Source: Tepidimicrobium xylanilyticum (lineage in GTDB: Bacteria; Bacillota; Clostridia; Tissierellales; Tepidimicrobiaceae). Taken from it: a stretch of 64,000 nt of DNA. Both the position numbers and the translations under genes were made by a program. Shown one piece after another: positions 1 through 64,000 of this stretch. The stretch spans positions 186,001 to 250,000 of the forward strand of contig NZ_FNNG01000002.1 of assembly GCF_900106765.1 (NCBI RefSeq), in the 5' to 3' direction. The notes under the pieces were generated by a model. It searched no databases and was not told the origin of the DNA. It saw nothing but the letters and a program-made list of their open reading frames with translations. Positions within the stretch are counted from its first letter, which is position 1, and each line of letters opens with the position of its first letter.

Positions 1-720
1 TAAGCCTAGGTCCCTAAATAACTGAATATCCTCTCCATCCAAGTAGGAATATTCACCTAATAATATGGATTTCATCATACGACTGCTTTTTTCATTTAGA
101 TAAAGATCTAATCCATTTCTTATTTTTTTAATAAATCCGGATTTAATCTTTATAAAAAAATCTCCTTCCCTTCCTTTTACATCTATTATGGAGCTATCCC
201 TTATGGTCATAGTAACATGAATGTTTTCCGTCAATAGATTTAATTTATAGTTAAATAGATTGGGATTTGTATTAGGTAAAGGTTCTTTCAATACTCCTCT
301 AAAGCTTATTTGATCTCCCATTTCCAAATTTTTATCGCCTATTACCTTTAAAATTAGTTTTTCAGATACTTTTATATATTCTCCATCCACATTTATTCCA
401 TTTACTCTAATTATGTATCTTCCAACCTCTTCTGAAAGAGATTTCACTTCTTTTACAGTTCCCACCAATTCAATAGGCTTATCGATACATTTTTTCAATT
501 TGCTGTTTTCTACTTTTACGCTTGCTAATATGATTCCTAATAAGAATAAGCTTAGAAAAATGAAAATTGTAATAGGTCTATTATATTTCAATCTTATGAA
601 GCTAATTAGTATAAGGGATAAAAATATTAAAAATACTAAGTGGATGTCTATTTGAAAACAATAATAAAATATAATACCACATATTAAAGGAAGGGTAAGA
701 AAGACAAAGGGTCTTTTCAT
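1..720 (-). CDS. comEC: ComEC/Rec2 competence DNA-uptake channel, N-terminal 240 codons (cut by window edge)
   Basis: I translated this frame from the raw sequence; it is open from an ATG at 718-720 to base 1 and continues outside the window. It begins MKRPFVFLTLPLICGIIFYY, giving hydrophobic helices near residues 4-21 and 30-65. A soluble segment follows with phrases such as IELVGTVKEV and LKVIGDKNLEMGDQISFRGVLKEP, which match the extracellular OB-like region (DUF4131) that opens ComEC. Near the edge the LLGEYSYLDGEDIQLFRDLGL region matches the start of the competence channel core. ComEC forms the membrane pore for single-stranded DNA during transformation. An AGGAGG lies about ten bases upstream, inside the end of the preceding microprotein gene, so the two are probably co-translated. 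Whether the gene is intact cannot be judged here. Confidence 0.85.
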   Translation of the reverse strand, partial: MKRPFVFLTLPLICGIIFYYCFQIDIHLVFLIFLSLILISFIRLKYNRPITIFIFLSLFLLGIILASVKVENSKLKKCIDKPIELVGTVKEVKSLSEEVGRYIIRVNGINVDGEYIKVSEKLILKVIGDKNLEMGDQISFRGVLKEPLPNTNPNLFNYKLNLLTENIHVTMTIRDSSIIDVKGREGDFFIKIKSGFIKKIRNGLDLYLNEKSSRMMKSILLGEYSYLDGEDIQLFRDLGL

Positions 721-723
721 AGA

Positions 724-819
724 TCAATTCTTTTTCCTCCTATTCATTCTATTCAATGCCCATATTATTAAAAGCATCCCTACGATGGTAAAATAACTTC
801 CCAAGTTTTGCTTATCCAT
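724..819 (-). CDS. 31-residue single-span membrane microprotein upstream of comEC
   Basis: A short reading frame translated by hand: MDKQNLGSYFTIVGMLLIIW followed by a basic tail rich in Arg, Lys and Asn. One hydrophobic helix (about residues 10-22) ends in positive charges, so an N-out, C-in orientation is expected. An in-frame ATG two codons upstream (823-825) is too close to the AAAGGA ribosome site; the second ATG has about seven bases of spacing and is preferred. The stop lies three bases before the comEC start and the comEC ribosome site is inside this frame, which suggests translational coupling. I do not recognise a family. It is too short for conventional gene calling but the layout looks purposeful. 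Confidence 0.5.
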   Translation of the reverse strand: MDKQNLGSYFTIVGMLLIIWALNRMNRRKKN

Positions 820-938
820 ATCCATTTCCTTTCTAATTAATTTACTTAAATTATAACATACTCATACAATTTTGTTTTTAATTTAAAATAAAAATGGTAT
901 TATAATTATAATACATATTTTGTTAGGTGGTGGAAAAG

Positions 939-2135
939 TTGACAGAAAGAATCTACTTAGAGAATCCATATTTACGTAATATTGAGGCTAGGATTGTAGA
1001 AAAAAAATATATGAATAACAGATATTATGTCAAGACCAATAAAACCATATTCTATCCAAACTTAGCTGGTGGACAACCTGGGGACAGAGGAACTATCAAT
1101 GGTGTAGAAGTGATAGATACTTATGAAGATGGAATAGATATAGTCCATGTTCTTAAAGATAACATTCATAGCGATAGAGTTGAACTATCCATAGATTGGA
1201 ATAATAGATTCGATTATATGCAGCAACATTCTGGACAACACCTTCTATCTTCTGTATTCTATAAATTATTCAATGGTGAAACCATTGGATTCTATATTGG
1301 AAAGGAATATGTTTATATCGATGTAGATATACCTAAGATTAGTGAAGAAGAGATACAGAAAGTGGAAGAATTTGCTAATAAAATAGTCTTTTCAAACTTC
1401 TCCATCAAATCCTATATTGTGGAAAGGGAAGATATTGATAAAATACCTGTGAGAAAGGACCCAATAGTCAGCTCCAATATCAGAATAGTAGAAATAGATG
1501 GAATAGATTTTTCCCCTTGTTGTGGCACTCATTTACGGAGTACAGGGGAAATTGGCATGATTAAGATAAGGCGAGTAGAATCCTACAAAGGGAATATCCG
1601 AGTAGAATTTGTATGTGGCAATAGGGCCTTAAGGGATTATATCTGGAAAAGCAATGCCATTCAAAAGATTAGCAACCTACTATCCTCAAAGGATAAGGAC
1701 GTTTATAATAGAGTTGAAAAACTGTATAATGATAAGGAAAATTTAGAGAAGGAAAATAGGCTTTTAAGAGAAAAATTATTCAAATTCATAGCAACAGATT
1801 TAATAAGGGAAGCAAAGAACATTAATGGGATCAATTTCATCATTAATGAATCCATGGATATGGAATTTAAAGAACTTCAGAATTTAATACCCTACGTCAA
1901 TTTAATAGAAAATACTATAATTCTATTTGGCGTAAAGGGCAATTCCACTGGGCAATTTATAATAAGCAGAAGTCAAAATCTTAATATAAACATGAAGAAA
2001 TTATTGGAAGAGGTATCTCAGAACATAGAAATTAAAGGAGGAGGCAGCCCTCAAACTATACAAGGCGGTTGTTCCATCGATAAGCTAGATGATGTAATTA
2101 AAACCTTCTATGATAAGATTTTGGAAAGGTTATAA
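939..2135 (+). CDS. Alanyl-tRNA editing protein, AlaX long type with DHHA1 domain
   Basis: Free-standing editing enzyme that hydrolyses mischarged Ser- or Gly-tRNA(Ala) in the cytoplasm. The N-terminal region carries the AlaRS second-additional-domain landmarks: FYPNLAGGQPGDRG, the zinc-site HSGQH (His97 and His101 in my numbering) and CCGTH (about residues 194-198). A coiled coil (KLYNDKENLEKENRLLREKL) follows, then a C-terminal DHHA1-like domain with IKGGGSPQTIQGG. About 398 residues fits the AlaX-L class. I chose the TTG at 939 because AGGTGG sits eight bases before it; the GTGs at 927 and 930 overlap that ribosome site. It is monocistronic and faces the convergent ATPase gene at 2173. Confidence 0.88.
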   Translation: MTERIYLENPYLRNIEARIVEKKYMNNRYYVKTNKTIFYPNLAGGQPGDRGTINGVEVIDTYEDGIDIVHVLKDNIHSDRVELSIDWNNRFDYMQQHSGQHLLSSVFYKLFNGETIGFYIGKEYVYIDVDIPKISEEEIQKVEEFANKIVFSNFSIKSYIVEREDIDKIPVRKDPIVSSNIRIVEIDGIDFSPCCGTHLRSTGEIGMIKIRRVESYKGNIRVEFVCGNRALRDYIWKSNAIQKISNLLSSKDKDVYNRVEKLYNDKENLEKENRLLREKLFKFIATDLIREAKNINGINFIINESMDMEFKELQNLIPYVNLIENTIILFGVKGNSTGQFIISRSQNLNINMKKLLEEVSQNIEIKGGGSPQTIQGGCSIDKLDDVIKTFYDKILERL

Positions 2136-2172
2136 GGAAGGGTTGTTTTTATCCTTCCTTATAACTTTAGGT

Positions 2173-3225
2173 TTACTTAAATATTTCTTTAACTATCTCA
2201 AGCTTTAACCTATCAACTCCATTATAGTCTATTGCAGGTCCATAGGCTTTTTCCAAAATTTCATGGTTTTTTCTGGCCCCCAATAAATGGAAGATTCCTT
2301 TTTTGATTAATAATTGGTAAGTTTCATAATCCTCTTCATCTTTTACCCTTTCATCAAAATATTCGTTTAAATCAATACTTTTATAGGCATACTTTAGTCC
2401 TTGTTCATTAGAGGTTATACAGGTGTTTATGTCATTTATTATCAAAGATTCCACTTTATTAGGAATAGTTGAATTATGGTAAATCTCCATGCTGTAATTC
2501 CTTATTCTGCTTTCCTCTATTAATCTATTTAACAATGTAGATTTACCTATGCCTATATCCCCTTTAATATAAAATACTCTTTTCACCCCTTTTAAAATGA
2601 ATTCAGTATAATCTACAAAACCTTCTGGAGTATTTGCATTAGAAAAAAGATGTCTTTCCTTTATAGCAAATCGGGTAGTTTCTGGCTTTTGGGAAAAAAT
2701 TTCTTCTATCAATAACATGGTAACTCGATTGACTCCATTAAAATCTACCCCTTGTTTATTATTTTCCTCAATCAGATCATATATTGTCTTTGCAGCTTTA
2801 AAGTAGGTGTAGGCTTTTCCATAAGCCTTTTTATTATCATTTTTAGCCTTCATTATTTCTTCTCTAGATTCAAGTAATTTGTCCCTATCGATAAACTGGC
2901 CTAAATCTATTATCAAGTCTGTTACCCCAGGATATACTGGATCGATTATGTGAGGAGCGGTGCCATCTACTATACCTATATCTAATTCCTCTATTACCAA
3001 TCCATCTATAGAATTCGGATCTGATGGACAGTGATGATATTCTAAAGAAAATCCCCTTTCTATTGACATTCTTCCTATTTCCTTCATCAGTGATGACTTA
3101 CCACCACCAGGCATTCCCTTTAATATATACAACATCTTCCTATTCGAACCAAGTATATTGTCATGTAAGGAATAAAAACCGTCAGCTGTATTCCCTCCAG
3201 GAAACATTCTCCTAATCTTCACCAT
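2173..3225 (-). CDS. Tandem-duplicated P-loop ATPase (PRK06851-type)
   Basis: A 350-residue cytoplasmic protein with two copies of the same ATPase unit. The first Walker A is GMPGGGKSS (about 37-45) and the second GDIGIGKST (about 222-230). Each is preceded by a similar lead-in, RRMFPGGNTADGF in the first half and RHLFSNANTPEGF in the second. Both halves also share an H-rich stretch after the P-loop (YHHCPSDPNS, IYHNSTIPN). I recognise it as a conserved hypothetical ATPase of endospore-formers and other clostridia, with no established substrate. The ATG at 3225 has GGGAGG seven bases upstream. A longer frame begins at 3279, but it would run through a transcription-terminator hairpin, so I reject that start. 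Confidence 0.75.
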   Translation of the reverse strand: MVKIRRMFPGGNTADGFYSLHDNILGSNRKMLYILKGMPGGGKSSLMKEIGRMSIERGFSLEYHHCPSDPNSIDGLVIEELDIGIVDGTAPHIIDPVYPGVTDLIIDLGQFIDRDKLLESREEIMKAKNDNKKAYGKAYTYFKAAKTIYDLIEENNKQGVDFNGVNRVTMLLIEEIFSQKPETTRFAIKERHLFSNANTPEGFVDYTEFILKGVKRVFYIKGDIGIGKSTLLNRLIEESRIRNYSMEIYHNSTIPNKVESLIINDINTCITSNEQGLKYAYKSIDLNEYFDERVKDEEDYETYQLLIKKGIFHLLGARKNHEILEKAYGPAIDYNGVDRLKLEIVKEIFK

Positions 3226-3269
3226 ATGGAAACCTCCCAAAATGATTATATAGTATGTAAAAATAATAA

Positions 3270-3317
3270 AGACTCTCATATTAGTTTACGCTTATCACGA
3301 TGATATTATGAGAGTCT
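3270..3317 (-). terminator. Terminator hairpin downstream of degV
   Basis: Perfect 11-base inverted repeat: AGACTCTCATA at 3270-3280 pairs with TATGAGAGTCT at 3307-3317. Read on the minus strand it follows the degV stop and leads into a T-rich stretch. It separates degV from the ATPase gene. Confidence 0.65.
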
Positions 3318-3369
3318 AAAATAATATTATACCATATTACATGATTGTCACAGGCATTCAACCTATGTC

Positions 3370-4257
3370 CTAGCACAACAATTCTTCATTTACGTAAAAA
3401 TCAGGCTTTTTGCTAAAGAAGAATACTCCAACCCCTCCAATGCCTATATGGGAAGCTAAAACACTTCCTATTTTTTCAATTAAAATATTACAATTGTGGC
3501 CAATCCTTTCAATTAACATATCTTTTAACTCTAAAGCAGAACTTAAGTCATCAGCATGAGCTATACCTATAATTTGGTCAGGAAAATCTTTAATTCTATT
3601 TTGAACTAGATCTGCTATAGTATTCAAAGCTCTTTTCCTTCCCCTCACTTTTTTAATTACTACTATTCTACCATCTTGAAGATCTAAAATAGGTTTAATA
3701 TTGAGGGCTCTTCCTATTATGGCACTGCTTTTTGAAATCCTACCACCCTTTAATAACCAACTTAAATCGTCAATAGTAAAAATATGTTCAATATGCTTAA
3801 CATTTTCCTTGGAATATTCTATTATATCCTCAAATTTTTTGCCTAGCTTTGCAAAAATGGCTCCCTGTAAAGTTATTAATCCTGAAGCAAAAGAGCCAGC
3901 TTTTGTGTCTATTATCTCCATTTTCACTTCTGGATACTCCTTTTTTAGCTTTTCGATAATCATATAACAGTTTTCGTAAGTACTCGATAATTTGGATGAA
4001 AAGGAAAAATATATGAAATTTATTCCTTTAGATGCATATTTCTTAAATAAATCATAAGCATTCTTTGGATTAGGCATAGAAGTCTTAGGACTTATTCCTT
4101 TTCTCATAGCCTCATATACTTCTTCTACAGAAATGGTCACCTTATCTAAATGTTCTTTTTCTTTCAATAATACCCTTAATGGTAAAATATCTATATTGTA
4201 CTTTTTAATCATATTGTCTGGCAGATCTGAAGTGCTATCCATTATAATTTTTATCAT
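3370..4257 (-). CDS. DegV family fatty-acid-binding protein
   Basis: A 295-residue cytoplasmic protein of the DegV/FakB class, which binds a fatty acid and presents it to fatty-acid kinase (FakA) for phospholipid synthesis. The opening MIKIIMDSTSDLPDNMIKKY is the family signature. Other landmarks are KTSMPNPKNAYDLF, FSFSSKLSSTYEN, the lipid-loop IIDTKAGSFASGL (about 116-128), LLKGGRISKSSAIIG and HIGIGGVGVFF near the end. Length is normal for the family. No fakA is visible in this window, so the kinase partner would be elsewhere. The gene stands alone between a terminator and a promoter-bearing gap. Confidence 0.9.
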   Translation of the reverse strand: MIKIIMDSTSDLPDNMIKKYNIDILPLRVLLKEKEHLDKVTISVEEVYEAMRKGISPKTSMPNPKNAYDLFKKYASKGINFIYFSFSSKLSSTYENCYMIIEKLKKEYPEVKMEIIDTKAGSFASGLITLQGAIFAKLGKKFEDIIEYSKENVKHIEHIFTIDDLSWLLKGGRISKSSAIIGRALNIKPILDLQDGRIVVIKKVRGRKRALNTIADLVQNRIKDFPDQIIGIAHADDLSSALELKDMLIERIGHNCNILIEKIGSVLASHIGIGGVGVFFFSKKPDFYVNEELLC

Positions 4258-4403
4258 CCAAATTTTACCTCCCTATCCATAGTCTTCAACCTCATTTCTA
4301 TATTGATAATATTTGCTTTAGTCATATTTATAATTGAATTATATCATACCTTAAGAAATGTTATGCAAAAATTTGCAAATAAAAGATTTTTTTAATTTTT
4401 TTG

Positions 4404-4432
4404 TTGATAAATATTTTTATTGATAGTATACT
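4404..4432 (+). promoter_or_regulatory. Sigma-A-type promoter for the first T-box leader
   Basis: TTGATA at 4404-4409 and TATACT at 4427-4432 are separated by 17 bases, close to the consensus. Transcription from it would start just before the T-box stem I. Confidence 0.6.
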
Positions 4433-4439
4433 GCTTTTT

Positions 4440-4747
4440 AATATTTTTATAAATAAAGGTTATGACAGAGAGAAAAAAACTGGTAAATTAACTAAAGAAA
4501 GACGAGGCTGGTGGAAATCACATTAATCCAGTATATAATATTCACTCTGAAACTAGCTGGTTGAAATTCCCAGTAGTCTAGGCCGAAGCTCTACTCATGT
4601 AGATGCCCCCGTTATATAGTTATGGTTAAAGGATTTTTACCTTCGACCTGAAAAGGCAATTCACTCAAGTGGATTGTATACTAGAGTGGTACCACGAGAA
4701 TACCTCGTCTCTAGAACATGAATATATTTTAGGGACGGGTTTTTTTA
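4440..4747 (+). ncRNA. T-box riboswitch, probable Phe (UUC) specifier
   Basis: The T-box sequence AGAGTGGTACCACG at 4683-4696 is unmistakable; it pairs with the uncharged tRNA acceptor end. A 10-pair terminator (4704-4713 with 4730-4739, two G-U pairs) followed by a T run lies immediately after. For stem I, CAGAG (4466-4470) pairs with CTCTG (4545-4549), closing an 84-base element that contains the distal GGCTGGTGG...ATCC region. The triplet just inside that helix is TTC (4541-4543), followed by A, which is where the specifier sits; this reads as phenylalanine. The same geometry in the second T-box gives CTC. The specifier assignment is inference; the T-box itself is secure. Confidence 0.9.
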
Positions 4748-4818
4748 TATGTAAGTCTGGCCAAAGCTTACCCAATAAATCAACTATCAACAAAAGAGGG
4801 TATAATAGGAAGAAAAAT

Positions 4819-5231
4819 AGGCTTTTTGGAAGAAAAATGACTAAAGCTAATTCCTTAGGTCTTGCTATGGTTGGCCTTATGTCTGTTTTTTTTTGATAAT
4901 CTCACAATGGCTACTCCAAAACTATTGGCTTCACTATTAGACCCTTTGGTTGTCAGTTTAATTTTGGGGTTAATTGGTATAATCATTTCCTCAAGCATGC
5001 TGGGTAAAATATTGGGATATTCTAAAAAAAATGGCCATATCCATCGAAGTTACAGCATTGTTAGGATTTCCGGGAACCTATATATTGAGTAATGAGGTAG
5101 TCAATACAGTGGGGAAAAATAAAGATGAGAAAAAGGTCATTCTAGATGAAATATTACCTAAGATGTTAATAGCTGGTTTTATGACTATAACCATATCATC
5201 TGTAATACTTGCCAAATTTAATGTAAACTAA
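4819..5231 (+). pseudogene. Broken C-terminal part of a multispanning membrane protein
   Basis: Three successive frames join into one membrane-protein sequence: LFGRKMTKANSLGLAMVGLM, then DNLTMATPKLLASLLDPLVV and following, then MAISIEVTALLGFPGTYILS to the stop. The first frame break is at a run of nine T (4886-4894) and the second at a run of eight A (5024-5031); removing one base from each restores a continuous frame. Helices are evident at the LDPLVVSLILGLIGIIIS and ILPKMLIAGFMTITISSVIL regions. The N-terminal half is absent, since recognisable sequence starts shortly after the T-box terminator. It is probably the transporter partner of the downstream amidohydrolase. I do not recognise the family with confidence. 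Confidence 0.7.
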
Positions 5232-5253
5232 GATTGATAAGAGGGAATTAATT

Positions 5254-6050
5254 ATGACAGATAAAGTTTTATATAAGGGATTCACATTGATTGATGGAAG
5301 TGGAAAGGAACCTATTAAAAATGCTTGGTTTATAGTGGAAGATAAGAGGATCATAGAAATTGGAAGAGATAATGATCATCCAAATATAGAGGATACTAAA
5401 GTAGTAGATTTAAATGGCAAGACTGTTATGCCAGGGTTAATCAATTGTCATGTCCATATAACCATGGAACCCGTAGCAGCCCCCTTCGCCATGTTAATCA
5501 GAGAATCAGATGCTATGACTACTTTAAGAAGTGCTGCTAATTTAAAGAAACATCTAAGATCAGGCACAACATTTTTCAGGGACTTAGGAGCCCCAAACTA
5601 TATAGATATAGACTTAAGGGATGCAGTAAACGAAGGTATAATTGAAGGGCCAGAATTCATAGTAGCTGGAAAATGTATTACCATGACTGGAGACCATGGC
5701 TGGTCTATAGGAAGAGAGGCGGATGGTGTAGATGAAGTTAGAAAAACCTGTAGAGAACAATTAAAAGCTGGAATAGATGTTATGGTACAGATGCAGGAAC
5801 TCCTTTCAATTTCCATGATAAAACTCCATATGAGTTGAAGTTGATGGTAGAAGCAGGAATGACTCCAATGGATGCTATAGTAGCCTCAACTAAAATTGCC
5901 TCTGAACTATTATATATAGATGAAAATTATGGTACTTTAGAAAAAGGGAAGTTTGCTGATTTTCTGGTATTAGATGAAAATCCTTTAGATAATCTAGATA
6001 CCCTATTTAATATAGATGAGGTTTATAAATTAGGTAAACTAGTAAAATAA
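5254..6050 (+). pseudogene. Amidohydrolase pseudogene with internal deletion
   Basis: The 5' part reads as a metal-dependent amidohydrolase of the imidazolonepropionase/Xaa-Pro-dipeptidase group: MTDKVLYKGFTLIDGSGKEP, VMPGLINCHVHITME (the HxH metal site), LRSGTTFFRDLG and TGDHGWSIGREADG. Near 5780-5790 the sequence jumps to another frame. From there it reads DAGTPFNFHDKTPYELKLMV, then GMTPMDAIVASTKIASELL and GKFADFLVLDENPLDNLDTL, which is the normal family C-terminus. About 150 or more central residues, including further metal ligands, are missing, and the junction is out of frame. The product would be inactive. Family members hydrolyse dipeptides or N-acyl amino acids. With the broken transporter upstream and the T-box it forms a decaying operon. 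Confidence 0.85.
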
Positions 6051-6055
6051 ACTAA

Positions 6056-6093
6056 AAAAGAACTCTTATACATCATTAAACAAGAGTTCTTTT
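6056..6093. terminator. Bidirectional terminator between convergent genes
   Basis: AAAAGAACTCTT at 6056-6067 pairs perfectly with AAGAGTTCTTTT at 6082-6093, with A and T runs on the outer flanks. It would stop both the plus-strand amidohydrolase transcript and the minus-strand transcript from 6363. Confidence 0.8.
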
Positions 6094-6105
6094 GAGCTAT
6101 GTTAA

Positions 6106-6363
6106 TTATATTGACATCCTCCTCAAACTCCTAATGGCAATCTCATGTTCTTCTATTATCTCATTGAAGGATTTATCGTTCTCCATAATTTCATCAAGTT
6201 TATAACTGATTTCAGATTTAAATTCTGTTAATTCAGCAGTCTGTTCATGAATTGGGTCCACCATTTTATTAAGTTCTCTTAAACCTTTCTCTACATTCTC
6301 CAGTCTTCCATCTAGACTATTCAATTTTTCCAAAATTAATCTTTGGAATTCTTCGTTGGTCAT
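6106..6363 (-). CDS. Small coiled-coil protein
   Basis: An 85-residue acidic, soluble protein: MTNEEFQRLILEKLNSLDGR and onward with regular heptads (LENVEKGLRELNKMV, ISYKLDEIMENDKSFNEIIE). It looks like one long helix or a short coiled-coil dimer, without a membrane segment or a known catalytic motif. Similar small proteins are annotated only as hypothetical in clostridia. It lies 50 bases after the MobB-like gene and may be the last gene of that transcript, or be transcribed separately. The gap contains no obvious terminator. Confidence 0.6.
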   Translation of the reverse strand: MTNEEFQRLILEKLNSLDGRLENVEKGLRELNKMVDPIHEQTAELTEFKSEISYKLDEIMENDKSFNEIIEEHEIAIRSLRRMSI

Positions 6364-6415
6364 TTTCTCATCCCCATTAACAGCTTTGATTCATTAAATC
6401 ATATGCTAAAACCTC

Positions 6416-7159
6416 CTACAATATCCGTACTGTTATTTCTTTCCCTTCCTCATAGCCTTTCAATTCCTTTACCACTCCAAGTACAGCATTATATAAAACT
6501 CTCTGGACGAAGGGAACCATTTCTATATCCTTTCCTCCAATTTGCAGTTTTACTCTGGACTGTGCCAATACACAATCTTCCCTTCTAGCCTTTCCTTTTA
6601 ATATCAAGGCTCCTAATTGTCTACAACTATAACCGCATTCGCCACAACAATCTTCAGGAAAATCTGGCAATTTATCAAAAACCTTTTCTTCTATTAAATC
6701 CACTATCTTTTCTACATTATCTATAGTATTGATAACCGGCAAGCCTTCAAATTCGTCTAAGCTATTGGATATTTTCCCAGATATAGCAAATACCAAATCA
6801 TCCAACCTTTCCAAGATTTCCTTCTCATTATGGGCAGTAATAATCTTTGGCACATTGGAATCTGTAACTCCTTCCAATATAACAAAATCATGGTTATAAA
6901 ACTTAAGGATTTCATCCATACTCAATTTTTCCTGGAACAATATATCAGTTTCGAAATATCCTCTTGCTGTTACCAGTTGGGAGCCAGCTTCTCTATGCCT
7001 ATATGTATTGGACCCTACCGTGTCTATGGCAAATTTCTCAAAATGTATTTCCTTAACTGAACCTACAGAATAATTCCTACTTCTCAATTCCTTGATTATA
7101 TTCTCGATAGTTGTGGTCTTGCCAGATTCCGTTATTCCCACTACGGAAAAAACCTTCAT
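6416..7159 (-). CDS. MobB-like GTP-binding protein with a cysteine cluster
   Basis: A 247-residue cytoplasmic P-loop protein. MKVFSVVGITESGKTTTIEN contains the Walker A (GITESGKTT). The switch-like HFEKFAIDTVGSNTYRHREAGS and later DFVILEGV match MobB, which assists attachment of GMP to molybdopterin. After the usual domain comes an extra region with FPEDCCGECGYSCRQLGALI and REDCVLA, five closely spaced cysteines plus one more (about residues 173-195). Such a cluster could hold an Fe-S centre or a metal and is absent from E. coli MobB. It is the last main gene of the locus that begins at 19.6 kb and follows EcfT by 14 bases, suggesting a role in cofactor or metal handling. Substrate is not shown by sequence. 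Confidence 0.75.
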   Translation of the reverse strand: MKVFSVVGITESGKTTTIENIIKELRSRNYSVGSVKEIHFEKFAIDTVGSNTYRHREAGSQLVTARGYFETDILFQEKLSMDEILKFYNHDFVILEGVTDSNVPKIITAHNEKEILERLDDLVFAISGKISNSLDEFEGLPVINTIDNVEKIVDLIEEKVFDKLPDFPEDCCGECGYSCRQLGALILKGKARREDCVLAQSRVKLQIGGKDIEMVPFVQRVLYNAVLGVVKELKGYEEGKEITVRIL

Positions 7160-7173
7160 CTACTTCCCTCCAA

Positions 7174-7914
7174 TTATATGAAATAATAATCAATTATATA
7201 TGAAAGGGTAAACACAACAATGGAAAAAATTATCAGATAATCCCACTTAGACATTTTTAACACTAGAAAGCTTGTGCGACTATCGTAGGCTCTAAACCCC
7301 CTCATTTCAATAGCAACCGACAACCTTTCAGCCTTTAATATAGTTCCTACTAATATAGGGGTGAATATATGGGAATACAAACTGATCCTTTTTTTAAGAG
7401 GCATATTATTTACTTCAATTCCCCTTAGCTGGAGGGCAATTAATGAATCCTTGACCTCTTCAGTTAATAAGGGCAAAAAACGAATACCTACTGCTACCAT
7501 GAAGGCTATATCATAGGGTAATCCCCATTGAACCAGTCCTTGTACTATCTTCCTGGAATTTGAAGTGGTAATTATAGTGGCTGAAAATACTATTATCATC
7601 ATTCTTACTATGAATTGGATTCCCTTTTCTAATCCTATGCTAGTTAAGACCGGAAGACTTCCAATGGAAAATAGAACTTCCCCTTTGCTAGAAAATATGC
7701 TCTGGACTATTGCAATAACAGCTATCATGTATAAAAGTCTCTTTACCTTATTTAAACTCCTCTTCAAATTCACCTTAAAAAACAAAGTCACTATTAAGGT
7801 TAAAATTAATATAATACAAAGGGAAAGAGTATCTTCACTTATAATGGCTAAAGTGGAAAAGCAAAAGACCATAAGAAGCTTGGTTCTGGGATCTAATTTA
7901 AATCCTCTGGTCAT
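7174..7914 (-). CDS. ecfT: Energy-coupling factor transporter membrane subunit EcfT
   Basis: A 246-residue integral membrane protein. After MTRGFKLDPRTKLLMVFCFS (the DPRTKL motif typical of EcfT) come helices at about 15-60, 65-85 and 100-115. Then the two cytoplasmic coupling motifs appear: SLIALQLRGIEVN and LSVAIEMRGFRAYDSRT, each holding an xRG core that engages the ATPases. It clamps the substrate-binding S component to the ATPase pair. It overlaps the end of the upstream ATPase gene by 17 bases. Together with the ATPases at 7898 and 8569 and the S component at 10811 it makes a dedicated (group I style) ECF transporter. Confidence 0.9.
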   Translation of the reverse strand: MTRGFKLDPRTKLLMVFCFSTLAIISEDTLSLCIILILTLIVTLFFKVNLKRSLNKVKRLLYMIAVIAIVQSIFSSKGEVLFSIGSLPVLTSIGLEKGIQFIVRMMIIVFSATIITTSNSRKIVQGLVQWGLPYDIAFMVAVGIRFLPLLTEEVKDSLIALQLRGIEVNNMPLKKRISLYSHIFTPILVGTILKAERLSVAIEMRGFRAYDSRTSFLVLKMSKWDYLIIFSIVVFTLSYIIDYYFI

Positions 7915-8572
7915 ATATTATTTCACCCCTATGGATTTCTATTTTCCTATGGGCAATTTCTTCAATAAAGGAATGATCATGGCTAATAATTGTCATTCCA
8001 ACTCCTTTTTCTGTTAGTTCCCTTAGTACTCCTACGAGTATTCTTTTCCTCTCAAAATCCAACCCATTAGTCGGTTCATCTAAAATCATATATTCAGGTT
8101 CATTAATCAATATGGTGGCAATGGCAAGCCTTCGCTTTTCCCCTTGGCTTAACAGTAATGGAAAACTCTCCCTTAAACCCTCCAAGTGAAATTCTTTTAG
8201 TAAGCCTTCTACTCTGTTTTTAATAAAAGCTTCTTCGCAGCCATTAAACTTCAATGCAAATCCCAATTCCTCCTCTACCGTATTACAAAAAAAATGCTTT
8301 TCTGGATTTTGAAATAGATACCCTATCTTGGAACCTATTTCTGCCAAGGTCATTTTAGAATTATCCCTATTGGATATAAGAACTTGTCCCCTAATAGGCC
8401 TTAAAATCCCCATTATAAGCTTACCCAAGGTAGTCTTTCCACTTCCATTGGAACCCAGTAGGGCTGTAACTTCATCCATTCTTATCCTTAAGCTTAAATT
8501 ATTAAATATAGGCCTTCCATTTACATATTCAAAATGTAAATTCTTTATTTCTATAAAATCCAAATAGGTCAC
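7898..8572 (-). CDS. ECF transporter ATPase, second subunit
   Basis: A 224-residue ABC ATPase. Walker A is GSNGSGKTT, the Q-loop is GYLFQNPEKHFFCNTVEEEL (the QNPE form typical of ECF ATPases), the signature is LLSQGEKRRLAIA (degenerate LSQGE), Walker B is YMILDEPTNGLD, and the H-loop is TIISHDHSF. It powers substrate import through EcfT. The GTG start overlaps the stop of the other ATPase gene by four bases, a sign of coupled translation. The degenerate signature and LSGGQ in its partner suggest an asymmetric pair. Confidence 0.9.
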   Translation of the reverse strand: MTYLDFIEIKNLHFEYVNGRPIFNNLSLRIRMDEVTALLGSNGSGKTTLGKLIMGILRPIRGQVLISNRDNSKMTLAEIGSKIGYLFQNPEKHFFCNTVEEELGFALKFNGCEEAFIKNRVEGLLKEFHLEGLRESFPLLLSQGEKRRLAIATILINEPEYMILDEPTNGLDFERKRILVGVLRELTEKGVGMTIISHDHSFIEEIAHRKIEIHRGEIIYDQRI

Positions 8573-9249
8573 CAGCCTTTAACCTCTAATTTCCCGTCCT
8601 TAAGCTCCATTAGCCGATCTGCTAATTCTAATATATCCCTATTATGATCTACCAATATAATAGTCCTTCCCTGTTCTTTCAGTTTGGATATTATATCCTT
8701 TATCCTCCCTTTACCTTCTTCATCTACCTGTGATGTAATCTCATCAAATAATAAGAGTTCCGGTTCCATAGCTAATACTGCAGCAATGGCTATAAGCTGC
8801 TTCTGCCCTCCAGATAGATTATTAGGATTTTCACATCTATACTCTTCCATTTGAACTAATTTAAGGGTCTTTTCGATTCTTCTTCCTATTTCTCCTCTTT
8901 CCACCATTAGATTCTCTGGCCCAAAGGCAATCTCATCTTCTACAGTAGGTGAAAATAGCTGAGTATCTGGGTCTTGGAATACTATCCCCACTTTTTTAGT
9001 TATTTGGGCTATTTTTAAGTCCTTAACATCCTTCCCCCATAATTTAACTTCCCCTTGGATTTTGCCCTTCCTAATATGGGGTATAATCCCGCAGATGATA
9101 TTTAAGAGGGTACTCTTACCAGATCCGCTTAATCCTGTAATAGCCAATACTTCTCCCCTGTTTAGGCTTAAGTCTACTCCCTTTAATATATAATCTGAAC
9201 CTATCCTATATTTAAAATATAAATTATGTACTTCCACTGGCTTAATCAT
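8569..9249 (-). CDS. ECF transporter ATPase, first subunit
   Basis: A 226-residue ABC ATPase. Walker A is GLSGSGKST, the Q-loop VGIVFQDPDTQLFSPTVEDE is the QDPD form found in ECF ATPases, the signature is NLSGGQKQLIAIA, Walker B is LLLFDEITSQVD and the H-loop is IILVDHN. It pairs with the ATPase at 7898. Its ATG overlaps the stop of the upstream SUOX-like gene by four bases, so the ATPases are embedded in the same operon as the extracytoplasmic redox-type proteins. The transported substrate cannot be read from an ATPase. Confidence 0.9.
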   Translation of the reverse strand: MIKPVEVHNLYFKYRIGSDYILKGVDLSLNRGEVLAITGLSGSGKSTLLNIICGIIPHIRKGKIQGEVKLWGKDVKDLKIAQITKKVGIVFQDPDTQLFSPTVEDEIAFGPENLMVERGEIGRRIEKTLKLVQMEEYRCENPNNLSGGQKQLIAIAAVLAMEPELLLFDEITSQVDEEGKGRIKDIISKLKEQGRTIILVDHNRDILELADRLMELKDGKLEVKGW

Positions 9250-9758
9250 CTTATTTCCAGCTCCACAACGAATTTACACCATCTTTGGCTAAACTGGTCT
9301 TTCTTAACAATTATCTGGTAAGGCCCACTGCCTCCCCTTTCCCTGCTATCCAGATATCTGTCATTTATCTTATAGGCCAAATAAATATTATCCTCATCCA
9401 TCACCTCATCTATGCTAAAAACAACGGTATAACCATCTATCCCCCGCACTATTACCTGCCTTTTATCAGCTATAGATATTCCCACTTCCTCAATTAAATT
9501 AATTAATGGTATTCCAGTATAGCTGTAGTCTTGCGGGTCTGTATCGCTAGTGTCTAGGGTAGCCAAAAACTCTACTTCTCCTAATTCAACTATATCCTCA
9601 AATTTTATCATGCTCTCCATTTCATCCCCTTTTACGATTATTTCAGCCATTTCCAAGGCCCCCCTTTTATCCTTTACAAGCTCTCTATTCATTAAGGCAA
9701 AAACCCCCAGTATAATTACTAATATCAATATAATAATACCAATGGTTTTATTACTCAA
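9246..9758 (-). CDS. Membrane-anchored small SUOX-fold (molybdopterin-oxidoreductase-like) protein
   Basis: About 170 residues: one N-terminal membrane anchor (IIILILVIILGVFALM) and an outward-facing domain. That domain shows the pattern of the sulfite-oxidase fold: a FEDIVELGEVEFLATL strand-helix start, YTGIPLINLIEEVG, GIDGYTVVFSIDEV, and a closing GGSGPYQIIVKKDQFSQRWC. The Moco-ligating cysteine of true sulfite oxidases is missing. The TTG at 9758 is chosen as start because GGAGG sits about eight bases before it; the upstream ATG would lie inside the preceding gene and before that site. It is a paralogue of the protein at 11422, sharing DxFSQRW. It likely works outside the membrane with the ECF transporter that follows. 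Confidence 0.7.
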   Translation of the reverse strand: MSNKTIGIIILILVIILGVFALMNRELVKDKRGALEMAEIIVKGDEMESMIKFEDIVELGEVEFLATLDTSDTDPQDYSYTGIPLINLIEEVGISIADKRQVIVRGIDGYTVVFSIDEVMDEDNIYLAYKINDRYLDSRERGGSGPYQIIVKKDQFSQRWCKFVVELEIR

Positions 9759-10818
9759 ATTGGCCCCCTCCTTCAAGAATTATATAAGGAACCATTAGGT
9801 CCTCATATCTAAATAGGCCATGATCACCACCATCATCAGTTGAATGCATTCCATGGTCTGCAGTTATAATTACCTTCCCCTTCCACTTGGATACCATTTC
9901 TTCTAAATAGCCATCTATCCGTTTGATAAACTCCATAGTTTCCTCAGAAAGGGGTCCATAGGCGTGGCCGCAATCATCAATTCCATGAAAATGAGTAAAT
10001 ATAAAATTATAGCCTTCCTTTATAGCCTCCATAGTAGCTTTAAATACTTCATCATCGGTAAAACCATCCTTATTTTCATCCAAATGCAAGATGGGTTCAA
10101 TTTCCGTTTTAAGTATACCTATATTCCCTTCTACATATAAGGTCTTCTTATACAATTCCTCTGCTAACTTGAATATGGAATCAACCTTTAACTCCCTCTC
10201 ATTTCTAGAATGGATTCCATTTTCTATAGGATACCTGCCTGTTATTATGGCAGCTAATCCTGCATTGGTTACAGGTTTATAGACTGACATGGCCTTTTCA
10301 GCCCTTGCTTGTTCCTTTAAAAAGGGTAAATATTCCCCTTCAATAGCATATAGGTATTGATGGTATCCCAATCCATCTAACAAAATAAACAATACATCTT
10401 CCTCTACCAAAAAATTAGACATATCCTCATAGGCATGGGTAATGTTTTTATTAGGAGGATTTAATACTACACCTATCACATCCTCAACTAGAGCTGTGCC
10501 AGTTCGGTCCATGTAACCGATAACATCGTTATTAGTTAGGAAATACCCCCCTTCTTGAAGGCTTTCCACTTGGCCTAATCTACCCATTATCACTGCTCTA
10601 TCATATTCCTCATCTATAAGATCCTCTAGCCTAAATTCCCTATATTCCTTTGGAGATATACTTTTTATATTCCTTTCCCCATCGATTATATTCATTCCCA
10701 TTTCCCTTCTATCATCACTAGTAACTTCCCCATCCCTTGAACCCAACTTCCCACAGGAAGGTATCAATAGCATTATTAAGCTAAATAGGAAAAGTAGAAA
10801 TATGTACTTCTTATTCAT
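9751..10818 (-). CDS. Type I phosphodiesterase/nucleotide pyrophosphatase-like lipoprotein
   Basis: A 355-residue secreted lipoprotein: signal peptide with lipobox LLIPSC (Cys22). The alkaline-phosphatase-superfamily metal sites are present in order: LFILLDGLGYHQY, the nucleophile region PVTNAGLAAIITGRYPIEN, HFHGIDDCGHAYGP, VIITADHGMHSTDDGGDHG. In this superfamily such enzymes cleave phosphodiester or pyrophosphate bonds, for example in nucleotides or FAD. Here it would act on the cell surface. It overlaps the S-component gene by eight bases, so a role in trimming a ligand before ECF import is attractive but inferred. An alternative is phosphoglycerol or teichoic-acid cleavage. Confidence 0.8.
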   Translation of the reverse strand: MNKKYIFLLFLFSLIMLLIPSCGKLGSRDGEVTSDDRREMGMNIIDGERNIKSISPKEYREFRLEDLIDEEYDRAVIMGRLGQVESLQEGGYFLTNNDVIGYMDRTGTALVEDVIGVVLNPPNKNITHAYEDMSNFLVEEDVLFILLDGLGYHQYLYAIEGEYLPFLKEQARAEKAMSVYKPVTNAGLAAIITGRYPIENGIHSRNERELKVDSIFKLAEELYKKTLYVEGNIGILKTEIEPILHLDENKDGFTDDEVFKATMEAIKEGYNFIFTHFHGIDDCGHAYGPLSEETMEFIKRIDGYLEEMVSKWKGKVIITADHGMHSTDDGGDHGLFRYEDLMVPYIILEGGGQFE

Positions 10819-11389
10819 CGTGTCCTCCTTTGTCTATTAGGTTTTTTAATGCGTTATTTTTCTTCAAACCTTTAATTATATTATAGGCTATCAATCCGCC
10901 AATTCCTCCTGAAAGGGAAGCTGAAGTTAAAGTCAGTACTAAAGGTATTAATGGCAGCCTGAAGAACACCAAATTAACTAGAAAAGTTCCACTTATGTTG
11001 GCTAATATTCCTGCTATAAAATAATTACCTGGATTAAACTCCCTTCTTTTAATCAATAGAAGATAAAGGTCTACAACCAATCCGGGAATTATGTATGTAA
11101 AAAAGCTTACAATTCCATGGGTTCCGTATATGCCAAGGCTTACCACCATGATGGATTGAACTAGGGATATTAAGGTAGCAACTCCAACCTTTCCTATTAA
11201 GCCCATTCCCAACACTATCCACATCATATATAGGCCTCCTGCAATAGCCCCACCGGGAATGAATAGGGGACCGGTGATGATATGGGCCAAGGGCACTATA
11301 ACTGGCTTGGTGGCAATACCTAAGGTAGCCATTAGTGCAATTACTATTATTTCAAAAATGGAAAATTTATTCACCAAATTCTTAAACAT
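10811..11389 (-). CDS. ECF transporter substrate-binding S component, ligand unknown
   Basis: A 192-residue protein with about six membrane helices: IFEIIVIALMATLGIATKPV, a GPLFIPGGAIAGGLYMMWIV loop-helix, VATLISLVQSIMVV, TYIIPGLVVDLYLLL, YFIAGILANISGTFL and LVLTLTSASLSGGIGGLIAY. The ALMATLGI stretch in helix 1 resembles the alanine-rich motif that S components use to dock on EcfT. Vitamin specificity cannot be assigned; it lacks features that I would recognise as RibU, ThiT, BioY or CbiM. Its position inside this locus suggests the ligand relates to flavin, pterin or metal-cofactor supply. Confidence 0.8.
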   Translation of the reverse strand: MFKNLVNKFSIFEIIVIALMATLGIATKPVIVPLAHIITGPLFIPGGAIAGGLYMMWIVLGMGLIGKVGVATLISLVQSIMVVSLGIYGTHGIVSFFTYIIPGLVVDLYLLLIKRREFNPGNYFIAGILANISGTFLVNLVFFRLPLIPLVLTLTSASLSGGIGGLIAYNIIKGLKKNNALKNLIDKGGHDE

Positions 11390-11421
11390 AGTTTTTCCTC
11401 CAAAATCCTCAAGCCCTTCAG

Positions 11422-11916
11422 CTATTCTATAATAATCTCTTCAACATGTTTAATCCAGCGTTGACTAAAAGGATCTCTTCTTATTACCAACTGAAAGGGG
11501 CCATTGCCTCCATGTTTCTTAGATTTCATAAGCTCTCCATCCCTTTCAAAAGTGAGATAAACATTGTTTGGTTCCAAAAGCTCCTCAACCTTCAAAATTA
11601 TCCTATATCCATCTGTTGCATTGAAGGTTATCCTCTTTGCACCAGATGTATCTATACCCAAGGATGAAAAGAAAGTGGATAATTCAATACCCTTATATTC
11701 CGTTTCAATAGGCTTTTTCCCGCTACTCCTTACTACAGCAGGAAAAACAATTGCTTCTGAATGACTATATATAAATTCCTTATCAACAATCTTCTCAGCT
11801 TCTCCTTGAACGATGGTTATAAAAATATCCTCTTCTGCAAAAAATCCTAATGAAAAGGCAAAAATAATTATCAACCCACTTACAGTTCCTATGGCAATTA
11901 TCTTTTTAATACTCAT
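11422..11916 (-). CDS. Membrane-anchored small SUOX-fold protein (paralogue of the 9246 protein)
   Basis: A 164-residue protein with an N-terminal signal/anchor (IAIGTVSGLIIIFAFSLGFF) and one extracytoplasmic SUOX-like domain. Landmarks: YKGIELSTFFSSLGI, ITFNATDGYRIILKVEELL and the closing GGNGPFQLVIRRDPFSQRWI. The domain contains no cysteine at all, so it cannot ligate Moco in the usual way. It shares GxGPxQ and DxFSQRW with the 9246 protein. Its ATG overlaps the upstream NapH-like gene by four bases. A ligand-binding or electron-relay scaffold role is inference. Confidence 0.7.
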   Translation of the reverse strand: MSIKKIIAIGTVSGLIIIFAFSLGFFAEEDIFITIVQGEAEKIVDKEFIYSHSEAIVFPAVVRSSGKKPIETEYKGIELSTFFSSLGIDTSGAKRITFNATDGYRIILKVEELLEPNNVYLTFERDGELMKSKKHGGNGPFQLVIRRDPFSQRWIKHVEEIIIE

Positions 11917-13103
11917 CTTATCCTCCTATTTTCCTCTAAGGCTTGATTAATTCCGCTCTTAACCGCATTTATAAAACCTCTACTTGTGGCTGTAGCTCCG
12001 CTTATAGCATCCACATTGAAATTTTGGCTCTCAATTATATTTATGGAAATCCTCCTAAAAACCTCCTCAAAATATCCAATAGTTTCATTGTGGTCAGTTG
12101 GATTTATATCTACAATCCTCCCATTTCTTATAATTACCTCTACCTGCATCCTGCCACCAAAACCAATTCCAGTCCCAATATAGGTTCCATCCTTTAAAAT
12201 ACCTAAATCCATTATAGATTGGGTATTGTTGTTTGCTTTAATTGATGGAAAGAATAGATAAATTCCTATTATCAAGGTAAGACTAATGGCTATATAGGAA
12301 TTCCTATTAAGGGTTTGCCTTACAAATTTTAAAGTATAGCCCTCAGTATGCCTTATACATTGGGTTTCCACACATTTTAAACACCGAATACACTCTGGCG
12401 AAATCTCACCATTATCAGGCTTATCTATGGCAACAGCGCAATCCCTTAAACAATAGGTACATCCACCGCACCTTTCATTGGCATAGATTCCAGATGGGCC
12501 AAGGACAGTAAGTAAGCTCTGAAAAGCCCCTAATGGACACAAAAGCCTGCAGAAAGCCCTTTTTATAAATAGGGAAGTTGAGGCTATTATCAATAGTATA
12601 AAAAAACCTACCTGCAAATTAAAGCCTAGGAATAGGTTTAAATAAGCAAGCCAGGGAGAATAGAACGATACCCTGTTCCCCAGACCTAAAATGCTCAATG
12701 TTAGGACTATTAACAATATTAAGTATTTTAATACTTCAGGTTTGAAATAACTCCCTCTTGGAAGCCTTCTCCCCCTAATCCCCAGCCTTCTTCCCATATA
12801 TTTAAAGAAATCCTGTAGGGCTCCTATGGGACACATATATCCACAGAAGAACCTGCCCATTAATAGGGCAACAAGGGATATTCCAATGGTAAGGGCAATA
12901 GACCTGCTTATCCCCCTCCACTTGTAGGATGGATCAGTAAAAGTAGATTTTAGGGCACTCCAGCCCCCATAGGGGTTGATATCCCCTATAGATAGTACTT
13001 TAGAGTCCACAAGCCCATTGATATATAGATAATATACTATACAAGTTATTATGGTAAATAAGGTAAAAGCTATCTGTATGATACTTCTCTTGCCTATTTT
13101 CAT
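11913..13103 (-). CDS. NapH-like membrane polyferredoxin with C-terminal flavin-binding domain
   Basis: A 396-residue membrane protein. Helices lie near 10-30, 65-85, 125-145, 155-180 and 270-290. Paired CGYMCPIGA (87-95) and CRLLCPLGA (185-193) motifs are the NapH/NosR-type cysteine motifs at the membrane face. Two clusters follow, CGGCTYCLRDC (212-222) and CIRCLKCVETQC (238-249), fit for [4Fe-4S] centres. After a final helix the C-terminal domain (about 300-396) is an FMN_bind domain with DAISGATATS (SGAT at 368-371), where ApbE attaches FMN covalently. It would pass electrons across the membrane to outside flavins. No ApbE gene is visible in this window. Confidence 0.88.
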   Translation of the reverse strand: MKIGKRSIIQIAFTLFTIITCIVYYLYINGLVDSKVLSIGDINPYGGWSALKSTFTDPSYKWRGISRSIALTIGISLVALLMGRFFCGYMCPIGALQDFFKYMGRRLGIRGRRLPRGSYFKPEVLKYLILLIVLTLSILGLGNRVSFYSPWLAYLNLFLGFNLQVGFFILLIIASTSLFIKRAFCRLLCPLGAFQSLLTVLGPSGIYANERCGGCTYCLRDCAVAIDKPDNGEISPECIRCLKCVETQCIRHTEGYTLKFVRQTLNRNSYIAISLTLIIGIYLFFPSIKANNNTQSIMDLGILKDGTYIGTGIGFGGRMQVEVIIRNGRIVDINPTDHNETIGYFEEVFRRISINIIESQNFNVDAISGATATSRGFINAVKSGINQALEENRRIR

Positions 13104-14680
13104 CTTTTCTCAACCCTTATTATATCCTTCATTAGCTCCCTGTCGCCCTGGTAGATGCTTACCATGTTTTCATCATACACCATATAGGAATTGAGCATTT
13201 CCTCATAGGATATTTCCCTTTCTCCGCCATTTCTATCCGCTAGAGCAAATCTAGCTTCCTCACTCCATCTCATCCCTGCTGTTAACAATACATCCTCCAA
13301 GAGTAACCCTTCCTTACCACCTATGTCCTTGGTTCTAACCACTTGCGACATTTTATTTGGGAATATGACAGCATCCTTGGTAGTGGAAAAATGGGTCATA
13401 TGCTTTACATTCATGCCCAGTTTAAAGGTAGGGGCTATATTCATTGGGGCATTATCCCCTTCAACCTTTATAAAGTATCTTTGCCTGACCATAGATATGG
13501 TTTCATTTTTAACATAACCATCGACAGAAACCATGGTAAAAAACCCCTTTTCATCTACTTCGTCGAACTTGCTTAAAATCCTGCCTAATTCGTAGGATTT
13601 ATCCTTACTACCGTAGTATTCATAGTAGTAGGGTTCAATATCTTCCACTAAGGGTTCAAATATATGAACCTTATCTATATCCTTGGGAGAAATTTTGTCG
13701 TACAGGTCGATGTTTGTTACCATCTTCACCCAATAGGGCCCCAATTCATTAGGCAAAATTACCCTTACAGGCTTCTCATCCTCCTTAATGGGCTTGCCAT
13801 TAACTTCCCAGGCCAGTATCACATCGTTGGTTTCCAATTTTTCTTTATCTATCAAGGTATAATACCCATCCCGGCCTGTTACCCCTATGCCCTCATAGTC
13901 ACTTAAGTCTATCCCTTCTCCTTCTAGAATATCTCGAAGGGTAGGGCCTTTTACACTTAGGGGGGTCTCCGTACCTGTGGTATTGATAAGGATTACATCT
14001 ATTTCCACTTGCTCATATTCCTTTATTTTCTCAGTATTAATCCTAATTAAACCACCTTCCCAATTTATGGCGAAGCTATTGCTGTCCTTCTCCCACATCT
14101 CCTGAGGTACCACATCTGCTACCCCTTCCATCTTTAAACTCTTCATCAAATATTGGTAGGCACCTATAGCTGCATTAACTGCATTGACCACAGCTTGGGA
14201 ACTAACCGTTGCTCCCGTCACCTGAATGATGTCCTCTGGCTTTTCCTTTTCTAAAACCACCAGATTTAAGTATTTGTTTGCCACTATATTTTTAAACCTA
14301 TCCAGAAACCAGTTGGATTCAATATGTTCTGCATAATCTAAGGATTCTTCATGATCCAATATCTCTATTCCCAGCAATTCATCGGTACTGCTATCTATTG
14401 CTACCAACACATCTACAGGCCCATTATAACCTACACAGCTGGATACAAAGACCTTCAAGTCCCCATCTACCTCATAGGCCCTCTTTACCCCAGGAAAATT
14501 AATGGAGATAAACATATCATCTGCAATATTCTTTACTAGTCTAACCTTTTTTGCATTGGGAAAAAAGGCCCTAACCTTAAGTTCCTCTTCAGAAGCTTTA
14601 TTCTTCATGCCAAAAAGTAGGCCTACTATGGTAACTACTATTACTAAAAAAATTATGTAAAAGTTTTTGCCCCTCATCAT
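13100..14680 (-). CDS. Anchored flavin-binding protein with SUOX-like domains
   Basis: A 526-residue protein with an N-terminal signal anchor (FYIIFLVIVVTIVGLLFGM). Residues about 35-180 form an FMN_bind domain ending in VTGATVSSQAVVNAV (TGAT at 155-158), a probable covalent FMN site. Residues about 204-330 resemble a SUOX-fold domain (GPTLRDILEGEGI, GVTGRDGYYTLIDKEKL, LGPYWVKMVTNIDL). A further region (335-520) looks like a divergent copy, with VSVDGYVKNETISMV and a last segment on an induced-site pattern. It overlaps the NapH-like gene by four bases, which is consistent with electrons moving from the membrane ferredoxin to this protein. The domain pairing flavin plus SUOX fold is unusual. 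Confidence 0.75.
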   Translation of the reverse strand: MMRGKNFYIIFLVIVVTIVGLLFGMKNKASEEELKVRAFFPNAKKVRLVKNIADDMFISINFPGVKRAYEVDGDLKVFVSSCVGYNGPVDVLVAIDSSTDELLGIEILDHEESLDYAEHIESNWFLDRFKNIVANKYLNLVVLEKEKPEDIIQVTGATVSSQAVVNAVNAAIGAYQYLMKSLKMEGVADVVPQEMWEKDSNSFAINWEGGLIRINTEKIKEYEQVEIDVILINTTGTETPLSVKGPTLRDILEGEGIDLSDYEGIGVTGRDGYYTLIDKEKLETNDVILAWEVNGKPIKEDEKPVRVILPNELGPYWVKMVTNIDLYDKISPKDIDKVHIFEPLVEDIEPYYYEYYGSKDKSYELGRILSKFDEVDEKGFFTMVSVDGYVKNETISMVRQRYFIKVEGDNAPMNIAPTFKLGMNVKHMTHFSTTKDAVIFPNKMSQVVRTKDIGGKEGLLLEDVLLTAGMRWSEEARFALADRNGGEREISYEEMLNSYMVYDENMVSIYQGDRELMKDIIRVEKR

Positions 14681-14688
14681 CTTATTAC

Positions 14689-15459
14689 CTACTCCACTAC
14701 AATTCTATCTATATTTGAAACCCATTGTGGCTTGTTCACATCTCCTGCTTCCTTCTGGCCTACTATTAGTTTAAAAGGAGGTCCTTCTACTGGGTCATAT
14801 TCTACTCCATTTTCTTCCCAAGCTATTATCATGGGAAGTTTTTTATTTGGATCCGTTTCGTCTATATAGTCCTGCCTCTTAACCTCTTCAACAGTAAACT
14901 CCATACTGTAACCATCCGTTGCAATGATAGAAACTTTAGCAGCTTCTGAAGATATATTTGCTTTTTCAAGCAACTTCCACAAATTAACTCCCTTAAAATT
15001 AGTATGGGCAGTCGTTCCAAAATTGTTTATGGAATAGTAGTCAGCTTGGAATATGATATCATCCATAGCCTTAAGGTCCTTTAAGGTCAGCTTCAACTCC
15101 TTGCCAACCTTTCCCTCTATCTTTAATAGAGCTGCCTCTTCTTCCACTACTTCCTCCTCATCAGCTTTTTGAGGCTCGGTTTCTTTAGGTTTTTGAGCCT
15201 GATCAGTAGTCTCCTCTTTAACTACCTCCTCTTCCTCAACTTCTTCGATTTCCTCTTGAACTGCTTCCTCCTCTGTAGGAGTAACCTCTCCTCCAGTATC
15301 TGTGCCCATTTCCTCCTCTTCAGCTAGGTCTACCATTTTTTCCTGTTCCAGATCTATGGCAATGTTCTCACTCCTATCTTTAGATTTACATCCTGTTAAT
15401 GATAAGGAAATGGTTAAAATGATGATAATAACTAATTTGATTAGCTTAAACCTTCTCAT
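14689..15459 (-). CDS. Lipoprotein with acidic linker and C-terminal SUOX-fold domain
   Basis: A 256-residue lipoprotein. The signal peptide ends in SLSLTGC (lipobox, Cys24). Residues about 35-110 are an acidic, Glu-rich low-complexity spacer that would hold the C-terminal domain away from the membrane. The domain (about 110-256) shows LTLKDLKAMDDIIFQADYYS, FKGVNLWKLLEKANI, IIATDGYSMEFTVEEVK, LPMIIAWEENGVEYD and a closing GPPFKLIVGQKEAGDVNKPQ followed by WVSNIDRIVVE. This is the clearest single SUOX-like domain in the locus, and it lacks the Moco-ligand cysteine. Nine bases separate it from the next gene. Confidence 0.75.
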   Translation of the reverse strand: MRRFKLIKLVIIIILTISLSLTGCKSKDRSENIAIDLEQEKMVDLAEEEEMGTDTGGEVTPTEEEAVQEEIEEVEEEEVVKEETTDQAQKPKETEPQKADEEEVVEEEAALLKIEGKVGKELKLTLKDLKAMDDIIFQADYYSINNFGTTAHTNFKGVNLWKLLEKANISSEAAKVSIIATDGYSMEFTVEEVKRQDYIDETDPNKKLPMIIAWEENGVEYDPVEGPPFKLIVGQKEAGDVNKPQWVSNIDRIVVE

Positions 15460-15476
15460 AGAACCCTCCTAAATAG

Positions 15477-15499
15477 GGCAATAGGAAAATCCTATTGCC
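15477..15499 (-). other. Intercistronic hairpin
   Basis: GGCAATAGG at 15477-15485 pairs with CCTATTGCC at 15491-15499 around a short loop, between the 970-residue SLH gene and the lipoprotein gene. A strong T run does not follow, so it looks more like an RNA-stability or partial-termination element than a full terminator. Confidence 0.45.
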
Positions 15500-15502
15500 G
15501 CA

Positions 15503-18415
15503 TTAGTTTTTAATAAACCTCAGTAACATAACCGTAGCTTCTGCCCTAGTTGCATTATTATTTCCTCCAATAATACTACCTAATAAGCCCTTCATAATTC
15601 CTGCATCTATTGCTTTAGCTACCGAATCCCTGGCCCATCCTTCAACTTCATCATCAAAATTAGACAATATATATGCTACCTCTTCCTCACTTAATTCATT
15701 ATCTAATAGGCTAGCTAATATAGAAGCTATCTCCTGCCTTTTTATTGGCGCATTAGGTCTAAAGCTGCCATCGCCATAGCCCTTAATAAGCCCAGCATTT
15801 ACAGCAGATAATACCTCTTTATAAAACCAATCTGAATCCTTTACATCCTTAAATGGACTGTCCAATTCAAAAGAATCCAATCCCAATATTCTAACCAGTA
15901 TTGCTATAAACTCAGCCCTTGTAATATCATCATTGGGCCTAAATTTGTCCTGGCTTCCCTTTACATATCCCATAGCAGCCATCTCTTCTATTTCCTGCTT
16001 AGCCCAATGGTTTTTAATATCTTCAAAACCTCCAGTGCCAATAAGGGGTATACCTAAATCTTTCACATCTTCCATCTTAGGCTCTTCATAGTCTCCGTTA
16101 CCTACCACAATACAGTCCGTCCATTTAACCCACATGGATTTGCTTTCCTCAAATATAAGCCTTAATGGACCAAAAGCGTTATTATATGCATAGCCTCCAT
16201 CGCTCTCATTTGGTACTAGCGGATATCCATCAACTGCATAAGCCAATATTATCTTCTTCAACTCCCCTTTTGAATTTACTATGCCCTCCATTAGATCCTT
16301 GCTACTTCTTATAATTTGATTATAATTCGGCCCACTAAATACCCTTACGCTGCTGGGTATCTCTACACCTTCCTTAAGTCCTACAACCTTGGATATAATA
16401 TCCCACAAGACTATGCCTTCAAATTCACGCACACCATCTCCAGTATATACATCCCTGACTATATGATCTGTCAAGGATTCTAATTGCCTTAGAGTAAAGG
16501 TCATAGGTTCCTTAATTTGGGAACCGGTTATTCTTAAAACTGGCATGTCTAGGTATTGTGTATAAACTCCTTGGTTGTGGTTCCAGGCTGCATCCTTACC
16601 TACTTCCTTGTAGGTGGATTCTCCAGAATCCTTCCTGTCCTCATCAAAGGATACAGGCTCTCCTCCTCCAATGATTATCTCCTTCAAAAACTGTACTTGA
16701 TTAGACCCATTAGGATCGTTATAATCCTTCTTACCAAATATAACCCTTACAGGCCCTCCATCATTACCTAAACCAGAATTATATCCTTCATCAGTAGACC
16801 TTATGACATAGGGGTATCCGTTAAAACCATAGGCTACTAATACAGGCATCCCCGTATGAAGAGGCACTTCACTAGAACCATCAAATCTTCCATCACCTAA
16901 ATCCTCTGGATTCTTTTCATAATATCCATACAATGAACTATCCTTTATCTCCTTGATAGTCATTGGTGCAAAATAATACCTATCGGCTGCTATAAACTGG
17001 ACACTAGTATTTTCATCTATATTGGGGTCTATTCCTATCTTAAGGAGTAAATCCCATAGTGGAATCCCCTTATACCGATTGTAATACCAGAAGTACTCGC
17101 TGTTGGATAAACTGTACTCATCTTCATACTTTAGATCATCCATGGCCTCTATATCAGAAACCTTAAGCCTTACCTCCCCATTCACCTTATTACCATGGAT
17201 AATTATCTCATAGTTGGTATATTTAAGGTCATCATAAGGCGGATAGGTATGCTCGTATATATTCTTTGCATCCTTCTCCTCTACGTAGATATAAGCAACA
17301 TTTGAGAATTCCTTGGCTGTGTTCTTATCCTGTTCATATACTAGCTTAAAGCAGCCATTGGCGTTATATTTTTCAGGCCTGTAACCTGCATCTGTGTCCA
17401 AATATACAAAGGGTACCTCATTTATTCCATAGGCAATAGTGTAATAGCCTACTTCCTCTATAGGTATAGTTAAGATGGTTTTTCTGGACTTATCCTTAAA
17501 TATTAGGTTTCCTGCCTTGGGGGTAACCTTTACGTAGTTGTCTACTAAGTATTTTGCATTTATTCCTTCATAGTTGTTTTGAACAACTTTCCCATCTACC
17601 TTTTCATAGTATGTAACCTGTTCCTGACCAGCAACATCCTCTTCGATCTGCCTCAAGGAAATAGCCCTATAGCCTTCCACCCCAGGACCTTCGATGGTAA
17701 AGGTTGCGCCAGTTATGGCATCTATATTATATGGAGCCCCAACATAGCTAATGTGCTTATAGGGTGAATCCTTGCTAATTCCTTGGCTAAGCTTTTCAGA
17801 TAGCCTCTCATCGCCAATGGTTATCTTCACAACCTCTTTTCCCCATTGAGATAGGTTCATATCATCAATACTTGTCTGACCAAAAGCTAATTTTGGAAAA
17901 CCCTTGTCCAAATCCTTGTTGGCAATCTCTTTATCTTCCCATCTAATTGGAGGTGAAAAATTGTTTTTAGGGAAATCGACCAACTCCAAAGTATACTTAG
18001 CTATCATGGGCTCAACTTTTTCCTTGGTCTTTTCAGTGAAATCTCGGAAGAAATAGGTGTTTTTAAGTTCGCTTATGGTCTTAGTAAATTCAAAACCATC
18101 AGCACAGGTAAACTTAACCTGATAGTCCTTGTCAGTCTTTAGGTTATCCTTACCTATTAATTCGAATAGGTCATACCCCTTTACCTTGATGATCTTGTGG
18201 AAATATAGGCTATTGTTTCCAGAAAAATATCTTTCCACCATCTGATACTTATCCCAGTCGGATTCTGTAATTTTGACATCCTCATAAACTCCTGTACCTG
18301 TAATCAATAGTTCAACTGCTGCAGCTTCAACTATGTCCCCTAGAAAGGCAAATTTGGAAAGTAGCATCCCTATTATTAATAGGACTGAAAATAATCTATT
18401 TCTTTTACCTTTCAT
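15503..18415 (-). CDS. S-layer-anchored protein with four SUOX-like repeats, a TGAT flavin motif and three SLH domains
   Basis: A 970-residue secreted protein. Signal peptide about 1-32. SUOX-like segments lie at roughly 32-202, 246-380, 402-585 and 622-775; typical pieces are YKGIPLWDLLLKIGI, FEGIVLWDIISKVVG, GGPVRVIFGKKDY and FGPLRLIFEESKSMWVKW. Between the first and second is DAITGATFT (TGAT at 235-238), resembling a covalent FMN attachment site, although a full FMN_bind domain around it is less clear. Three SLH domains (about 796-840, 855-900, 918-968) bind secondary cell-wall polymer, so it sits on the outer wall. It follows the shorter SLH gene at 18484. It could present flavin or another ligand at the cell surface; function is not established. 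Confidence 0.8.
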   Translation of the reverse strand: MKGKRNRLFSVLLIIGMLLSKFAFLGDIVEAAAVELLITGTGVYEDVKITESDWDKYQMVERYFSGNNSLYFHKIIKVKGYDLFELIGKDNLKTDKDYQVKFTCADGFEFTKTISELKNTYFFRDFTEKTKEKVEPMIAKYTLELVDFPKNNFSPPIRWEDKEIANKDLDKGFPKLAFGQTSIDDMNLSQWGKEVVKITIGDERLSEKLSQGISKDSPYKHISYVGAPYNIDAITGATFTIEGPGVEGYRAISLRQIEEDVAGQEQVTYYEKVDGKVVQNNYEGINAKYLVDNYVKVTPKAGNLIFKDKSRKTILTIPIEEVGYYTIAYGINEVPFVYLDTDAGYRPEKYNANGCFKLVYEQDKNTAKEFSNVAYIYVEEKDAKNIYEHTYPPYDDLKYTNYEIIIHGNKVNGEVRLKVSDIEAMDDLKYEDEYSLSNSEYFWYYNRYKGIPLWDLLLKIGIDPNIDENTSVQFIAADRYYFAPMTIKEIKDSSLYGYYEKNPEDLGDGRFDGSSEVPLHTGMPVLVAYGFNGYPYVIRSTDEGYNSGLGNDGGPVRVIFGKKDYNDPNGSNQVQFLKEIIIGGGEPVSFDEDRKDSGESTYKEVGKDAAWNHNQGVYTQYLDMPVLRITGSQIKEPMTFTLRQLESLTDHIVRDVYTGDGVREFEGIVLWDIISKVVGLKEGVEIPSSVRVFSGPNYNQIIRSSKDLMEGIVNSKGELKKIILAYAVDGYPLVPNESDGGYAYNNAFGPLRLIFEESKSMWVKWTDCIVVGNGDYEEPKMEDVKDLGIPLIGTGGFEDIKNHWAKQEIEEMAAMGYVKGSQDKFRPNDDITRAEFIAILVRILGLDSFELDSPFKDVKDSDWFYKEVLSAVNAGLIKGYGDGSFRPNAPIKRQEIASILASLLDNELSEEEVAYILSNFDDEVEGWARDSVAKAIDAGIMKGLLGSIIGGNNNATRAEATVMLLRFIKN

Positions 18416-18439
18416 AGTTTACCTCCTTCCATTATGGAT

Positions 18440-18467
18440 AAAGAGGGACAACCATTGTTTCCCTCTT
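18440..18467 (-). other. Hairpin between the two SLH genes
   Basis: AAAGAGGGACAA and the facing TTGTTTCCCTCTT region (18440-18467) form a near-perfect stem of about eleven pairs. On the minus strand it follows the first SLH gene; only a short T stretch follows, so partial termination or transcript processing is likely. Confidence 0.45.
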
Positions 18468-18483
18468 CATCTATTTATTAAAA

Positions 18484-19641
18484 CTATTTATTAAACAAGG
18501 CATTATATACTATTAAAGCTGCCTCTGCCCTAGTAACCACTTTTTTAGGTTCAAATTTTTCCTCAGCAACTCCCTTAAATACGCCTTGAGCATCTAACCA
18601 CGCCACTTGGTTAGCTGCCCATGATGAAACTTCGTCCTTATCTTCAAAAGATGTTTTTTCCATTACAAACTTGTTCATCTTCTCCTGATCTACTAGACCA
18701 GCTAGTACAGCAGCCCTTCCCACAACAGCAGCTAATTCTTCTCTAGTTATTTCTTTATCTGGTCTGAAAGTTCCATCAGTATACCCCGTAAATAAGCCTT
18801 CTCTAACGGCTGCTTCTACATAAGGAGCAAACCAGTTTTCAGCTTTTACATCGGTAAAGTTTCCAGAATATTCCTCTAGTTCATAGCCTATAGCTTCAAC
18901 TGCTATCTTGCAGAACTGAGCTCTTGTGAAAACATCACCTGGAGCAAATATATTATTACCTACTCCGCTTACAATTCCCCTCTTAGCAAGTTCATAGATG
19001 GCTGTTTCTGCAAATTTATACTCTTCTGTAATGTCGGTAAATACAATCTCCTCAATTTCTTTTACTGGCTCTATTTCCGGTTTTGTTAGTTCTTTAACCG
19101 ATTCCTCTGCTTGTTCAATAGCTTCTCCTACAGTTATTCTTACTACCAATTTAAATACAGTACCAAATTCTCCTTCTTCTTTTAACTTTCTATAGATGAC
19201 TATTTCCTCACTCTCTGGGTTATCGTCATTATCGATTGGCTCTCCATCAATCTCATAAGCTAAAACATATTTTAAATCTTGGTTTAATATATCTTGTAAA
19301 GTCTGTGGATCTATTGGATATCCATCTGATGCTTCAAAATTTACCAAAGCATTTTCAACAGTTAATCCAGCTACTTTCTCTAATATGTAAGCTAAGCTAA
19401 CCCCTTTAACCTTTACAGACTTTTGACCCGATTTACTGTTGTATATGTATTCTTCATTAATTTGGGCTTCTTCTGGCATAGCTTTTAAATCATCAAGGCT
19501 AAATTCCAATTCCTTTTCCACACCTGGTCCTGAAATTTTAATGGCAAAAGCGTTAACATTACCTGCAAATACTATTCCTTGTGACAATATTAATACCATT
19601 GCCATAATAATTGAGACAATTTTGAATTTTTTGATAAACAT
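18484..19641 (-). CDS. S-layer protein with one SUOX-like domain and three SLH domains
   Basis: A 385-residue secreted protein; signal peptide about 1-26 (VLILSQGIVFAG). One SUOX-like domain spans about 32-172: LEFSLDDLKAMPEEAQINEE, VKGVSLAYILEKVAG, FEASDGYPIDPQTLQDIL, YVLAYEIDGEPID and FKLVVRITVG. Three SLH domains follow (about 199-243, 261-305, 329-380) with YTDGTFRPDKEITREELAAV as a typical core. No cysteine lies in the SUOX-like domain. It is the first gene after the structured leader RNA and therefore the gene most directly under that element. It is a shorter relative of the 15503 protein. Confidence 0.82.
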   Translation of the reverse strand: MFIKKFKIVSIIMAMVLILSQGIVFAGNVNAFAIKISGPGVEKELEFSLDDLKAMPEEAQINEEYIYNSKSGQKSVKVKGVSLAYILEKVAGLTVENALVNFEASDGYPIDPQTLQDILNQDLKYVLAYEIDGEPIDNDDNPESEEIVIYRKLKEEGEFGTVFKLVVRITVGEAIEQAEESVKELTKPEIEPVKEIEEIVFTDITEEYKFAETAIYELAKRGIVSGVGNNIFAPGDVFTRAQFCKIAVEAIGYELEEYSGNFTDVKAENWFAPYVEAAVREGLFTGYTDGTFRPDKEITREELAAVVGRAAVLAGLVDQEKMNKFVMEKTSFEDKDEVSSWAANQVAWLDAQGVFKGVAEEKFEPKKVVTRAEAALIVYNALFNK

Positions 19642-19669
19642 AATACCTCCACCTTTCTAATTTATTTAA

Positions 19670-19915
19670 ATTTAGTCAAAACTAAATTTAAAGCAAATAA
19701 AGGGAGAGGAAAAATTTAAAGCAGCATCCCAGATGGAAATGCCGCATCTTTAAACTTCTCCTTTCCACTGGGAGGCTTGACCGTTTCCAGTCAAACCCTA
19801 TCGGCAAGTTGACCATAAATTTATAGTGTAAATTCCCAGGCCAAAATGCTCGGAGACTATGGAGCTATTCAACTATTCTACTTATTAATACTTTAACATA
19901 CAAATCTTCCTATGT
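19670..19915 (-). ncRNA. Structured 5' leader with terminator, candidate riboswitch (possibly Moco/Tuco class)
   Basis: Read on the minus strand the leader contains CTCCGAGC, GGCCTGGGAA, then a ten-pair hairpin capped by GAAA (GGTTTGACTG/CGGTCAAGCC), directly followed by TCCCAGTGGAAA. That last segment can pair with TTTCCATCTGGG further down (eleven pairs). The same downstream region can instead form a terminator: TTTAAAGATGCGGCAT with ATGCTGCTTTAAA, then a T run. Mutually exclusive pairings of this sort are the mark of a riboswitch. The conserved-looking blocks and the molybdo-enzyme-like genes downstream suggest the molybdenum/tungsten cofactor motif (RF01055), from memory only. It is not an FMN, TPP or cobalamin element by their known cores. 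Confidence 0.65.
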
Positions 19916-19923
19916 AAAGCTGT

Positions 19924-19951
19924 ATAGTATCAAAATTATCCATAATATCAA
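19924..19951 (-). promoter_or_regulatory. Candidate promoter for the SUOX/SLH/ECF locus
   Basis: On the minus strand TTGATA (19946-19951) and TACTAT (19924-19929) are 16 bases apart. Transcription would start near 19917, just before the structured leader. Confidence 0.45.
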
Positions 19952-20042
19952 ACAGTGTTTATAAGATATTTTGGCAGTTTTAATCTTTTTCTAAATATGC
20001 TAAACTATTACTATATAGACAAATTGTAACGGGGTGTTTTTA

Positions 20043-20552
20043 TTGAATAATCTATTTTTAACCGGAAGAATTGGAATAGGTAAATCTACAATATTAAAAA
20101 AGGTTTTAAATAATATAGACCTGTCCATCGGCGGCTATATTACAGAAAGAATATATGAAGGCTATTATAGACGATATATTGCGAAATCAGTAAAAAACCC
20201 TAATGAACAATATACAATAGTTAGATCTGATTCTAGGGATAACTCAAAGATATGGTTTCCTGAAGCTTTTGAAAAGGGGTTGGCACCACTCTTAGATAAA
20301 AGCCTAAAAAGTGACGATATTATAGTACTAGATGAATTAGGCTCATCAGAAAAGAATATAGATGTATTTACCTCTAAAATATTTGAATTATTGGATAGCC
20401 AAAAAATAGTATTTGGAGTTTTAAAGGATGAGGACTGTGAATTTTTGAACAATATTCGAAATAGGAAAGATGTAATGATAATTAGAATAACAGAGGGAAA
20501 TAGAGATCATATTTGGCAGGAAATTATTAACACACTTAAAAATTTTATTTAA
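20043..20552 (+). CDS. THEP1-like nucleoside-triphosphatase
   Basis: About 169 residues. The opening MNNLFLTGRIGIGKSTILKK carries the Walker A, and VLDELGSSEKN is a Walker B-type segment with a following acidic residue. GGYITERIYEGYYRRYI and the total size fit the DUF265/THEP1 family of small NTPases, whose biological role is unclear. The TTG at 20043 is preferred over the GTG at 20034 because GGGGTG lies just upstream and because the family normally begins right before LFLTG. It stands alone, divergent from the SUOX/SLH locus. Confidence 0.7.
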   Translation: MNNLFLTGRIGIGKSTILKKVLNNIDLSIGGYITERIYEGYYRRYIAKSVKNPNEQYTIVRSDSRDNSKIWFPEAFEKGLAPLLDKSLKSDDIIVLDELGSSEKNIDVFTSKIFELLDSQKIVFGVLKDEDCEFLNNIRNRKDVMIIRITEGNRDHIWQEIINTLKNFI

Positions 20553-20679
20553 ATATACTTAGCACTGTAATTCTCGGTCTATATATTTTTTTCTATATCA
20601 AATAACGTTAATAACTCCCTTAATGTGTTTAGTATAAAGTCAACATTTTATTTACATATTATTCTATTAATTGACTATA

Positions 20680-20710
20680 AAAAATACAGAGCATAAGGCT
20701 CCGTATTATT
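20680..20710 (-). terminator. Terminator downstream of the YjiH-type gene
   Basis: On the minus strand AATACGGAGC pairs with GCTCTGTATT around a five-base loop and is followed by a T run; an outer GACTAT/ATAGTC pair can extend it. Confidence 0.75.
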
Positions 20711-20716
20711 CATAGT

Positions 20717-22018
20717 CTAAAACATTATATGCAATATTGGCGCTGTTATAAGTATGGATAATATAACCCTTTCTATCCATATTATGATAATATCTTTTAA
20801 TGAAATTGGTATTTTGGTACCCATAATGCATGGTATTGAAGCAGAAAAGAATAATATCTCAGATACACTCACTATGGCTATAAGAAATCTAGTGATAATA
20901 GGAGCTTCTGTTACAATTAATGCTGGTAGAAACATCTCTGCTATACTAAGAGCCATTGCTTTAGCTGATAATAGTGGCTCAGGTACTCTTGTGATAAGGG
21001 TAAATGGATAGAATATATATCCAACTATATCAAACAAGGGCGTATATTCAGCTAGAACTACCCCTATAACACCAATGGACATTAGCAATGGCCCAATTGA
21101 TAAAGCTAGTATAACTCCAGATTTCAGATTATCCAATGTACTTTGCACAACAGTTGGGGCATTATCAAAGGCCTCCATCCCCTCTTCTAATGCCAGCTTA
21201 AACCTATTACCAGTATATAATTCTTCTGGATATCCTTCCTGATTATTATAATATGTGTCTGGCTTCTTGTTTAAAGGATAAAGTCTTGCTGTTATAGCTG
21301 TTACAATAAATGTAATAATCAATGTTAACCAGAAATATAAGAGCCATTGATCCATAATACCTAAAGTTTTAGCCACTATAATCATAAAGGTGGCAGATAC
21401 AGTTGAAAAACCAGTTGCTATAATAGCAGCTTCCTTTCCAGTATACTTACCTTCTTGATATACCTTATCAGTAATAAGCAAAGCTAGTGAATAACTGCCA
21501 ACAAACGAGGCTACAGCATCTATAGCAGACCTTCCGGGTGTTTTCCAAATTGGTTTCATAATAGGCTGCATAAAAACTCCAACAAACTCCATTAAACCAT
21601 AATTGACTAAAAATGCAAGAAATATTGATCCAATCGGAACTATTGTGATTACTGGGATGACGATTTTACTGTAGATAAATGGGATTACGCCTTCAGCCAT
21701 TAAAAATGCTGGTCCTCTATTAGAAATCCCCATCAATATGAATACAATTCCTAATATCTTAATGAGTGAAAAAACTGCTGTTGTTTTATCCTTGTTCCAA
21801 GTTTTGTTTACAAAAGGCAATATTCCGCCTACAGTTACTATTAAACCTGAATACACAGGCTCAAAGTAAGGCAATGTTTTAATATAGTTAACAATATGGT
21901 CTAGTGGAATAGAACTATTACCATTCACTTTAATAGGAACGAAGAACATGAATATTCCAATTGCTGCATATAAGATAAACTTAAATATTTTAATTCCATC
22001 ATATCTATTTTCAGCCAT
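20717..22018 (-). CDS. YjiH family nucleoside-recognition (GATE) domain membrane protein
   Basis: About 433 residues with ten or so membrane helices. ILYAAIGIFMFFVPIKVNG near the start, GRSAIDAVASFVGSYSLALL, STVSATFMIIVAKTLG and VTEAPIITRFLIAIVSVSEI match the YjiH branch of Gate/nucleoside-recognition proteins; some relatives act in transport or in spore development, and the substrate is unknown. An AGGAGG overlaps codons three to five of the longer frame starting at 22042, so I favour the internal ATG at 22018, although its spacing (13 bases) is long. Followed by a clear terminator. Confidence 0.75.
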   Translation of the reverse strand: MAENRYDGIKIFKFILYAAIGIFMFFVPIKVNGNSSIPLDHIVNYIKTLPYFEPVYSGLIVTVGGILPFVNKTWNKDKTTAVFSLIKILGIVFILMGISNRGPAFLMAEGVIPFIYSKIVIPVITIVPIGSIFLAFLVNYGLMEFVGVFMQPIMKPIWKTPGRSAIDAVASFVGSYSLALLITDKVYQEGKYTGKEAAIIATGFSTVSATFMIIVAKTLGIMDQWLLYFWLTLIITFIVTAITARLYPLNKKPDTYYNNQEGYPEELYTGNRFKLALEEGMEAFDNAPTVVQSTLDNLKSGVILALSIGPLLMSIGVIGVVLAEYTPLFDIVGYIFYPFTLITRVPEPLLSAKAMALSIAEMFLPALIVTEAPIITRFLIAIVSVSEILFFSASIPCIMGTKIPISLKDIIIIWIERVILSILITAPILHIMF

Positions 22019-22153
22019 TCTGTTTATAAAACCTCCTCTCATAACGATATACTTATTATATGATTTCTGTAATTATTTATGTCTTTCGTATATCAACCTA
22101 GCCTACATCCCTGCTTACGATACTTTAAATATAACATATGAATTTTACTTGCT

Positions 22154-23086
22154 TCAGAACTTGGATTTAGTAATAATCACATCCTTCATTATCTTTTTCA
22201 TATTGAACATATCAACTTTACCCGTTTCCTTTTCCATAGCGTTGGCTGTACCACAGGCAGCTGCAACCTTTAGTGCAAATTCAAAATCATAATCCCTATA
22301 TAATGATGCCACAAAACCTCCTACCATAGCATCACCAGAACCTGCTGGATTTATAGTTTCTATTTTAGGTACCCTAATCCTATAGATATATCCGTTATGA
22401 AAAGCTATAGAACCCTCATCTCCTAATGAAATAATCACTATTTCAATATCATTTTCCGCTAAGTATTTACCAGCTTGTACTAGTTCCATTTCCGATTGAA
22501 TTTTGCACCCCATTATCTCTTCTAGTTCTTCCCGATTGGGCTTGACAAAAAAAGGTTTAGCATCTACTCCTAGCTTTAAAGCTTCTCCACTGGTATCTAA
22601 GAAGAATTTCTTCCCTACTTCTTTAGCCATAATGATTAGGTTAGCATAGGTTTCAGGAGGTAAACCATGAGGAAGGCTTCCTGAAGCACAAATAATATCT
22701 ACTTCTTTTATAATCTCTTTATAAAGTTCATAAAAGGCCAATACTTCATTTCCCGATATGGATGGTCCTCTTTCTGATATTTTCGTACTAATTCCATTTT
22801 CAGAAATAATTGAGATGGAGCTTCTACTTTCTTCATTAATGGGGATAAATTCTTGTCTGATTCCCATAAGGTCTAGTTCTTTTTTAATATAATCACCATT
22901 TCTACCACCTAAAAAACCAGTGACCATCACCGGAACATTAAAGCCTTTTATCACATTCATCACATTTAACCCGCCACCTTCAGCAGTATATTGGATATCT
23001 GTAGCTACAAAGGATTTGCCTAACTGAAAATCTTTAATATTATACCTTCTTCCTATCGAAGGATTTAGACTTACTGTGAGAATCAA
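22154..23086 (-). CDS. PfkB-family hexose-phosphate kinase (1-phosphofructokinase-like)
   Basis: About 310 residues. MILTVSLNPSIGRRYNI, the glycine-rich substrate motif EGGGLNVMNVIKGFNVPVMV, TGFLGG and the C-terminal PfkB signature INPAGSGDAMVGGFVASL (the GSGD catalytic base region) mark the FruK/LacC/FruB-type subfamily, which phosphorylates 1-phosphofructose or tagatose-6-phosphate. The family usually has GKGxNVA at the substrate motif; here it is GGGLNVM. No PTS gene accompanies it. The TTG at 23086 has GGGGGAG upstream. A longer frame starting at 23122 would include the promoter -10 element, so it is rejected. Confidence 0.85.
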   Translation of the reverse strand: MILTVSLNPSIGRRYNIKDFQLGKSFVATDIQYTAEGGGLNVMNVIKGFNVPVMVTGFLGGRNGDYIKKELDLMGIRQEFIPINEESRSSISIISENGISTKISERGPSISGNEVLAFYELYKEIIKEVDIICASGSLPHGLPPETYANLIIMAKEVGKKFFLDTSGEALKLGVDAKPFFVKPNREELEEIMGCKIQSEMELVQAGKYLAENDIEIVIISLGDEGSIAFHNGYIYRIRVPKIETINPAGSGDAMVGGFVASLYRDYDFEFALKVAAACGTANAMEKETGKVDMFNMKKIMKDVIITKSKF

Positions 23087-23104
23087 ACTAGCTCCCCCCT
23101 TTTT

Positions 23105-23119
23105 TTCTACATTATACCA
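23105..23119 (-). promoter_or_regulatory. Extended -10 promoter of the PfkB kinase gene
   Basis: On the minus strand TGGTATAAT gives an extended -10 (TG then one base then TATAAT, hexamer at 23111-23116). It lies about 25 bases before the TTG start and supports that start. Confidence 0.6.
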
Positions 23120-23174
23120 CATTAACCTACAAATAATTTAATTGATGTTTACTTCAAAAGGGAGGAGCAAAAAA

Positions 23175-26100
23175 TTATTCTAATCTAATCAATAACTCGC
23201 CTAATTCTACATTCTGGCCTTCTTTAACGAAAATAGATTTAACTGTACCTTCCACAGCTGATATTACATGAGTTTCCATCTTCATGGCCTCTATTATGAC
23301 CATCAATTGATTCTTTTCAACCTTTTCTCCTTCTTTAACCAATATTTTAGCCACTATCCCTGGTATATTAGCACCTATATCCAATTTATTATCTGGATCT
23401 GCCTTCTGAATGAACTCAGGTTTATCAACTACTTTGCTTGCTTTATCGAATATCTTTATGGCTCTTCTGCTGTCATTTACTTCAAAATATAGTGTCCTAT
23501 AGCCTTCCTCGTCTAACTTTCCTATTTCAAGTAGTTTAATTACCAGTATCTTTCCCTCTTCGATTTCGACCTCAGCTATTTCTCCCTCCTTTATACCATA
23601 GAAGAACACATCGCTACTTACTCTGCTAAAATCACCATCTCTTACAATGAATTCTAAATACTCTTCAAATACCTTAGGATAAAAAGCATAGGACAGCACC
23701 TCTTTCATGGTTGGCTCAATATTATATTTCTCCTTCAAGTAGTTAGCAATTTTATCGAAATCTTCATCTTCTAATAGTTCACCGGGTCTGCAGGTTATTG
23801 GTTTTTCTCCTTTAAGCACCAATTTCTGAAATTTCTCAGGAAAACCACCTATAGGCTGACCCATCATACCTTTAAAATAAGCCACCACTGAATCTGGAAA
23901 AGCCATACCCTTTGCTTTTTCATAGATATTTTCAGGGGTTAAATCGTTTTGTACCATAAATATGGCCAAATCTCCTACCACCTTTGATGTAGGAGTAACC
24001 TTTACTATATCCCCAAGCATTTCATTGACAATCCTATACATCTCCTTAATGTCATCAAATCTATGACCTAGTCCAAAGCTCTCGACCTGAGGCCTTAAAT
24101 TAGAATACTGTCCTCCAGGAATCTCATACTTATATATCTCTGCTGTGCCAGACTTTAACTCGGATTCAAATTGGCTGTATATTGGCCTTATATCCATCCA
24201 GTAATCTGAAATTTTCTGTAAATCATCTAAATCTAAACCAGTAGATCTTTCCGTATATTCTAAAGCTGCAACTACAGAATTCAGTGCTGGTTGGCTTGTC
24301 AAGCCTGCCATACTATTAAAGGCAGTATCCACTACATCCACACCCGCTTGAGCTGCCATCAGAATGGTTGCCACACCATTTCCACTGGTATCGTGAGTAT
24401 GGAGATGTATCGGAATATCTATTTCTTCCTTCAATGCACTAATAAGCTTGTATGCAGCTTGTGGTTTTAATAAAGAGGACATGTCCTTAATCCCTAAAAT
24501 ATGAGCTCCTGTCTTTTCAATTTCCTTTGCAGTCTTTATATAATATTCTAATGTATATTTATCCCTTCTATCATCAAGAATATCTCCTGTATAGCAGATG
24601 CAGACTTCAGCCACTTTCCCCTGTTTTAGTACTTCATATATGGCTACCTCCATACCCTTCAACCAGTTTAATGAATCAAATATCCTAAATACATCAATTC
24701 CGCTATTAGCCGCCTCTTTTATAAATTCTCTTATAACATTGTCTGGATAATTCGTATATCCAACTCCATTGGCTCCTCTAATTAACATTTGAAATAGTAT
24801 GTTGGGAATCTTCTCCCTTAACAATTCCAGCCTCTTCCAAGGACATTCTTTTAAAAACCTATAGCTTACATCGAATGTTGCTCCTCCCCACATTTCCAAG
24901 GAAAATAATCCTTTCCCTAATACAGAAATAGCCTCAGCAATCCTAAGCATATCTATGGTTCTCATCCTCGTAGCCATCAAGGACTGATGAGCATCTCTCA
25001 TGGTGGTATCAGTCAACAACAGCTTCTTATTATCCTTAATCCATTTTACCAATCCTTCCGGCCCTTTTTCATCCAGTATCTGTTTTGTACCAGGACTTGG
25101 GTTAGTATTATCCACCCTTGGTACCCTAGGAATATTGAAATCGGGCTTATATCCTTTTGTTTCGTTTACCACCTTTTCACCAATAAATTTTAACACCTTA
25201 AGCTCTTTATCCTCTTTAGTCTCTATATTAAATAACTCTGGATTATAGGTGATAAATCCAGTATCACACTTGCCACTTAAAAATTCCTTGTGGTTTAAAA
25301 CATTTATTAAAAATGGAATATTGGTCTTTACTCCCCTAATCTTTACTTCCTTCAATGCTCTAACTAACTTTCTACTTGCATCCTCAAAGGTTCGAGACCA
25401 AGCTGTAACCTTTACCAGTAGGCTGTCATAGTAAGGTCCAATGATGGAGCCTGTAAACCCATTGCCTCCATCTAACCTTATTCCAAATCCAGAACCAGTC
25501 CTATATTGATCAATGATACCCGTATCCGGTATGAAATTCTTCAATGGGTCTTCAGTAGTCACCCTACATTGGATGGCATAACCTCTAGGCTGAATATCCC
25601 CCTGCCCTTTTATCCCTATTTCTTTTGAATCAAGAGAATAACCTTCTGCTATTAAAATCTGTGCCTGCACTATATCAATGCCTGTAGTCATTTCAGTAAC
25701 AGTATGTTCCACCTGTATTCTAGGGTTTACCTCGATGAAATAATGGTTACCATACCTATCCAATAAGAATTCAACAGTTCCCGCCCCCCTGTAATTGATA
25801 GCCTTTCCAATTTTTAATGCATCGTCGCAAATCTTCTGCCTAAGTTCCTCGGAAATAGAAAATGCAGGTGTAAATTCAATAATTTTCTGATGTCTTCTTT
25901 GAATAGAACAATCCCTTTCATATAGATGTACTATATTGCCATATTTATCCCCTAATATTTGAACCTCTATGTGCTTTGGCTTTTCTAAATATTTTTCCAC
26001 GAAAATATCATCAATCCCAAAAGCCTTCTTCGCCTCTTCCTTAGCGCTTTGGAACTGTCTTTTTAGATCATCTTCGCTTCTTACCACTCTCATACCCCTG

Positions 26101-26606
26101 CCGCCACCTCCTGCAGAGGCCTTCAACATGATAGGGTAGCCATAGGAGTTGGCAAATTCCATAATCTCCTCTACAGAACTAATTGCCCTTTCAATTCCAG
26201 GGACAATAGGTACTCCCAAGCTATGGGCCAATTTTTTAGATTTAATCTTATCCCCTAAACTCACCATCATCTCATAGGTGGGACCTATGAACTCTATCCC
26301 TACCTCTTGGCATTTCTTTGCAAATTCTGGATTTTCAGATAAGAATCCATATCCAGGATGAATTGCATCTACCCCTTTTTTAAGGGCCAATTCTATAATC
26401 TCATCAATACTTAAATAGGCCTCAATAGGTCCTTTATTCCTTCCAATCAAATAGGATTCATCTGCTTTTACCCTAAAGAGGGAATTTTTATCTTCATTAG
26501 AGTAAACTGCAACAGTTCTAATTCCCAACTCACTACATGCTCTAAATATCCTAATGGCAATTTCTCCTCTATTGGCTACTAACACCTTTTTAAATCTTTT
26601 CCTCAT
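23175..26606 (-). CDS. pyc: Pyruvate carboxylase
   Basis: About 1,143 residues, the full single-chain form. Order of domains: biotin carboxylase (about 1-455, with VLVANRGEIAIRIFRACSEL, GGGGRGMRVV and FIEVNPRIQVEHTVTE); carboxyltransferase (about 530-820, with TDTTMRDAHQSLMATRMRT and HTHDTSGNG); PYC-OADA domain; and a C-terminal biotinyl domain with the biotin-accepting EAMKMETHV. It converts pyruvate plus bicarbonate plus ATP to oxaloacetate. The start ATG at 26606 has AAGGGTG upstream. It is the last gene of the citrate-pathway operon and supplies the oxaloacetate used by the first enzyme. Confidence 0.97.
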   Translation of the reverse strand: MRKRFKKVLVANRGEIAIRIFRACSELGIRTVAVYSNEDKNSLFRVKADESYLIGRNKGPIEAYLSIDEIIELALKKGVDAIHPGYGFLSENPEFAKKCQEVGIEFIGPTYEMMVSLGDKIKSKKLAHSLGVPIVPGIERAISSVEEIMEFANSYGYPIMLKASAGGGGRGMRVVRSEDDLKRQFQSAKEEAKKAFGIDDIFVEKYLEKPKHIEVQILGDKYGNIVHLYERDCSIQRRHQKIIEFTPAFSISEELRQKICDDALKIGKAINYRGAGTVEFLLDRYGNHYFIEVNPRIQVEHTVTEMTTGIDIVQAQILIAEGYSLDSKEIGIKGQGDIQPRGYAIQCRVTTEDPLKNFIPDTGIIDQYRTGSGFGIRLDGGNGFTGSIIGPYYDSLLVKVTAWSRTFEDASRKLVRALKEVKIRGVKTNIPFLINVLNHKEFLSGKCDTGFITYNPELFNIETKEDKELKVLKFIGEKVVNETKGYKPDFNIPRVPRVDNTNPSPGTKQILDEKGPEGLVKWIKDNKKLLLTDTTMRDAHQSLMATRMRTIDMLRIAEAISVLGKGLFSLEMWGGATFDVSYRFLKECPWKRLELLREKIPNILFQMLIRGANGVGYTNYPDNVIREFIKEAANSGIDVFRIFDSLNWLKGMEVAIYEVLKQGKVAEVCICYTGDILDDRRDKYTLEYYIKTAKEIEKTGAHILGIKDMSSLLKPQAAYKLISALKEEIDIPIHLHTHDTSGNGVATILMAAQAGVDVVDTAFNSMAGLTSQPALNSVVAALEYTERSTGLDLDDLQKISDYWMDIRPIYSQFESELKSGTAEIYKYEIPGGQYSNLRPQVESFGLGHRFDDIKEMYRIVNEMLGDIVKVTPTSKVVGDLAIFMVQNDLTPENIYEKAKGMAFPDSVVAYFKGMMGQPIGGFPEKFQKLVLKGEKPITCRPGELLEDEDFDKIANYLKEKYNIEPTMKEVLSYAFYPKVFEEYLEFIVRDGDFSRVSSDVFFYGIKEGEIAEVEIEEGKILVIKLLEIGKLDEEGYRTLYFEVNDSRRAIKIFDKASKVVDKPEFIQKADPDNKLDIGANIPGIVAKILVKEGEKVEKNQLMVIIEAMKMETHVISAVEGTVKSIFVKEGQNVELGELLIRLE

Positions 26607-26641
26607 ATCCATCACCCTTAACCTTATTATGCTACTAATGT

Positions 26642-27643
26642 TTATGTGATTCTTTCTATCACCTTTTCAGCAAATTCCTTAGTTCCCTGGCATCCGCCTA
26701 AATCTTTAGTTAAGTTTCCCTCTACCTTTAATGTTGCTGATACAGCCCTTTCTATTCTTGTAGCTGCTTCCAACTCCCCAATATGTTTTAACATCATAAC
26801 TCCAGACAATATGGCCGAAATAGGATTGGCAATGTTTTTATTGGCTATATCAGGAGCAGAACCATGAACAGGTTCGAATATGGCAATGTCTTCCCCCATA
26901 TTAGCACTTGGAGCCAAACCCAATCCACCAATAAGACCTGCGGCTAAATCGGATAATATATCTCCATATAAATTAGGTGCTACTATTATGTCGTAATCCT
27001 GGGGAAATTGGACTAATTTCATGCTCATAGCATCTACAATCATTTCCTCAAATTCTATTTCTGGATAATCTCTAGCTACCTTTCTTCCCGATTCCAAAAA
27101 AAGACCATCGGTTAATTTCATAATATTGGCCTTATGGACTAAAGTTACTTTTTTTCTATTTAAATCTTTAGCCATTTGGAAAGCATATCTGCAAATCTTT
27201 TCGCTAGCCTCCCTAGTGATTATCTTGATGCTTTCTGCCTTGTTTTCGTCTATCATTCTTTCTTTGCCTATATAAAGGTCCTCCGTATTCTCTCGAACTA
27301 TTATCAAATCCATATCCTTGTGAAGAGCCTTAACCCCTTCAAAGGATTTAATAGGCCTTATATTAGCAAATAGCCCTAATTCCTTTCTTAACCTTACATT
27401 TACACTCCTAAAACCCCCCCCAATAGGTGTGGTTAGAGGCCCCTTTAGAGCTATTTTGTTTTTCTTTATACTATCCATTGCATGGTCCGGCAGGGGGGTA
27501 CCAACACTCTCCACCGCTTTAGCTCCAGATTCTACCTGTTGCCAATTAATAGGAACTCCTGCAGCTTCTATGATCTCAACTGTACAAGAAATGACCTCTG
27601 GTCCTATACCATCTCCTGGAATTAATGTTATATCATATGCCAT
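26642..27643 (-). CDS. NAD-dependent isocitrate dehydrogenase
   Basis: A 333-residue member of the isocitrate/isopropylmalate dehydrogenase family. MAYDITLIPGDGIGPEV is the family opening, RSVNVRLRKELGLFANIRP binds isocitrate, RENTEDLYIGKE and DAMSMKLVQFPQDYDIIVAPNLYGDILSDL carry the metal and catalytic residues, EPVHGSAPDIANK is the nucleotide site. Length and sequence suit the short NAD-type enzyme rather than LeuB, because of the RENTEDLY and neighbouring aconitase. It turns isocitrate to 2-oxoglutarate. The ATG at 27643 has AGGAGG seven bases upstream; the GTG six bases earlier is less well placed. Confidence 0.92.
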   Translation of the reverse strand: MAYDITLIPGDGIGPEVISCTVEIIEAAGVPINWQQVESGAKAVESVGTPLPDHAMDSIKKNKIALKGPLTTPIGGGFRSVNVRLRKELGLFANIRPIKSFEGVKALHKDMDLIIVRENTEDLYIGKERMIDENKAESIKIITREASEKICRYAFQMAKDLNRKKVTLVHKANIMKLTDGLFLESGRKVARDYPEIEFEEMIVDAMSMKLVQFPQDYDIIVAPNLYGDILSDLAAGLIGGLGLAPSANMGEDIAIFEPVHGSAPDIANKNIANPISAILSGVMMLKHIGELEAATRIERAVSATLKVEGNLTKDLGGCQGTKEFAEKVIERIT

Positions 27644-27654
27644 ATCCACTCCTC

Positions 27655-29586
27655 CTATCTATGAGAAGATCTGGCTTTTATATAGTTTAGTAGTCCGCCA
27701 GATTTTAATATATTCCTCTGTCTTTCAGTTACATCTAGCAGCAGAACATATTCCTCATCTTTTGAAATATTTTTTACTATTATCTTATTCCCTTTCATTT
27801 GTGTCAATACTTTTTTTATTAGTAATTCATCCAACACATCAATTCGCCCGTAATCTTCTTCTTTTTCAAAGATTAAAGGAAGTATTCCATTATTGATTAA
27901 ATTTTGCCTATGAATTCTTGCAAATGATTTAGCTATTACAGCTTTAATTCCCAAATACAAGGGCACCAAGGCTGCATGTTCTCTACTAGAACCTTGTCCA
28001 TAATTATGTCCAGCCAATATAATGCCTCCTCCAAATTCTCTTGCTCTTTTAGGAAAATCTTTATCGCAAGGGATCAAACAATAGTTGGACAGATAGGGAA
28101 TATTCGACCTATAGGGTAGGAGTTTTGCATTGGAAGGCATAATATGGTCGGTGGTAATATCATCCCCTACCTTTATTAACACTTTCCCACCTATAGTCTC
28201 ATCCATTGCCTTATTTCTTGGGAAAGGCTTAATATTTGGACCTCTAACTATTTCTACATCTTCTCCCTTTTCTGCTGGACTAATTATTAAATTATCATTG
28301 ATTAAGAACTTTTCAGGCATAGTTATATTTATATCCTTAACATATTCTTCAGGGTTTGTGATGTATCCAGTTAAAGCAGAAACTGCAGCAGTTTCAGGGC
28401 TTACCAGATAGACTTTTGCAGAAGGCGTTCCAGATCTTCCTTTAAAATTCCTATTGAAAGTTCTTAAAGAGACTCCGTCCGTATTAGGGGATTGTCCCAT
28501 ACCAATACAGGGGCCACAACCTGATTCCAATATTCTGGCTCCTGCAGATATAAGCTTTGCTAAGGCTCCGTTTTGAGCTAGCATATTGAGAACCTGTTTG
28601 GAACCAGGGGATATAACTAGAGAAACTTCCTCCCCTATAGTCTTTCCCTCTAATATTTTAGCTACCTTCATCAAATCCATGTAAGAAGAATTGGTACAGC
28701 TTCCTATAGCTACCTGATTTACTTTAATCCTATTCAAGGAAGATACTGGCACTACCCTATCCGGACTATGAGGACAAGCTATTAAAGGCTCTAATTTATC
28801 CAAGTCTATGATTATAACCTCATCATAATGGGCATCAAAATCAGCTTCTATAGGAGTAAAATCTCTCCCTCTTCCTTGAGCCTTTAAAAATCTATAGGTT
28901 TCTTCATCGGAAGGGAATATGGAAGTGGTTGATCCCAATTCTGCCCCCATATTGGTTATAGTCGCTCTTTCTGGTACAGTAAGGTACTTTATTCCCTCCC
29001 CAGCATATTCAAATACCTTGTTCAATCCTCCTTTAACCTTATATCTTCTTAAAACCTCTAATATGATATCTTTAGCAGAAACACCCGTTCTTAACTTTCC
29101 CTTTAATTCTACTTTTACAATATAAGGCATGGTAATATAATATTCTCCTCCTGCCATCGCTACAGCCACATCCAACCCTCCTGCTCCAATAGCAAGCATC
29201 CCTACCCCTCCACATGTTGGAGTATGGCTATCGGAACCTAATAGGGTTTCTCCAGGCACTCCAAACCTTTCCAGATGTACCTGATGGCAAATCCCATTGC
29301 CAGCCTTAGAATAGTATATCCCATATTTTTTAGCTATGCTCTGAATATATAAATGGTCATCTGCATTTTCTGGTCCCGTCTGCAATAGATTATGGTCTAT
29401 ATAAGCTAAAGATTTTTTTGTCTCCACCCTATCAATACCTAAGGCTTCAAATTGCAAATAGGCCATGGTTCCCGTCGAATCTTGGGTTAAGGTTTGATCT
29501 ATTTTTATTCCGATTTCCTTACCCCTTTTCATTTCACCAACTACTAGATGTTCTTTGATTATCTTCTCTGTAACAGTTAATCCCAT
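27655..29586 (-). CDS. Aconitate hydratase
   Basis: A 643-residue aconitase of the compact anaerobe type. Iron-sulfur ligand cysteines are in TPTCGG-type GSDSHTPTCGGVGMLAIG and in ESGCGPCIGMGQSPN; substrate sites appear in GSCTNSSYMDLMKVAKILEG and, in the swivel domain, ILAGHNYGQGSSREHAALVP. It interconverts citrate and isocitrate. Shorter than the E. coli enzymes, as usual for clostridial and Aquifex types. It lies 15 bases after the citrate synthase gene and 12 before the dehydrogenase. Confidence 0.95.
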   Translation of the reverse strand: MGLTVTEKIIKEHLVVGEMKRGKEIGIKIDQTLTQDSTGTMAYLQFEALGIDRVETKKSLAYIDHNLLQTGPENADDHLYIQSIAKKYGIYYSKAGNGICHQVHLERFGVPGETLLGSDSHTPTCGGVGMLAIGAGGLDVAVAMAGGEYYITMPYIVKVELKGKLRTGVSAKDIILEVLRRYKVKGGLNKVFEYAGEGIKYLTVPERATITNMGAELGSTTSIFPSDEETYRFLKAQGRGRDFTPIEADFDAHYDEVIIIDLDKLEPLIACPHSPDRVVPVSSLNRIKVNQVAIGSCTNSSYMDLMKVAKILEGKTIGEEVSLVISPGSKQVLNMLAQNGALAKLISAGARILESGCGPCIGMGQSPNTDGVSLRTFNRNFKGRSGTPSAKVYLVSPETAAVSALTGYITNPEEYVKDINITMPEKFLINDNLIISPAEKGEDVEIVRGPNIKPFPRNKAMDETIGGKVLIKVGDDITTDHIMPSNAKLLPYRSNIPYLSNYCLIPCDKDFPKRAREFGGGIILAGHNYGQGSSREHAALVPLYLGIKAVIAKSFARIHRQNLINNGILPLIFEKEEDYGRIDVLDELLIKKVLTQMKGNKIIVKNISKDEEYVLLLDVTERQRNILKSGGLLNYIKARSSHR

Positions 29587-29601
29587 TCTATTACCTCCAG
29601 T

Positions 29602-30948
29602 CTAAATCGCTTTCGAATCCCGTTCATCTAATATGTTTGGAATATATTTAAATACGAGTTCCTCCAACTCATCATTTCTAATGATGGAAGTACGACCATT
29701 GGCATATTCATCATCAACCCATTTCTTTATTGGGAGAATCCTTGGGTCCCTTTTATCTATTTTCTTGGAACCCTTCAACCTGAAATAGCCATTTATCCAT
29801 GCAGCAATTCCAGCCAAGCCAGAATAGGAATTTACTGCCACCAAGGGTGGTCTGCCTAAAATTTTGTCAGTATCGAAACTATTGTATATTTCTTCATCCT
29901 TAAGGATTCCATCTGCATGTATTCCAGCTCTAGTAACGTTGAACTCACTTCCAACAAAGGGAGTCCTCTCTGGAACCTTATAGCCTAGCTCTCTTTCAAA
30001 ATAATCTACTATATCCACGATCACCTTCAAGTTCATATCCTTAGTATTCCCTTTAATCTGCCCATATTCAAACACCATGGACTCAAGAGGGCAGTTACCA
30101 GTCCTCTCCCCAATTCCAAATAAGGTGCAGTTAGCAGAAGCTCCACCATATAACCAGGCAGTGGTAGAATTTACAACCACCTTATTATAATCGTTGTGCC
30201 CATGCCACTCTATGGACTCAGAGGGTACATGACAATAGTACCTTAGCCCATGGATTATGGCAGGTACAGACCGGGGTAACTCCACTCCTACAAAGGGTAC
30301 TCCAAGGCCCAATGTATCGCAGGCCCTTATTTTAACTGGCAACCCATACTTTTTAGATAATTCCATTAAGTTTTTAGCCAATGGGGCTACAAATCCAAAG
30401 AAATCTGCCCTAGTTATATCCTCGAAATGGCATCTGGGAATTATCCCATTTTCCAATGCACTTTCTGCTATGGAAAGATAGTTCTCCATAGCCTCCCTCC
30501 GAGTCATATTCAGTTTATGGAATATGTGATAATCTGAACAGGACATGAGAATTCCCGTTTCCTTAATTCCCATCTCCTTAACCAGCTTGAAATCCTCTTT
30601 ATTAGCCCTAATCCATGAGGTAATCTGAGGAAAATCATATCCTCTAGCCATACACCTTTCTACTGCTTTTCTATCCTTTTCCGAATAAAGGAAAAACTCA
30701 GTCTGTCTAATAATACCAGAACCATTATCCAACTCATGGAGATAATCATAAATCCTCACCATCTGGTCCACTGTCATGGATGACATAGATTGTTGCCCAT
30801 CTCTAAAAGTGGTATCCGTAATCCAGATCTCCTCTGGAATTTCCATAGGCAGTTGAATATTGTTAAACTTAATCCTAGGTAGCTCATCATAAGGGAATAT
30901 GTCTTTAAATAGATTTGGCCTTAAAGTATCCACACCATTATAAACCAT
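29602..30948 (-). CDS. Re-type citrate synthase (2-isopropylmalate/homocitrate synthase relative)
   Basis: A 448-residue DRE-TIM metallolyase-like protein: TDTTFRDGQQSMSSMTVDQM (the FRDGxQ catalytic motif), HFEDITRADFFGFVAPLAK, EWHGHNDYNKVVVNSTTAW (HxHND-type metal ligands), and GERTGNCPLESMV. Its context, directly upstream of aconitase and NAD isocitrate dehydrogenase, and its similarity in size and layout to the Clostridium kluyveri Re-citrate synthase, favour condensation of oxaloacetate with acetyl-CoA over homocitrate or isopropylmalate synthesis. No leucine or lysine genes are nearby and no si-type citrate synthase is visible in the window. ATG at 30948 chosen for AGGAGG spacing. Confidence 0.82.
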   Translation of the reverse strand: MVYNGVDTLRPNLFKDIFPYDELPRIKFNNIQLPMEIPEEIWITDTTFRDGQQSMSSMTVDQMVRIYDYLHELDNGSGIIRQTEFFLYSEKDRKAVERCMARGYDFPQITSWIRANKEDFKLVKEMGIKETGILMSCSDYHIFHKLNMTRREAMENYLSIAESALENGIIPRCHFEDITRADFFGFVAPLAKNLMELSKKYGLPVKIRACDTLGLGVPFVGVELPRSVPAIIHGLRYYCHVPSESIEWHGHNDYNKVVVNSTTAWLYGGASANCTLFGIGERTGNCPLESMVFEYGQIKGNTKDMNLKVIVDIVDYFERELGYKVPERTPFVGSEFNVTRAGIHADGILKDEEIYNSFDTDKILGRPPLVAVNSYSGLAGIAAWINGYFRLKGSKKIDKRDPRILPIKKWVDDEYANGRTSIIRNDELEELVFKYIPNILDERDSKAI

Positions 30949-31217
30949 TTTCAATCCTCCTAATTATGTATTTGCAAGTTAATTTGCTTTTTCATTCATT
31001 TTTTATTCATCTAGTATTGTTGTAAATTTTTGTAAACAAAGGCGCGCCACTCTTCAATTCCTTATTTTTATTGTTATTTTTAAACTGTGAGTATGAATGA
31101 TTGAAACAATTTTAACATAAAACAAAATTAGTTGCAATAGATTTTTGCAAGTTTATTTTTTTATCTTGCATTTTGTTTAAATCCAATTAAGTCTCCATTA
31201 GTGCTTTGATCTAAAAA
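30949..31217 (-). promoter_or_regulatory. Upstream region of the citrate-pathway operon: promoter and long untranslated leader
   Basis: On the minus strand TTGCAA (31132-31137) and TAAAAT (31109-31114) have a 17-base spacer, giving a moderate promoter and a leader of roughly 150 bases. The -35 lies next to an inverted TTGCA/TGCAA pair. The leader contains the palindrome GGCGCGCC (31041-31048), which stands out in this AT-rich DNA. I see no recognised riboswitch. Confidence 0.45.
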
Positions 31218-31218
31218 T

Positions 31219-31250
31219 AAAACAGCATGGCAAATTAGCCATGCTGTTTT
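31219..31250 (-). terminator. Terminator downstream of the P1 peptidase gene
   Basis: AAAACAGCATGGC (31219-31231) pairs perfectly with GCCATGCTGTTTT (31238-31250); thirteen pairs, strongly T/A-flanked. Confidence 0.85.
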
Positions 31251-31251
31251 A

Positions 31252-32304
31252 TTAGCAATCAGTTAAATACTCTATATAAGCCCTTAAGCTATACCTTGTT
31301 CTTCCTTTAAATCCAGTAACGGTCTCTGCTGTTATCATGGAATTTAAAACCGCCTCCTCCTCACATTCAGCCACTGCTCTAAAGACTAAATCTATCTTAT
31401 TTTCATTTAACACTTTAATACTATGTATTGCCTCATCCCTATTATGGGGAATTGTGTTGGCCGTTGAAAAGGCTATTACTATCTCTCCACTACCATGACC
31501 TATAAAGGAACCAAGCCTTGCCAATCCTACCCCAGTCCTTTTACATATTCTCTTCAATTGCCTACTGCTAAGGGGTATATCCGTTGCAATTATGGATATT
31601 ATAGATCCTTCATCTGCCTCTTGCTTCGCTTTCAAGCTCTCAGCTATCTTTATTCCAATATTTTTCCCATTAATGGTTAAATCCTTCAAGGCTCCGTGAT
31701 TAGATTGAACTAATACACCCACAGTATATTTTTCACCATCCAGTTCTACAATTCTAGACGCTGAACCTATTCCACCCTTAAGCTGATGGCAGCTCATTCC
31801 CTTTCCTGCACCCACATCGCCTTCCTCAAAATCTACCATCGCATTTTTTATAGCTCCAAACACATGTTCCTTCTTAACAGCCCGTAAAGATATATCATTC
31901 AGGAAACTATCGTTACATTCACAGACTATTGGATTATAGGTAGTAAGTTCAAAATTTTCCTTTTTACATTCTTCTATCATGTATTCAACTAGAGCATCAT
32001 GAACTAGGCCTACATTCAATGTATTAGTTAATGCTATTATGGATTCTAAGGTCCCCAACTCCTCTATTTGTACCAATCCTATAGTCTTACCATAGCCATT
32101 TAATACATAAGAAGCAGCAATCAGTTTATTTAAATATATGTTTTCCTCTCGCGGAATAACCACGGTTACCCCAGTTTTAATATTTTCCCTATCAATTGTT
32201 GAATGTCCTACTTTGATTCCCCTTACATCGGTAATCTTATTGAGTTTTCCTTTCGGCAAAGTTCCGATACTTATTCCATAATCTTCAATTCTTCTTTGCT
32301 TCAT
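31252..32304 (-). CDS. P1 family (DmpA/BapA-type) aminopeptidase
   Basis: A 350-residue N-terminal-nucleophile peptidase. It opens IEDYGISIGTLPKGKLNKIT with a typical ITDVRGIKVGHSTI; the autoprocessing site is in SCHQLKGGIGSASRIVELDG, where cleavage before the Ser of GS would give alpha and beta chains and the catalytic Ser. VNVGLVHDALVEY-like IIALTNTLNVGLVHDALV and GHGSGEIVIAFSTANTIPHN are also conserved. Family members release N-terminal D- or L-amino acids or beta-amino acids from small peptides. ATG with GGGGG upstream. Followed by a strong terminator. Confidence 0.88.
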   Translation of the reverse strand: MKQRRIEDYGISIGTLPKGKLNKITDVRGIKVGHSTIDRENIKTGVTVVIPREENIYLNKLIAASYVLNGYGKTIGLVQIEELGTLESIIALTNTLNVGLVHDALVEYMIEECKKENFELTTYNPIVCECNDSFLNDISLRAVKKEHVFGAIKNAMVDFEEGDVGAGKGMSCHQLKGGIGSASRIVELDGEKYTVGVLVQSNHGALKDLTINGKNIGIKIAESLKAKQEADEGSIISIIATDIPLSSRQLKRICKRTGVGLARLGSFIGHGSGEIVIAFSTANTIPHNRDEAIHSIKVLNENKIDLVFRAVAECEEEAVLNSMITAETVTGFKGRTRYSLRAYIEYLTDC

Positions 32305-32322
32305 CCATTTGTCCCCCTAAGC

Positions 32323-32784
32323 TCATTTAGTATATCTATCCGCTATACAAGAAGCAGCATATGAATCGGGTTTTGTTTCACAGCTAAATCCACAAGCCTT
32401 TATCCAACCTACTATTTCAGGAATTAATTTCTTGGTCTTTCCATTTTTACCTACATCTACATGGATATTAATCCCTAAGTTTATGCCTTCCTTATGCAAG
32501 CTTTTTGAAAGTTTAGTTGCTAAATCAATGCTTGCACTAGTTTCCAAAAATAGTTTTTGACTAATATTGGTTATCTTTTTTGCATTTTTTATATCATAAA
32601 AGAATATACCGCCACTGCCAACCCTGTGAACTGCTATTACTATAACCAGCTTAGTATAACTGAAATTTTGGCTGTCAGTACCTATAGATATATGATAAGT
32701 GCTATCAGGAGATTTGTTAATGAACTCCTTGATTATTTCGATCATCTTTTCATAACTTACCTTGCCATAAGTAGGACTACGCAT
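32323..32784 (-). CDS. YkuK-like (DUF458) RNase H-fold protein
   Basis: A 153-residue soluble protein: SPTYGKVSYEKMIEIIKEFI, then HISIGTDSQNFSYTKLVIVI (the DSQ strand typical of the RNase H-like fold in this family), GGIFFYDIKNAKKI and HVDVGKNGKTKKLIPEIVGW with a late CGFSCETKPDSYAASCIADR. The family (B. subtilis YkuK) is of unknown function, with a nuclease-like fold; several putative acidic metal ligands (Asp in GTDSQ, HVDVG, PDSYAA) are present. It is upstream of the P1 peptidase gene by 18 bases, so probably co-transcribed. Confidence 0.82.
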   Translation of the reverse strand: MRSPTYGKVSYEKMIEIIKEFINKSPDSTYHISIGTDSQNFSYTKLVIVIAVHRVGSGGIFFYDIKNAKKITNISQKLFLETSASIDLATKLSKSLHKEGINLGINIHVDVGKNGKTKKLIPEIVGWIKACGFSCETKPDSYAASCIADRYTK

Positions 32785-33177
32785 TATTTCCCTTCTCTCT
32801 AATGGAAATTATTGATTGCCATTGATTATTATATGCAATATTCATAACAATTCTAATATTATTATAATATATTATATCATAAGTTCTAGATTAATTAAAT
32901 TTTAATTCCAATGCCCTATCATTTTAAGTTTCCAAATAGACTTTTTCGGGGATTAATAAAATAAAACATCATTATTTTCTGATAATTGAAGCTAATATAA
33001 CTATCCCCTTCAATTTTTGTGTATGAAAATGTTTTCCTTCTATATTTTCTGACAATTCCGCCTCTTTTGTGTTGTAATTTTCAATGTTTTTATTGCCAGT
33101 TTCTTTATCTGTTTCTTTTAAAATTTTTAAAGTATTTAACATTTGAAATTTATTTAAATAAAATTGCATAATTTCTA
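32785..33177. other. AT-rich intergenic region without a supported gene
   Basis: Nearly 400 bases between the divergent YkuK-like gene and the T-box promoter. A 70-codon minus-strand frame (32972-33184) has no ribosome site, low complexity and overlaps the opposite-strand promoter, so I do not call it. The part near 32800-32900 presumably carries the YkuK promoter. Confidence 0.5.
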
Positions 33178-33205
33178 TTGACAATTATTTTTTTTGTGTT
33201 ATATT
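33178..33205 (+). promoter_or_regulatory. Promoter of the T-box/liv operon
   Basis: TTGACA (33178-33183) is a perfect -35; TATATT (33200-33205) is a good -10; spacer 16 bases. Start would be near 33212, just ahead of the T-box stem I. Confidence 0.75.
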
Positions 33206-33211
33206 AGTTTG

Positions 33212-33528
33212 TAAAATAAAAATTCGACCATATTTTTGACATACTATGACGAAGACGTGAACTATCTAAATAATCAAATACAGAGAGCTGGGGTAGCTGA
33301 GAACCAGTTTTGATTTGATAGGGATCTCTCACTTCTGAGTTATACAGCTGAACCTGTAATAGTAGTAGGTTGTATCGGTAGGCTCCGTTATAAGGCCAAG
33401 GTTTAAATAGGAATATACTATTCCTATCGAACCTAGTGAGTTAATTATCGCGAGATAATTAAGAAATAGAGTGGTACCGCTATTTACATAGCCTCTATAT
33501 GTTAAAAACATATAGAGGCATTTTTTAT
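33212..33528 (+). ncRNA. T-box riboswitch, probable Leu (CUC) specifier
   Basis: The T-box core AGAGTGGTACCGC (33468-33480) precedes a strong terminator: GCCTCTATATGTT (33491-33503) with AACATATAGAGGC (33507-33519) and a T run. Stem I: GAAG (33251-33254) pairs with CTTC (33332-33335), 85 bases in all, with the distal AGAGAGCTGGGG...GAACCAG loop. Just inside the helix is CTC (33328-33330), then A, which fits a leucine specifier. ATC (isoleucine) lies four bases before it, so a branched-chain codon is read either way. Uncharged tRNA would prevent termination and turn on the liv operon. The second T-box in the window has the same geometry. Confidence 0.93.
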
Positions 33529-33560
33529 ATACTTTACATTATTTCACAGGAGGTGATCTT

Positions 33561-33638
33561 ATGGATAATAGTGATGATGGAATTATTGGTTTATTGCAGT
33601 TATACAAAATATTAAATTTAAGGAGTGATTGTATATGA
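33561..33638 (+). CDS. 25-residue leader ORF coupled to livJ
   Basis: MDNSDDGIIGLLQLYKILNL plus five more residues. It has an excellent AGGAGGTGA ribosome site before its ATG, and its TGA overlaps the livJ ATG (ATATGATC), the classic arrangement for translational coupling. The livJ ribosome site (AAGGAG) lies inside this frame. The peptide contains several Leu and Ile codons (Leu 5, Ile 3), but it lies after the T-box terminator, so transcription attenuation by stalling here is not implied. Unknown family, maybe only a translational enhancer for livJ. Confidence 0.55.
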   Translation: MDNSDDGIIGLLQLYKILNLRSDCI

Positions 33639-34807
33639 TCAAAAAACTATCTTTAGCAACATTAACCCTATTGGTGTTAATACTTATTGTTGGTTGTTCC
33701 GCTTCAAATTCAAATATAAGCGAATCTGACAAAATTAGGATAGGTCTAAACTATGAGCTTACAGGCAATACTGCTACTTATGGAACAAACTTAAAAGATG
33801 GAGTTCTTCTAGCCTTTGAAGAAATAAATGCAGCAGGAGGAGTACTAGGTAAGGAATTAGAGACAGTTGTAATAGATAATAAATCTGATGCTACTGAATC
33901 TGCTAACGTCTCAACTAGATTGGCTACTAGAGAAAATGTGGTAGCTCTATTAGGACCAGCTACCTCTGGAAATACAAAAGCAGCCATACCCGCTGCAATG
34001 CAGAATAAAATACCACTGATCTCAGCTTCCGCAACGGCTGATGATGTAACCTTAGATGCAAATGGAAATGTAAAAGAATATGCTTTTAAAACCTGCTTTA
34101 ATAATTCCTTCCAAGGAGTTATGATGGCACAATTTGCTTACAATGACTTAGGATTAAGAAAAGCAGCAGTGTTAGCAGATACTACCAGCGACTATGCACA
34201 AGGACTTTCAAAATCCTTCCAAAAAACCTTTAAAGAATTAGGAGGAGAAATATTAAGTGTAGAGGCCTATGCAGCTGGAGATACGGATTTTAAAGCGGTT
34301 TTGACCAATTTGAAAGGGGAAAACCCAGAGCTTCTATATGTTCCAGGATATTACGAAGAAGTGGGGCTAATAATAAGACAAGCAAGGGAACTTGGATTAA
34401 ATGTACCAATCCTTGGCGGTGATGGATATGAATCTCCAAAACTATTTGAGTTGGCAGGAAAGGATGCCTTAAACGACATATATTATTCCAGCCATTATTC
34501 ACCAATGGATGATTCAGAACAGGTATTGAAATTCAAAGAAAACTTTAGAAAGAAATTCAATAAGGAACCAGATGCTTTCAACGCTCTAGGATATGACTTA
34601 GGGTATTTAGTAGCCGATGCATTAGAAAGAGCTGGAGAAGCCAATCCAGAAAAATTAAAAGTAGCTCTTGAGGAAACAGATGGTTTCGCTGGAATTACAG
34701 GAACATTAACTATTGACGAATCTCATAACCCGATAAAATCGGTAACCATAATTAAAATAGTAGATGGAGAACCAACATTCTTGATGAAATTAGACCCAGA
34801 ACAGTAA
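33635..34807 (+). CDS. livJ: Branched-chain amino acid ABC transporter substrate-binding lipoprotein
   Basis: A 390-residue lipoprotein: MIKKLSLATLTLLVLILIVG ending in a GCS lipobox (Cys21). The mature part has the leucine-binding-protein fold: IRIGLNYELTGNTATYGTNL, GVLLAFEEINAAGGVLG, NVVALLGPATSGNTKAAIPA and FNALGYDLGYLVADALERAG. It binds Leu, Ile or Val outside the membrane and hands it to LivHM. The ATG at 33635 is chosen (ribosome site AAGGAG nine bases before it); a TTG two codons earlier is less likely. First gene of the liv operon after the leader ORF. Confidence 0.93.
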   Translation: MIKKLSLATLTLLVLILIVGCSASNSNISESDKIRIGLNYELTGNTATYGTNLKDGVLLAFEEINAAGGVLGKELETVVIDNKSDATESANVSTRLATRENVVALLGPATSGNTKAAIPAAMQNKIPLISASATADDVTLDANGNVKEYAFKTCFNNSFQGVMMAQFAYNDLGLRKAAVLADTTSDYAQGLSKSFQKTFKELGGEILSVEAYAAGDTDFKAVLTNLKGENPELLYVPGYYEEVGLIIRQARELGLNVPILGGDGYESPKLFELAGKDALNDIYYSSHYSPMDDSEQVLKFKENFRKKFNKEPDAFNALGYDLGYLVADALERAGEANPEKLKVALEETDGFAGITGTLTIDESHNPIKSVTIIKIVDGEPTFLMKLDPEQ

Positions 34808-34808
34808 A

Positions 34809-34845
34809 TTGTTAATACTCAGGTTATCTACCTGAGTATTAACAA
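34809..34845 (+). other. Intercistronic hairpin between livJ and livH
   Basis: TTGTTAATACTCAGG (34809-34823) and CCTGAGTATTAACAA (34831-34845) form a perfect 15-pair stem. There is no T run after it. Such hairpins at the 3' end of binding-protein genes usually protect the upstream message and raise its level over the permease genes. Confidence 0.7.
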
Positions 34846-34873
34846 AATAATTTAGATAGAGAGGTGTTAAAGT

Positions 34874-35758
34874 ATGGAGCAAGCTATACAACAAATGATA
34901 AACGGGCTATCCCTTGGAGGAATATATGCATTAATAGCATTAGGATATACAATGGTATATGGAATAATAGGACTTATAAATTTCGCTCATGGAGACATAT
35001 ACATGGTTGGAGCTTTTGTAGGATACGCTTTAACCACTTACTTTGGTCTAGGGTTGCTACCTTCGTTAATAATATCCATGGTTATATGCAGCCTGTTGGG
35101 AATGTTAATAGAAAAGGTGGCCTATAAACCCCTTAGAAATTCACCTAGAATTTCTGCCCTAATAACTGCAATAAGCGTATCCCTATTTTTACAATATACC
35201 ATGATGTACTTTGTAGGCCCTCAAACGAGAACGTTCCCTGAAATTCTTAAGAGCAACAGCATTCAATTGTTTGATGGAAAGGTAGTGCTGGATATTAAAA
35301 ATATAATCATAGTAGTAATTACTGTAATTCTAATGGCAGCATTGCAATATATAATCAACAACACTAGAATGGGCAAAGCAATGAGAGCTGCATCTTATGA
35401 TATGGATGCTGCAGAGCTTATGGGTGTGAATGTGGACAAGATAATTTCCTTTACTTTCATTATTGGGTCTGCATTAGCCGGAGCAGCAGGGGTTTTGGTA
35501 GGAGTTTACTACAATACCATAAATCCCTTAATGGGTTCCCTACCAGGGATAAAGGCCTTTGTAGCAGCTGTTTTAGGGGGAATTGGAGCTATTCCTGGGG
35601 CTGTATTTGGTGGTTTCACTTTAGGAATGATCGAAACTATTGTTAGCGCTAATGGAGGTTCAATCTTTAAAGATGCAGTCTCTTTCATTATCTTAATTCT
35701 AGTCCTTTTAATAAAACCTAATGGATTGTTAGGCAGAGCTTTAAAGGAAAAGGTATAG
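34874..35758 (+). CDS. livH: Branched-chain amino acid ABC transporter permease LivH
   Basis: A 294-residue membrane protein: IQQMINGLSLGGIYALIALG, YTMVYGIIGLINFAHGDIYM (a hallmark of LivH), LISAITAISVSLFLQYTMMYF-type helix, and KAMRAASYDMDAAELMGVNVDKI, which includes the cytoplasmic EAA-like coupling loop. FVAAVLGGIGAIPGAVFGGF follows near the end. Eight or so helices. It forms the import channel with LivM. Confidence 0.95.
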   Translation: MEQAIQQMINGLSLGGIYALIALGYTMVYGIIGLINFAHGDIYMVGAFVGYALTTYFGLGLLPSLIISMVICSLLGMLIEKVAYKPLRNSPRISALITAISVSLFLQYTMMYFVGPQTRTFPEILKSNSIQLFDGKVVLDIKNIIIVVITVILMAALQYIINNTRMGKAMRAASYDMDAAELMGVNVDKIISFTFIIGSALAGAAGVLVGVYYNTINPLMGSLPGIKAFVAAVLGGIGAIPGAVFGGFTLGMIETIVSANGGSIFKDAVSFIILILVLLIKPNGLLGRALKEKV

Positions 35759-35772
35759 GAGGATAGTATAAA

Positions 35773-36747
35773 ATGGATAGACTTAAAGGAAAAAATATAA
35801 TAAAGGTAGTAATACTAATTGTAACTTTTATTGCAGTTCAAATGGCAATAAATTTGGGATTCATAGACTCATATATGGAACTTAATATAATCATAATCTG
35901 CATCAATATAATACTAGCTGTAGGATTAAATCTAATAACCGGATTTACCGGGCAGTTTTCCCTAGGACATGCTGCTTTCATGTGCATAGGGGCATATACT
36001 TCAGCCATTCTCACAGCAAAATTAGGGCAACCCTTTTTTATAGCATTAATAGTTTCTGGGATCACAGCAGCACTTGCAGGTATATTAATAGGAATCCCTA
36101 CCTTAAGGTTAAAGGGTGATTATCTAGCCATTGCCACCTTAGGCTTTAATGAAATAGTGAGAATCCTAGCATTGAACACGGACTATATTGGGGGTGCTAT
36201 AGGATTTAATGATATTCCTAAGTACACCAATTGGACCTGGGCTTTTTCAATGACCCTTATTACAGTTTTATTGATTAAAAACTTCATAAACTCCTACCGA
36301 GGAAGAGCTTGTATTGCCATTAAAGAAGATGAAATAGCCGCCGAGGCCATGGGAATTAATACGACCTTCTACAAAGTATTGGCCTTTGCTATTGGTGCCT
36401 TCTTTGCTGGAATAGCAGGATCCCTTTATGCAAATTACTTCTACTTTATTAAGCCCGATTCCTTTGGATTTATGAAATCTATAGATATATTGGTAATAGT
36501 AGTATTTGGTGGGTTAGGCAGTATCACCGGTTCAATAGTAGGTGCAGTTTTATTATCCATAATCTCCTTGCTGCTTCAAAGCGTTTCAGAGTTAAGGATG
36601 ATAATTTATGCCCTCATACTATTTGGAATAATGGTTTTCAGGCCAACGGGAATTATGGGAAAACAGGAATTCAAATTAATTAATTTGCCTAGAAAAAAGT
36701 TACCTAGAGAGGAGAGAAAGGCTTATGGCAGTACTAAGAGTTACTAA
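35773..36747 (+). CDS. livM: Branched-chain amino acid ABC transporter permease LivM
   Basis: A 324-residue membrane protein: GLNLITGFTGQFSLGHAAFM (typical of LivM), GIPTLRLKGDYLAIATLGFN, GRACIAIKEDEIAAEAMGIN (coupling loop), FFAGIAGSLYANYFYFI and IDILVIVVFGGLGSITGSIV. It is the second half of the channel. It ends overlapping livG by 23 bases, with the basic tail LPRKKLPREERKAYGSTKSY in the cytoplasm. Confidence 0.95.
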   Translation: MDRLKGKNIIKVVILIVTFIAVQMAINLGFIDSYMELNIIIICINIILAVGLNLITGFTGQFSLGHAAFMCIGAYTSAILTAKLGQPFFIALIVSGITAALAGILIGIPTLRLKGDYLAIATLGFNEIVRILALNTDYIGGAIGFNDIPKYTNWTWAFSMTLITVLLIKNFINSYRGRACIAIKEDEIAAEAMGINTTFYKVLAFAIGAFFAGIAGSLYANYFYFIKPDSFGFMKSIDILVIVVFGGLGSITGSIVGAVLLSIISLLLQSVSELRMIIYALILFGIMVFRPTGIMGKQEFKLINLPRKKLPREERKAYGSTKSY

Positions 36748-37507
36748 TCTTTCCAAATCCTTTGGAGGAATACAGGCCATCAAGAACATATCTTTAAACA
36801 TAAAGAACAAGGAAATAGTAGGAATAATTGGCCAAAATGGAGCTGGAAAAACCACTTTCTTCAATTTATTAACGGGCATATACTCCCCCAGTTCAGGAGA
36901 AATAGAGTTTAATCTAGATGTAAAAATAGGTTCCAAAGATTTAAAACCCTATAAAATAGCCAAATATGGCATATCGAGAACATTCCAAAATATAAGGCTA
37001 TTTAAAAATATGACAGTACTAGATAATGTGCTCTTAGGCTGCCATAGCAATTTAAATTACAGCCTTTTTACTACTCTATTTAGGTTCCCTTCCTATTATA
37101 AAGTTGAAAGAGAAGCTACAGAAAAAGCGATGAAATTATTGGAAGAATTCGATTTAGCAGATAAAAAAGACGAATTAGCCAAAAATCTTTCCTATGGAGA
37201 ACAAAGAAGGCTAGAAATAGTAAGGGCACTGGCTACTGAACCTAAAATACTGTTGTTGGACGAGCCTGCTGCTGGTATGAATCCAAATGAAACCAATAAT
37301 CTTACCAATTTGATCAAATGGATTAGAGGAACCTATAATTTAACTATAATCTTAATTGAACATGATATGAGCTTAGTAATGGAGGTTTGCGATAGGATAT
37401 TTGTATTCGACCATGGAAATCTAATTGCCAGCGGATTGCCTGAAGAAATTAAGGCCAATAAGAAGGTTATAGAAGCTTATCTTGGTGAGGAGGTAAAAGA
37501 ATGTTAG
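36725..37507 (+). CDS. livG: Branched-chain amino acid ABC transporter ATPase LivG
   Basis: A 260-residue ABC ATPase. Walker A GQNGAGKTT, Q-loop GISRTFQNIRLFKNMTVLDN, signature LSYGEQRRLEI, Walker B ILLLDEPAAGMNP, H-loop LIEHDMSLVMEVCDRI. The SYGEQ signature and the PAAGMNP after Walker B are LivG-specific in this family. Overlaps both livM and livF. Confidence 0.95.
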   Translation: MAVLRVTNLSKSFGGIQAIKNISLNIKNKEIVGIIGQNGAGKTTFFNLLTGIYSPSSGEIEFNLDVKIGSKDLKPYKIAKYGISRTFQNIRLFKNMTVLDNVLLGCHSNLNYSLFTTLFRFPSYYKVEREATEKAMKLLEEFDLADKKDELAKNLSYGEQRRLEIVRALATEPKILLLDEPAAGMNPNETNNLTNLIKWIRGTYNLTIILIEHDMSLVMEVCDRIFVFDHGNLIASGLPEEIKANKKVIEAYLGEEVKEC

Positions 37508-38202
37508 AACTAAAAAATATAGATGTATTTTACGACAATATCCAAGCTTTAAAGGAAGTTAACCTTACAGTAGGAGAAGGAGAAATGGTAACCCTAATAG
37601 GGGCTAATGGAGCAGGAAAGAGTACTACTTTAAGGGCCATATCGGGACTAAATAAGCCTAAAAAGGGTGAAATAAAGTTTAAGGGAAGGGTCATCAGTTC
37701 ATTAAAGGCTTCAGATATAGTTAGAATGGGAATTTCCCATGTACCAGAGGGCAGAAGGATTTTCGCCAATATGACGGTAATGGAAAATCTTGAGATGGGA
37801 GCCTATATAAGAGGGGATAGAGGAAACTTAAAAAGGGATTATGATGAAGTGTTTTCCCTATTTCCTAGGCTAAAAGAAAGGAAAAATCAAATTGCTGGAA
37901 CCCTTTCTGGTGGAGAACAGCAGATGTTGGCCATAGGCAGAGCTTTAATGGCAAAGCCAAAGTATCTTCTACTGGATGAACCCTCTATGGGACTGGCTCC
38001 TTTAATAGTTAAGGAAATATTCTCCATACTTGAAAATATAAATAAATTGGGTACTACAATCTTATTGGTGGAGCAAAATGCTAATATGGCCCTCAATGTG
38101 ACAGATAGAGCATATATAATTAAAAATGGCAAAATTGAGTTGGAAGGAAGATCAAAAGATCTCTTGAAAGACGAAAAGGTTAAGAAGGCTTATCTTGAAT
38201 AA
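37501..38202 (+). CDS. livF: Branched-chain amino acid ABC transporter ATPase LivF
   Basis: A 233-residue ABC ATPase. Walker A GANGAGKST, Q-loop-containing GISHVPEGRRIFANMTVMEN (the PEGRRIF sequence is typical of LivF), signature LSGGEQQMLAIGRALM, Walker B LLLDEPSMGLAP, H-loop LLVEQNANMAL. Last gene of the liv operon, overlapping livG by seven bases and followed by a terminator. Confidence 0.95.
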   Translation: MLELKNIDVFYDNIQALKEVNLTVGEGEMVTLIGANGAGKSTTLRAISGLNKPKKGEIKFKGRVISSLKASDIVRMGISHVPEGRRIFANMTVMENLEMGAYIRGDRGNLKRDYDEVFSLFPRLKERKNQIAGTLSGGEQQMLAIGRALMAKPKYLLLDEPSMGLAPLIVKEIFSILENINKLGTTILLVEQNANMALNVTDRAYIIKNGKIELEGRSKDLLKDEKVKKAYLE

Positions 38203-38203
38203 G

Positions 38204-38235
38204 TAAGACCATATCCAATAGCAGATATGGTCTTA
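38204..38235 (+). terminator. Terminator of the liv operon
   Basis: TAAGACCATATC (38204-38215) pairs perfectly with GATATGGTCTTA (38224-38235). It may also serve the convergent tryptophanase gene. Confidence 0.75.
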
Positions 38236-38243
38236 ATAAAACA

Positions 38244-39626
38244 CTATTTAACTGGTTCCAACTTGGCTGTAAAATGGCGAAGAATCTTAGGTTCCCAGAT
38301 TATCCTGTATCCAGATATGGAATCAGCCCTTTCCTTAATAGCTATTAAAGTATCAGCAACCACATCTAAATGGGACTGAGTGTAAACCCTTCTTGGGATG
38401 GCCAGCCTAGTAAATTCAAATTGAGATTGGATCTGTTCTCCCGTATCTGGGTCATTGCCTATCATAAAGGAACCTATATCGCAGCTTCTAATTCCTGCCT
38501 CCTTATATAATTCCACTGCCAAAGCATGACCTGGAAACTCATAATAGGGTATATGTGGAAGCAGTTTCTTTGCATCTATGAACACTGCATGACCACCAAC
38601 TGGGGCTTGATAAGGAATATTAGCCTCATCAAGTCTGGCTGCCAGGTACTCCATTTGCCCTATCCTATATTTTAAATAATCATATTCAATTCCCTCTTCT
38701 AGACCAATAGCTAATGCTTCAAGGTCTCTACCTGCCAAGCCACCATAGGAAATAAAACCTTCAAAGGATATGGTCCTTGCCTTGACTTCTTCATATAATT
38801 TTTCATCATCTTTAATTCCTATTAACCCACCTATGTTGACTATGGCATCCTTTTTAGAGCTCATGGTAAACATTTTCCCATAGCTAAACATTTCAAGGAC
38901 TATTTCCCTAATGGACTTATCTTGATATCCTTCTTCTCTATTCTTAATAAAGTAAGCATTTTCCGCAAATCTTGCTGCATCTATTAATAAAGGTATATTA
39001 TACTCTTCAGCTATTTCAGATGTTTCTCTAAGATTTGACATGGAAACTGGCTGACCACCTGCACTATTATTGGTAATAGTCATTATGATGACTCCAATAT
39101 TTTCTGGCCCATATTCTTCTATAAGCTGTCTCAATTTGACGGTATCCATATTCCCTTTAAAAGGACTGTAAACCTCAGTATCTAAAGCCTCTGGCACTAC
39201 ACAGTCTATAGCCCTTGCTCCCGCTATTTCCACATGGGCTCTTGTGGTATCAAAATGCATATTGGATATGGCATATTTGCCTGGTCCTAATATAATAGGT
39301 AAAACTACCTTTTCTGCTGCTCTTCCCTGGTGTACTGGCTGTATGTACTTATAGCCAAAAATATCCTGAGCTGTTCTTACTAATCGCTTATAATTCCTCG
39401 AACCTGAATAGGCCTCGTCTCCAACCATCATCCCAGCCCATTGAGCTGTACTCATGGCACCAGTACCACTATCACTTAACAAGTCAATATAAACATCCTC
39501 TGAGTCTAAATAAAAAAGATTATAATGGGCTTCTTTAATCTTTTCCAGCCGTTCTTCAGCAGTTAAAATCTTTATAGGTTCCACCATTTTTATTCTAAAT
39601 GGTTCAGCATAATATTTAGACTTCAT
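38244..39626 (-). CDS. tnaA: Tryptophanase
   Basis: A 460-residue PLP enzyme of the tryptophanase/tyrosine phenol-lyase family, which cleaves L-Trp into indole, pyruvate and ammonia. [47 protein letters not shown] and the PLP-lysine region [14 protein letters not shown] are present. Two positions discriminate the specificity. Tyrosine phenol-lyase has an Arg in its SMERG segment, whereas this protein has SCDIGSF. At the end it has ILRHFTAKL, with the His of tryptophanase instead of the Phe of tyrosine phenol-lyase. I therefore call tryptophanase. No obvious tnaC leader peptide lies upstream, so control may differ from E. coli. GGGAGG precedes the ATG. Confidence 0.85.
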
Positions 39627-39776
39627 TTTTTAACCTCCCTTATAGCATTTTATATTATATTTCGCTAAAATTATTTTTTTTCCTGCTTTTATTCATAAAA
39701 ACTTATTTATCTATTATTAAATATTTTATTGTATAATTAAACTAAAGCATTACTAATGTTATAAGGAGGGATGAGT

Positions 39777-40442
39777 ATGTTAACCATCAGCTGTAGCCAA
39801 ATGAAAGCTATGGATAGCTATGCAATTAATAATATTGGAATTCCAAGCATAGTACTAATGGAAAATGCCGCCTTAAAAGTATTAAAGAATATTGATCTAA
39901 AAAATAAGAACTACTTTACCATTGTGTGTGGAGTGGGCAATAATGGTGGCGACGGACTAGCCCTAGCTCGTCATTTAGCATTAATAAATAAAAAAATTGA
40001 CCTATTCATAATAGGAAATCTAGATAAGGGAACCAAGGATTTTAATATTAACCTTAATATACTCAAAAACATGGATACAAATTTTACACATATAAAGAAT
40101 GATGGAGGCTTAGAAAAGTTAAAGGAAGCTGCTAAAAATGGAGATTTAACTATAGATTCCATCTTTGGAATTGGCCTAACAAGAAAGGTTCAAGACTTGT
40201 TCTATAAAACTATAGAAATTATAAACTACTATTCAAAGGAAATCCTTTCTATAGATATCCCATCAGGATTAGATGGTGATACAGGCGTCCCACTAGGAAT
40301 TTCAGTTAAAGCTAATAAGACCATTACATTCCATCTGATGAAAAAAGGACTTGCCAATAATATATATTACACTGGAGATGTCGTAGTAGAAGACATCGGC
40401 ATTCCAAATAAAGCCACAGAAGCTGTCCTAAAAATGGATTAG
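39777..40442 (+). CDS. nnrE: NAD(P)H-hydrate epimerase
   Basis: A 221-residue YjeF_N domain protein: MLTISCSQMKAMDSYAINNI, GVGNNGGDGLALARHLALIN (nucleotide site), DSIFGIGLTRKV and SIDIPSGLDGDTG. It interconverts R- and S-hydrates of damaged NAD(P)H. In many bacteria it is fused to the ADP-dependent dehydratase; here only the epimerase part is present, so the dehydratase must be elsewhere. The second ATG (39777) is preferred because AAGGAGG is directly against the first. A TATAAT at 39732-39737 is a likely -10. Confidence 0.85.
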   Translation: MLTISCSQMKAMDSYAINNIGIPSIVLMENAALKVLKNIDLKNKNYFTIVCGVGNNGGDGLALARHLALINKKIDLFIIGNLDKGTKDFNINLNILKNMDTNFTHIKNDGGLEKLKEAAKNGDLTIDSIFGIGLTRKVQDLFYKTIEIINYYSKEILSIDIPSGLDGDTGVPLGISVKANKTITFHLMKKGLANNIYYTGDVVVEDIGIPNKATEAVLKMD

Positions 40443-40483
40443 TATCTAAATCGATAGTCAAAAAGGTATAAGGGGGTAATAGA

Positions 40484-41179
40484 ATGGTCAATATACTAAG
40501 TATTGACTGGGATTATTTTATACCTTTAAAAAGAGAGTGGACTGGCTCATACATGGAAAATAATAGGTACAGGAATTTAAAATGGTATGAAAGGTATTTT
40601 GATTATAAAAGGAAAGGTCAAAATTTAGAAACAACGGTCAATGTGGATTCCAACCTATTAAACTCCTTTATCAACGATATTAACACTAAATTCAAATTAG
40701 ATAAAGCAAATATATACGTATCTGATTCCCATAAAACTAGCTATTATATAGCAAAGGAAAATAAATGTAATACTATCTATTCATTCGATGCCCATACGGA
40801 TTTAGGCTATGGAGGATTAAATTCCCTCCAATTCGAAGTAAATTGCGCCAATTGGCTGGGAAAACTATTATGGGAGTCCTTTATAGATACTGCATATATT
40901 ATATTAAGCCCTTATTCCTTTGAACATAAGGACCAATTCAAAGAAATTAATAGTAAATTCAATATTGAATATATTACTATGGATGAAATCAAAGACCTGC
41001 CAGATATATCCTTTATACACATTGCTCGCTCTGGAGCTTGGACTCCCCCTTGGTTAGACCACCATCTATTCTATTTAATAGATAGTTTTAATAAACCATA
41101 TACGGTTTTAAACCTTAAGCATAGACATTGGAATCCTGAAGACATAACCCTTGCAGATATGTTAGGCAATATAATATAA
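40484..41179 (+). CDS. UPF0489/arginase-fold hypothetical protein
   Basis: A 231-residue soluble protein: MVNILSIDWDYFIPLKREWT, then VSDSHKTSYY and SFDAHTDLGYGG. The DAHTD sequence and the following CANWLG resemble metal-binding strands of the ureohydrolase (arginase/deacetylase) fold, as in UPF0489 proteins. Late conserved-looking parts are HIARSGAWTPPWLDHH and HRHWNPEDITLADMLGNII. The reaction is not known. RBS AAGGGGG about six bases from the ATG. It follows nnrE by about 40 bases and is probably cotranscribed. Confidence 0.65.
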   Translation: MVNILSIDWDYFIPLKREWTGSYMENNRYRNLKWYERYFDYKRKGQNLETTVNVDSNLLNSFINDINTKFKLDKANIYVSDSHKTSYYIAKENKCNTIYSFDAHTDLGYGGLNSLQFEVNCANWLGKLLWESFIDTAYIILSPYSFEHKDQFKEINSKFNIEYITMDEIKDLPDISFIHIARSGAWTPPWLDHHLFYLIDSFNKPYTVLNLKHRHWNPEDITLADMLGNII

Positions 41180-41206
41180 TCCTATAAATCAATATAGGAT
41201 TATATT
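41173..41206. terminator. Bidirectional terminator between 40484 and the GGDEF gene
   Basis: AATATAATCCTATA (41173-41186) and TATAGGATTATATT (41193-41206) are perfect inverted repeats between converging genes; the stem overlaps the last codons of both. Confidence 0.7.
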
Positions 41207-42662
41207 ATAATTTTGCTTTGTATTCCTTTTTGAATTGATACATCCTTTTATCTGCTACTGATACTAACTCTTTGAAAGTTGCTCCATCCTCCGGAAAATT
41301 TGCTATACCATAGCTAAAGGTACATTTGATTTCTTTACCTCTTATCATAATAGTTTGACTTTCCATTTTTTTTAATAAATTTAGAAATTTTTTGTTGAGA
41401 TTTTCCTTGTTAGTATTGAAAAAGACCCCAACAAATTCATCTCCCCCTAGCCTACCTACAATATCAGTTTTTCTAATATTATTCTTAAGTATGCTAGCGA
41501 ATTTTTTAATTACTTCATCCCCTGCCAAATGCCCTAGTGAATCATTAACCTCCTTCAAATCATTAATGTCGAAAATAATTAAATTAAAAGATTCGCTACA
41601 GCTTGCAGCATTTTCTAATATAACCCCAGTTTTTTCTTCAAAGCAGGACCTATTATAAAATTGAGTTAAATAGTCATACTTAGCCAAATGACATTTTTCT
41701 TCATATAAAAGGTAATTTGAAATAATAATTTCAATATAATTACGAATGAACTCCATAGTTTTTACGTCATCTTCATCAAAAGAGTTATTTTCTATTGAAT
41801 CAATATTAATCATACCCAATAATTTTCCCCTTACGTAGATTGGAGCTGATAAGGAAGATTTTATAAAAATCTCTTCTCCGTATTTAGTTCTAATGCGATA
41901 ATACTTGTTAGAATTCATCAAATCTGAAATAATTGCAATCCTATCCATCTTTCCATTGGTAGCCCTGTATAGGAAAGCATCTTCAAAGGGCAATTTAAAG
42001 TCCTTTATATCATCGAAAAAACCTACTTGTGAACCAACAATAAAATGGTCACCCTTATTGATCATTATGGTCCCAACTGTACCGCCTTCAATGCATTTCA
42101 ATGTAATTTCTAAAATCAATTGGAACAATTGGTGTATATCATCTATTTCTAAAGCAAGCCTTGTTACTTCAAGCATTAATCTTCTAAGCTCAGAAATCCT
42201 GAAAATATAAGACTCTAACTCCTTTGAATATGAAATATCCCTTAAGGTAGCTAGGATACATTTTTCTGAATTATAGATTACTATTTCTCCTTTAAGCTCA
42301 AAATGTCTTCTTTCATTACACTTATTATACATAGTAAATCTATGGTTAACAGGGGATATAACGTTGTTAATAACAGAACTAATAAATTCGATAGAGCTTT
42401 CATCTGGAATTAATTTTGATAGGTCTAAAGGTTTATCCTCTGCTAAACTACCTTTCTCATATCCTAGCACTTCCAAGCAACCACCATTTAAATATAAAAC
42501 TTCTTTATCATTTAATAGAATCATTGGCACATTGATAAACTTATCTAAAACCTCCAGTTTTTCATAACTTAGGGTTTTTAATGTTAAATCATTATCATTA
42601 GAATAGGCATCCAAATTTAGATTTCCCTCCTTGGTCAATCTCATCCCATACATATAAAACAC
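41205..42662 (-). CDS. PAS-GAF-GGDEF diguanylate cyclase
   Basis: A 485-residue soluble signalling protein. A PAS-like domain (about 35-145), a GAF-like domain (about 165-315) and a GGDEF domain (about 328-485). The catalytic GGDEF (406-410) is intact, in VGRLGGDEFVGVF, and an inhibitory I-site RKTD (397-400) lies exactly five residues upstream, so it should make cyclic di-GMP and be feedback-inhibited. No transmembrane segment, so it senses an intracellular cue. The start is uncertain: an AAGGAGGG within the first codons could drive a TTG start at 42614. Monocistronic. Confidence 0.9.
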   Translation of the reverse strand: MFYMYGMRLTKEGNLNLDAYSNDNDLTLKTLSYEKLEVLDKFINVPMILLNDKEVLYLNGGCLEVLGYEKGSLAEDKPLDLSKLIPDESSIEFISSVINNVISPVNHRFTMYNKCNERRHFELKGEIVIYNSEKCILATLRDISYSKELESYIFRISELRRLMLEVTRLALEIDDIHQLFQLILEITLKCIEGGTVGTIMINKGDHFIVGSQVGFFDDIKDFKLPFEDAFLYRATNGKMDRIAIISDLMNSNKYYRIRTKYGEEIFIKSSLSAPIYVRGKLLGMINIDSIENNSFDEDDVKTMEFIRNYIEIIISNYLLYEEKCHLAKYDYLTQFYNRSCFEEKTGVILENAASCSESFNLIIFDINDLKEVNDSLGHLAGDEVIKKFASILKNNIRKTDIVGRLGGDEFVGVFFNTNKENLNKKFLNLLKKMESQTIMIRGKEIKCTFSYGIANFPEDGATFKELVSVADKRMYQFKKEYKAKL

Positions 42663-42778
42663 AACCTTAAAAACAGTACACTTAATTATTATATCATCAA
42701 TAGGTCTTTTGTCCTATATAACGTGCCTACTATATTATAAAAATTTTTCCATCATTATACAATCCTTTTTTTTAAAAA

Positions 42779-42804
42779 AATACGGCTTCCAAGGAAACCG
42801 CATT
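42779..42804 (-). terminator. Terminator of uppP
   Basis: On the minus strand ATGCGGTTTCC pairs with GGAAGCCGTAT (one mismatch) and is followed by a long T run. Confidence 0.8.
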
Positions 42805-43629
42805 TCAGTTTATAAGAGCAAAGTATAATATTACTATTAAACCCAATACAATCCTGTAGTATCCAAAAGCTTTAAAGTCATTTCGCTTAATATATCTTAA
42901 CAGAAACTTAATTGCTACTATTGAAACCAAGAAAGACACTAAAGTTCCAACTAATAGTATAATTAATTCTAAGCCAGCAAAAGCTAATCCAAATTTGACT
43001 AATTTTAATAGGCTAGCTCCAAACATTACAGGAATTGCTAAAAAGAATGTAAATTCTGCTGCAACTTTCCTAGATGTACCCACTATCATAGCTCCAAGTA
43101 TAGTAGCACCTGATCTGGATGTGCCAGGTATTAACGCTAATACCTGGAATAAGCCTATGTATAAGGCAATTTTATATGTTAAGTCTTTTAGGTCCTTCAC
43201 TAAAGGTTTCCTATACCTATTTCTATTTTCAACTATAATGAAAAGTACACCATATACAATAAGCATTATAGCTACAGTCTTATAATTATAAAATAGTTCA
43301 TTTAATAAATCGTCAAACAGAAACCCAATAATTGCTGCAGGTATTGTGGCTACAACTACCTTAAACCATAGATTCCAGATATCTATTTTTTCTCTACTAG
43401 TCTTCTTAGTAGAAAAAGGATTTAATTTATTAAAATAGAGTAAAACTACTGCCAAAATTGCTCCCAATTGTATAACAACAAAGAACATTTCCTTGAATTC
43501 CTCAGAGGCATTAAGTTTTAAGAATTCATCAACTATTATCATATGTCCCGTGCTACTAATGGGCAGCCACTCCGTTATTCCTTCGATAATACCTAAAATA
43601 ATTGCTTTTATGATTTCAATAAATGCCAT
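42805..43629 (-). CDS. uppP: Undecaprenyl-diphosphatase (BacA/UppP)
   Basis: A 274-residue membrane protein with about seven helices. Signature motifs are [21 protein letters not shown] near the N-terminus (the E/SSTGH catalytic region) and [20 protein letters not shown] in the middle. It dephosphorylates undecaprenyl diphosphate to recycle the lipid carrier for peptidoglycan, and overexpression gives bacitracin resistance in other bacteria. Monocistronic. Followed by a strong terminator. Confidence 0.96.
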
Positions 43630-43884
43630 GTTTTCCCTCCCTATATCTAGTTAGTATAATGCATAAACCTTTAAATAATATTATATGTATGTAACTAATG
43701 CTGTGTTGCAGTATTAATTGTATAGTACACTAAAACATTATCATTGTCAACAGAAAAATGAAAATAATTATGATACTCAAAGTTTAATCTAAACTTAATT
43801 CTAAAAATAACCTAATCATATATTACTATATGTTCGATAATAATCATTATAACTATTATAATTCCATAGAGCAACATAAAAACA

Positions 43885-43908
43885 ACGAGTTCTTTAAATA
43901 GAACTCGT
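43885..43908 (-). terminator. Terminator of the ABC exporter operon
   Basis: On the minus strand ACGAGTTCT and AGAACTCGT (43885-43893 and 43900-43908) pair perfectly and are followed by TTGTTTTT. Confidence 0.8.
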
Positions 43909-43918
43909 AGAAATGATA

Positions 43919-45703
43919 TTAATTATATTGGTAGTTAACAGCTTGAGCATTATATAGTTTATAATATAGACTATCTTCTTTCTTCATTAAATTCTCATGG
44001 GTATCAAAATCCTTGACCTCCCCGCCATCTATTACCAATATCTTATCACAAAAAACGCTGCTTGACATCCTATGGGAAATATAGAATGCAGTTTTATCCC
44101 CTACTAAATTATTGAAGTTCTCATATATTTCTGCTTCTGCAATTGGATCAAGAGCTGATGTAGGTTCATCCAATATGACTAAGGAAGAATTCTTATAAAG
44201 AGCTCTTGCTATGGCAATTTTCTGTTGCTCCCCACCAGATAATTCAACTCCCCTTTCATCATAGGCCTTGCCCAAGAGGGACTTTATTCCATCAGGAAGG
44301 CTTTCAACTCTATCCTTTAATCCCACTTCCTCTATTAAATTCAAGGCCTTCTTGGAATCCTCATTTAACTCTTTTCCAGTTATATTTTCTTCTATACTAA
44401 AGTTGAACAACTTATAGTCCTGAAAAACTGCAGCAATTCTTTTCATATAGCTTTCATGCTCATATTCAAATATATCCCTACCATTTATCAATATTTTCCC
44501 TTCAGTAGGCCTATAAAGTCTACAGATAAGTTTTACTAAAGTAGTCTTTCCCGCACCATTAAGCCCTACTATGGATATCTTCTCCCCTTTATTGATCTTA
44601 AAAGAAACATTATCCAATACTAATCTATCGCTTTTAGGATATTTAAAAGATACATTTTTAAACTCTATGGACTCTACATCCCCATCAAATACTACATTTC
44701 CTCCAATTTGACCCTCATCTGGAAGGGACATAAACTCCATAAAGGGATCTAAATACCCAAGAAGCTGGATCACATTAACTATATTGTTACCAAGTTCCGT
44801 TGTAGCTTTAGTAAAATTAATTGCTGCATTTACATACATGGTAAAAGAACCTAAGCCAATTCTAGGACCTAATTTATCCGTTATGACCCTTAAACCTACA
44901 TAGCCATAAGCCAAGGCTCCCTGCAAATCGTTAAGAACACCATATAGTCCAAGGAATTTCCCTTGTTTTTTATAATATCTACTAAACCACTCGTTTATCT
45001 CCAAATTATAATGAGTTACCTTATCCGTCATCATATCGCTCATATCATAAAGTCTTATATCCTTTTGTAGTTTATCATCATAACATAAATTTACATAATA
45101 GCCATATCTCCGATTAACAGGTATGATTTCCTGAAAAAAATTCATTTGGTAATTCATAAATAATCTATATGCTAAGATTGAAACGATTATTACTACCGAT
45201 AAAAGTATTATTAAAATCCAACTCAAGGTGAACATAATAGTTACAAGCCCCAAGATGGTTACAATATTTTTTAGCATTGAAGCCACATCTCGGATTAACC
45301 TCTCCATAGCTGCTTGATTATTAGCTGCAAAGGCCGCCCTTTCCTTTAAGTCTAGGTAATAAGGATTTTCAAGGTATGAAAACTCAACATTCATAATCTT
45401 ATCAGCCATGGCCTTATTCATCATCTCATTCATGTATATGTTCTTTACTTCCATAATTCTCTTCATTGTATTATTCAATAATGCAAATAATAGGTTCGAT
45501 AGAATAATCAAAGAACCTAAGATTATTAATCTTTCAAAATCCTTACTTCCCATCAACTCATCTATCAAATACTTGGGTAGAATTACATTGATAAAAATCT
45601 GTCCACTACTAATAAGGGTGCTAAGTATAAGAAAGATGATATAGGAAGGGGATATTTCCCAGGAAAGGGAGAAAAACATCCTAAGCTTGTTTAAGTTCTT
45701 CAT
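43919..45703 (-). CDS. ABC exporter half-transporter, subunit B
   Basis: A 594-residue exporter half: a six-helix membrane domain (about 1-330) and an ATPase (about 355-590). Walker A GLNGAGKTT, Q-loop IAAVFQDYKLFNFSIEENI, signature VELSGGEQQKIAIARAL, Walker B LVILDEPTSALDPIAEAEI, H-loop FYISHRMSSSV. With the upstream half at 45681 (22-base overlap) it probably forms a heterodimer. The ArsR-type gene upstream suggests substrate-induced drug or peptide export. Confidence 0.9.
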   Translation of the reverse strand: MKNLNKLRMFFSLSWEISPSYIIFLILSTLISSGQIFINVILPKYLIDELMGSKDFERLIILGSLIILSNLLFALLNNTMKRIMEVKNIYMNEMMNKAMADKIMNVEFSYLENPYYLDLKERAAFAANNQAAMERLIRDVASMLKNIVTILGLVTIMFTLSWILIILLSVVIIVSILAYRLFMNYQMNFFQEIIPVNRRYGYYVNLCYDDKLQKDIRLYDMSDMMTDKVTHYNLEINEWFSRYYKKQGKFLGLYGVLNDLQGALAYGYVGLRVITDKLGPRIGLGSFTMYVNAAINFTKATTELGNNIVNVIQLLGYLDPFMEFMSLPDEGQIGGNVVFDGDVESIEFKNVSFKYPKSDRLVLDNVSFKINKGEKISIVGLNGAGKTTLVKLICRLYRPTEGKILINGRDIFEYEHESYMKRIAAVFQDYKLFNFSIEENITGKELNEDSKKALNLIEEVGLKDRVESLPDGIKSLLGKAYDERGVELSGGEQQKIAIARALYKNSSLVILDEPTSALDPIAEAEIYENFNNLVGDKTAFYISHRMSSSVFCDKILVIDGGEVKDFDTHENLMKKEDSLYYKLYNAQAVNYQYN

Positions 45704-47504
45704 AAATCTTCCCTCCCTCGTTGTAGTACTTACCCTGAATTAAGAACATATTGTAATAACTTCCTTTTTTCTTCATTAGCTCGTCATGGCTTCCATACTC
45801 TTTAAGTCCTTCCTGATCAAAGAAGGCAATCTTATCACAGAATTTAGTACTAGCTAGCCTGTGAGATACAAATATAGCTGTTTTTCCCTTTACAAGCTGG
45901 TTGAAATTTTCATATATTTCAGCCTCTGCCAGTGCATCTAAGGCTGCTGTAGGCTCATCTAAAATTACCATGTTGGCATCCTTGTAAAGGGCCCTTGCTA
46001 TGGCAAGTTTTTGATTTTCACCACCAGAAAATTCAGTACCCTTTTCATCAATTATCTTCAACATCATCTGATTAAGACCCTTTTCAAAACTCCTTACCTT
46101 ATCCCCTAGCCCAACCTTATCCAAAGCTGCCATTGCCCTTCCTTCATTAATGTTTTCAGTAGTGCAAGCCACATTTTCACCGATGGTGTAAGCAAGTATA
46201 TTGATATCCTGAAAAACTACTGAAAACATGGAATAAAGTTCCCTTTTATCGAATTCCCTAATAGGGACTCCATTTATCAAAACCTCCCCTTCGCTAACAT
46301 CAAAAAGACCTGTTATCAACTTAATTAGAGTGCTTTTACCTGCCCCATTTACCCCTACTATGGCCAACTTTTCACCTTTACTTATCTTTAGGTCTAGATC
46401 TTTGAAAATGTACCTATCAGTATTTGGGTATTTAAAGCTAATATTCTTTAGCTCAATTTCAAGAGTATCGCCTTCAATGGCTTTTCTATTACCTCCTTTT
46501 CCCCCATAGTCCTTTTTCATAAATTCATAAAAATCGTGAACATACTGGCCTTCGTTTATAATAAAGGAAAGATCTTCTATCAAGGTCTTTAAAAAGGTAG
46601 ACAGACTCAATATGGCAGTCAAATACATGGAAAAGTCTGCAATTGGCATACCATTTACCGTCAAATATATAAGTATACCATATACCAAAGAATCGCTTAT
46701 AAGCAAGGTTACAAGGCCTATGAATCCCAACTTGTATTCCTTATCCTTAACCTTTTTATGCAGATTAACATAACTTAATATCTCATCAGCATAATTGTTG
46801 AGGATTCTATCCTTAAGTCCGTATATCCTTATGTCCTTCCCATAGCCGAAATCATAAGTAGTTTTATGATAGTAGTCCTTTCTTCGCTCAGCATGAGAAA
46901 TATCTTTGCGCATATTATATTGAAAATTGTGGACTTTTCTGCTAATCCACATGGTCACAATTACATTTAATATTAAACCAAGTAGTATAAGGATACTTAA
47001 TTTCCCAATAAAAAAAACCAATGCTAGGGTAGTTAATACAACGGCTGGTGTTTCAAATAGCTTATGGTAGACCCCTTCTATCCCATTATTATTACTGTTT
47101 GCAGCATCCATGGCTCTTCCATTAACTTCAAAAAATGTAGCATCTTCCATGTATTTGTAATCTACCCTTACAATTTTATCAAACATATCCCTGATATAAT
47201 CGAGCCTTAATTTTGTAATCTTTGGATAAGTATAATCCTTCGCAATAGTCTTAACAAACATGAAAAGAGATGTTAGTATAAAATAAACTAGAATGATCTT
47301 AATTATATTTTCAACTTTTGCAGCCCCTCCAAGGGATAGCTCTTGAATTAATAGTTTGGGAAGAAGGACTGAAAAAAAAGGATATATAGCTGCTGTTATG
47401 GTATATATAACAAAGTATAAATATAATTTTTTATTCTGCCTGTTTACATTTAAAAGTAATTTCTTAATGGTTTTCCCTAGTGGATAGCTGAGCACATTCT
47501 TCAT
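45681..47504 (-). CDS. ABC exporter half-transporter, subunit A
   Basis: A 607-residue exporter half with N-terminal membrane domain and C-terminal ATPase: Walker A GVNGAGKST, Q-loop SVVFQDINILAYTIGENVAC, signature TEFSGGENQKLAIARAL (FSGGE instead of LSGGE), Walker B VILDEPTAALDALAEAEIYE, H-loop FVSHRLAST. Both halves carry a complete Walker B Glu, so neither site is obviously dead. Start has AGGAGGA upstream. Pair with 43919. Confidence 0.9.
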   Translation of the reverse strand: MKNVLSYPLGKTIKKLLLNVNRQNKKLYLYFVIYTITAAIYPFFSVLLPKLLIQELSLGGAAKVENIIKIILVYFILTSLFMFVKTIAKDYTYPKITKLRLDYIRDMFDKIVRVDYKYMEDATFFEVNGRAMDAANSNNNGIEGVYHKLFETPAVVLTTLALVFFIGKLSILILLGLILNVIVTMWISRKVHNFQYNMRKDISHAERRKDYYHKTTYDFGYGKDIRIYGLKDRILNNYADEILSYVNLHKKVKDKEYKLGFIGLVTLLISDSLVYGILIYLTVNGMPIADFSMYLTAILSLSTFLKTLIEDLSFIINEGQYVHDFYEFMKKDYGGKGGNRKAIEGDTLEIELKNISFKYPNTDRYIFKDLDLKISKGEKLAIVGVNGAGKSTLIKLITGLFDVSEGEVLINGVPIREFDKRELYSMFSVVFQDINILAYTIGENVACTTENINEGRAMAALDKVGLGDKVRSFEKGLNQMMLKIIDEKGTEFSGGENQKLAIARALYKDANMVILDEPTAALDALAEAEIYENFNQLVKGKTAIFVSHRLASTKFCDKIAFFDQEGLKEYGSHDELMKKKGSYYNMFLIQGKYYNEGGKIYEELKQA

Positions 47505-47524
47505 AAAATTCCTCCTTATTTCCC

Positions 47525-48607
47525 CTAGATATATGATAACCTATTTATAGAATCACCTATGGATTTTAATTTTTCCCTGTTTACATCAAACAAAACCTTT
47601 CTCCCGTCATCATCACCAATGGTAACAGATATTAAATTGGATTTCTGTAAAATATCTATATGGTGTGAAACCGTTGCTGAAGTCAAGTTTATCTCTTCCG
47701 CCAACTCCTTTAAATACATCTCTCTTTCCAATAGAATTCGAATTATTTTAAATCTGGTTGGGTCCCCCAGAGCCTTTAGATCCTTAACCAATTCATCTTC
47801 CATATACTCATTCTTTTCTTTCAAGTTTATTAGTTGCAGAACATAAATCCCAACATAGGCCTGTCTGCTTATAGGGTTTAACTCATATTTAATCCTATTA
47901 AAAAAGTATATAGTTGGATATAGGGTACAATCTAAATTGCTTCTGATATATAAACCTGCTGAAACTTTCAATATTCTTTCCAATCCTTCCCCACTGGGCA
48001 GGGCTTGCAAGGCCATTTGAACGTGGTCTTCTATCATGTCATAATGTTTTTTTAGTATTGGCACACAGAGATTAAGCATCTCCCATAGGTCCCTAATGGT
48101 TTTGTACCTTGCATGGTAAAGCCTTATTAGATGCATTTTAAAGATATCATCATTAATATTATTATTTTCAAGTACATTCACCAGATCTGAAATCCCTTCT
48201 ATCTTTAAATTTTCTGCATCCTCTGTACCAAAAATATCTGATAAGACGTCAAAAACAAACTCTAAAGTAACCTTATCAATTAAATCATCGTTCATATATT
48301 CTGTTGAATATCCTATCAAATAAGATATTAAGGAAACTCCCATACACTCATCCATATTCACATTATATTTTACTGGCTTAAAAAGCCATTCCAATGATGG
48401 ATATCTATTATATATAGGCAAAATTTCCCCTATTACTGCCTTCTTATAGGATTTGAATTTTGAAAAAAAATCTTCCATCTCTTCAATTGTCATGCCAAAA
48501 TTCTTGTGATTTTTAATAACCTTATCTTCTATATTGGTATAATATTCTGAGATACATGCAGCAGCTTCAAAATACCAATTAGGACTATCACATATATTAT
48601 ATTTCAT
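47525..48607 (-). CDS. ArsR-type winged-helix regulator with a large N-terminal domain
   Basis: A 360-residue protein. The C-terminal part (about 270-355) is an ArsR winged helix: DELVKDLKALGDPTRFKIIR, then LKELAEEINLTSATVSHHID with the recognition helix and KSNLISVTIGDDDGRKVLFDV as the wing. The N-terminal 260 residues are helical, beginning MKYNICDSPNWYFEAAACIS, and look like a ligand-sensing domain; no metal-binding Cys pair is seen. The ATG at 48607 has GGAAGGG upstream; an ATG two codons earlier is too near the ribosome site. It likely autoregulates and controls the ABC exporter. Confidence 0.82.
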   Translation of the reverse strand: MKYNICDSPNWYFEAAACISEYYTNIEDKVIKNHKNFGMTIEEMEDFFSKFKSYKKAVIGEILPIYNRYPSLEWLFKPVKYNVNMDECMGVSLISYLIGYSTEYMNDDLIDKVTLEFVFDVLSDIFGTEDAENLKIEGISDLVNVLENNNINDDIFKMHLIRLYHARYKTIRDLWEMLNLCVPILKKHYDMIEDHVQMALQALPSGEGLERILKVSAGLYIRSNLDCTLYPTIYFFNRIKYELNPISRQAYVGIYVLQLINLKEKNEYMEDELVKDLKALGDPTRFKIIRILLEREMYLKELAEEINLTSATVSHHIDILQKSNLISVTIGDDDGRKVLFDVNREKLKSIGDSINRLSYI

Positions 48608-48630
48608 AACCATTCCCTTCCTTTTTTAAA

Positions 48631-48659
48631 ATTATATGATATATTTAGATGTTTGTCAA
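48631..48659 (-). promoter_or_regulatory. Consensus promoter of the ArsR/ABC operon
   Basis: On the minus strand TTGACA (48654-48659), 17-base spacer, TATAAT (48631-48636): both hexamers perfect. Strong promoter, expected to need repression. Confidence 0.85.
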
Positions 48660-48680
48660 ATAATTTTTATGATCATCTAA
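48645..48680. promoter_or_regulatory. Candidate operator overlapping the ArsR-operon promoter
   Basis: Inverted repeat TTAGATG (48645-48651) and CATCTAA (48674-48680). One half lies in the promoter spacer, the other just upstream of the -35. ACAAACA also recurs next to each half. This is consistent with an autoregulatory site for the ArsR-type protein, an inference from position. Confidence 0.45.
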
Positions 48681-48723
48681 TTGTTTGTTAAGATAATTCT
48701 AGCACCGGTTCACCTTTGATTTA

Positions 48724-49586
48724 TCAATCAATTAGCCTTTCAAATCTTAATTTAGAGTCAATATCCACCTCAACCTCATGGATGGAATTATATATGTAGG
48801 CTTTTAAGTAAGCCATAGTATTCTTGATTTCAAATCCTTCACAAGCCTTTTTAAACTTTCTTATTACATGATCTACAACAAAATAGTTTAATTTCTTCAT
48901 AATCCTCTTAAACGATTTCCACAGGAATATTATGATCTTTAATTCGAATATACTTGGAATCCTCTATATTCACTAAAATTAGCTTAATAGCATACCTTAC
49001 CCCTTCCCTATATTTACTATCTATGGCATGGAGTTTGCATTTCTTTATTATGTTTTCATAATATTCCTTAAAGGTTTGCTTGTTTTCCGTCTGTCCTTCT
49101 TCCCTTGCTTCCAACGGACTAACGGACTTATTGCAAATCTCTGAAGTAATCCCTGTAGTATTCTCTGGTATTGGTGAATCCTTTTTGCTATCATCCTTAT
49201 GGTCATTTTGGCAATCATCATTATTGCCATATGACCTAATGGACTTATTCTTACACAACCTTTTCAGTTCCTGATAGTTGATGGTATACCAAAGAGTTCT
49301 ATCCATTTGATAGACATTGAAATTAACCAGTAATGATTAAATTGGATTCCCTCAACTTTTTGAACGTCCTCTTAACCGATTCAATACTCCAAAATGAAAA
49401 TTCTTCCTGTCATTTCTTTATGGTATTATAGATCCAATATCTGCCCTCATGGAAGTTTCTCTTATTCTTCATGTTGATTTCCAGCCAATAGTATACCTGT
49501 TGAAATGCTATGGTTTCATTTAAGCCTATTATAGATGCCAAAACCTTATCTAATACGATTGGATGATTATCAAACAGTTTAATCAT
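48724..49586 (-). pseudogene. Degenerate plasmid/phage-type replication protein gene
   Basis: Three reading frames join into one protein of about 285 residues. It starts MIKLFDNHPIVLDKVLASII at 49586 with a GAAGGG ribosome site. It continues FQQVYYWLEINMKNKRNFHE and WIYNTIKK, hits a TGA where a Trp is expected, then reads QEEFSFWSIESVKRTFKKLR. An extra T near 49340 shifts the frame into the open stretch MDRTLWYTINYQELKRLC (49306 to 48908). A second extra T near 48906 shifts it again into LNYFVVDHVIRKFKKACEGF, then MAYLKAYIYNS and the stop. The pattern resembles replication initiators or replisome-organiser proteins with a DUF6017-like C-terminus. Three lesions make it non-functional unless they are sequence errors. 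Confidence 0.75.
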
Positions 49587-49593
49587 AAAAAAA

Positions 49594-49637
49594 CCCTTCT
49601 ATTTTCCTCTTATTGCTTATATGGAAAATAGAAAGGG
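49594..49637 (-). terminator. Terminator upstream of the replication pseudogene
   Basis: On the minus strand CCCTTTCTATTTTCC (49623-49637) pairs with GGAAAATAGAAGGG (49594-49607) and is followed by seven T. It ends the methyltransferase/thiamine-binding operon; its last strand doubles as the ribosome site of the pseudogene. Confidence 0.85.
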
Positions 49638-49646
49638 ATTTTACTA

Positions 49647-49907
49647 TTAATCACAACCACAAAGATTTGATAGCTTGATGTCCATGGTGAATTTGCATTC
49701 TTGATCCATTTTGTCATAAATTTCAAATATCAGTTTGTGAATCTTATTTATATCCCCTCGTACCGTTGTAGACATTATTCCGATATTGTGTTCTAAATCA
49801 TAAGATCTGATAATATCTAAAACCTTATCTACACTTGAAATATAATCCTCACTCACAATGGGAACAAAAGCTATTTCGCAGGAAGTTATTTTTGCCATAG
49901 AGCACAT
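49647..49907 (-). CDS. Thiamine-binding (MTH1187/YkoF-type) protein
   Basis: An 86-residue protein with the thiamine_BP family layout: CEIAFVPIVSEDYISSVDKV, DLEHNIGIMSTTVRGDINKI and MDIKLSNLCGCD at the end. The MSTTVRGD and the C-terminal CGC are characteristic. Family members bind thiamine or related pyrimidines as tetramers. It overlaps the methyltransferase gene by 22 bases; AGGTGG six bases before the ATG. The last strand carries cysteines that may bind metal or be structural. Confidence 0.8.
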   Translation of the reverse strand: MCSMAKITSCEIAFVPIVSEDYISSVDKVLDIIRSYDLEHNIGIMSTTVRGDINKIHKLIFEIYDKMDQECKFTMDIKLSNLCGCD

Positions 49908-50560
49908 ATAAAACCACCTCTTTTGCCTGTTTTGGCTAATTCTTTTTCCTTTTCCAATGAAATATCATCTTCCTCTGCAGTAGGTGGAATGAATAAACAT
50001 TCTTTTATATCTATTAAATTATCATTTCTATAATCCTTTAACTCTTCTATAGTTTTAAGATCTGCATATTTAAACACTGTGTTCTTCTGAAATTCTTCTG
50101 AAAGATATAATTTTCCCCAATCGCTATCCCTGTTTATAGTTCCTATGGTCAAATAGCCTCGGGGTTTTAATACTCTAAACATCTCATCTACTGCTTTTTT
50201 AGGGTTTTTGAAAAATTCAAAAGCTGTAACTGATATTATCCCATCGAAGTAATCATCATCAAATTTCATATCATATACATCCATATCGCAAAATTCAATG
50301 TCCAGGCTTTCCGCCTTTGATTTGATTTCTGCAATTTTGAGCATCTCCTTAGATACATCTATTCCTATGACCTTGCATCCCATTTTAGCCAATTTAATGC
50401 TGAAATTACCTGTACCGCATCCAACATCCAGTACCCTCATGCCTTTTTCAATCTTGAACAAGTCAAAAACGCATTTGGTTTCTACCTGATCTACAAAAGC
50501 CCCTAATTTAGTTTCATACCATCCATCATATAAAGGAGCCTCTTTATCGAATACAGCCAT
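49886..50560 (-). CDS. Class I SAM-dependent methyltransferase
   Basis: About 224 residues. Motif I VLDVGCGTGNFSIKLAKMGC, motif post I VIGIDVSKEM, FCDMDVYDMKFDDDYFDGII (motif II region) and FRVLKPRGYLTIGTINRDSD place it among UbiE/Methyltransf_11-type enzymes. The substrate is unknown. AVFDKEAPLYDGWYETKLGA at the start is typical of small-molecule methyltransferases. The ATG at 50560 suits a weak AGTGG site better than the GTG twelve bases earlier. Confidence 0.85.
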   Translation of the reverse strand: MAVFDKEAPLYDGWYETKLGAFVDQVETKCVFDLFKIEKGMRVLDVGCGTGNFSIKLAKMGCKVIGIDVSKEMLKIAEIKSKAESLDIEFCDMDVYDMKFDDDYFDGIISVTAFEFFKNPKKAVDEMFRVLKPRGYLTIGTINRDSDWGKLYLSEEFQKNTVFKYADLKTIEELKDYRNDNLIDIKECLFIPPTAEEDDISLEKEKELAKTGKRGGFICALWQK

Positions 50561-50648
50561 AATTAACACCACTTTCTTTAATATTCGCTACTTATAATTA
50601 TTCCATTTTGATTAAGGAAGTCAAGTGCTACAAAAAAATTAGTAAATT

Positions 50649-51191
50649 CTACTTATCATCTATACCATATATGCCTTTAGTAGGATCCCTAAATATTGAA
50701 TAATGAAGGGGCTTGAATGTAAAGAATACTAAGACAAACCCAATTAATATAAATAAAACCAATCCAGCTTTATTTAATATGTTGTTAGTCTCCTTTTCCA
50801 TTATCTTAAAGCTAATATATTGGCACAATATGGCGCCCAAAATAAACAATCCTATATCCAAAATGAATATATGTTTTTTACTTATAGCTGTATAGGCAGA
50901 AACACCAATAACAATCAGTAAATTCATAGCAAGTATTCCTGTAGTTTTAGCAATTAAAAAATTGTTAGTATATCTTCTAATAAACCAATATTCGATTATC
51001 ATGTAAAAGGCCAATGACCAATAGCCTAATTTCAAATGTTCCCAAAGGCTTTCATTCACAGGTCCAAACACTGCACCTATTGTAGATTTGTTGGACCATT
51101 CATATATGAAATGTAATAAAGAACCCACAATTGTTATCCAAAATACTCCTCCAATTTCCCACTTTTTTAATCTGTTATAATATAAATTCAT
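50649..51191 (-). CDS. DUF6512-type membrane protein
   Basis: A 180-residue protein with about five helices: GGVFWITIVGSLLHFIYEWS, LGYWSLAFYMIIEYWFI, TTGILAMNLLIVIGVSAYTA, ILDIGLFILGAILCQYISF and AGLVLFILIGFVLVFFTFKP. GPVNESLWEHLKLGYW is a memorable conserved stretch for this uncharacterised family. The ATG at 51191 has GGAGGTG upstream. Function unknown. Confidence 0.65.
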   Translation of the reverse strand: MNLYYNRLKKWEIGGVFWITIVGSLLHFIYEWSNKSTIGAVFGPVNESLWEHLKLGYWSLAFYMIIEYWFIRRYTNNFLIAKTTGILAMNLLIVIGVSAYTAISKKHIFILDIGLFILGAILCQYISFKIMEKETNNILNKAGLVLFILIGFVLVFFTFKPLHYSIFRDPTKGIYGIDDK

Positions 51192-51326
51192 CTTAAGCAC
51201 CTCCAATAATATGGTGCCTTTTTTATGGAAAAATATTTAAATCTTTGAATAATAAAATCCCGCTGATAATCAGAGCTTATATGCAAAAAGCTGTTGGGGT
51301 TACCAATAGCTAATGCCTGTCTTAAT

Positions 51327-51653
51327 TTAAGGTGCAGGATATTTTACTGAATTCTTCCTTACCTTATCTTCTATAGCAGTAGAAATATCAATATTTAATT
51401 GGTTTGCTAAAGATAAACAGTATATAATTACATCTGCTAATTCTTCCATTAGATGCTCAGCTTCTGAAGAAGTCATAATATCCCAAGATTCTTTAATATC
51501 TAACCATTGAAAAATTTCCATCAATTCACTAGCCTCTATGGAAATGCTCATGGATAGATTTTTAGGATTATGGAATTCTTCCCAGTTTCTTTCTTTGACA
51601 AAGTTAGAAATTTTGTCTTTTAGTTGTTGGATATTTGTGCTTTGGTCTGACAT
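51327..51653 (-). CDS. MazG-like nucleotide pyrophosphohydrolase
   Basis: A 108-residue all-helical protein: ISIEASELMEIFQWLDIKES and EELADVIIYCLSLANQLNID carry the ExxE and ELAD acidic metal ligands of the MazG/dCTP-pyrophosphatase fold, and the tail KVRKNSVKYPA is conserved. It hydrolyses non-canonical or excess NTPs to NMP and pyrophosphate. Stands alone; AGGAGGG-like site before the ATG. Confidence 0.88.
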   Translation of the reverse strand: MSDQSTNIQQLKDKISNFVKERNWEEFHNPKNLSMSISIEASELMEIFQWLDIKESWDIMTSSEAEHLMEELADVIIYCLSLANQLNIDISTAIEDKVRKNSVKYPAP

Positions 51654-52260
51654 ATTGTCCCTCCTTAAAATGTACTAAAATATATGTGCAATCTTAGAAT
51701 ACAATTTTTAATAATTTGTTCATTATATGCATTCAATATAGTCATTTCTAGTTGATGCCTTAAATGTAATTCTTTTTCTTATGTATGATTAAATTAAATT
51801 TCCTTCTTAAAAATACAATTTTTATGTTACCCATATATAACCCTTTAATTGATTAAGTAATTTTTCAAACATAAGCATATTAACTATAATATTAGAAAAA
51901 ATGAAACATTAAAATACCTTGATTAACAACGTATCTAAATTCCAGAATTCTAAATCCGAAGGGGTTATTGTAACTTGAAAATAACATTTATATTTATTAA
52001 ATTCATTCATTCTTTTTAAATATGGATTCCAATTATATTGTAGAATTTAATATATCCTGATACTGTTTCATATATTTCAGCAACATTTTCAATTTCGTAA
52101 CTTGACAAACATTCATCTTATAATAATTTGTGGAAAGTTTCAAAATGTTTCATCTCCTACATTGCAAAACAAAACTCTCTTTATCATACCCTCACCCCAT
52201 ACAAAATCCCTAATTAAAATGTAATATTCTACAAATGTTTGATTTTTCCTCTATTTTTGC
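51654..52260. other. 600-base AT-rich stretch with no supported gene
   Basis: No open frame with a ribosome site spans it. Pieces of decayed coding sequence may survive on the minus strand, for example a stretch reading RMNEFNKYKCYFQVTITPSD near 51940-52020, which faintly recalls DUF1848 proteins; stops interrupt the rest. Apart from the weak promoter region of the MazG gene next to 51654 I see nothing definite. Confidence 0.4.
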
Positions 52261-52464
52261 TTATTTAAATAACTTCTTCAAAACCTTAAACACATCAAAA
52301 GTAGTCCTGTTGTAAACTTTGTTATAAACGTATTTCTTAGGATTCCTAATCCATCCGTATCCTCTGGGCATTTTGAAACCACCTCTGTGGACTATCTGTC
52401 TCTTTAGGCTTGTTCTTGCACTTATTCGTTTTTTAAGGCTTGACTTTCTCATTCCAATTTTCAT
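52261..52464 (-). CDS. Small basic phage-associated-type protein
   Basis: A 67-residue strongly basic protein, MKIGMRKSSLKKRISARTSL, later MPRGYGWIRNPKKYVYNKVY and NRTTFDVFKVLKKLFK. The ISARTSLKRQ and NPKKxxYNKVYNRTT sequences are familiar from short phage-associated or housekeeping-region genes in Firmicutes without known function. The ATG at 52464 follows GGAGGG with good spacing; a longer frame starts six codons earlier. It may bind nucleic acid given its charge, which is a guess. Confidence 0.6.
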   Translation of the reverse strand: MKIGMRKSSLKKRISARTSLKRQIVHRGGFKMPRGYGWIRNPKKYVYNKVYNRTTFDVFKVLKKLFK

Positions 52465-52544
52465 AATATTACCCTCCTTCAATCATCTATTCTTACTTAT
52501 ATGATATTACATAAAAAGCACTCCTTCAATGTTTGACAGAAAAA

Positions 52545-52562
52545 GACACCCTTTAGGGTGCC
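52545..52562 (-). terminator. Terminator downstream of the TudS-related gene
   Basis: GGCACCC and GGGTGTC form a tight hairpin with a TTTA loop and a T run on the minus strand. Confidence 0.8.
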
Positions 52563-52584
52563 TTAAGCAAAAAAATACTTTTTA

Positions 52585-53139
52585 TTACTTATCATTTAAA
52601 AACTCACTTATATCCTTTAAGGAACTGTATACATCATTTTCATTAATACCTGTAAACGGAATTTCTATATCATATTCCTCAAGGTATTTTTTAAGTTCTT
52701 CCATAAACACTCCAAAACCTTCTACTTCTTTTAAATCCTTGATTTTGTGGTCTATATCATCCTTTGAAGGAGTTCCTTCCCAGTCACCGGAGCAAGTAAA
52801 ATTAACTCCACAGCTAGGGCTTCCATCTATTCCTATAACTCCTACAATTTCATATCCTGCATCTATATAGCTTTTTACTTGACAAATTATTGGTTTTAGC
52901 ATCTTCCTGCAGTTTTCCCTATAGAACAATGTGTCGAATTGTTCCTTTACATGCCCCCAGCGTTTAATTCCATATATGATCATCTCTGGACAGGGAAGTT
53001 GAATAATACCTATGCCTTTATCATGAAGCATATCTACTATTTCTTTAAATATGCCTTCATACTGGCTTAGACCTTCTACTTTAGAGTTAGAGTTTAATAT
53101 GCAATGGGAAACCAGTATGATTTTTCTAGTTCTTTTCAA
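52585..53139 (-). CDS. TudS-related (CD3072-type) putative desulfidase
   Basis: A 184-residue protein with three cysteines in the TudS pattern: Cys13 (VSHCILNSNSKVEG), Cys50 (LPCPEMIIYG) and Cys110 (IDGSPSCGVNFTCSG). In TudS these hold a [4Fe-4S] cluster that captures sulfur from thiouracil. DGSPSCGV is the family signature. It follows the ABC importer ATPase by 26 bases with no terminator between, so it is likely co-transcribed, suggesting that the imported compound contains sulfur or that sulfur recycling is linked to it. A strong terminator follows. Confidence 0.8.
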   Translation of the reverse strand: MKRTRKIILVSHCILNSNSKVEGLSQYEGIFKEIVDMLHDKGIGIIQLPCPEMIIYGIKRWGHVKEQFDTLFYRENCRKMLKPIICQVKSYIDAGYEIVGVIGIDGSPSCGVNFTCSGDWEGTPSKDDIDHKIKDLKEVEGFGVFMEELKKYLEEYDIEIPFTGINENDVYSSLKDISEFLNDK

Positions 53140-53165
53140 TTTACCACTTCCTTTATCAATGCCAT

Positions 53166-54179
53166 CTATAAACTTATACAGGAATTCCTTTTCACCCTGA
53201 GGAAGACCTGCTGTCCTAATTGGTATAAATCACTGCCATTATTAAGTATATCCACATCTAATTTAACTTCCTTTAAATCGACCGTATATCGGATAATGTT
53301 CCCTTGAGGAAGTATTCCCACAAGCTCCCCAGAGAAATAATAGTATTCATGGTCCATTTCATAGTCAACACTTGATATTTCAATTAATTCTGGCCGAATA
53401 ACGATATTACTAACTTGTGGACATTCTTCACCAATTAGATCAGAAAATATCTTTGCAGATAATATATTATAATTACCTATGAAGCTGGCTGCAAAATTGC
53501 TTTTAGGACTGCTGTAGAGTTCAAAAGGATTTCCCGATTGTTCTATAACTCCATCTTTCATCAAATATATTGTGTCAGACATGGTCATTGCTTCGTCTTG
53601 ATCATGTGTAACGAAGATAGAAGTCATTCCCAGCTCCTTATGAATCTCTTTTATCCTCGATTGGAGGGATTTGCGAAGTTTGGCATCAATTGCACTTAAC
53701 GGTTCATCCAATAGGAGTACTTTTGGCCTTGTCACAATACATCTGGCCAAAGCAACTCTCTGCTGTTCCCCACCAGAAAGCTGGTAAGGATATTTCCTTT
53801 CTTTCCCCTTAAGGTCAACCATATTTATTGCATTTTGTACCCTTTCATGAATTTCATCCCTATCAACCTTTTTCATCTTTAAGCCAAAGGCAATATTCTT
53901 ATAAACATTCAAGTTGGGAAAGAGGCTGTACTGCTGAAAGATCATGCCCACATTTCTTTCCCTGGGGTCCACATGGGTAATTTCCTTTCCGTCCAGAAAG
54001 ATTTTTCCACTGCTTACCTGTTCAAGACCAGCAATACATCTTAATAAGGTACTCTTCCCACAACCAGAAGGTCCTAATAAGGTTACAAATTCCCCTTCTT
54101 CAATTGATAGGTTGATTTTTTTCAGAACCTGATTTTCTCCATAATATTTTTCTATATCTTGTAGAATTATATATGCCAT
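53166..54179 (-). CDS. ABC importer ATPase (CysA/PotA-like, with C-terminal TOBE-type domain)
   Basis: A 337-residue ATPase. Walker A GPSGCGKSTLLRCIAG, Q-loop MIFQQYSLFPNL, signature LSGGEQQRVALARCI, Walker B LLLDEPLSAIDAKLR, H-loop VTHDQDEAMTMSD. The C-terminal extra 90 residues (after FIGNYNILSAKIFSDLIGEE) form a TOBE-like domain often used for regulation or substrate effects. It serves the permease and binding protein upstream. Confidence 0.88.
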   Translation of the reverse strand: MAYIILQDIEKYYGENQVLKKINLSIEEGEFVTLLGPSGCGKSTLLRCIAGLEQVSSGKIFLDGKEITHVDPRERNVGMIFQQYSLFPNLNVYKNIAFGLKMKKVDRDEIHERVQNAINMVDLKGKERKYPYQLSGGEQQRVALARCIVTRPKVLLLDEPLSAIDAKLRKSLQSRIKEIHKELGMTSIFVTHDQDEAMTMSDTIYLMKDGVIEQSGNPFELYSSPKSNFAASFIGNYNILSAKIFSDLIGEECPQVSNIVIRPELIEISSVDYEMDHEYYYFSGELVGILPQGNIIRYTVDLKEVKLDVDILNNGSDLYQLGQQVFLRVKRNSCISL

Positions 54180-54216
54180 AAGAATCCCTCTAATCTATGT
54201 TTTAAGAATCTTTACC

Positions 54217-55263
54217 TTAATCCATGTTTAAAGCTTTTTTTGCATTGTTTACAAAGGTCATATCAATTATGTTATCATAACCTACTGGCTCACTTATTAT
54301 GCCTTGTTCTAAGCAGAACCTTTCTATTGCTTCGAATCCTTCTCTACTGTAATTGCCATCTGTTGACAGTGAATCTCTCAATATGCTTATAATTTCTACC
54401 ATATCCTTCCCTTCAAACATTGGGGCTACTACTTCAGCAATTTCTTCATCTGTATGTTCATTTTGCCATTTAATAGCTCTCATAACAGCATTTACGAATT
54501 TTTGTACTGTTTCAGGATTTTCTTCAGCAAATTTTTTAGTTACAACAACCATCTGAGATTCATAAAATTCAGTACCATAAATAGCTTTATGTGTTTCTGA
54601 ATCCATAGTATTGATTAGAATATTAGCATTAATATCCTTCAATTTATTTATATAAATACCATCAAAATAAGCACCAGCAACAGTTCCTTGTTCTAGAGCA
54701 GCTAATGCAGCTCCATATTCCATATTAATCCACTCTACATCGTTTACAGTTAAGCCTGCTTCTTCTAAGGCAGCAGCAACAAAGGAATATGGTGCAGAAC
54801 CAGGCATACCTCCAAATATTGCTTTACCTTTCAATTCTTCAATGCTGGTAATTTCAGAGTTAGTTGCAAACATATATTGCTTGCTCCTAACGGTTGGAAG
54901 TATAATTGTAGACTCCAGTCCTTCATCATAAGCTCTTAATACTGGTTCGGTTGAAAGCATACAGAACTGAGAATCACCTGCATGCATCCCTTGGAATGCA
55001 ATAGGCCCATCTTTATATACTACAAATTCTGGATCTAATCCTTCATCTTCAAAGTATCCAAGCATTTCAGCTACATAAACTGGAAGCCAAGACTCTCCAC
55101 GCATTTCGGAGATTACGATTTTTTCAAGTTCCTTCTCTTCTTCCACATTTCCTTCATTTTGACTTTGTCCTGCAGTATCATTTTGATTGTTTTGTGTAGT
55201 ACATCCTACTATCAAGGTTGCTATTAAGCCAAACAGCAAAATTAACTTTAGACATTTTCTCAT
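54217..55263 (-). CDS. NMT1/THI5-type ABC substrate-binding lipoprotein
   Basis: A 348-residue lipoprotein; lipobox LIVGC (Cys21). The mature domain has the SsuA/ThiY pattern: ESWLPVYVAEMLGYFEDEGL, VYKDGPIAFQGMHAGDSQFC, LKGKAIFGGMPGSAPYSFVA, ALEQGTVAGAYFDGIYINKL, EENPETVQKFVNAVMRAIKW. Ligands in this fold include thiamine pyrimidine, taurine, sulfonates, and nitrate; the ligand here is not determined. Gene neighbours (thiol-type desulfidase downstream) make a sulfur compound the better guess. Confidence 0.88.
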   Translation of the reverse strand: MRKCLKLILLFGLIATLIVGCTTQNNQNDTAGQSQNEGNVEEEKELEKIVISEMRGESWLPVYVAEMLGYFEDEGLDPEFVVYKDGPIAFQGMHAGDSQFCMLSTEPVLRAYDEGLESTIILPTVRSKQYMFATNSEITSIEELKGKAIFGGMPGSAPYSFVAAALEEAGLTVNDVEWINMEYGAALAALEQGTVAGAYFDGIYINKLKDINANILINTMDSETHKAIYGTEFYESQMVVVTKKFAEENPETVQKFVNAVMRAIKWQNEHTDEEIAEVVAPMFEGKDMVEIISILRDSLSTDGNYSREGFEAIERFCLEQGIISEPVGYDNIIDMTFVNNAKKALNMD

Positions 55264-55292
55264 ACATAACTCCCCTCTCTTTTATAGATTTT

Positions 55293-56093
55293 CTATTGTA
55301 CTGTTTTACCATGTTTCATTGATAAATTTGTAGGTGCCCTCCAACGGAGTAGATAGTTCTCAATCTTATCTAGTGAAAAGTTTAAAAATATACCCACTAA
55401 TAGCAGTATCAAAATACAGGACATAACCCGGGCTATATTAAAAAATGAACTTGCATAGGCTATCATCCACCCGAAACCTGCAGAAGCTCCAATATATTCA
55501 CCAATAATTGCTCCTACCAAGCTAGAGCCTACTCCTACACGAATGCCTGACAGTATAAACGGCAAGCTGGATGGTAAAACCACATGAATAAGGGTTTGCA
55601 CTTTGCCAGCTCCAAGTAAAATAGCTGATTCAATAAGCTTAGGTTCTACATTATGAACCCCAGCATAAGTGGAAAAAAAGACATTAAAAAATACCATAAG
55701 GGCTGCAAGAAATATCTTGGACGTAAGTCCTAGGCCAAACCATAAAATGTAAACTGGTGCCAAGGTCAATTGAGGTATTCCATGAATGGCTGTGATGATA
55801 GGTAGAAGAATCTTTCCTAAGGTTTCAAACTGGCCTAGTATTAAACCTATTACAACTCCAAATACTGTTCCATAAAATAGTCCAGTAAAGGCTTCCCTTA
55901 AGGTTACAGATGTATGTTTTACTAGATCCCCACTTGTATAAAATTCAATTAAATCTTTTAATATTTCACTTGGATAACTTGTAAAGAGTGGATTGTATAA
56001 TCTTGCTCGGGCTGACAATTCCCAAGCCAAAATAAAGGCTCCAATAAGAAGTATTCTAATAATAATTATAATATATTTGCTCTTATCTTCCAT
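55293..56093 (-). CDS. ABC importer permease (SsuC/ThiX-type)
   Basis: A 266-residue permease with about six helices: YIIIIIRILLIGAFILAWEL, GTVFGVVIGLILGQFETLGK, LPIITAIHGIPQLTLAPVYI, LWFGLGLTSKIFLAALMVFF, the EAA-like loop ESAILLGAGKVQTLIHVVLP, and VGSSLVGAIIGEYIGASAGF. First gene of its operon. The ATG at 56093 has GGAGGTA upstream; nine extra codons of the longer frame are discounted. Confidence 0.9.
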   Translation of the reverse strand: MEDKSKYIIIIIRILLIGAFILAWELSARARLYNPLFTSYPSEILKDLIEFYTSGDLVKHTSVTLREAFTGLFYGTVFGVVIGLILGQFETLGKILLPIITAIHGIPQLTLAPVYILWFGLGLTSKIFLAALMVFFNVFFSTYAGVHNVEPKLIESAILLGAGKVQTLIHVVLPSSLPFILSGIRVGVGSSLVGAIIGEYIGASAGFGWMIAYASSFFNIARVMSCILILLLVGIFLNFSLDKIENYLLRWRAPTNLSMKHGKTVQ

Positions 56094-56314
56094 GGTATAC
56101 CTCCAATCTGAAATCACCATGAATGCATGAATTACTGTAATTTAAACATAATTTTCGACAATGTATACGTTAACACCATGAAAAGATTAACACATTTTTT
56201 TACAATATTCCAATTGATAATTTTTATAATACAAAATTTAATATTAGTAATTTTTATAGTTTTTTTAAAAACTATTTCTCCTCATATTCCATTTCTGTTT
56301 TATATAAAAAATAA

Positions 56315-56337
56315 AGCCTAAGCAACAAGCTTAGGCT
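56315..56337 (-). terminator. Terminator of the hyp/Fec/FmdE operon
   Basis: AGCCTAAGC (56315-56323) and GCTTAGGCT (56329-56337) form a perfect stem; the minus strand continues TTATTTTTT. Confidence 0.85.
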
Positions 56338-56392
56338 GAATAAAAAGAATAACCTATTATATATATTTAATCCCGAATTCCCCTTTTCACTC

Positions 56393-56734
56393 CTAACAAG
56401 CTACAATCTCTTTTATCATAAATTCTCTACCACTTAGCAATTCAAAATCTCTACTGCCACATTCTGGACATTCACCTTGATTCTTAATGTAATTGAATAT
56501 CTTGTTGCATTTAAAGCATCTGCAATTGCCAGGTATTATTTTAATTTCCAATTTTGTATCCTCTAATAAGGTTCCATCCACCGCAGCAGGATAGCATGCC
56601 TGAATATATCTTGGTATTACTGAAGATAATTCACCAATTTGTAGAACCAATGTATCAATTTTGGTAATTCCATTTTCCATAGCAAATTTTTCTACCGTCT
56701 TTACAACCTGAATCATTATTCCCAACTCATGCAA
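56393..56734 (-). CDS. hypA: Hydrogenase nickel-incorporation protein HypA
   Basis: A 113-residue protein. MHELGIMIQVVKTVEKFAME is the canonical N-terminus, where His2 and Glu3 bind nickel. The zinc site CRCFKC...CPECGS is complete. It works with HypB to place nickel into [NiFe] hydrogenase. The start is a TTG at 56734, with AGGTGG seven bases before; the longer frame (start 56839) only overlaps the upstream gene and adds a non-family N-terminus. Last gene of the operon. Confidence 0.93.
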   Translation of the reverse strand: MHELGIMIQVVKTVEKFAMENGITKIDTLVLQIGELSSVIPRYIQACYPAAVDGTLLEDTKLEIKIIPGNCRCFKCNKIFNYIKNQGECPECGSRDFELLSGREFMIKEIVAC

Positions 56735-56780
56735 AGGAATTCCACCTACCTTTCGCGTCGAGCTCCTAAGAGGACCTGTA

Positions 56781-59477
56781 TCATTTAACACTAGCCTTTT
56801 TCTTACCTCTAATAACCTTCTTAACCTTATGGGCCACAATTCTACCCTTGCGTTTAACTACGTTCTTAACAATTATTGGTTTTAGTTCTTCAAAGGATAC
56901 ATTCGCTTCATCATATTTCCTTACCAAACTAATTGCATCAAATTTACATTTAGTAGTGCACTGGCCACATCCAATACACATATATTCATCTACAACTGTA
57001 ACACCACAGCTTAAGCATCGCTCTGTTTCCTTCCTTACTTGTTCTTCGGTCAAGGTAGGTCTTAAATCCCTAAAGGATTGCTTAGCCTTAGATCCATCTA
57101 CTGGCTTTGTTCTCTGTCTTGGAATGCGATCATAACCTTCTAAATCTAAATATTCTTTATCAAAGGCCTTAAATTCCCTTCTATCCCTACCAATTATCAA
57201 ATCCTGTCCTGGATGTACAAAACGATGTATTGAAATAGCAGCTTCCTTACCTAATGCTATGGCATCTATTGCAAACTTTGGTCCTGTTGCTGCATCCCCA
57301 CCTGCAAATATATCTGGTTCTCCAGTTTGTAAGGTAATTGGATCTACTTTAATAGTATTATTTGGATTTAATTCTGCTTTTGAACCTTCTAACAATTTCC
57401 CCCAATCTATCCTTTGACCTATGGATAATAAGATCCTATCTGCCTTAACCACTATGGTATCATTTTCGTCATACTTTGGATTGAATCTTCCGTTTCCATC
57501 AAAAACGGAAATACACCTTTTTAGCTCTATTCCTACTACCTTGTTATTTTCAGTTAGGATGCGTTTAGGTCCCCAGCCATTGTTAATAACAATATCTTCT
57601 GAGATAGCCTCTTCAATCTCTTCTTCAAGTGCAGGCATTTCTTCTCTGCTTTCCAAACAATACATTTGAACGCTAGCAGCACCAGCTCTTGTAGCTGTTC
57701 TTGCTACGTCTATTGCAACATTACCTCCTCCTATTACAACAACATCGCCTTCTATATCCGGATCCTTGCCTAAATTTACATTTCTTAAAAAATCCACACC
57801 AGAAATAACACCCTCTATATCTTCTCCCTCAACGCCTAGTTTTCTACCAGCTTGAGCACCTATTGCAAGATAGAATGCTTCGTATCCTTCCTTCCTCAAT
57901 TCATCTAAAGTAATATCCTTTCCTACTTCCACTCCAGTCTTAAATTCCACGCCTAACTCTCTTAATATATCTATTTCCGCATTTATTACATCCTTTTCTA
58001 ATCTATATGAAGGAATTCCTAATGTTAACATACCTCCAAGTACTTCTTGCTTTTCAAATACAGTTACTTTATAGCCATCTATGGCTAAATAATAGGCACA
58101 GGATAATCCTGATGGACCTGACCCTATTATGGCAATTTTCTTTCCATAATCGTGTCTTTTCTTAGGTATATAGCGAATATCCGCATTTAAATCCTGCTCT
58201 GCTATAAACTTTTTGATATCATCAATGGCTATTGGTTCATCTACATTCCCTCTAGTACATGCAGATTCACAAGGTCTAGGACAAATACGTCCGCAAACAG
58301 CTGGAAATGGATTTTCCTTCTTTATCAATTCTAATGCCTCTGTATATCTGCCTTGAGAAGCTAATTTAATGTATCCTTGCACAGGTATATGGGCAGGGCA
58401 CTTAGTGATACAGGGACTGGTTCCAGAATCTAACACATGCTTTCTATTAGTACGATAATCTGGATTCCATTTGTCTGGCCCCCATTCTGAATTGGACGGA
58501 AGGTCTATTCTTTCTTCAATAACCTGTATTTCCCCACAAAGCTTTTGCCCTAATTTTAGTGCATTAGTTGGACATACCTGGACACACTGACCACAAGCCA
58601 CACATTTTTCAGGATTTACTCGAGAAACATAATTTGAACGTATCATATCGTTGTTCAAAAACATGGTAGCAGTTCTAAGAGAAAAACAGCTACATGAACA
58701 GCAATTACATATTGCATGGGTTTTACCTGGCCCATCTACATTGGGTATCTGATGCATTAAGCCATTTTCCTCAGCTTTGCGTATAATTTCAAATGCTTCT
58801 TCTCGGGTAATTTGCCTTCCTCTACCAGTTCTAATGTAATATTCAGCAGCATGCCCTAACTGAATACACATATCCTCCTTTAAGTGTCCACAGCCTTCTC
58901 CCATTATTTCCCTTGATGTACGACAAGAACAGTCGGATACTGAAAATATTTCATGCTCATTTAAATATTTGGATATTTCTTCATAGGATGCCCTTCTAGT
59001 TTCACCGTCAATAGCAGTTTCAATAGGTATAACCCTCATGAGCCCTTTGCCCACTGGAAAATTTCCAGCAGTCATTGGACCTCTTATTCTTCCATAGGCT
59101 TCAAAAGCTTCTGCTATTTGCGGGTACTTTCTGACATTCTCCTTATTATTAACCATCATTTCCATGACCCCTGGTACCCAGGTATCAAGCCAGTATTTAT
59201 CTACGCCATCTATTTTATTGACAAAGCAAACTCCAGCCATTGCCAATTCCCATAGTAGCTTTTCCGTTTCTTCTATAGATTTCCCGCACAAAGGGGCTAC
59301 TTCTTCTGCACTCTTTGGTTTTCTAAACTCCAAGCAAAGCCCCACTTCTGCCATTTCATCTGTAACAACTGGCTCTAAAATCATATATTCTGGATCGGTG
59401 GGTTTATATGCTGATTTAGAACCAGGTTTTTTCATACCAATATGATTAGCAAGATCCAATACTTTTTGCTTAACCAT
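56781..59477 (-). CDS. Large Fe-S/FAD oxidoreductase (GltD-like with N-terminal ferredoxin clusters)
   Basis: An 898-residue multi-cluster protein. N-terminal third: cysteine-rich segments SDCSCRTSREIMGEGCGHL (about 182-200), CNCCSCSCFSLRTATMF (about 267), then CVACGQCVQVCPTNALKLG (a [4Fe-4S] ferredoxin). Middle: GltD-like CPAHIPVQGYIKLASQGRYT, FPAVCGRICPRPCESACTRG, the FAD site IAIIGSGPSGLSCAYYLAID, NAD(P)H site VVVIGGGNVAIDVARTATRA and FAGGDAATGPKFAIDAIALG. C-terminus: CLSCGVTVVDEYMCIGCGQC. So it should move electrons between NAD(P)H and ferredoxin or another partner via FAD. Placed between hypB and hypA, presumably a redox partner for a [NiFe] enzyme. Confidence 0.85.
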   Translation of the reverse strand: MVKQKVLDLANHIGMKKPGSKSAYKPTDPEYMILEPVVTDEMAEVGLCLEFRKPKSAEEVAPLCGKSIEETEKLLWELAMAGVCFVNKIDGVDKYWLDTWVPGVMEMMVNNKENVRKYPQIAEAFEAYGRIRGPMTAGNFPVGKGLMRVIPIETAIDGETRRASYEEISKYLNEHEIFSVSDCSCRTSREIMGEGCGHLKEDMCIQLGHAAEYYIRTGRGRQITREEAFEIIRKAEENGLMHQIPNVDGPGKTHAICNCCSCSCFSLRTATMFLNNDMIRSNYVSRVNPEKCVACGQCVQVCPTNALKLGQKLCGEIQVIEERIDLPSNSEWGPDKWNPDYRTNRKHVLDSGTSPCITKCPAHIPVQGYIKLASQGRYTEALELIKKENPFPAVCGRICPRPCESACTRGNVDEPIAIDDIKKFIAEQDLNADIRYIPKKRHDYGKKIAIIGSGPSGLSCAYYLAIDGYKVTVFEKQEVLGGMLTLGIPSYRLEKDVINAEIDILRELGVEFKTGVEVGKDITLDELRKEGYEAFYLAIGAQAGRKLGVEGEDIEGVISGVDFLRNVNLGKDPDIEGDVVVIGGGNVAIDVARTATRAGAASVQMYCLESREEMPALEEEIEEAISEDIVINNGWGPKRILTENNKVVGIELKRCISVFDGNGRFNPKYDENDTIVVKADRILLSIGQRIDWGKLLEGSKAELNPNNTIKVDPITLQTGEPDIFAGGDAATGPKFAIDAIALGKEAAISIHRFVHPGQDLIIGRDRREFKAFDKEYLDLEGYDRIPRQRTKPVDGSKAKQSFRDLRPTLTEEQVRKETERCLSCGVTVVDEYMCIGCGQCTTKCKFDAISLVRKYDEANVSFEELKPIIVKNVVKRKGRIVAHKVKKVIRGKKKASVK

Positions 59478-59503
59478 ACGATCGCCCCCTTAACTTAAAT
59501 TTT

Positions 59504-60172
59504 CTACTCTTTCCACTTTTTAATCTCATTACGAAGCCAATCTGCCCATTCATCAATTCCCTCTCCTGTTTTTGCAGAAATATGAATGATCGTTATATCT
59601 GGGTTTAGCTTCTTGACTCGTTCTTTAACTGCTTCTAAATTGAAATCAAAATAGTCTAGAGTATCAATCTTATTGATTAATAACACATCTACCTTTGAAA
59701 ACATTAGAGGATATTTTAAAGGCTTATCATCTCCTTCTGGTACGCTTAAAATCATGGCATTTTTGGATGCACCAGTATCAAATTCTGCTGGACATACTAA
59801 ATTGCCTACATTTTCTAAAATAACAAAATCAATATCTTCAATACCTAAGCCTTCTAAGCCCTGCCTTGTCATTTCTGCATCAAGATGGCACATGCCTCCT
59901 GTATGTAGTTGAATTACCTTCGTCCCAGTATCAAAAACTGCTCGTGCATCTACATCTGAATCGATATCTGCTTCTAAAACTCCTATCTTCATCTCTTTCC
60001 CAAGGGCTTCAATTGTTCTTAGTACAGTAGAGGTTTTGCCAGAACCTGGTGAAGACATTAAGTTCAATAGGAAGGTTTTATTTTTTTTAAGTTCTTCCCT
60101 TAATAGGTCAGCTTGTCTATTATTGTCTTCAAAAACACTCTCCTTGATTTCGATAACTTTGAACTCTCTCAC
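59504..60172 (-). CDS. hypB: Hydrogenase nickel-incorporation GTPase HypB
   Basis: A 222-residue SIMIBI GTPase. LLNLMSSPGSGKTSTVLRTI is the P-loop; GVLEADIDSDVDARAVFDTG, QLHTGGMCHLDAEMTRQGLE (with Cys and His for the metal at the G-domain interface), DFVILENVGNLVCPAEFDTG and LLINKIDTLDYF follow the family. The N-terminal nickel-storage CxxCGC motif is absent, as in many anaerobes. GTG start at 60172, preceded by AAGGTGG; the longer frame at 60232 overlaps the binding-protein gene. It supplies nickel to [NiFe] hydrogenase with HypA. Confidence 0.93.
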   Translation of the reverse strand: MREFKVIEIKESVFEDNNRQADLLREELKKNKTFLLNLMSSPGSGKTSTVLRTIEALGKEMKIGVLEADIDSDVDARAVFDTGTKVIQLHTGGMCHLDAEMTRQGLEGLGIEDIDFVILENVGNLVCPAEFDTGASKNAMILSVPEGDDKPLKYPLMFSKVDVLLINKIDTLDYFDFNLEAVKERVKKLNPDITIIHISAKTGEGIDEWADWLRNEIKKWKE

Positions 60173-60203
60173 ATTTATAACCACCTTTCTTTTAATATTT
60201 ATT

Positions 60204-61319
60204 TTATAAGTCAATTTTTTCATATCCACCAAATCTATCTGCCATTATGCTGTATAAAGGTTTACCTAACATAAAGGTGTATATCTCATCCGCTTTTTCT
60301 ATTACATCGATATCTTTAAATTCATCAGGATATAGTATCTTTCCTAAAAAGTATGCATCTGCTATAGCAGTTTCAATATTGCTATAGTAGGAGGTATGTG
60401 GCAGTTGCCCATAAACCCTTCCGTTTTTTACAGCTGAAAGAGAATTATAATAATCAGGATATTTCGAATAATCTTCCTTTACTAAATTTAAACCGTTTTC
60501 ATCAATTACAATTACATCAGGATCCCATTCTAATAACTGTTCCTTATCGATCATAACAGACCCAGTTTTCCCAAGCTCATCGACAACATTTTTAGCCCTA
60601 ATAGCATTTAATATTGGAGAATTGCCTAAAGTGCTTTCTATTCCATGCATTCCCTTATAGCTTACTCCACCTATGTATATACTCGGTTTTTTATCTTCTG
60701 GAATATTCTTAGTAAGTTCTAAAAGCTCCTTTTTACATCCCTCCATAAAGCCGATTAGTTCCTCTGCTCTATCTGTTCTATCAACTATTTCTCCAATTAT
60801 CCTTAAGGATTTATACATATCCCCATCAAAAACTGTTGAAACACCAGTTGTAACAACTGCTATGGGTATTCCAGTCTTTTTTTCAAGTTCTTCAATCTCT
60901 GCTATATCTAAAATATCTCCTGCAATAATAAGGTCTGGATTTACCTTTATCAGCAATTCTGGATCTGGATTAGCAGGAAATCCTTCGCCTACTAATGGAA
61001 GTTGTTCTAATTCAGGATTAGCCAGTATGTAAGGACGGCCGGTTTCTGCAGATTGTTGATTCCTTTCAGCTCCAACAAGTTTTTCAGTACCATTTATATA
61101 AGTATAGATTCTTAGTGCAGAACCTATGGCTACTACTCTTTCTACTGGTTTTTCTAAAACAATGCTTCTCCCTGACATATCTATTATTTCAACAGTACCA
61201 GCTTTTTTACTAGTTAGGCTTCTGTCATTATTTACCATTCCATCTGATTGATTACAGCTAGTTAAAATCCACATGCTGCTTATTATTAAAACTAATAGGA
61301 GGCTTAACTTTTTTCCCAC
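60204..61319 (-). CDS. FepB/BtuF-type ABC substrate-binding lipoprotein
   Basis: A 371-residue lipoprotein; lipobox ILTSC (Cys22). The domain resembles the iron-siderophore/vitamin B12 binding family: EIIDMSGRSIVLEKPVERVV, DPELLIKVNPDLIIAGDILD, NVVDELGKTGSVMIDKEQLL, LLEWDPDVIVIDENGLNLVK. With FecD/FecE and FmdE genes and the hyp genes beside it, the ligand might be a nickel or cobalt chelate, though molybdate, tungstate or heme are not excluded. Confidence 0.88.
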   Translation of the reverse strand: MGKKLSLLLVLIISSMWILTSCNQSDGMVNNDRSLTSKKAGTVEIIDMSGRSIVLEKPVERVVAIGSALRIYTYINGTEKLVGAERNQQSAETGRPYILANPELEQLPLVGEGFPANPDPELLIKVNPDLIIAGDILDIAEIEELEKKTGIPIAVVTTGVSTVFDGDMYKSLRIIGEIVDRTDRAEELIGFMEGCKKELLELTKNIPEDKKPSIYIGGVSYKGMHGIESTLGNSPILNAIRAKNVVDELGKTGSVMIDKEQLLEWDPDVIVIDENGLNLVKEDYSKYPDYYNSLSAVKNGRVYGQLPHTSYYSNIETAIADAYFLGKILYPDEFKDIDVIEKADEIYTFMLGKPLYSIMADRFGGYEKIDL

Positions 61320-61341
61320 CTTTTAATCTCCTTTCTATATT

Positions 61342-62094
61342 TTATATAGGAATAATTACGGGAATTCCTTTATAATCTTTTATCACCACTTCAACATCAT
61401 ACACTTGCTTAATGGATTCAGGATTAATAATAGATGCATCTCCAAAATTAAAACATTCACCTTCTTTTAATAGAAGAAATTTATTTGCAAAACGTAAAGC
61501 TAAATTCAAGTCATGAATAGTAATTATTGCTGAAATTCTTTTCTTTTTAATAATTTTCTTAATCATATTAAGTACTTCTACTTGGTTTCTCAAATCCAGA
61601 TTGCTAGTTGGTTCGTCCATTAGTAAAATCTTTGGTTCTTGAACCAAAGCTCTAGCTATTATAACTTTTTGTAATTCACCCCCACTTAACTCATGGATAT
61701 ATCGCATAGAATAATCTTTTAAATCCAACAGCTCCAGTACCTCTTCCACAATTTTAATATCTCTTTGGCCAAGATACCATTTTATATATGGTTTTCTTCC
61801 TAGCAAAACCGTATCGAATACCCTTTCTTTAGTAAAATTATGGTTTTGAGGTACATATCCAATGTTTTTTGCTATATCTGACCTTTTTAGCTTAAAACTA
61901 TCTTTTCCATTTATATATACAGTACCTCCTTGAGGTTCCAATATCCTATTTAAGCACTTTAAAAGGGTAGACTTTCCAGCTCCATTAGTCCCCAGAACTG
62001 CTAGACAATCTCCTTCCTCTATTGAAAAGGCTACATTCCGTATAATATCCTCCTTCCAATAGGAAAAACTTATATTGTCAGCTAATAAGCTCAT
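61342..62094 (-). CDS. FecE-type ABC transporter ATPase
   Basis: A 250-residue ABC ATPase. Walker A GTNGAGKSTLLKCLNR, Q-loop IGYVPQNHNFTKERVFDTVL (the VPQ type of BtuD/FecE), signature LSGGELQKVIIARALV, Walker B ILLMDEPTSNLDLRNQ, H-loop ITIHDLNLALRF. Its ATG overlaps the permease stop by four bases. Confidence 0.93.
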   Translation of the reverse strand: MSLLADNISFSYWKEDIIRNVAFSIEEGDCLAVLGTNGAGKSTLLKCLNRILEPQGGTVYINGKDSFKLKRSDIAKNIGYVPQNHNFTKERVFDTVLLGRKPYIKWYLGQRDIKIVEEVLELLDLKDYSMRYIHELSGGELQKVIIARALVQEPKILLMDEPTSNLDLRNQVEVLNMIKKIIKKKRISAIITIHDLNLALRFANKFLLLKEGECFNFGDASIINPESIKQVYDVEVVIKDYKGIPVIIPI

Positions 62095-63176
62095 CTAGTG
62101 ATGTCCCCCTTTATAAGAAAATAAAGGAATAATGGTGCTCCAATAAAGGATGTAACAGCTCCTACTGGTAACACTTGTGGAGATAATACCACCCGAGCCA
62201 ATGTATCAGATATAAGCAATATTAAAGATCCCATAATTGCCGATGCGGGTATAAGATATCTATTATCACTGCCAACTATCTTTCTCGTTATCTGAGGGCA
62301 TACTAAACCTATAAAACCTATTGTGCCTAAAAAAGATACAGTAACAGCAGTTAGAATTGACGCCATGACCATTCCACCAAATCGAATTCTTTCCACATCT
62401 ACTCCTAAACTTTTGGCAGTTTCATCTCCAGTAGCCAACACATTATAATCCCATCTATGGCTCATAAAATAGACAACAGCTATGAAAACCACAATCCCCA
62501 TGATTGCAATTTCTCTCCAAGATGCTCTACTCAGATCTCCAAAAGTCCAAAAGATTGCAGCAGCAACTTTAGTTGTATCGCTAGAAAAATATTGAAGAAT
62601 TATTATACCTGCTGAAAAAAGTGAGTTTAATGCCGTTCCTGCCAGAATAATACTGTAGATTGTGAAATGACCAATTGTAGATAAGAAAATAATTAATAAA
62701 GTAGATAATATTGAAAAAATGATTGCACAAATCGTTACCATATAAGGGTTGTTAATTTGAATCTCTCCCAAGCCTATGTTAACAATGGTACCAGCTCCTA
62801 ATAGAAGGATTGCTACATTTGCTCCAAAAGCAGCAGCATTTGATACTCCAAGGATAGAAGGGGATGCTAATGGATTTCTTAAATTATTTTGCATGATACA
62901 CCCTGCCAGCGACAATCCAATACCAGAAATTATACCTGATACTATCCTAGGCATACGAATATTTCGTACAATAGAAATAGATTTGGAATCACTTAATCCT
63001 AATATGGCCAAGATCGCTTCCTTAGGGCTAATGTTAGATGCCCCAGCATTTATAGCTAAAAAAAATGCGATTACTTGTAAAATAATCAAGAGAATAATTA
63101 TTGCTTTATTTCTAATCAAATATTCATTATATAAGGCGTTTTGATATGATGCTTTATTGCTTTTTGTAATATTCAT
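62091..63176 (-). CDS. FecCD-type ABC transporter permease
   Basis: A 361-residue membrane protein, about ten helices. RMPRIVSGIISGIGLSLAGC, MQNNLRNPLASPSILGVSNA (family signature), LAGTALNSLFSAGIIILQYF, FWTFGDLSRASWREIAIMGI, GFIGLVCPQITRKIVGSDNR and PVGAVTSFIGAPLFLYFLIK define FecCD. It is a single permease gene, so the channel is a homodimer. Confidence 0.93.
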   Translation of the reverse strand: MNITKSNKASYQNALYNEYLIRNKAIIILLIILQVIAFFLAINAGASNISPKEAILAILGLSDSKSISIVRNIRMPRIVSGIISGIGLSLAGCIMQNNLRNPLASPSILGVSNAAAFGANVAILLLGAGTIVNIGLGEIQINNPYMVTICAIIFSILSTLLIIFLSTIGHFTIYSIILAGTALNSLFSAGIIILQYFSSDTTKVAAAIFWTFGDLSRASWREIAIMGIVVFIAVVYFMSHRWDYNVLATGDETAKSLGVDVERIRFGGMVMASILTAVTVSFLGTIGFIGLVCPQITRKIVGSDNRYLIPASAIMGSLILLISDTLARVVLSPQVLPVGAVTSFIGAPLFLYFLIKGDITR

Positions 63177-63179
63177 AAT

Positions 63180-63704
63180 TTACCAACCTCTTGAATATTC
63201 TTTATAGCAATCTAGACAAACTTTCTTTCCATCTTGAAGACGTATTTTATTTTCAGAGGCTCCCTCATTACATACTTCACATATAACAGTATTAAATTTT
63301 CTTGCTTTGTCTGGCAATTCTATACTAATCCACTCTATCTTAAATAAATCTTCTGCTGGTCCCTTTAATATATATTCTTGTCTTTCATGTCTTTCCATTT
63401 GGAGATCATCATGTTTTAGTAGTAATCTTAATGCCTTATCATTTTTTCTGCTTATGAAGGTAAAAGCCATCTTTCCAGTACCTTTTAAGATCAAATTGCC
63501 TTTTCCTAGAGTACAGCCCGTTACATATTGAACCGCATCCACACCACAGGCATCATTTTCTGTTATACATACAATTTCTTCATCTTGTGAAAAATTTAAT
63601 TCCATCTTCTCCATTGCTATTTGAGATGCCCTAAATCCAATAGCTAATCCTGGACATTCATGCCCATGAAACCTTACACATTCATACCATAATTTCTGAT
63701 TCAT
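63180..63704 (-). CDS. FmdE family protein with C-terminal zinc ribbon
   Basis: A 174-residue protein: WYECVRFHGHECPGLAIGFR (His13, His15 and Cys17 in the FHGHECPG motif) and CGVDAVQYVTGCTLGKGN match FmdE, a family seen in operons of formylmethanofuran dehydrogenase and metal transporters. A C-terminal CEVC...CLDC zinc ribbon (about 142-168) follows. Its role is unknown; metal handling is plausible. First gene of the operon behind the consensus promoter; the ATG at 63704 has GGGGGAG upstream. Confidence 0.85.
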   Translation of the reverse strand: MNQKLWYECVRFHGHECPGLAIGFRASQIAMEKMELNFSQDEEIVCITENDACGVDAVQYVTGCTLGKGNLILKGTGKMAFTFISRKNDKALRLLLKHDDLQMERHERQEYILKGPAEDLFKIEWISIELPDKARKFNTVICEVCNEGASENKIRLQDGKKVCLDCYKEYSRGW

Positions 63705-63751
63705 TTTACTCCCCCTCAATGATTTAATCTAAATAAAGGAATTTATTAGGA

Positions 63752-63771
63752 ATTGTTATCATTTTATCAAT
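63752..63771. promoter_or_regulatory. Candidate operator downstream of the FmdE-operon -10
   Basis: Imperfect palindrome with arms ATTGTTA and TATCAAT (one mismatch) just after the -10. It also contains TGATAA twice, eight bases apart, which recalls Fur-family sites. No regulator gene is in the window. Confidence 0.35.
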
Positions 63772-63774
63772 TAA

Positions 63775-63803
63775 ATTGTAGCTAATATTAAAAATAGTGT
63801 CAA
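63775..63803 (-). promoter_or_regulatory. Promoter of the FmdE/Fec/hyp operon
   Basis: On the minus strand TTGACA (63798-63803), 17-base spacer, TACAAT (63775-63780). Near consensus and about 70 bases before the FmdE ATG. Confidence 0.8.
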
Positions 63804-63977
63804 ACTTTGTAAACCTTGTTTTTTCTTGCTTTGCACTCATTTTGTTTCATGTTTAGTTTACACTAAAAAAAAAATGTATGCCTTAGGTCAACTTGTATTT
63901 TGAAGGATATAGATATATTATTGTTAACTTTACTCGAATGTAAAATAAAGTGAAATTTAAAAGAAGTAAAATACCCC

Positions 63978-64000
63978 TTACTAAATGATCGATTTAGTAA
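63978..64000. other. Palindrome at the window edge
   Basis: TTACTAAAT (63978-63986) and ATTTAGTAA (63992-64000) form a perfect inverted repeat around GATCG. It could be an operator or the edge of a terminator of a gene outside the window. Confidence 0.35.

Follow-up and report, generated by a model that had tools for sequence, protein, structure and literature searches.

A riboswitch-controlled ECF operon with surface SUOX/PruR-fold proteins as a probable importer of tungsten and molybdenum cofactors

From its genes, their conservation, a riboswitch and a phylogenetic pattern, all observed directly, we infer the substrate, the direction of transport and the roles of the parts of an operon in Tepidimicrobium xylanilyticum, which probably encodes an ECF-type importer for Tuco/Moco (W/Mo-molybdopterin). 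The operon lies in a 64,000-nucleotide stretch of contig NZ_FNNG01000002.1 (the window), whose ORF map shows 13 minus-strand ORFs running from 19641 to 6416, never more than 68 nt apart and in many places overlapping by 4-26 nt (Table 1). The gene list of a first-pass annotation, made from the sequence alone, was right: Pfam and NCBIfam confirmed its domains. Five proteins match Oxidored_molyb (SUOX fold), two match FMN_bind and two carry SLH repeats; the other matches are to a NapH-type ferredoxin, an S component (PF09819), a phosphodiesterase (PF01663), CbiQ/EcfT, a pair of ECF ATPases and a MobB protein with an FeS domain. All five PF00174 matches found in a whole-genome profile search fall inside the operon.

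Table 1. Features of the operon and its leader (coordinates are those of the window).
Feature	Coordinates	Strand	Evidence
Moco/Tuco riboswitch aptamer (RF01055), P3-lacking, tungsten-cofactor type	19742..19867	-	66.5 bits
Putative intrinsic terminator hairpin directly after aptamer, limits approximate	19710..19763	-	hairpin -17.1 kcal/mol
SLH385, secreted SUOX-like domain and three SLH repeats	18484..19641	-	PF00174 1.1e-6, PF00395 x3
SLH970, secreted, several degenerate SUOX-like segments, TGAT, three SLH repeats	15503..18415	-	PF00395; IDAITGAT
SUOXlip, lipoprotein with SUOX-like domain	14689..15459	-	PF00174 1.6e-11; lipobox LTGC
FMN-SUOX, membrane-anchored FMN_bind (TGAT) and SUOX-like	13100..14680	-	PF04205 1e-13, PF00174 9e-13
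NapH-FMN, NapH-like membrane ferredoxin, C-terminal FMN_bind (SGAT)	11913..13103	-	PF12801 2.9e-17, PF04205 8.2e-15, Cys clusters
SUOX_F, small anchored SUOX-like protein, zero cysteines	11422..11916	-	PF00174 7.9e-6; Cys scan
ECF S component, YkoE-like; proposed Tuco/Moco-specific subunit	10811..11389	-	PF09819 9.1e-13; AF2
PDE, extracellular type I phosphodiesterase/nucleotide pyrophosphatase, probable lipoprotein	9751..10818	-	PF01663 2.7e-19
SUOX_I, small anchored SUOX/PruR-fold, proposed pterin-cofactor binder beside transporter	9246..9776	-	PF00174 1.3e-8; AF2
EcfA1 ATPase	8569..9249	-	PF00005 1.5e-30
EcfA2 ATPase	7898..8572	-	PF00005 1e-30
EcfT	7174..7914	-	PF02361 2e-29
MobB-FeS, P-loop MobB and FeS domain	6416..7159	-	PF03205 7.7e-21, PF04060 3.9e-5

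Directly upstream of the operon is its most telling feature, an RF01055 riboswitch, which scores well above the gathering cut-off of its covariance model (36 bits) and which the first-pass annotation overlooked although it lay within the segment described there. The P3 stem is missing from the alignment of this aptamer and those of relatives, a form tied to Tuco, the tungsten cofactor (Regulski 2008, PMC2408646). The loop of the terminator hairpin, UUUCCAUCUGGG, is complementary to the 3' end of the aptamer, CCCAGUGGAAA (duplex -18.4, shuffle p 0.02), and this pairing suggests an OFF switch that would repress the operon at high cofactor; against mononucleotide shuffles, the antiterminator pairing reached p <=0.02 in just 14 of 27 cases. 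The riboswitch precedes 26 of the 31 orthologous operons in the order, the window's own included (25 of 30 without it). Of 69 further loci, at least 40, Halanaerobiales and Dehalococcoidia assemblies among them, have it upstream and colinear. In L177, L179, L181 and L182, where the surface and ECF modules are encoded apart, the surface module comes with a riboswitch of its own, and RF01055 is absent from eight loci of distant S-like paralogues.

The S component matches PF09819 with 48.9 bits (cut-off 25.2). No PDB relative was detectable by sequence, and the best PDB match of its AF2 model (pLDDT 83.5) was 5edl (Z 18.9, 183 residues aligned, rmsd 5.0). It is encoded together with EcfT and the two ECF ATPases, an arrangement kept in most of 80 loci. 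With YkoEDC the operon shares the PF09819 S component and its fold, two ATPases, EcfT and control by a riboswitch. YkoE systems are thiamin-related. Here, however, the riboswitch is of the Moco/Tuco class, which argues for a substrate other than thiamin/HMP, and surface binding proteins, a phosphodiesterase, MobB-FeS and a kinase are added.

The proposed relation of the SUOX-like domains to the sulfite-oxidase fold was borne out by structure prediction: as modelled by AF2 (pLDDT 87.7), SUOX_I has that fold, matching the SUOX enzymes 2xts/3hbg (Z 17.3) and PruR 7rkb (Z 16.4, rmsd 2.1, 125 aligned). The two SLH proteins do carry SUOX-like domains, SLH385 by PF00174 and SLH970 by a family-specific HMM only, which found three to five degenerate segments where Pfam gave no SUOX match. 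A cysteine scan of the operon's SUOX-like domains did not find the Mo-ligating cysteine of SUOX-family Mo enzymes: SUOX_F has no cysteine, SUOXlip only that of its lipobox, SUOX_I only Cys167 near the C-terminus, and the cysteines of FMN-SUOX and SLH385 all fall outside the SUOX domain. By eye, an LDTS/T motif stands roughly at the expected Cys position, which in PruR is taken by a Trp. Sulphite oxidase activity was rejected on account of the missing Mo-cysteine. Tat signals are absent from the operon's SUOX-like proteins, and SUOX_I carries a signal anchor. Like SUOX_I, PruR is a small secreted SUOX fold without the Mo-cysteine; it is a periplasmic monapterin binder that partners DcpA in c-di-GMP signalling (PMC13259868), whereas SUOX_I shares an operon with an ECF transporter, controlled by a Moco riboswitch. 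The recurring neighbours as named include no DcpA-type gene. The pocket of PruR is reported to be probably too small to hold Moco (PMC13259868), and SUOX_I is similar to PruR in size, which counts against Moco binding.

Flavinylation motifs (S/TGAT) were found by motif scan in NapH-FMN, FMN-SUOX and also SLH970; as a PF12801 protein with FMN_bind and the motif, NapH-FMN groups by sequence with the flavinylated NapH-like systems, and ApbE is encoded on another contig of the genome. The phosphodiesterase keeps the AP-superfamily motifs across 48 homologues. Long forms of it have an N-terminal domain that may be SUOX-like (HHalign probability 28%, E 6e-4, suggestive only).

The gene set co-occurs in other genomes, as a neighbourhood check proposed with the first-pass annotation showed, and so widely that chance is not its explanation. 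MobB-FeS is conserved in the operon and in relatives is often followed by a small RIO/APH-like kinase. NapH-FMN, in contrast, is missing from many operons that retain S, PDE, SUOX_I, ECF and MobB. The first-pass reading of 'a cell-surface electron relay or cofactor-acquisition system' thus survives in its second half, tied to Tuco/Moco by the riboswitch and by the presence of the system in genomes that do not synthesise Moco; the relay is real at the level of its sequences but only accessory, and we rejected it as the main function, since S, SUOX_I, ECF and MobB persist in operons that do without NapH.

In 199 genomes of the order, PF00174 was present in all 38 genomes with the S component (S-positive) and in 5 of the 161 without it (S-negative). 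Weak S matches in G023, G007, G038, G165 and G128 (30-33% identity) were set aside as paralogues, and G082, whose match is partial and lies at a contig end, was counted because it has an ECF module (L180). AOR- or FDH-type (W/Mo-pterin) enzymes occur in every one of the 38. MoaA and MoaC are lacking in 89 genomes, and among these such enzymes are found in all 16 that have the S component but in only 8 of the 73 that do not (Fisher p 4e-12, which ignores shared ancestry, though the 16 span seven families). The proposed importer is present in genomes that need the cofactor but are unable to make it (16 of 16); nine of these are at least 95% complete, and MoeA is also absent in 13, including G031, a single 4.68-Mb contig. 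The FDH clusters of G031, G017, G025, G058 (Anaerosalibacter massiliensis) and G094 keep MobA and lack the TupABC-MoeA block that is present in those of G000 and G057, a pattern consistent with import at the W/Mo-MPT level. MoaE was dropped as an uninformative biosynthesis marker, being absent from 23 of 23 genomes tested, including some with MoaA and MoaC. One of the eight S-negative exceptions, G093, is an artefact, since its contig breaks off within the ECF module (L189); the other seven have Mo/W enzymes without MoaA/MoaC. An S profile search of the eight, a set with no positive control, gave no match. Since G006 is a complete single contig, either another route exists or its Mo/W-type enzymes lack cofactor. 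Moco synthesis is also present in over half of the S-positive genomes, so the system does not serve auxotrophs alone.

These data do not firmly separate W/Mo-MPT from metal-free MPT as the substrate. Import of molybdopterin without its metal, or of some other MPT-level intermediate, followed by metal insertion in the cell, possibly by MobB-FeS, would suit the conservation of MobB-FeS and the kinase that often follows it, but the metal insertase MoeA is absent from 13 of the 16 auxotroph-like genomes, and we consider this unlikely. Quite unlikely is a cell-surface redox system in which the SUOX-like proteins are W/Mo enzymes receiving electrons via NapH/FMN, as in MsrPQ, and ECF delivers the cofactor outwards. 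SUOX fold, FMN_bind and NapH do share one operon, proteins without Tat signals would need cofactor insertion outside, and Listeria offers a precedent in ECF-dependent flavin provisioning outside the cell (PMC9973259); yet the SUOX-like domains lack the Mo-ligating cysteine, genomes without Moco synthesis have nothing to export, many operons lack NapH and the riboswitch resembles an OFF switch.

PruR, among the solved structures closest to SUOX_I, would speak for import or sensing of ordinary pterins (monapterin, neopterin or folate-type), which is very improbable given that both the Moco/Tuco riboswitch and the tight link to Mo/W enzymes point to Moco. Barely plausible is ECF uptake of tungstate or molybdate: Tuco riboswitches also precede W/Mo transporters (PMC2408646), as in L077, but the oxyanion is useless by itself without MoaA/MoaC/MoeA, tungstate is already served in the window's genome by a transporter encoded elsewhere, TupABC, and the pterin-binding fold, the phosphodiesterase and the kinase would be left unexplained.

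As an importer of Tuco/Moco, the operon would work as follows. SUOX/PruR-fold domains without Mo-cysteine, anchored by SLH repeats, lipid or membrane segments, would capture the pterin cofactor outside the cell, where the phosphodiesterase would split its nucleotide forms, for example MGD or MCD. Electrons would travel outwards through the NapH-like ferredoxin and the FMN_bind domains, flavinylated by ApbE, perhaps to keep the oxygen-sensitive cofactor reduced. Inward transport would fall to the YkoE-like S component together with EcfA1, EcfA2 and EcfT, MobB-FeS and, in many relatives, the RIO/APH-like kinase would process the cofactor inside, and the Tuco riboswitch would turn the operon off when cofactor is plentiful.

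The Listeria flavin-based EET locus (PMC9973259) and NapH-like flavinylated systems (PMC8238504) share with the operon FMN_bind, a NapH-like protein and ECF components; the operon differs in having no identified Ndh2 or RibU, in that its redox arm is accessory and in that its regulator senses Moco/Tuco. Another parallel is Syntrophomonas wolfei, where, as here, P3-lacking riboswitches stand before transport, MPT-related and 'sulphite oxidase' genes; the tandem P3-lacking Moco RNA operon was described with the 'sulphite oxidase' genes left as exceptions, and no importer was put forward (PMC2408646). Compared through that description, it is probably the same kind of system. The literature we searched contained no bacterial Moco importer or Moco membrane transporter, and it is generally assumed that a cell that needs Moco has to make its own (PMC9793310). 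On balance we lean towards regarding the operon as the first bacterial import route for intact W/Mo-molybdopterin, with dedicated SUOX/PruR-fold surface binders, a flavin-driven redox guard and Tuco/Moco traded as a vitamin among anaerobes.

A 2018 survey counted several hundred organisms that have molybdoproteins but an incomplete Moco pathway, and noted that this needs explaining (PMC6147048). The importer, if true, would explain such 'orphan' molybdo- and tungsto-enzymes in lineages unable to make the cofactor. It is a testable answer for the many anaerobes that carry the system (248 loci in a species-level scan), a good number of which come from biogas and syntrophic communities. The importer would likewise account for the Tuco riboswitches ahead of supposed sulphite oxidases in S. 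wolfei (PMC2408646), and would suggest that the cofactor is shared within biogas and syntrophic communities.

All thirteen genes described by the first-pass annotation were found, closely spaced on the minus strand and in the order given there, and family searches upheld their assignments. This operon holds every PF00174 match in the whole genome. The N-termini of its surface proteins are of the Sec or lipoprotein type, and a scan of them found no Tat motifs. S/TGAT flavinylation motifs are carried by NapH-FMN, FMN-SUOX (both with FMN_bind domains) and the SLH protein SLH970; the genome's single ApbE is encoded away from the operon. Absent from the first-pass annotation was a Moco/Tuco (Mo/W-molybdopterin cofactor) riboswitch, identified with Rfam immediately 5′ of the first gene.

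Coordinates of features in the window and in homologous loci (L-numbers)
Feature	Location	Strand	Observation
Operon	window 19641-6416	minus	thirteen genes
Moco/Tuco riboswitch	window 19742-19867		
SLH970	window 16100-18110 (stretch with the three Cys)		C104, C355, C768 kept across the family, none at the Mo-cysteine site of SUOX enzymes
T-box leader	window 33237-33499	+	105 bits
Amidohydrolase-like ORF	window 5254-5838	+	early stop at 194 aa; gene possibly broken
Tandem riboswitches	L142:8189-8655		two or three 5′ of operon; also L133, L152, L096, L128
Small RIO/APH-like kinase, L047_08	L047:6508-7146		adjoins MobB or EcfT, as in the next two rows and other loci
Same	L057:4366-5058		
Same	L063:4333-4959		

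By alignment the window aptamer lacks the P3 stem, and P3-lacking aptamers have been linked to the tungsten cofactor (Regulski et al. 2008, PMC2408646). The same study reported, as unexplained exceptions, two P3-lacking RNAs adjoining 'sulphite oxidase' genes in Syntrophomonas wolfei, as well as a triple-riboswitch operon of transport, molybdopterin (MPT)-related and unknown genes. In most loci a hairpin followed by T residues lies immediately 3′ of the aptamer, its loop complementary to the aptamer's 3′ end (p 0.02 or less in 14/27 cases, moderate statistics), a pairing that would fit an OFF switch. The riboswitch stands 5′ of the window operon and of 25/30 loci of the order (Tissierellales). 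A covariance model built from the riboswitches of these loci was run on 69 further loci, 55 of them with 2.4 kb or more of sequence upstream, and located the riboswitch 5′ and colinear in 40. Around distant S-like paralogues it detected none in eight loci. Several loci carry tandem riboswitches. Where the surface module is encoded separately from the ECF module (G094, G082, G034, G020), it has its own riboswitch, and the two modules therefore share one Moco/Tuco regulon. Regulation is part of what is conserved in the system.

Of the order's 199 genomes analysed, 43 matched the YkoE-like S component (PF09819), and 38, in nine families, remained once five weak paralogues were taken out; PF00174 occurs in 38/38 of these versus 5/161 S-negative genomes. 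The neighbourhoods share a core of S, the extracellular phosphodiesterase (PDE), the small anchored SUOX-like protein (SUOX_I), EcfA1, EcfA2, EcfT and MobB, preceded by either the full surface module, as in the window, or a SUOX-like lipoprotein with a small FMN_bind protein. In a species-level genome scan 248 loci were recovered, and S, ECF, SUOX_I, MobB and PDE recur in the best 80; holders include [Clostridium] ultunense, Anaerosalibacter massiliensis, Alkaliphilus peptidifermentans, Maledivibacter halophilus, Pelotomaculum, and Dehalococcoidia and Halanaerobiales assemblies. A RIO/APH-like kinase (motifs D-x-N-L-R-N-F and D-F-E), not found in the window operon, is present in 40 of these best 80 loci, mostly immediately after MobB, and is a candidate kinase for dephosphorylated imported cofactor. 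In L060, L062, L063 and L064 the kinase is followed by a 630-aa secreted, fumarate-reductase-like FAD_binding_2 and FMN_bind protein.

MoaA and MoaC are both missing from 89/199 genomes, 16 of which have the S component. Enzymes of the AOR type (PF02730) or the FDH/DMSOR type (PF00384, E below 1e-50) occur in all sixteen, versus 8 of the 73 S-negative genomes (Fisher p 4e-12, uncorrected for ancestry; the sixteen spread over seven families). Thirteen of these auxotroph-like genomes also lack MoeA; nine of the 16 reach 95% completeness or more, and G031 consists of one contig. Among the eight S-negative exceptions, G093 has an ECF module truncated by a contig end (L189). The genomes G006 (a complete single contig) and G118 have no MoaA, MoaC, MoeA or S component; each carries a TGA-containing (selenocysteine-type) formate dehydrogenase gene with MobA (L164, L165), and either another cofactor route exists there or the enzyme is empty. 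MoaE (PF02391) was found in none of 23 genomes (the window's own and 22 relatives), some with MoaA and MoaC, so the molybdopterin synthase of the order may differ.

Our leading proposal is an ECF importer for Tuco/Moco. Export of the cofactor to surface enzymes does not work for genomes that make none of it, and the Mo-cysteine is missing. Tungstate import would be useless to cells without MoaA, MoaC or MoeA. Both the riboswitch and the correlation with Mo/W enzymes speak against import of ordinary pterins. Import of metal-free MPT is possible.

As to the form in which Tuco/Moco would enter, the FDH cluster of the window's genome and G057 runs on with MobA, a conserved gene (L077_06), a Tuco riboswitch, TupABC and two MoeA-type genes; in G031, G017, G025, G058 and G094 it ends after MobA or the L077_06-type gene, and neither the Tup-MoeA block nor its riboswitch follows. 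The auxotroph-like G002, G033, G034 and G045 have AORs and no strong FDH-type match. AOR carries bis-MPT, with no nucleotide. FDH clusters that keep MobA without the Tup-MoeA block, and AORs with nucleotide-free bis-MPT, would fit entry as W/Mo-MPT, with MobA adding GMP where needed.

The AlphaFold model of SUOX_I (pLDDT 87.7) resembles SUOX enzymes (2xts, 3hbg; Z 17.3, rmsd 2.6) and the pterin-binding protein PruR (7rkb; Z 16.4, rmsd 2.1, 125 aligned). SUOX_I and PruR (PMC13259868) both lack the Mo-cysteine; Cys167 of SUOX_I, 97% conserved, is a different residue. The PruR pocket is likely too small for Moco (PMC13259868), a caution for Moco binding by SUOX_I. The S component model (pLDDT 83.5) is closest to YkoE (5edl, Z 18.9), then ThiT.

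The surface SUOX-fold proteins would bind Tuco/Moco shed by other cells, and PDE, whose alkaline-phosphatase-superfamily motifs are conserved, would take off nucleotides. The NapH/FMN arm may carry electrons to the outside, perhaps preventing oxidation of the dithiolene or the metal. S and ECF would then import the cofactor, MobB-FeS (the last operon gene) and the kinase would act inside the cell, and the riboswitch would close a feedback loop.

We found no bacterial Moco importer in searches of the open-access literature; the consulted passages of a 2013 riboswitch-regulon survey list no Moco-uptake class (PMC3766115), and a 2018 molybdenum survey left orphan molybdoproteins unexplained (PMC6147048). 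The transporter itself is of a known kind; what is new is the proposed substrate, the surface capture module and the redox arm.

Follow-up and report, generated by a model that had tools for sequence, protein, structure and literature searches.

A P3-lacking RF01055 riboswitch upstream of an operon predicted to import the molybdenum/tungsten cofactor

Closest described systems

The molybdenum/tungsten cofactor (Moco/Tuco) is usually regarded as too unstable for sharing. The dietary acquisition of Moco by C. elegans (PMC9793310) parallels the present proposal in that the cofactor comes from another organism, but it is an animal system whose transport route is unknown; according to the same 2022 paper, no organism other than C. 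elegans had been seen to take up exogenous Moco, and the way in which Moco crosses membranes is left as an open question. The passage of pterins across membranes is likewise given as unknown in a 2026 review (PMC13259868), and a part for some T11SS proteins in molybdopterin uptake is a speculation in one 2025 paper. Among riboswitch regulons, a 2013 survey names B12, thiamin, riboflavin, queuosine and folate as the coenzyme-uptake classes, without Moco (PMC3766115). Our search of the open-access literature, with subscription papers and preprints outside its scope, turned up no bacterial importer of Moco.

Several described systems nevertheless bear on the locus considered here, which lies in a 64-kb stretch of DNA (the window). 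The RF01055 riboswitch (Regulski et al. 2008, PMC2408646) comprises an aptamer with a GAAA tetraloop and a conserved core, a P3-less Tuco subtype and a terminator-type expression platform. In that description, the P3-less RNAs go with tungsten-cofactor genes, possible exceptions being those that precede “sulphite oxidase” genes of S. wolfei. The leader in the window has these same features but differs from the family as described in that the operon it regulates is predicted to import the cofactor. The ECF vitamin importers (e.g., ThiT, RibU and the 5EDL S component) share with this operon the S fold, two ATPases, a T component and control by a coenzyme riboswitch, whereas the substrate predicted for the operon is a metal-pterin cofactor; an importer of this ECF kind has no described Moco/Tuco counterpart in the searchable literature. 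Finally, PruR is a periplasmic pterin-binding protein with the sulfite oxidase (SUOX) fold (PMC13259868; 7KOM, 7KOS). Like it, the operon encodes exported SUOX-fold proteins without the Mo-ligating cysteine, PruR and its counterpart being about 170 aa long. However, PruR signals through DcpA, whereas the operon proteins are encoded beside an importer, several of them as fusions with SLH or FMN domains; a domain search found no DcpA-type GGDEF/EAL regulator among the operon genes of the window.

The leader RNA and its switch geometry

A sequence-only reading had placed a structured leader RNA at 19670-19915, with competing antiterminator and terminator, and named it a candidate Moco/Tuco riboswitch. 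All the elements it described are present on the minus strand, and these coordinates bracket the element correctly. A cmscan search of the 64-kb window recovers RF01055 at 19742-19867 (-) with 66.5 bits (E = 8.3e-14), far above the gathering score of 36 bits, in an alignment that spans the full model (positions 1-135). No other Rfam class reaches threshold at the leader, the 16.5 bits for snR42 being noise. Thus, the Infernal check upholds the proposed identity and, as RF01055 fits, rules out the alternative of a new riboswitch class: the RNA is an ordinary member of its family, and the novelty lies in the import system. The segments CTCCGAGC and GGCCTGGGAA correspond, respectively, to the P1/junction part and the P2 region of the minus-strand RNA. 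The GAAA-capped hairpin noticed earlier is P4 (CTGGAAACGG, at about 19774-19798, -), which is supported by the sequence, the fold and the Rfam alignment. The conserved core is TCCCAGTGGAAAGGAG; TCCCAGTGGAAA was found at 19773-19762 (-). For the 241-nt leader, the folding energy is -86.2 kcal/mol, whereas 200 shuffled versions average -55.3 (z = -6.5) and none of them is equally stable.

The earlier reading left open whether the ligand is Moco or Tuco. The P3 stem is absent from the leader, the P3 positions of the model being deleted in the alignment, and the genome to which the window belongs carries tungsten-cofactor genes, namely, four AOR genes and a TupA-like gene following a second RF01055 RNA. 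Together, these point to the Tuco subtype, which we propose for this leader, binding of Moco/Tuco itself being inferred.

The core segment UCCCAGUGGAAA (19762..19773, -) doubles as the 5′ strand of an antiterminator, as indicated by duplex and fold tests and by covariation. In the same tests, its partner is UUUCCAUCUGGGA (19727..19739, -; TTTCCATCTGGGA of the earlier description, found at 19739-19727), which otherwise makes up the loop and upper stem of an intrinsic terminator with a U run (19710..19755, -; stem at 19745-19721 and a T run). The two segments can form 12 pairs (6+6) with one bulged U, a duplex stronger than those obtained with 200 of 200 shuffles of the downstream sequence. When the transcript ends just past the 3′ strand of the antiterminator, the minimum free energy structure contains this helix, and forcing P1 with a free core at that length costs about 9 kcal/mol; once the U run is included, the terminator displaces it. 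The competition between the two structures that had been read from the letters is therefore borne out.

Pairing of the core (UCCYNNUGGAAA) with the terminator loop recurs in 20 distinct homologous leaders, with 90% of cells paired. The helix covaries across them: 13 cells are changed on both strands against 3.2 in shuffles (0/500), three pairs have changed on both sides, and the score exceeds that of every slid register. This alignment carries the caveat that the downstream 12-mers were picked for complementarity or position and that a bulged base was dropped in two rows. The comparison of duplexes with shuffled downstream sequence is independent of that choice and gives 0 to 4 of 200 for most leaders and up to 27 for the weakest. 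As an aptamer core held by its ligand favors termination, the leader should be a transcriptional OFF switch through which the cofactor represses the operon; the RNA family, switch geometry and covariation are established computationally, without expression data. A response of this surface locus to cofactor status, as had been suggested, follows from the RF01055 match and the covarying antiterminator. The sequence-only reading is thus supported but gave neither the direction of the switch nor its link to an ECF importer, a nucleotide-pyrophosphatase-like protein and MobB, which are encoded toward the distal end of the operon.

Comparison with other leaders suggests which kind of gene the operon resembles. 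Of seven related loci, six have RF01055 immediately before the homologous first gene; the remaining one (L009) matched only weakly, through SLH repeats, and was set aside. In the family of the window, these RNAs precede three kinds of genes: those for a TupA-like tungstate-binding protein, SUOX-SLH operons and AOR-type tungstoenzymes. By inspection, the OFF-type complement is also present in the tupA leaders (TGGAAAGGA / TCCTTTCCA). In four AOR leaders (L036, L037, L068, L074), a strong terminator uses the 3′ strand of P1 as its 5′ arm, and the ligand should therefore prevent termination (ON). Both leader kinds occur in G051 and G038 (L068 and L074 for AOR; L060, L061, L063 and L073 for the operon). 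With demand genes (AOR) ON and supply genes (tupA) OFF, the SUOX operon behaves like supply.

Other observations on RNAs in these genomes and in the window may be recorded here. A P3-like stem was noted, among the leaders compared, only in L072 of G082. That RNA lies upstream of genes for a FecCD-type ABC transporter, a MobA-like fusion and MobB and is the Mo counterpart of the P3-less RNA in the same genome. In G035 and G048, the gene downstream of an RF01055 RNA (L070, L071) encodes L-glutamate gamma-semialdehyde dehydrogenase (TIGR01236). This aldehyde dehydrogenase is of the NAD type and possibly a tungsten-independent stand-in for AOR. Within the window, an NTPase_1 (PF03266) gene at 20034-20552 (+) diverges from the riboswitch, and in L019, L030 and L084 a gene of this kind also lies next to the RNA of the operon or to its S component. 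An ordinary T-box leader (RF00230, 105.4 bits) is found at 33237-33499 (+), ahead of an operon that begins at 33629 and resembles those for ABC amino-acid transporters.

Operon content, protein folds and distribution

The operon runs on the minus strand from 19641 to 6416, with no clear break from its first gene to MobB. It opens with two surface proteins, one (18484..19641) combining a SUOX-fold domain (PF00174, E=1.1e-6) with three SLH domains (PF00395) and the other (15503..18415) with three SLH domains (PF00395), an FMN-attachment-like motif, only sub-threshold PF04205 and blastp similarity to SUOX-fold proteins. These are followed by a SUOX-fold lipoprotein (14689..15459; PF00174, E=1.6e-11), whose only cysteine is the lipobox-type Cys24; a fusion of FMN_bind and SUOX-fold domains (13100..14680; PF04205, PF00174); a membrane polyferredoxin (Fer4_5) with an FMN_bind domain (11913..13103; PF12801, PF04205); and a small exported SUOX-fold protein (11422..11916; PF00174). 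The remainder comprises an ECF S (substrate-binding) component (10811..11389; PF09819), a phosphodiesterase lipoprotein of the ENPP/alkaline-phosphatase superfamily (NPP; 9751..10818; PF01663), a membrane-anchored small SUOX/PruR-fold protein (9246..9776; PF00174), the ECF ATPases A1 (8569..9249) and A2 (7898..8572), both recognized in profile searches, an ECF T component of the CbiQ family (7174..7914; PF02361, E=2e-29) and MobB with a C-terminal FeS domain (6416..7159; PF03205, PF04060, with TIGR00176 above cut-off).

These assignments are supported by structural comparisons. The AlphaFold model of the S component (pLDDT 79) best matches the S component 5EDL (TM 0.76) and is closest to vitamin S components. 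With two ABC ATPases and the T component, the operon encodes a complete ECF set, from which import of a substrate is inferred. In the phosphodiesterase, D148, T184, D281, H285, D321, H322 and H333 are invariant across five homologs and resemble metal ligands, and the best PDB matches are ENPP7, ENPP1 and NPP; by its residues and its sequence relations, it has the two-metal active site of the alkaline phosphatase superfamily. The SUOX fold of the operon proteins is evident from PF00174 and from Z scores of about 17 to sulfite oxidases; the model of the small membrane-anchored protein (pLDDT 84) gives Z 17.1 to PruR and about 16.8 to sulfite oxidases. Across the loci compared, the SUOX proteins have no conserved cysteine at the Mo-ligand position, a feature shared with PruR, and they are hence probably not Mo enzymes. 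The sole conserved cysteine of the small protein sits near the C terminus, in an RWCK/RRCK motif. This residue (Cys167) does not vary among 19 small SUOX/PruR-fold proteins and lies away from the Mo-ligand site; it is possibly a cofactor contact. Operon content, folds and the missing cysteine are computational results, and the role of each protein is inferred from them in the absence of binding or transport data.

Genome profile searches with the FMN-SUOX or S-component profile as marker place the operon in at least 38 of 199 genomes of the order, all 38 of which also have RF01055. More distant S-component matches (e.g., G025 and G128) were discounted, the S gene being in a different cluster in the two loci inspected. 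Distant S-component paralogs at 5251-5802 of L067 (reverse complement) and at 2634-3167 of L089 belong to another cluster, beside an NTPase_1-like and a methyltransferase-like gene. The core of ECF S, NPP, SUOX, A1, A2, T and MobB is kept across several families, even where the operon is compact and has neither SLH nor Fer4 genes. In the compact form (L048, L049, L051, L052), the RNA is followed by an FMN/SUOX lipoprotein part, ECF-S, phosphodiesterase, SUOX, A1, A2, T and MobB; L050 has a compact operon without an adjacent MobB. In G021, G051 and G038, the SLH and ECF modules lie apart, each with its own RF01055 RNA. An APH-type kinase, absent from the window, is found at or near the operon end in most of L048, L049, L051, L052, L054-L060, L062-L066, L079 and L082 and is reminiscent of a salvage kinase, for which it is a candidate by analogy.

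Cofactor auxotrophy and a proposed salvage route

Genome searches detected neither moaC nor moaA in 15 of the 38 carriers, and in 12 of these 15 MoeA was not detected either, the other three (G038, G074, G082) keeping one MoeA-like gene. Nine of the 15 are at least 95% complete, and G048 and G082 consist of one and two contigs, respectively, though most of these genomes are fragmented. Genes for AOR (as many as 12, in G051) and/or for DMSOR-type enzymes are present in all 15. In G035, G042, G048 and G072, a DMSOR-type gene even stands beside a MobA-like gene despite the lack of moaA, moaC and moeA; such MobA-like genes were recognized by eye, MogA and MobA having been outside the genome-wide searches. 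Hence, these carriers use and seem to sense the cofactor without being able to make the pterin or, usually, to insert the metal, yet they retain the end of the pathway at which the nucleotide is attached. By comparison, moaC is missing in only 3 of 47 RF01055-bearing genomes without a detected system (Fisher p = 3e-4, descriptive only, as the genomes are related). G100 was rejected as an auxotroph without the system, as contig ends interrupt its SLH operon and fall within tupA or just past it; the moaC-less G088 has moaA, and G095, also moaC-less, is 84% complete and was not resolved. MoaE, found in 6 of 61 genomes, is uninformative as a pathway marker, being undetected even in most genomes with moaA and moaC, and pathway gaps are accordingly to be read with care. 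The same 61-genome search did not find this large subunit of MPT synthase in the genome of the window.

That carriers without cofactor synthesis keep both the operon and cofactor-dependent enzymes argues that the operon is an uptake system. We therefore propose, with considerable though not full confidence, that the P3-less OFF switch and the operon constitute a salvage importer for finished tungsto- or molybdopterin cofactor, substrate and direction being inferred without transport data. When the cofactor is lacking, the aptamer core would pair with the terminator loop and the operon would be read; when it is present, the core would be locked in the aptamer and the terminator would form. The SUOX/PruR-fold surface proteins and lipoproteins are predicted to capture the cofactor, the exported ENPP-type phosphodiesterase to strip the nucleotide from dinucleotide forms, and the ECF S-A-A′-T complex to bring it in; MobB, with MobA elsewhere, could then put guanylate back where needed. 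The FMN/ferredoxin proteins might pass electrons across the membrane, perhaps keeping the labile cofactor reduced, which is the weakest step. Free Moco is very labile, and an extracellular source must therefore be protein-bound or protected. Against capture of the full cofactor, the pocket of PruR is reported to be too small for full Moco (PMC13259868). The genome of the window carries four AOR genes and a TupA-like gene besides moaA, moaC and two copies of moeA; import would thus be auxiliary there and would supplement synthesis during shortage of the tungsten cofactor.

Other cargoes deserve consideration. The operon could import tungstate, molybdate or a metal complex, with the SUOX-fold proteins as mere scaffolds, given that tupA operons share the OFF-type leader, that Cbi/Nik-type ECF systems carry metals and that PF09819 is named for cobalt transport. 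We think this unlikely: metal alone cannot supply the cofactor in genomes without moaA, moaC and moeA, the S component most resembles those for vitamins, and the phosphodiesterase, MobB and the pterin-binding folds would remain unexplained. A metal-free pterin precursor (cPMP or molybdopterin) finished inside the cell is a comparably doubtful substrate, though PruR does bind simple pterins (PMC13259868), a single MoeA-like gene persists in 3 of the 15 auxotrophs, and MPT synthase goes unrecognized in most of these bacteria, such that MoaE cannot exclude completion of cPMP; the lack of MoeA, needed for metal insertion, in the other 12 speaks against it, and a nucleotide pyrophosphatase makes most sense with a dinucleotide cofactor.

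Import is itself in question if the FMN, ferredoxin and SUOX proteins form an extracellular redox system that serves as a tungsten-independent backup when Tuco is short. This would fit the OFF switch, the FMN_bind and Fer4_5 proteins and the alternative-pathway logic that Regulski et al. (PMC2408646) proposed for P3-less RNAs before “sulphite oxidase” genes. We nevertheless hold it to be very improbable, as the constant part of the operon is the ECF importer, phosphodiesterase, MobB and small SUOX protein, the redox proteins are reduced or missing in compact operons, and no Mo-ligating cysteine is present. Scarcely any credence remains for the SUOX-fold proteins being surface Mo/W enzymes switched on when cofactor is available; PF00174 matches and SLH anchoring at the surface might suggest it, but both the absent cysteine and the OFF geometry of the leader contradict it. 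The salvage-import proposal may, in turn, explain the S. wolfei “sulphite oxidase” exceptions, although S. wolfei itself was not examined.

Taken together, the computationally observed loss of moaA and moaC, mostly with moeA, in cofactor-using genomes that bear the operon inclines us, with some reserve, to a broader view: that there is dedicated bacterial import of the intact, metal-loaded pyranopterin cofactor and that some Tissierellia-like bacteria are natural Moco/Tuco auxotrophs living on cofactor from their neighbors. The system so envisaged comprises surface capture by SUOX/PruR-fold proteins, extracellular dinucleotide hydrolysis, ECF import, reactivation by MobB and OFF control by a Tuco riboswitch. 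If this is true, the bounded import operon, the auxotrophic carriers and the cofactor-sensing switch would make cofactor transport directly testable, and the transporter and binding proteins would provide tools for handling Moco, including in research on Moco deficiency. It would also add a vitamin-like exchange to anaerobic communities.
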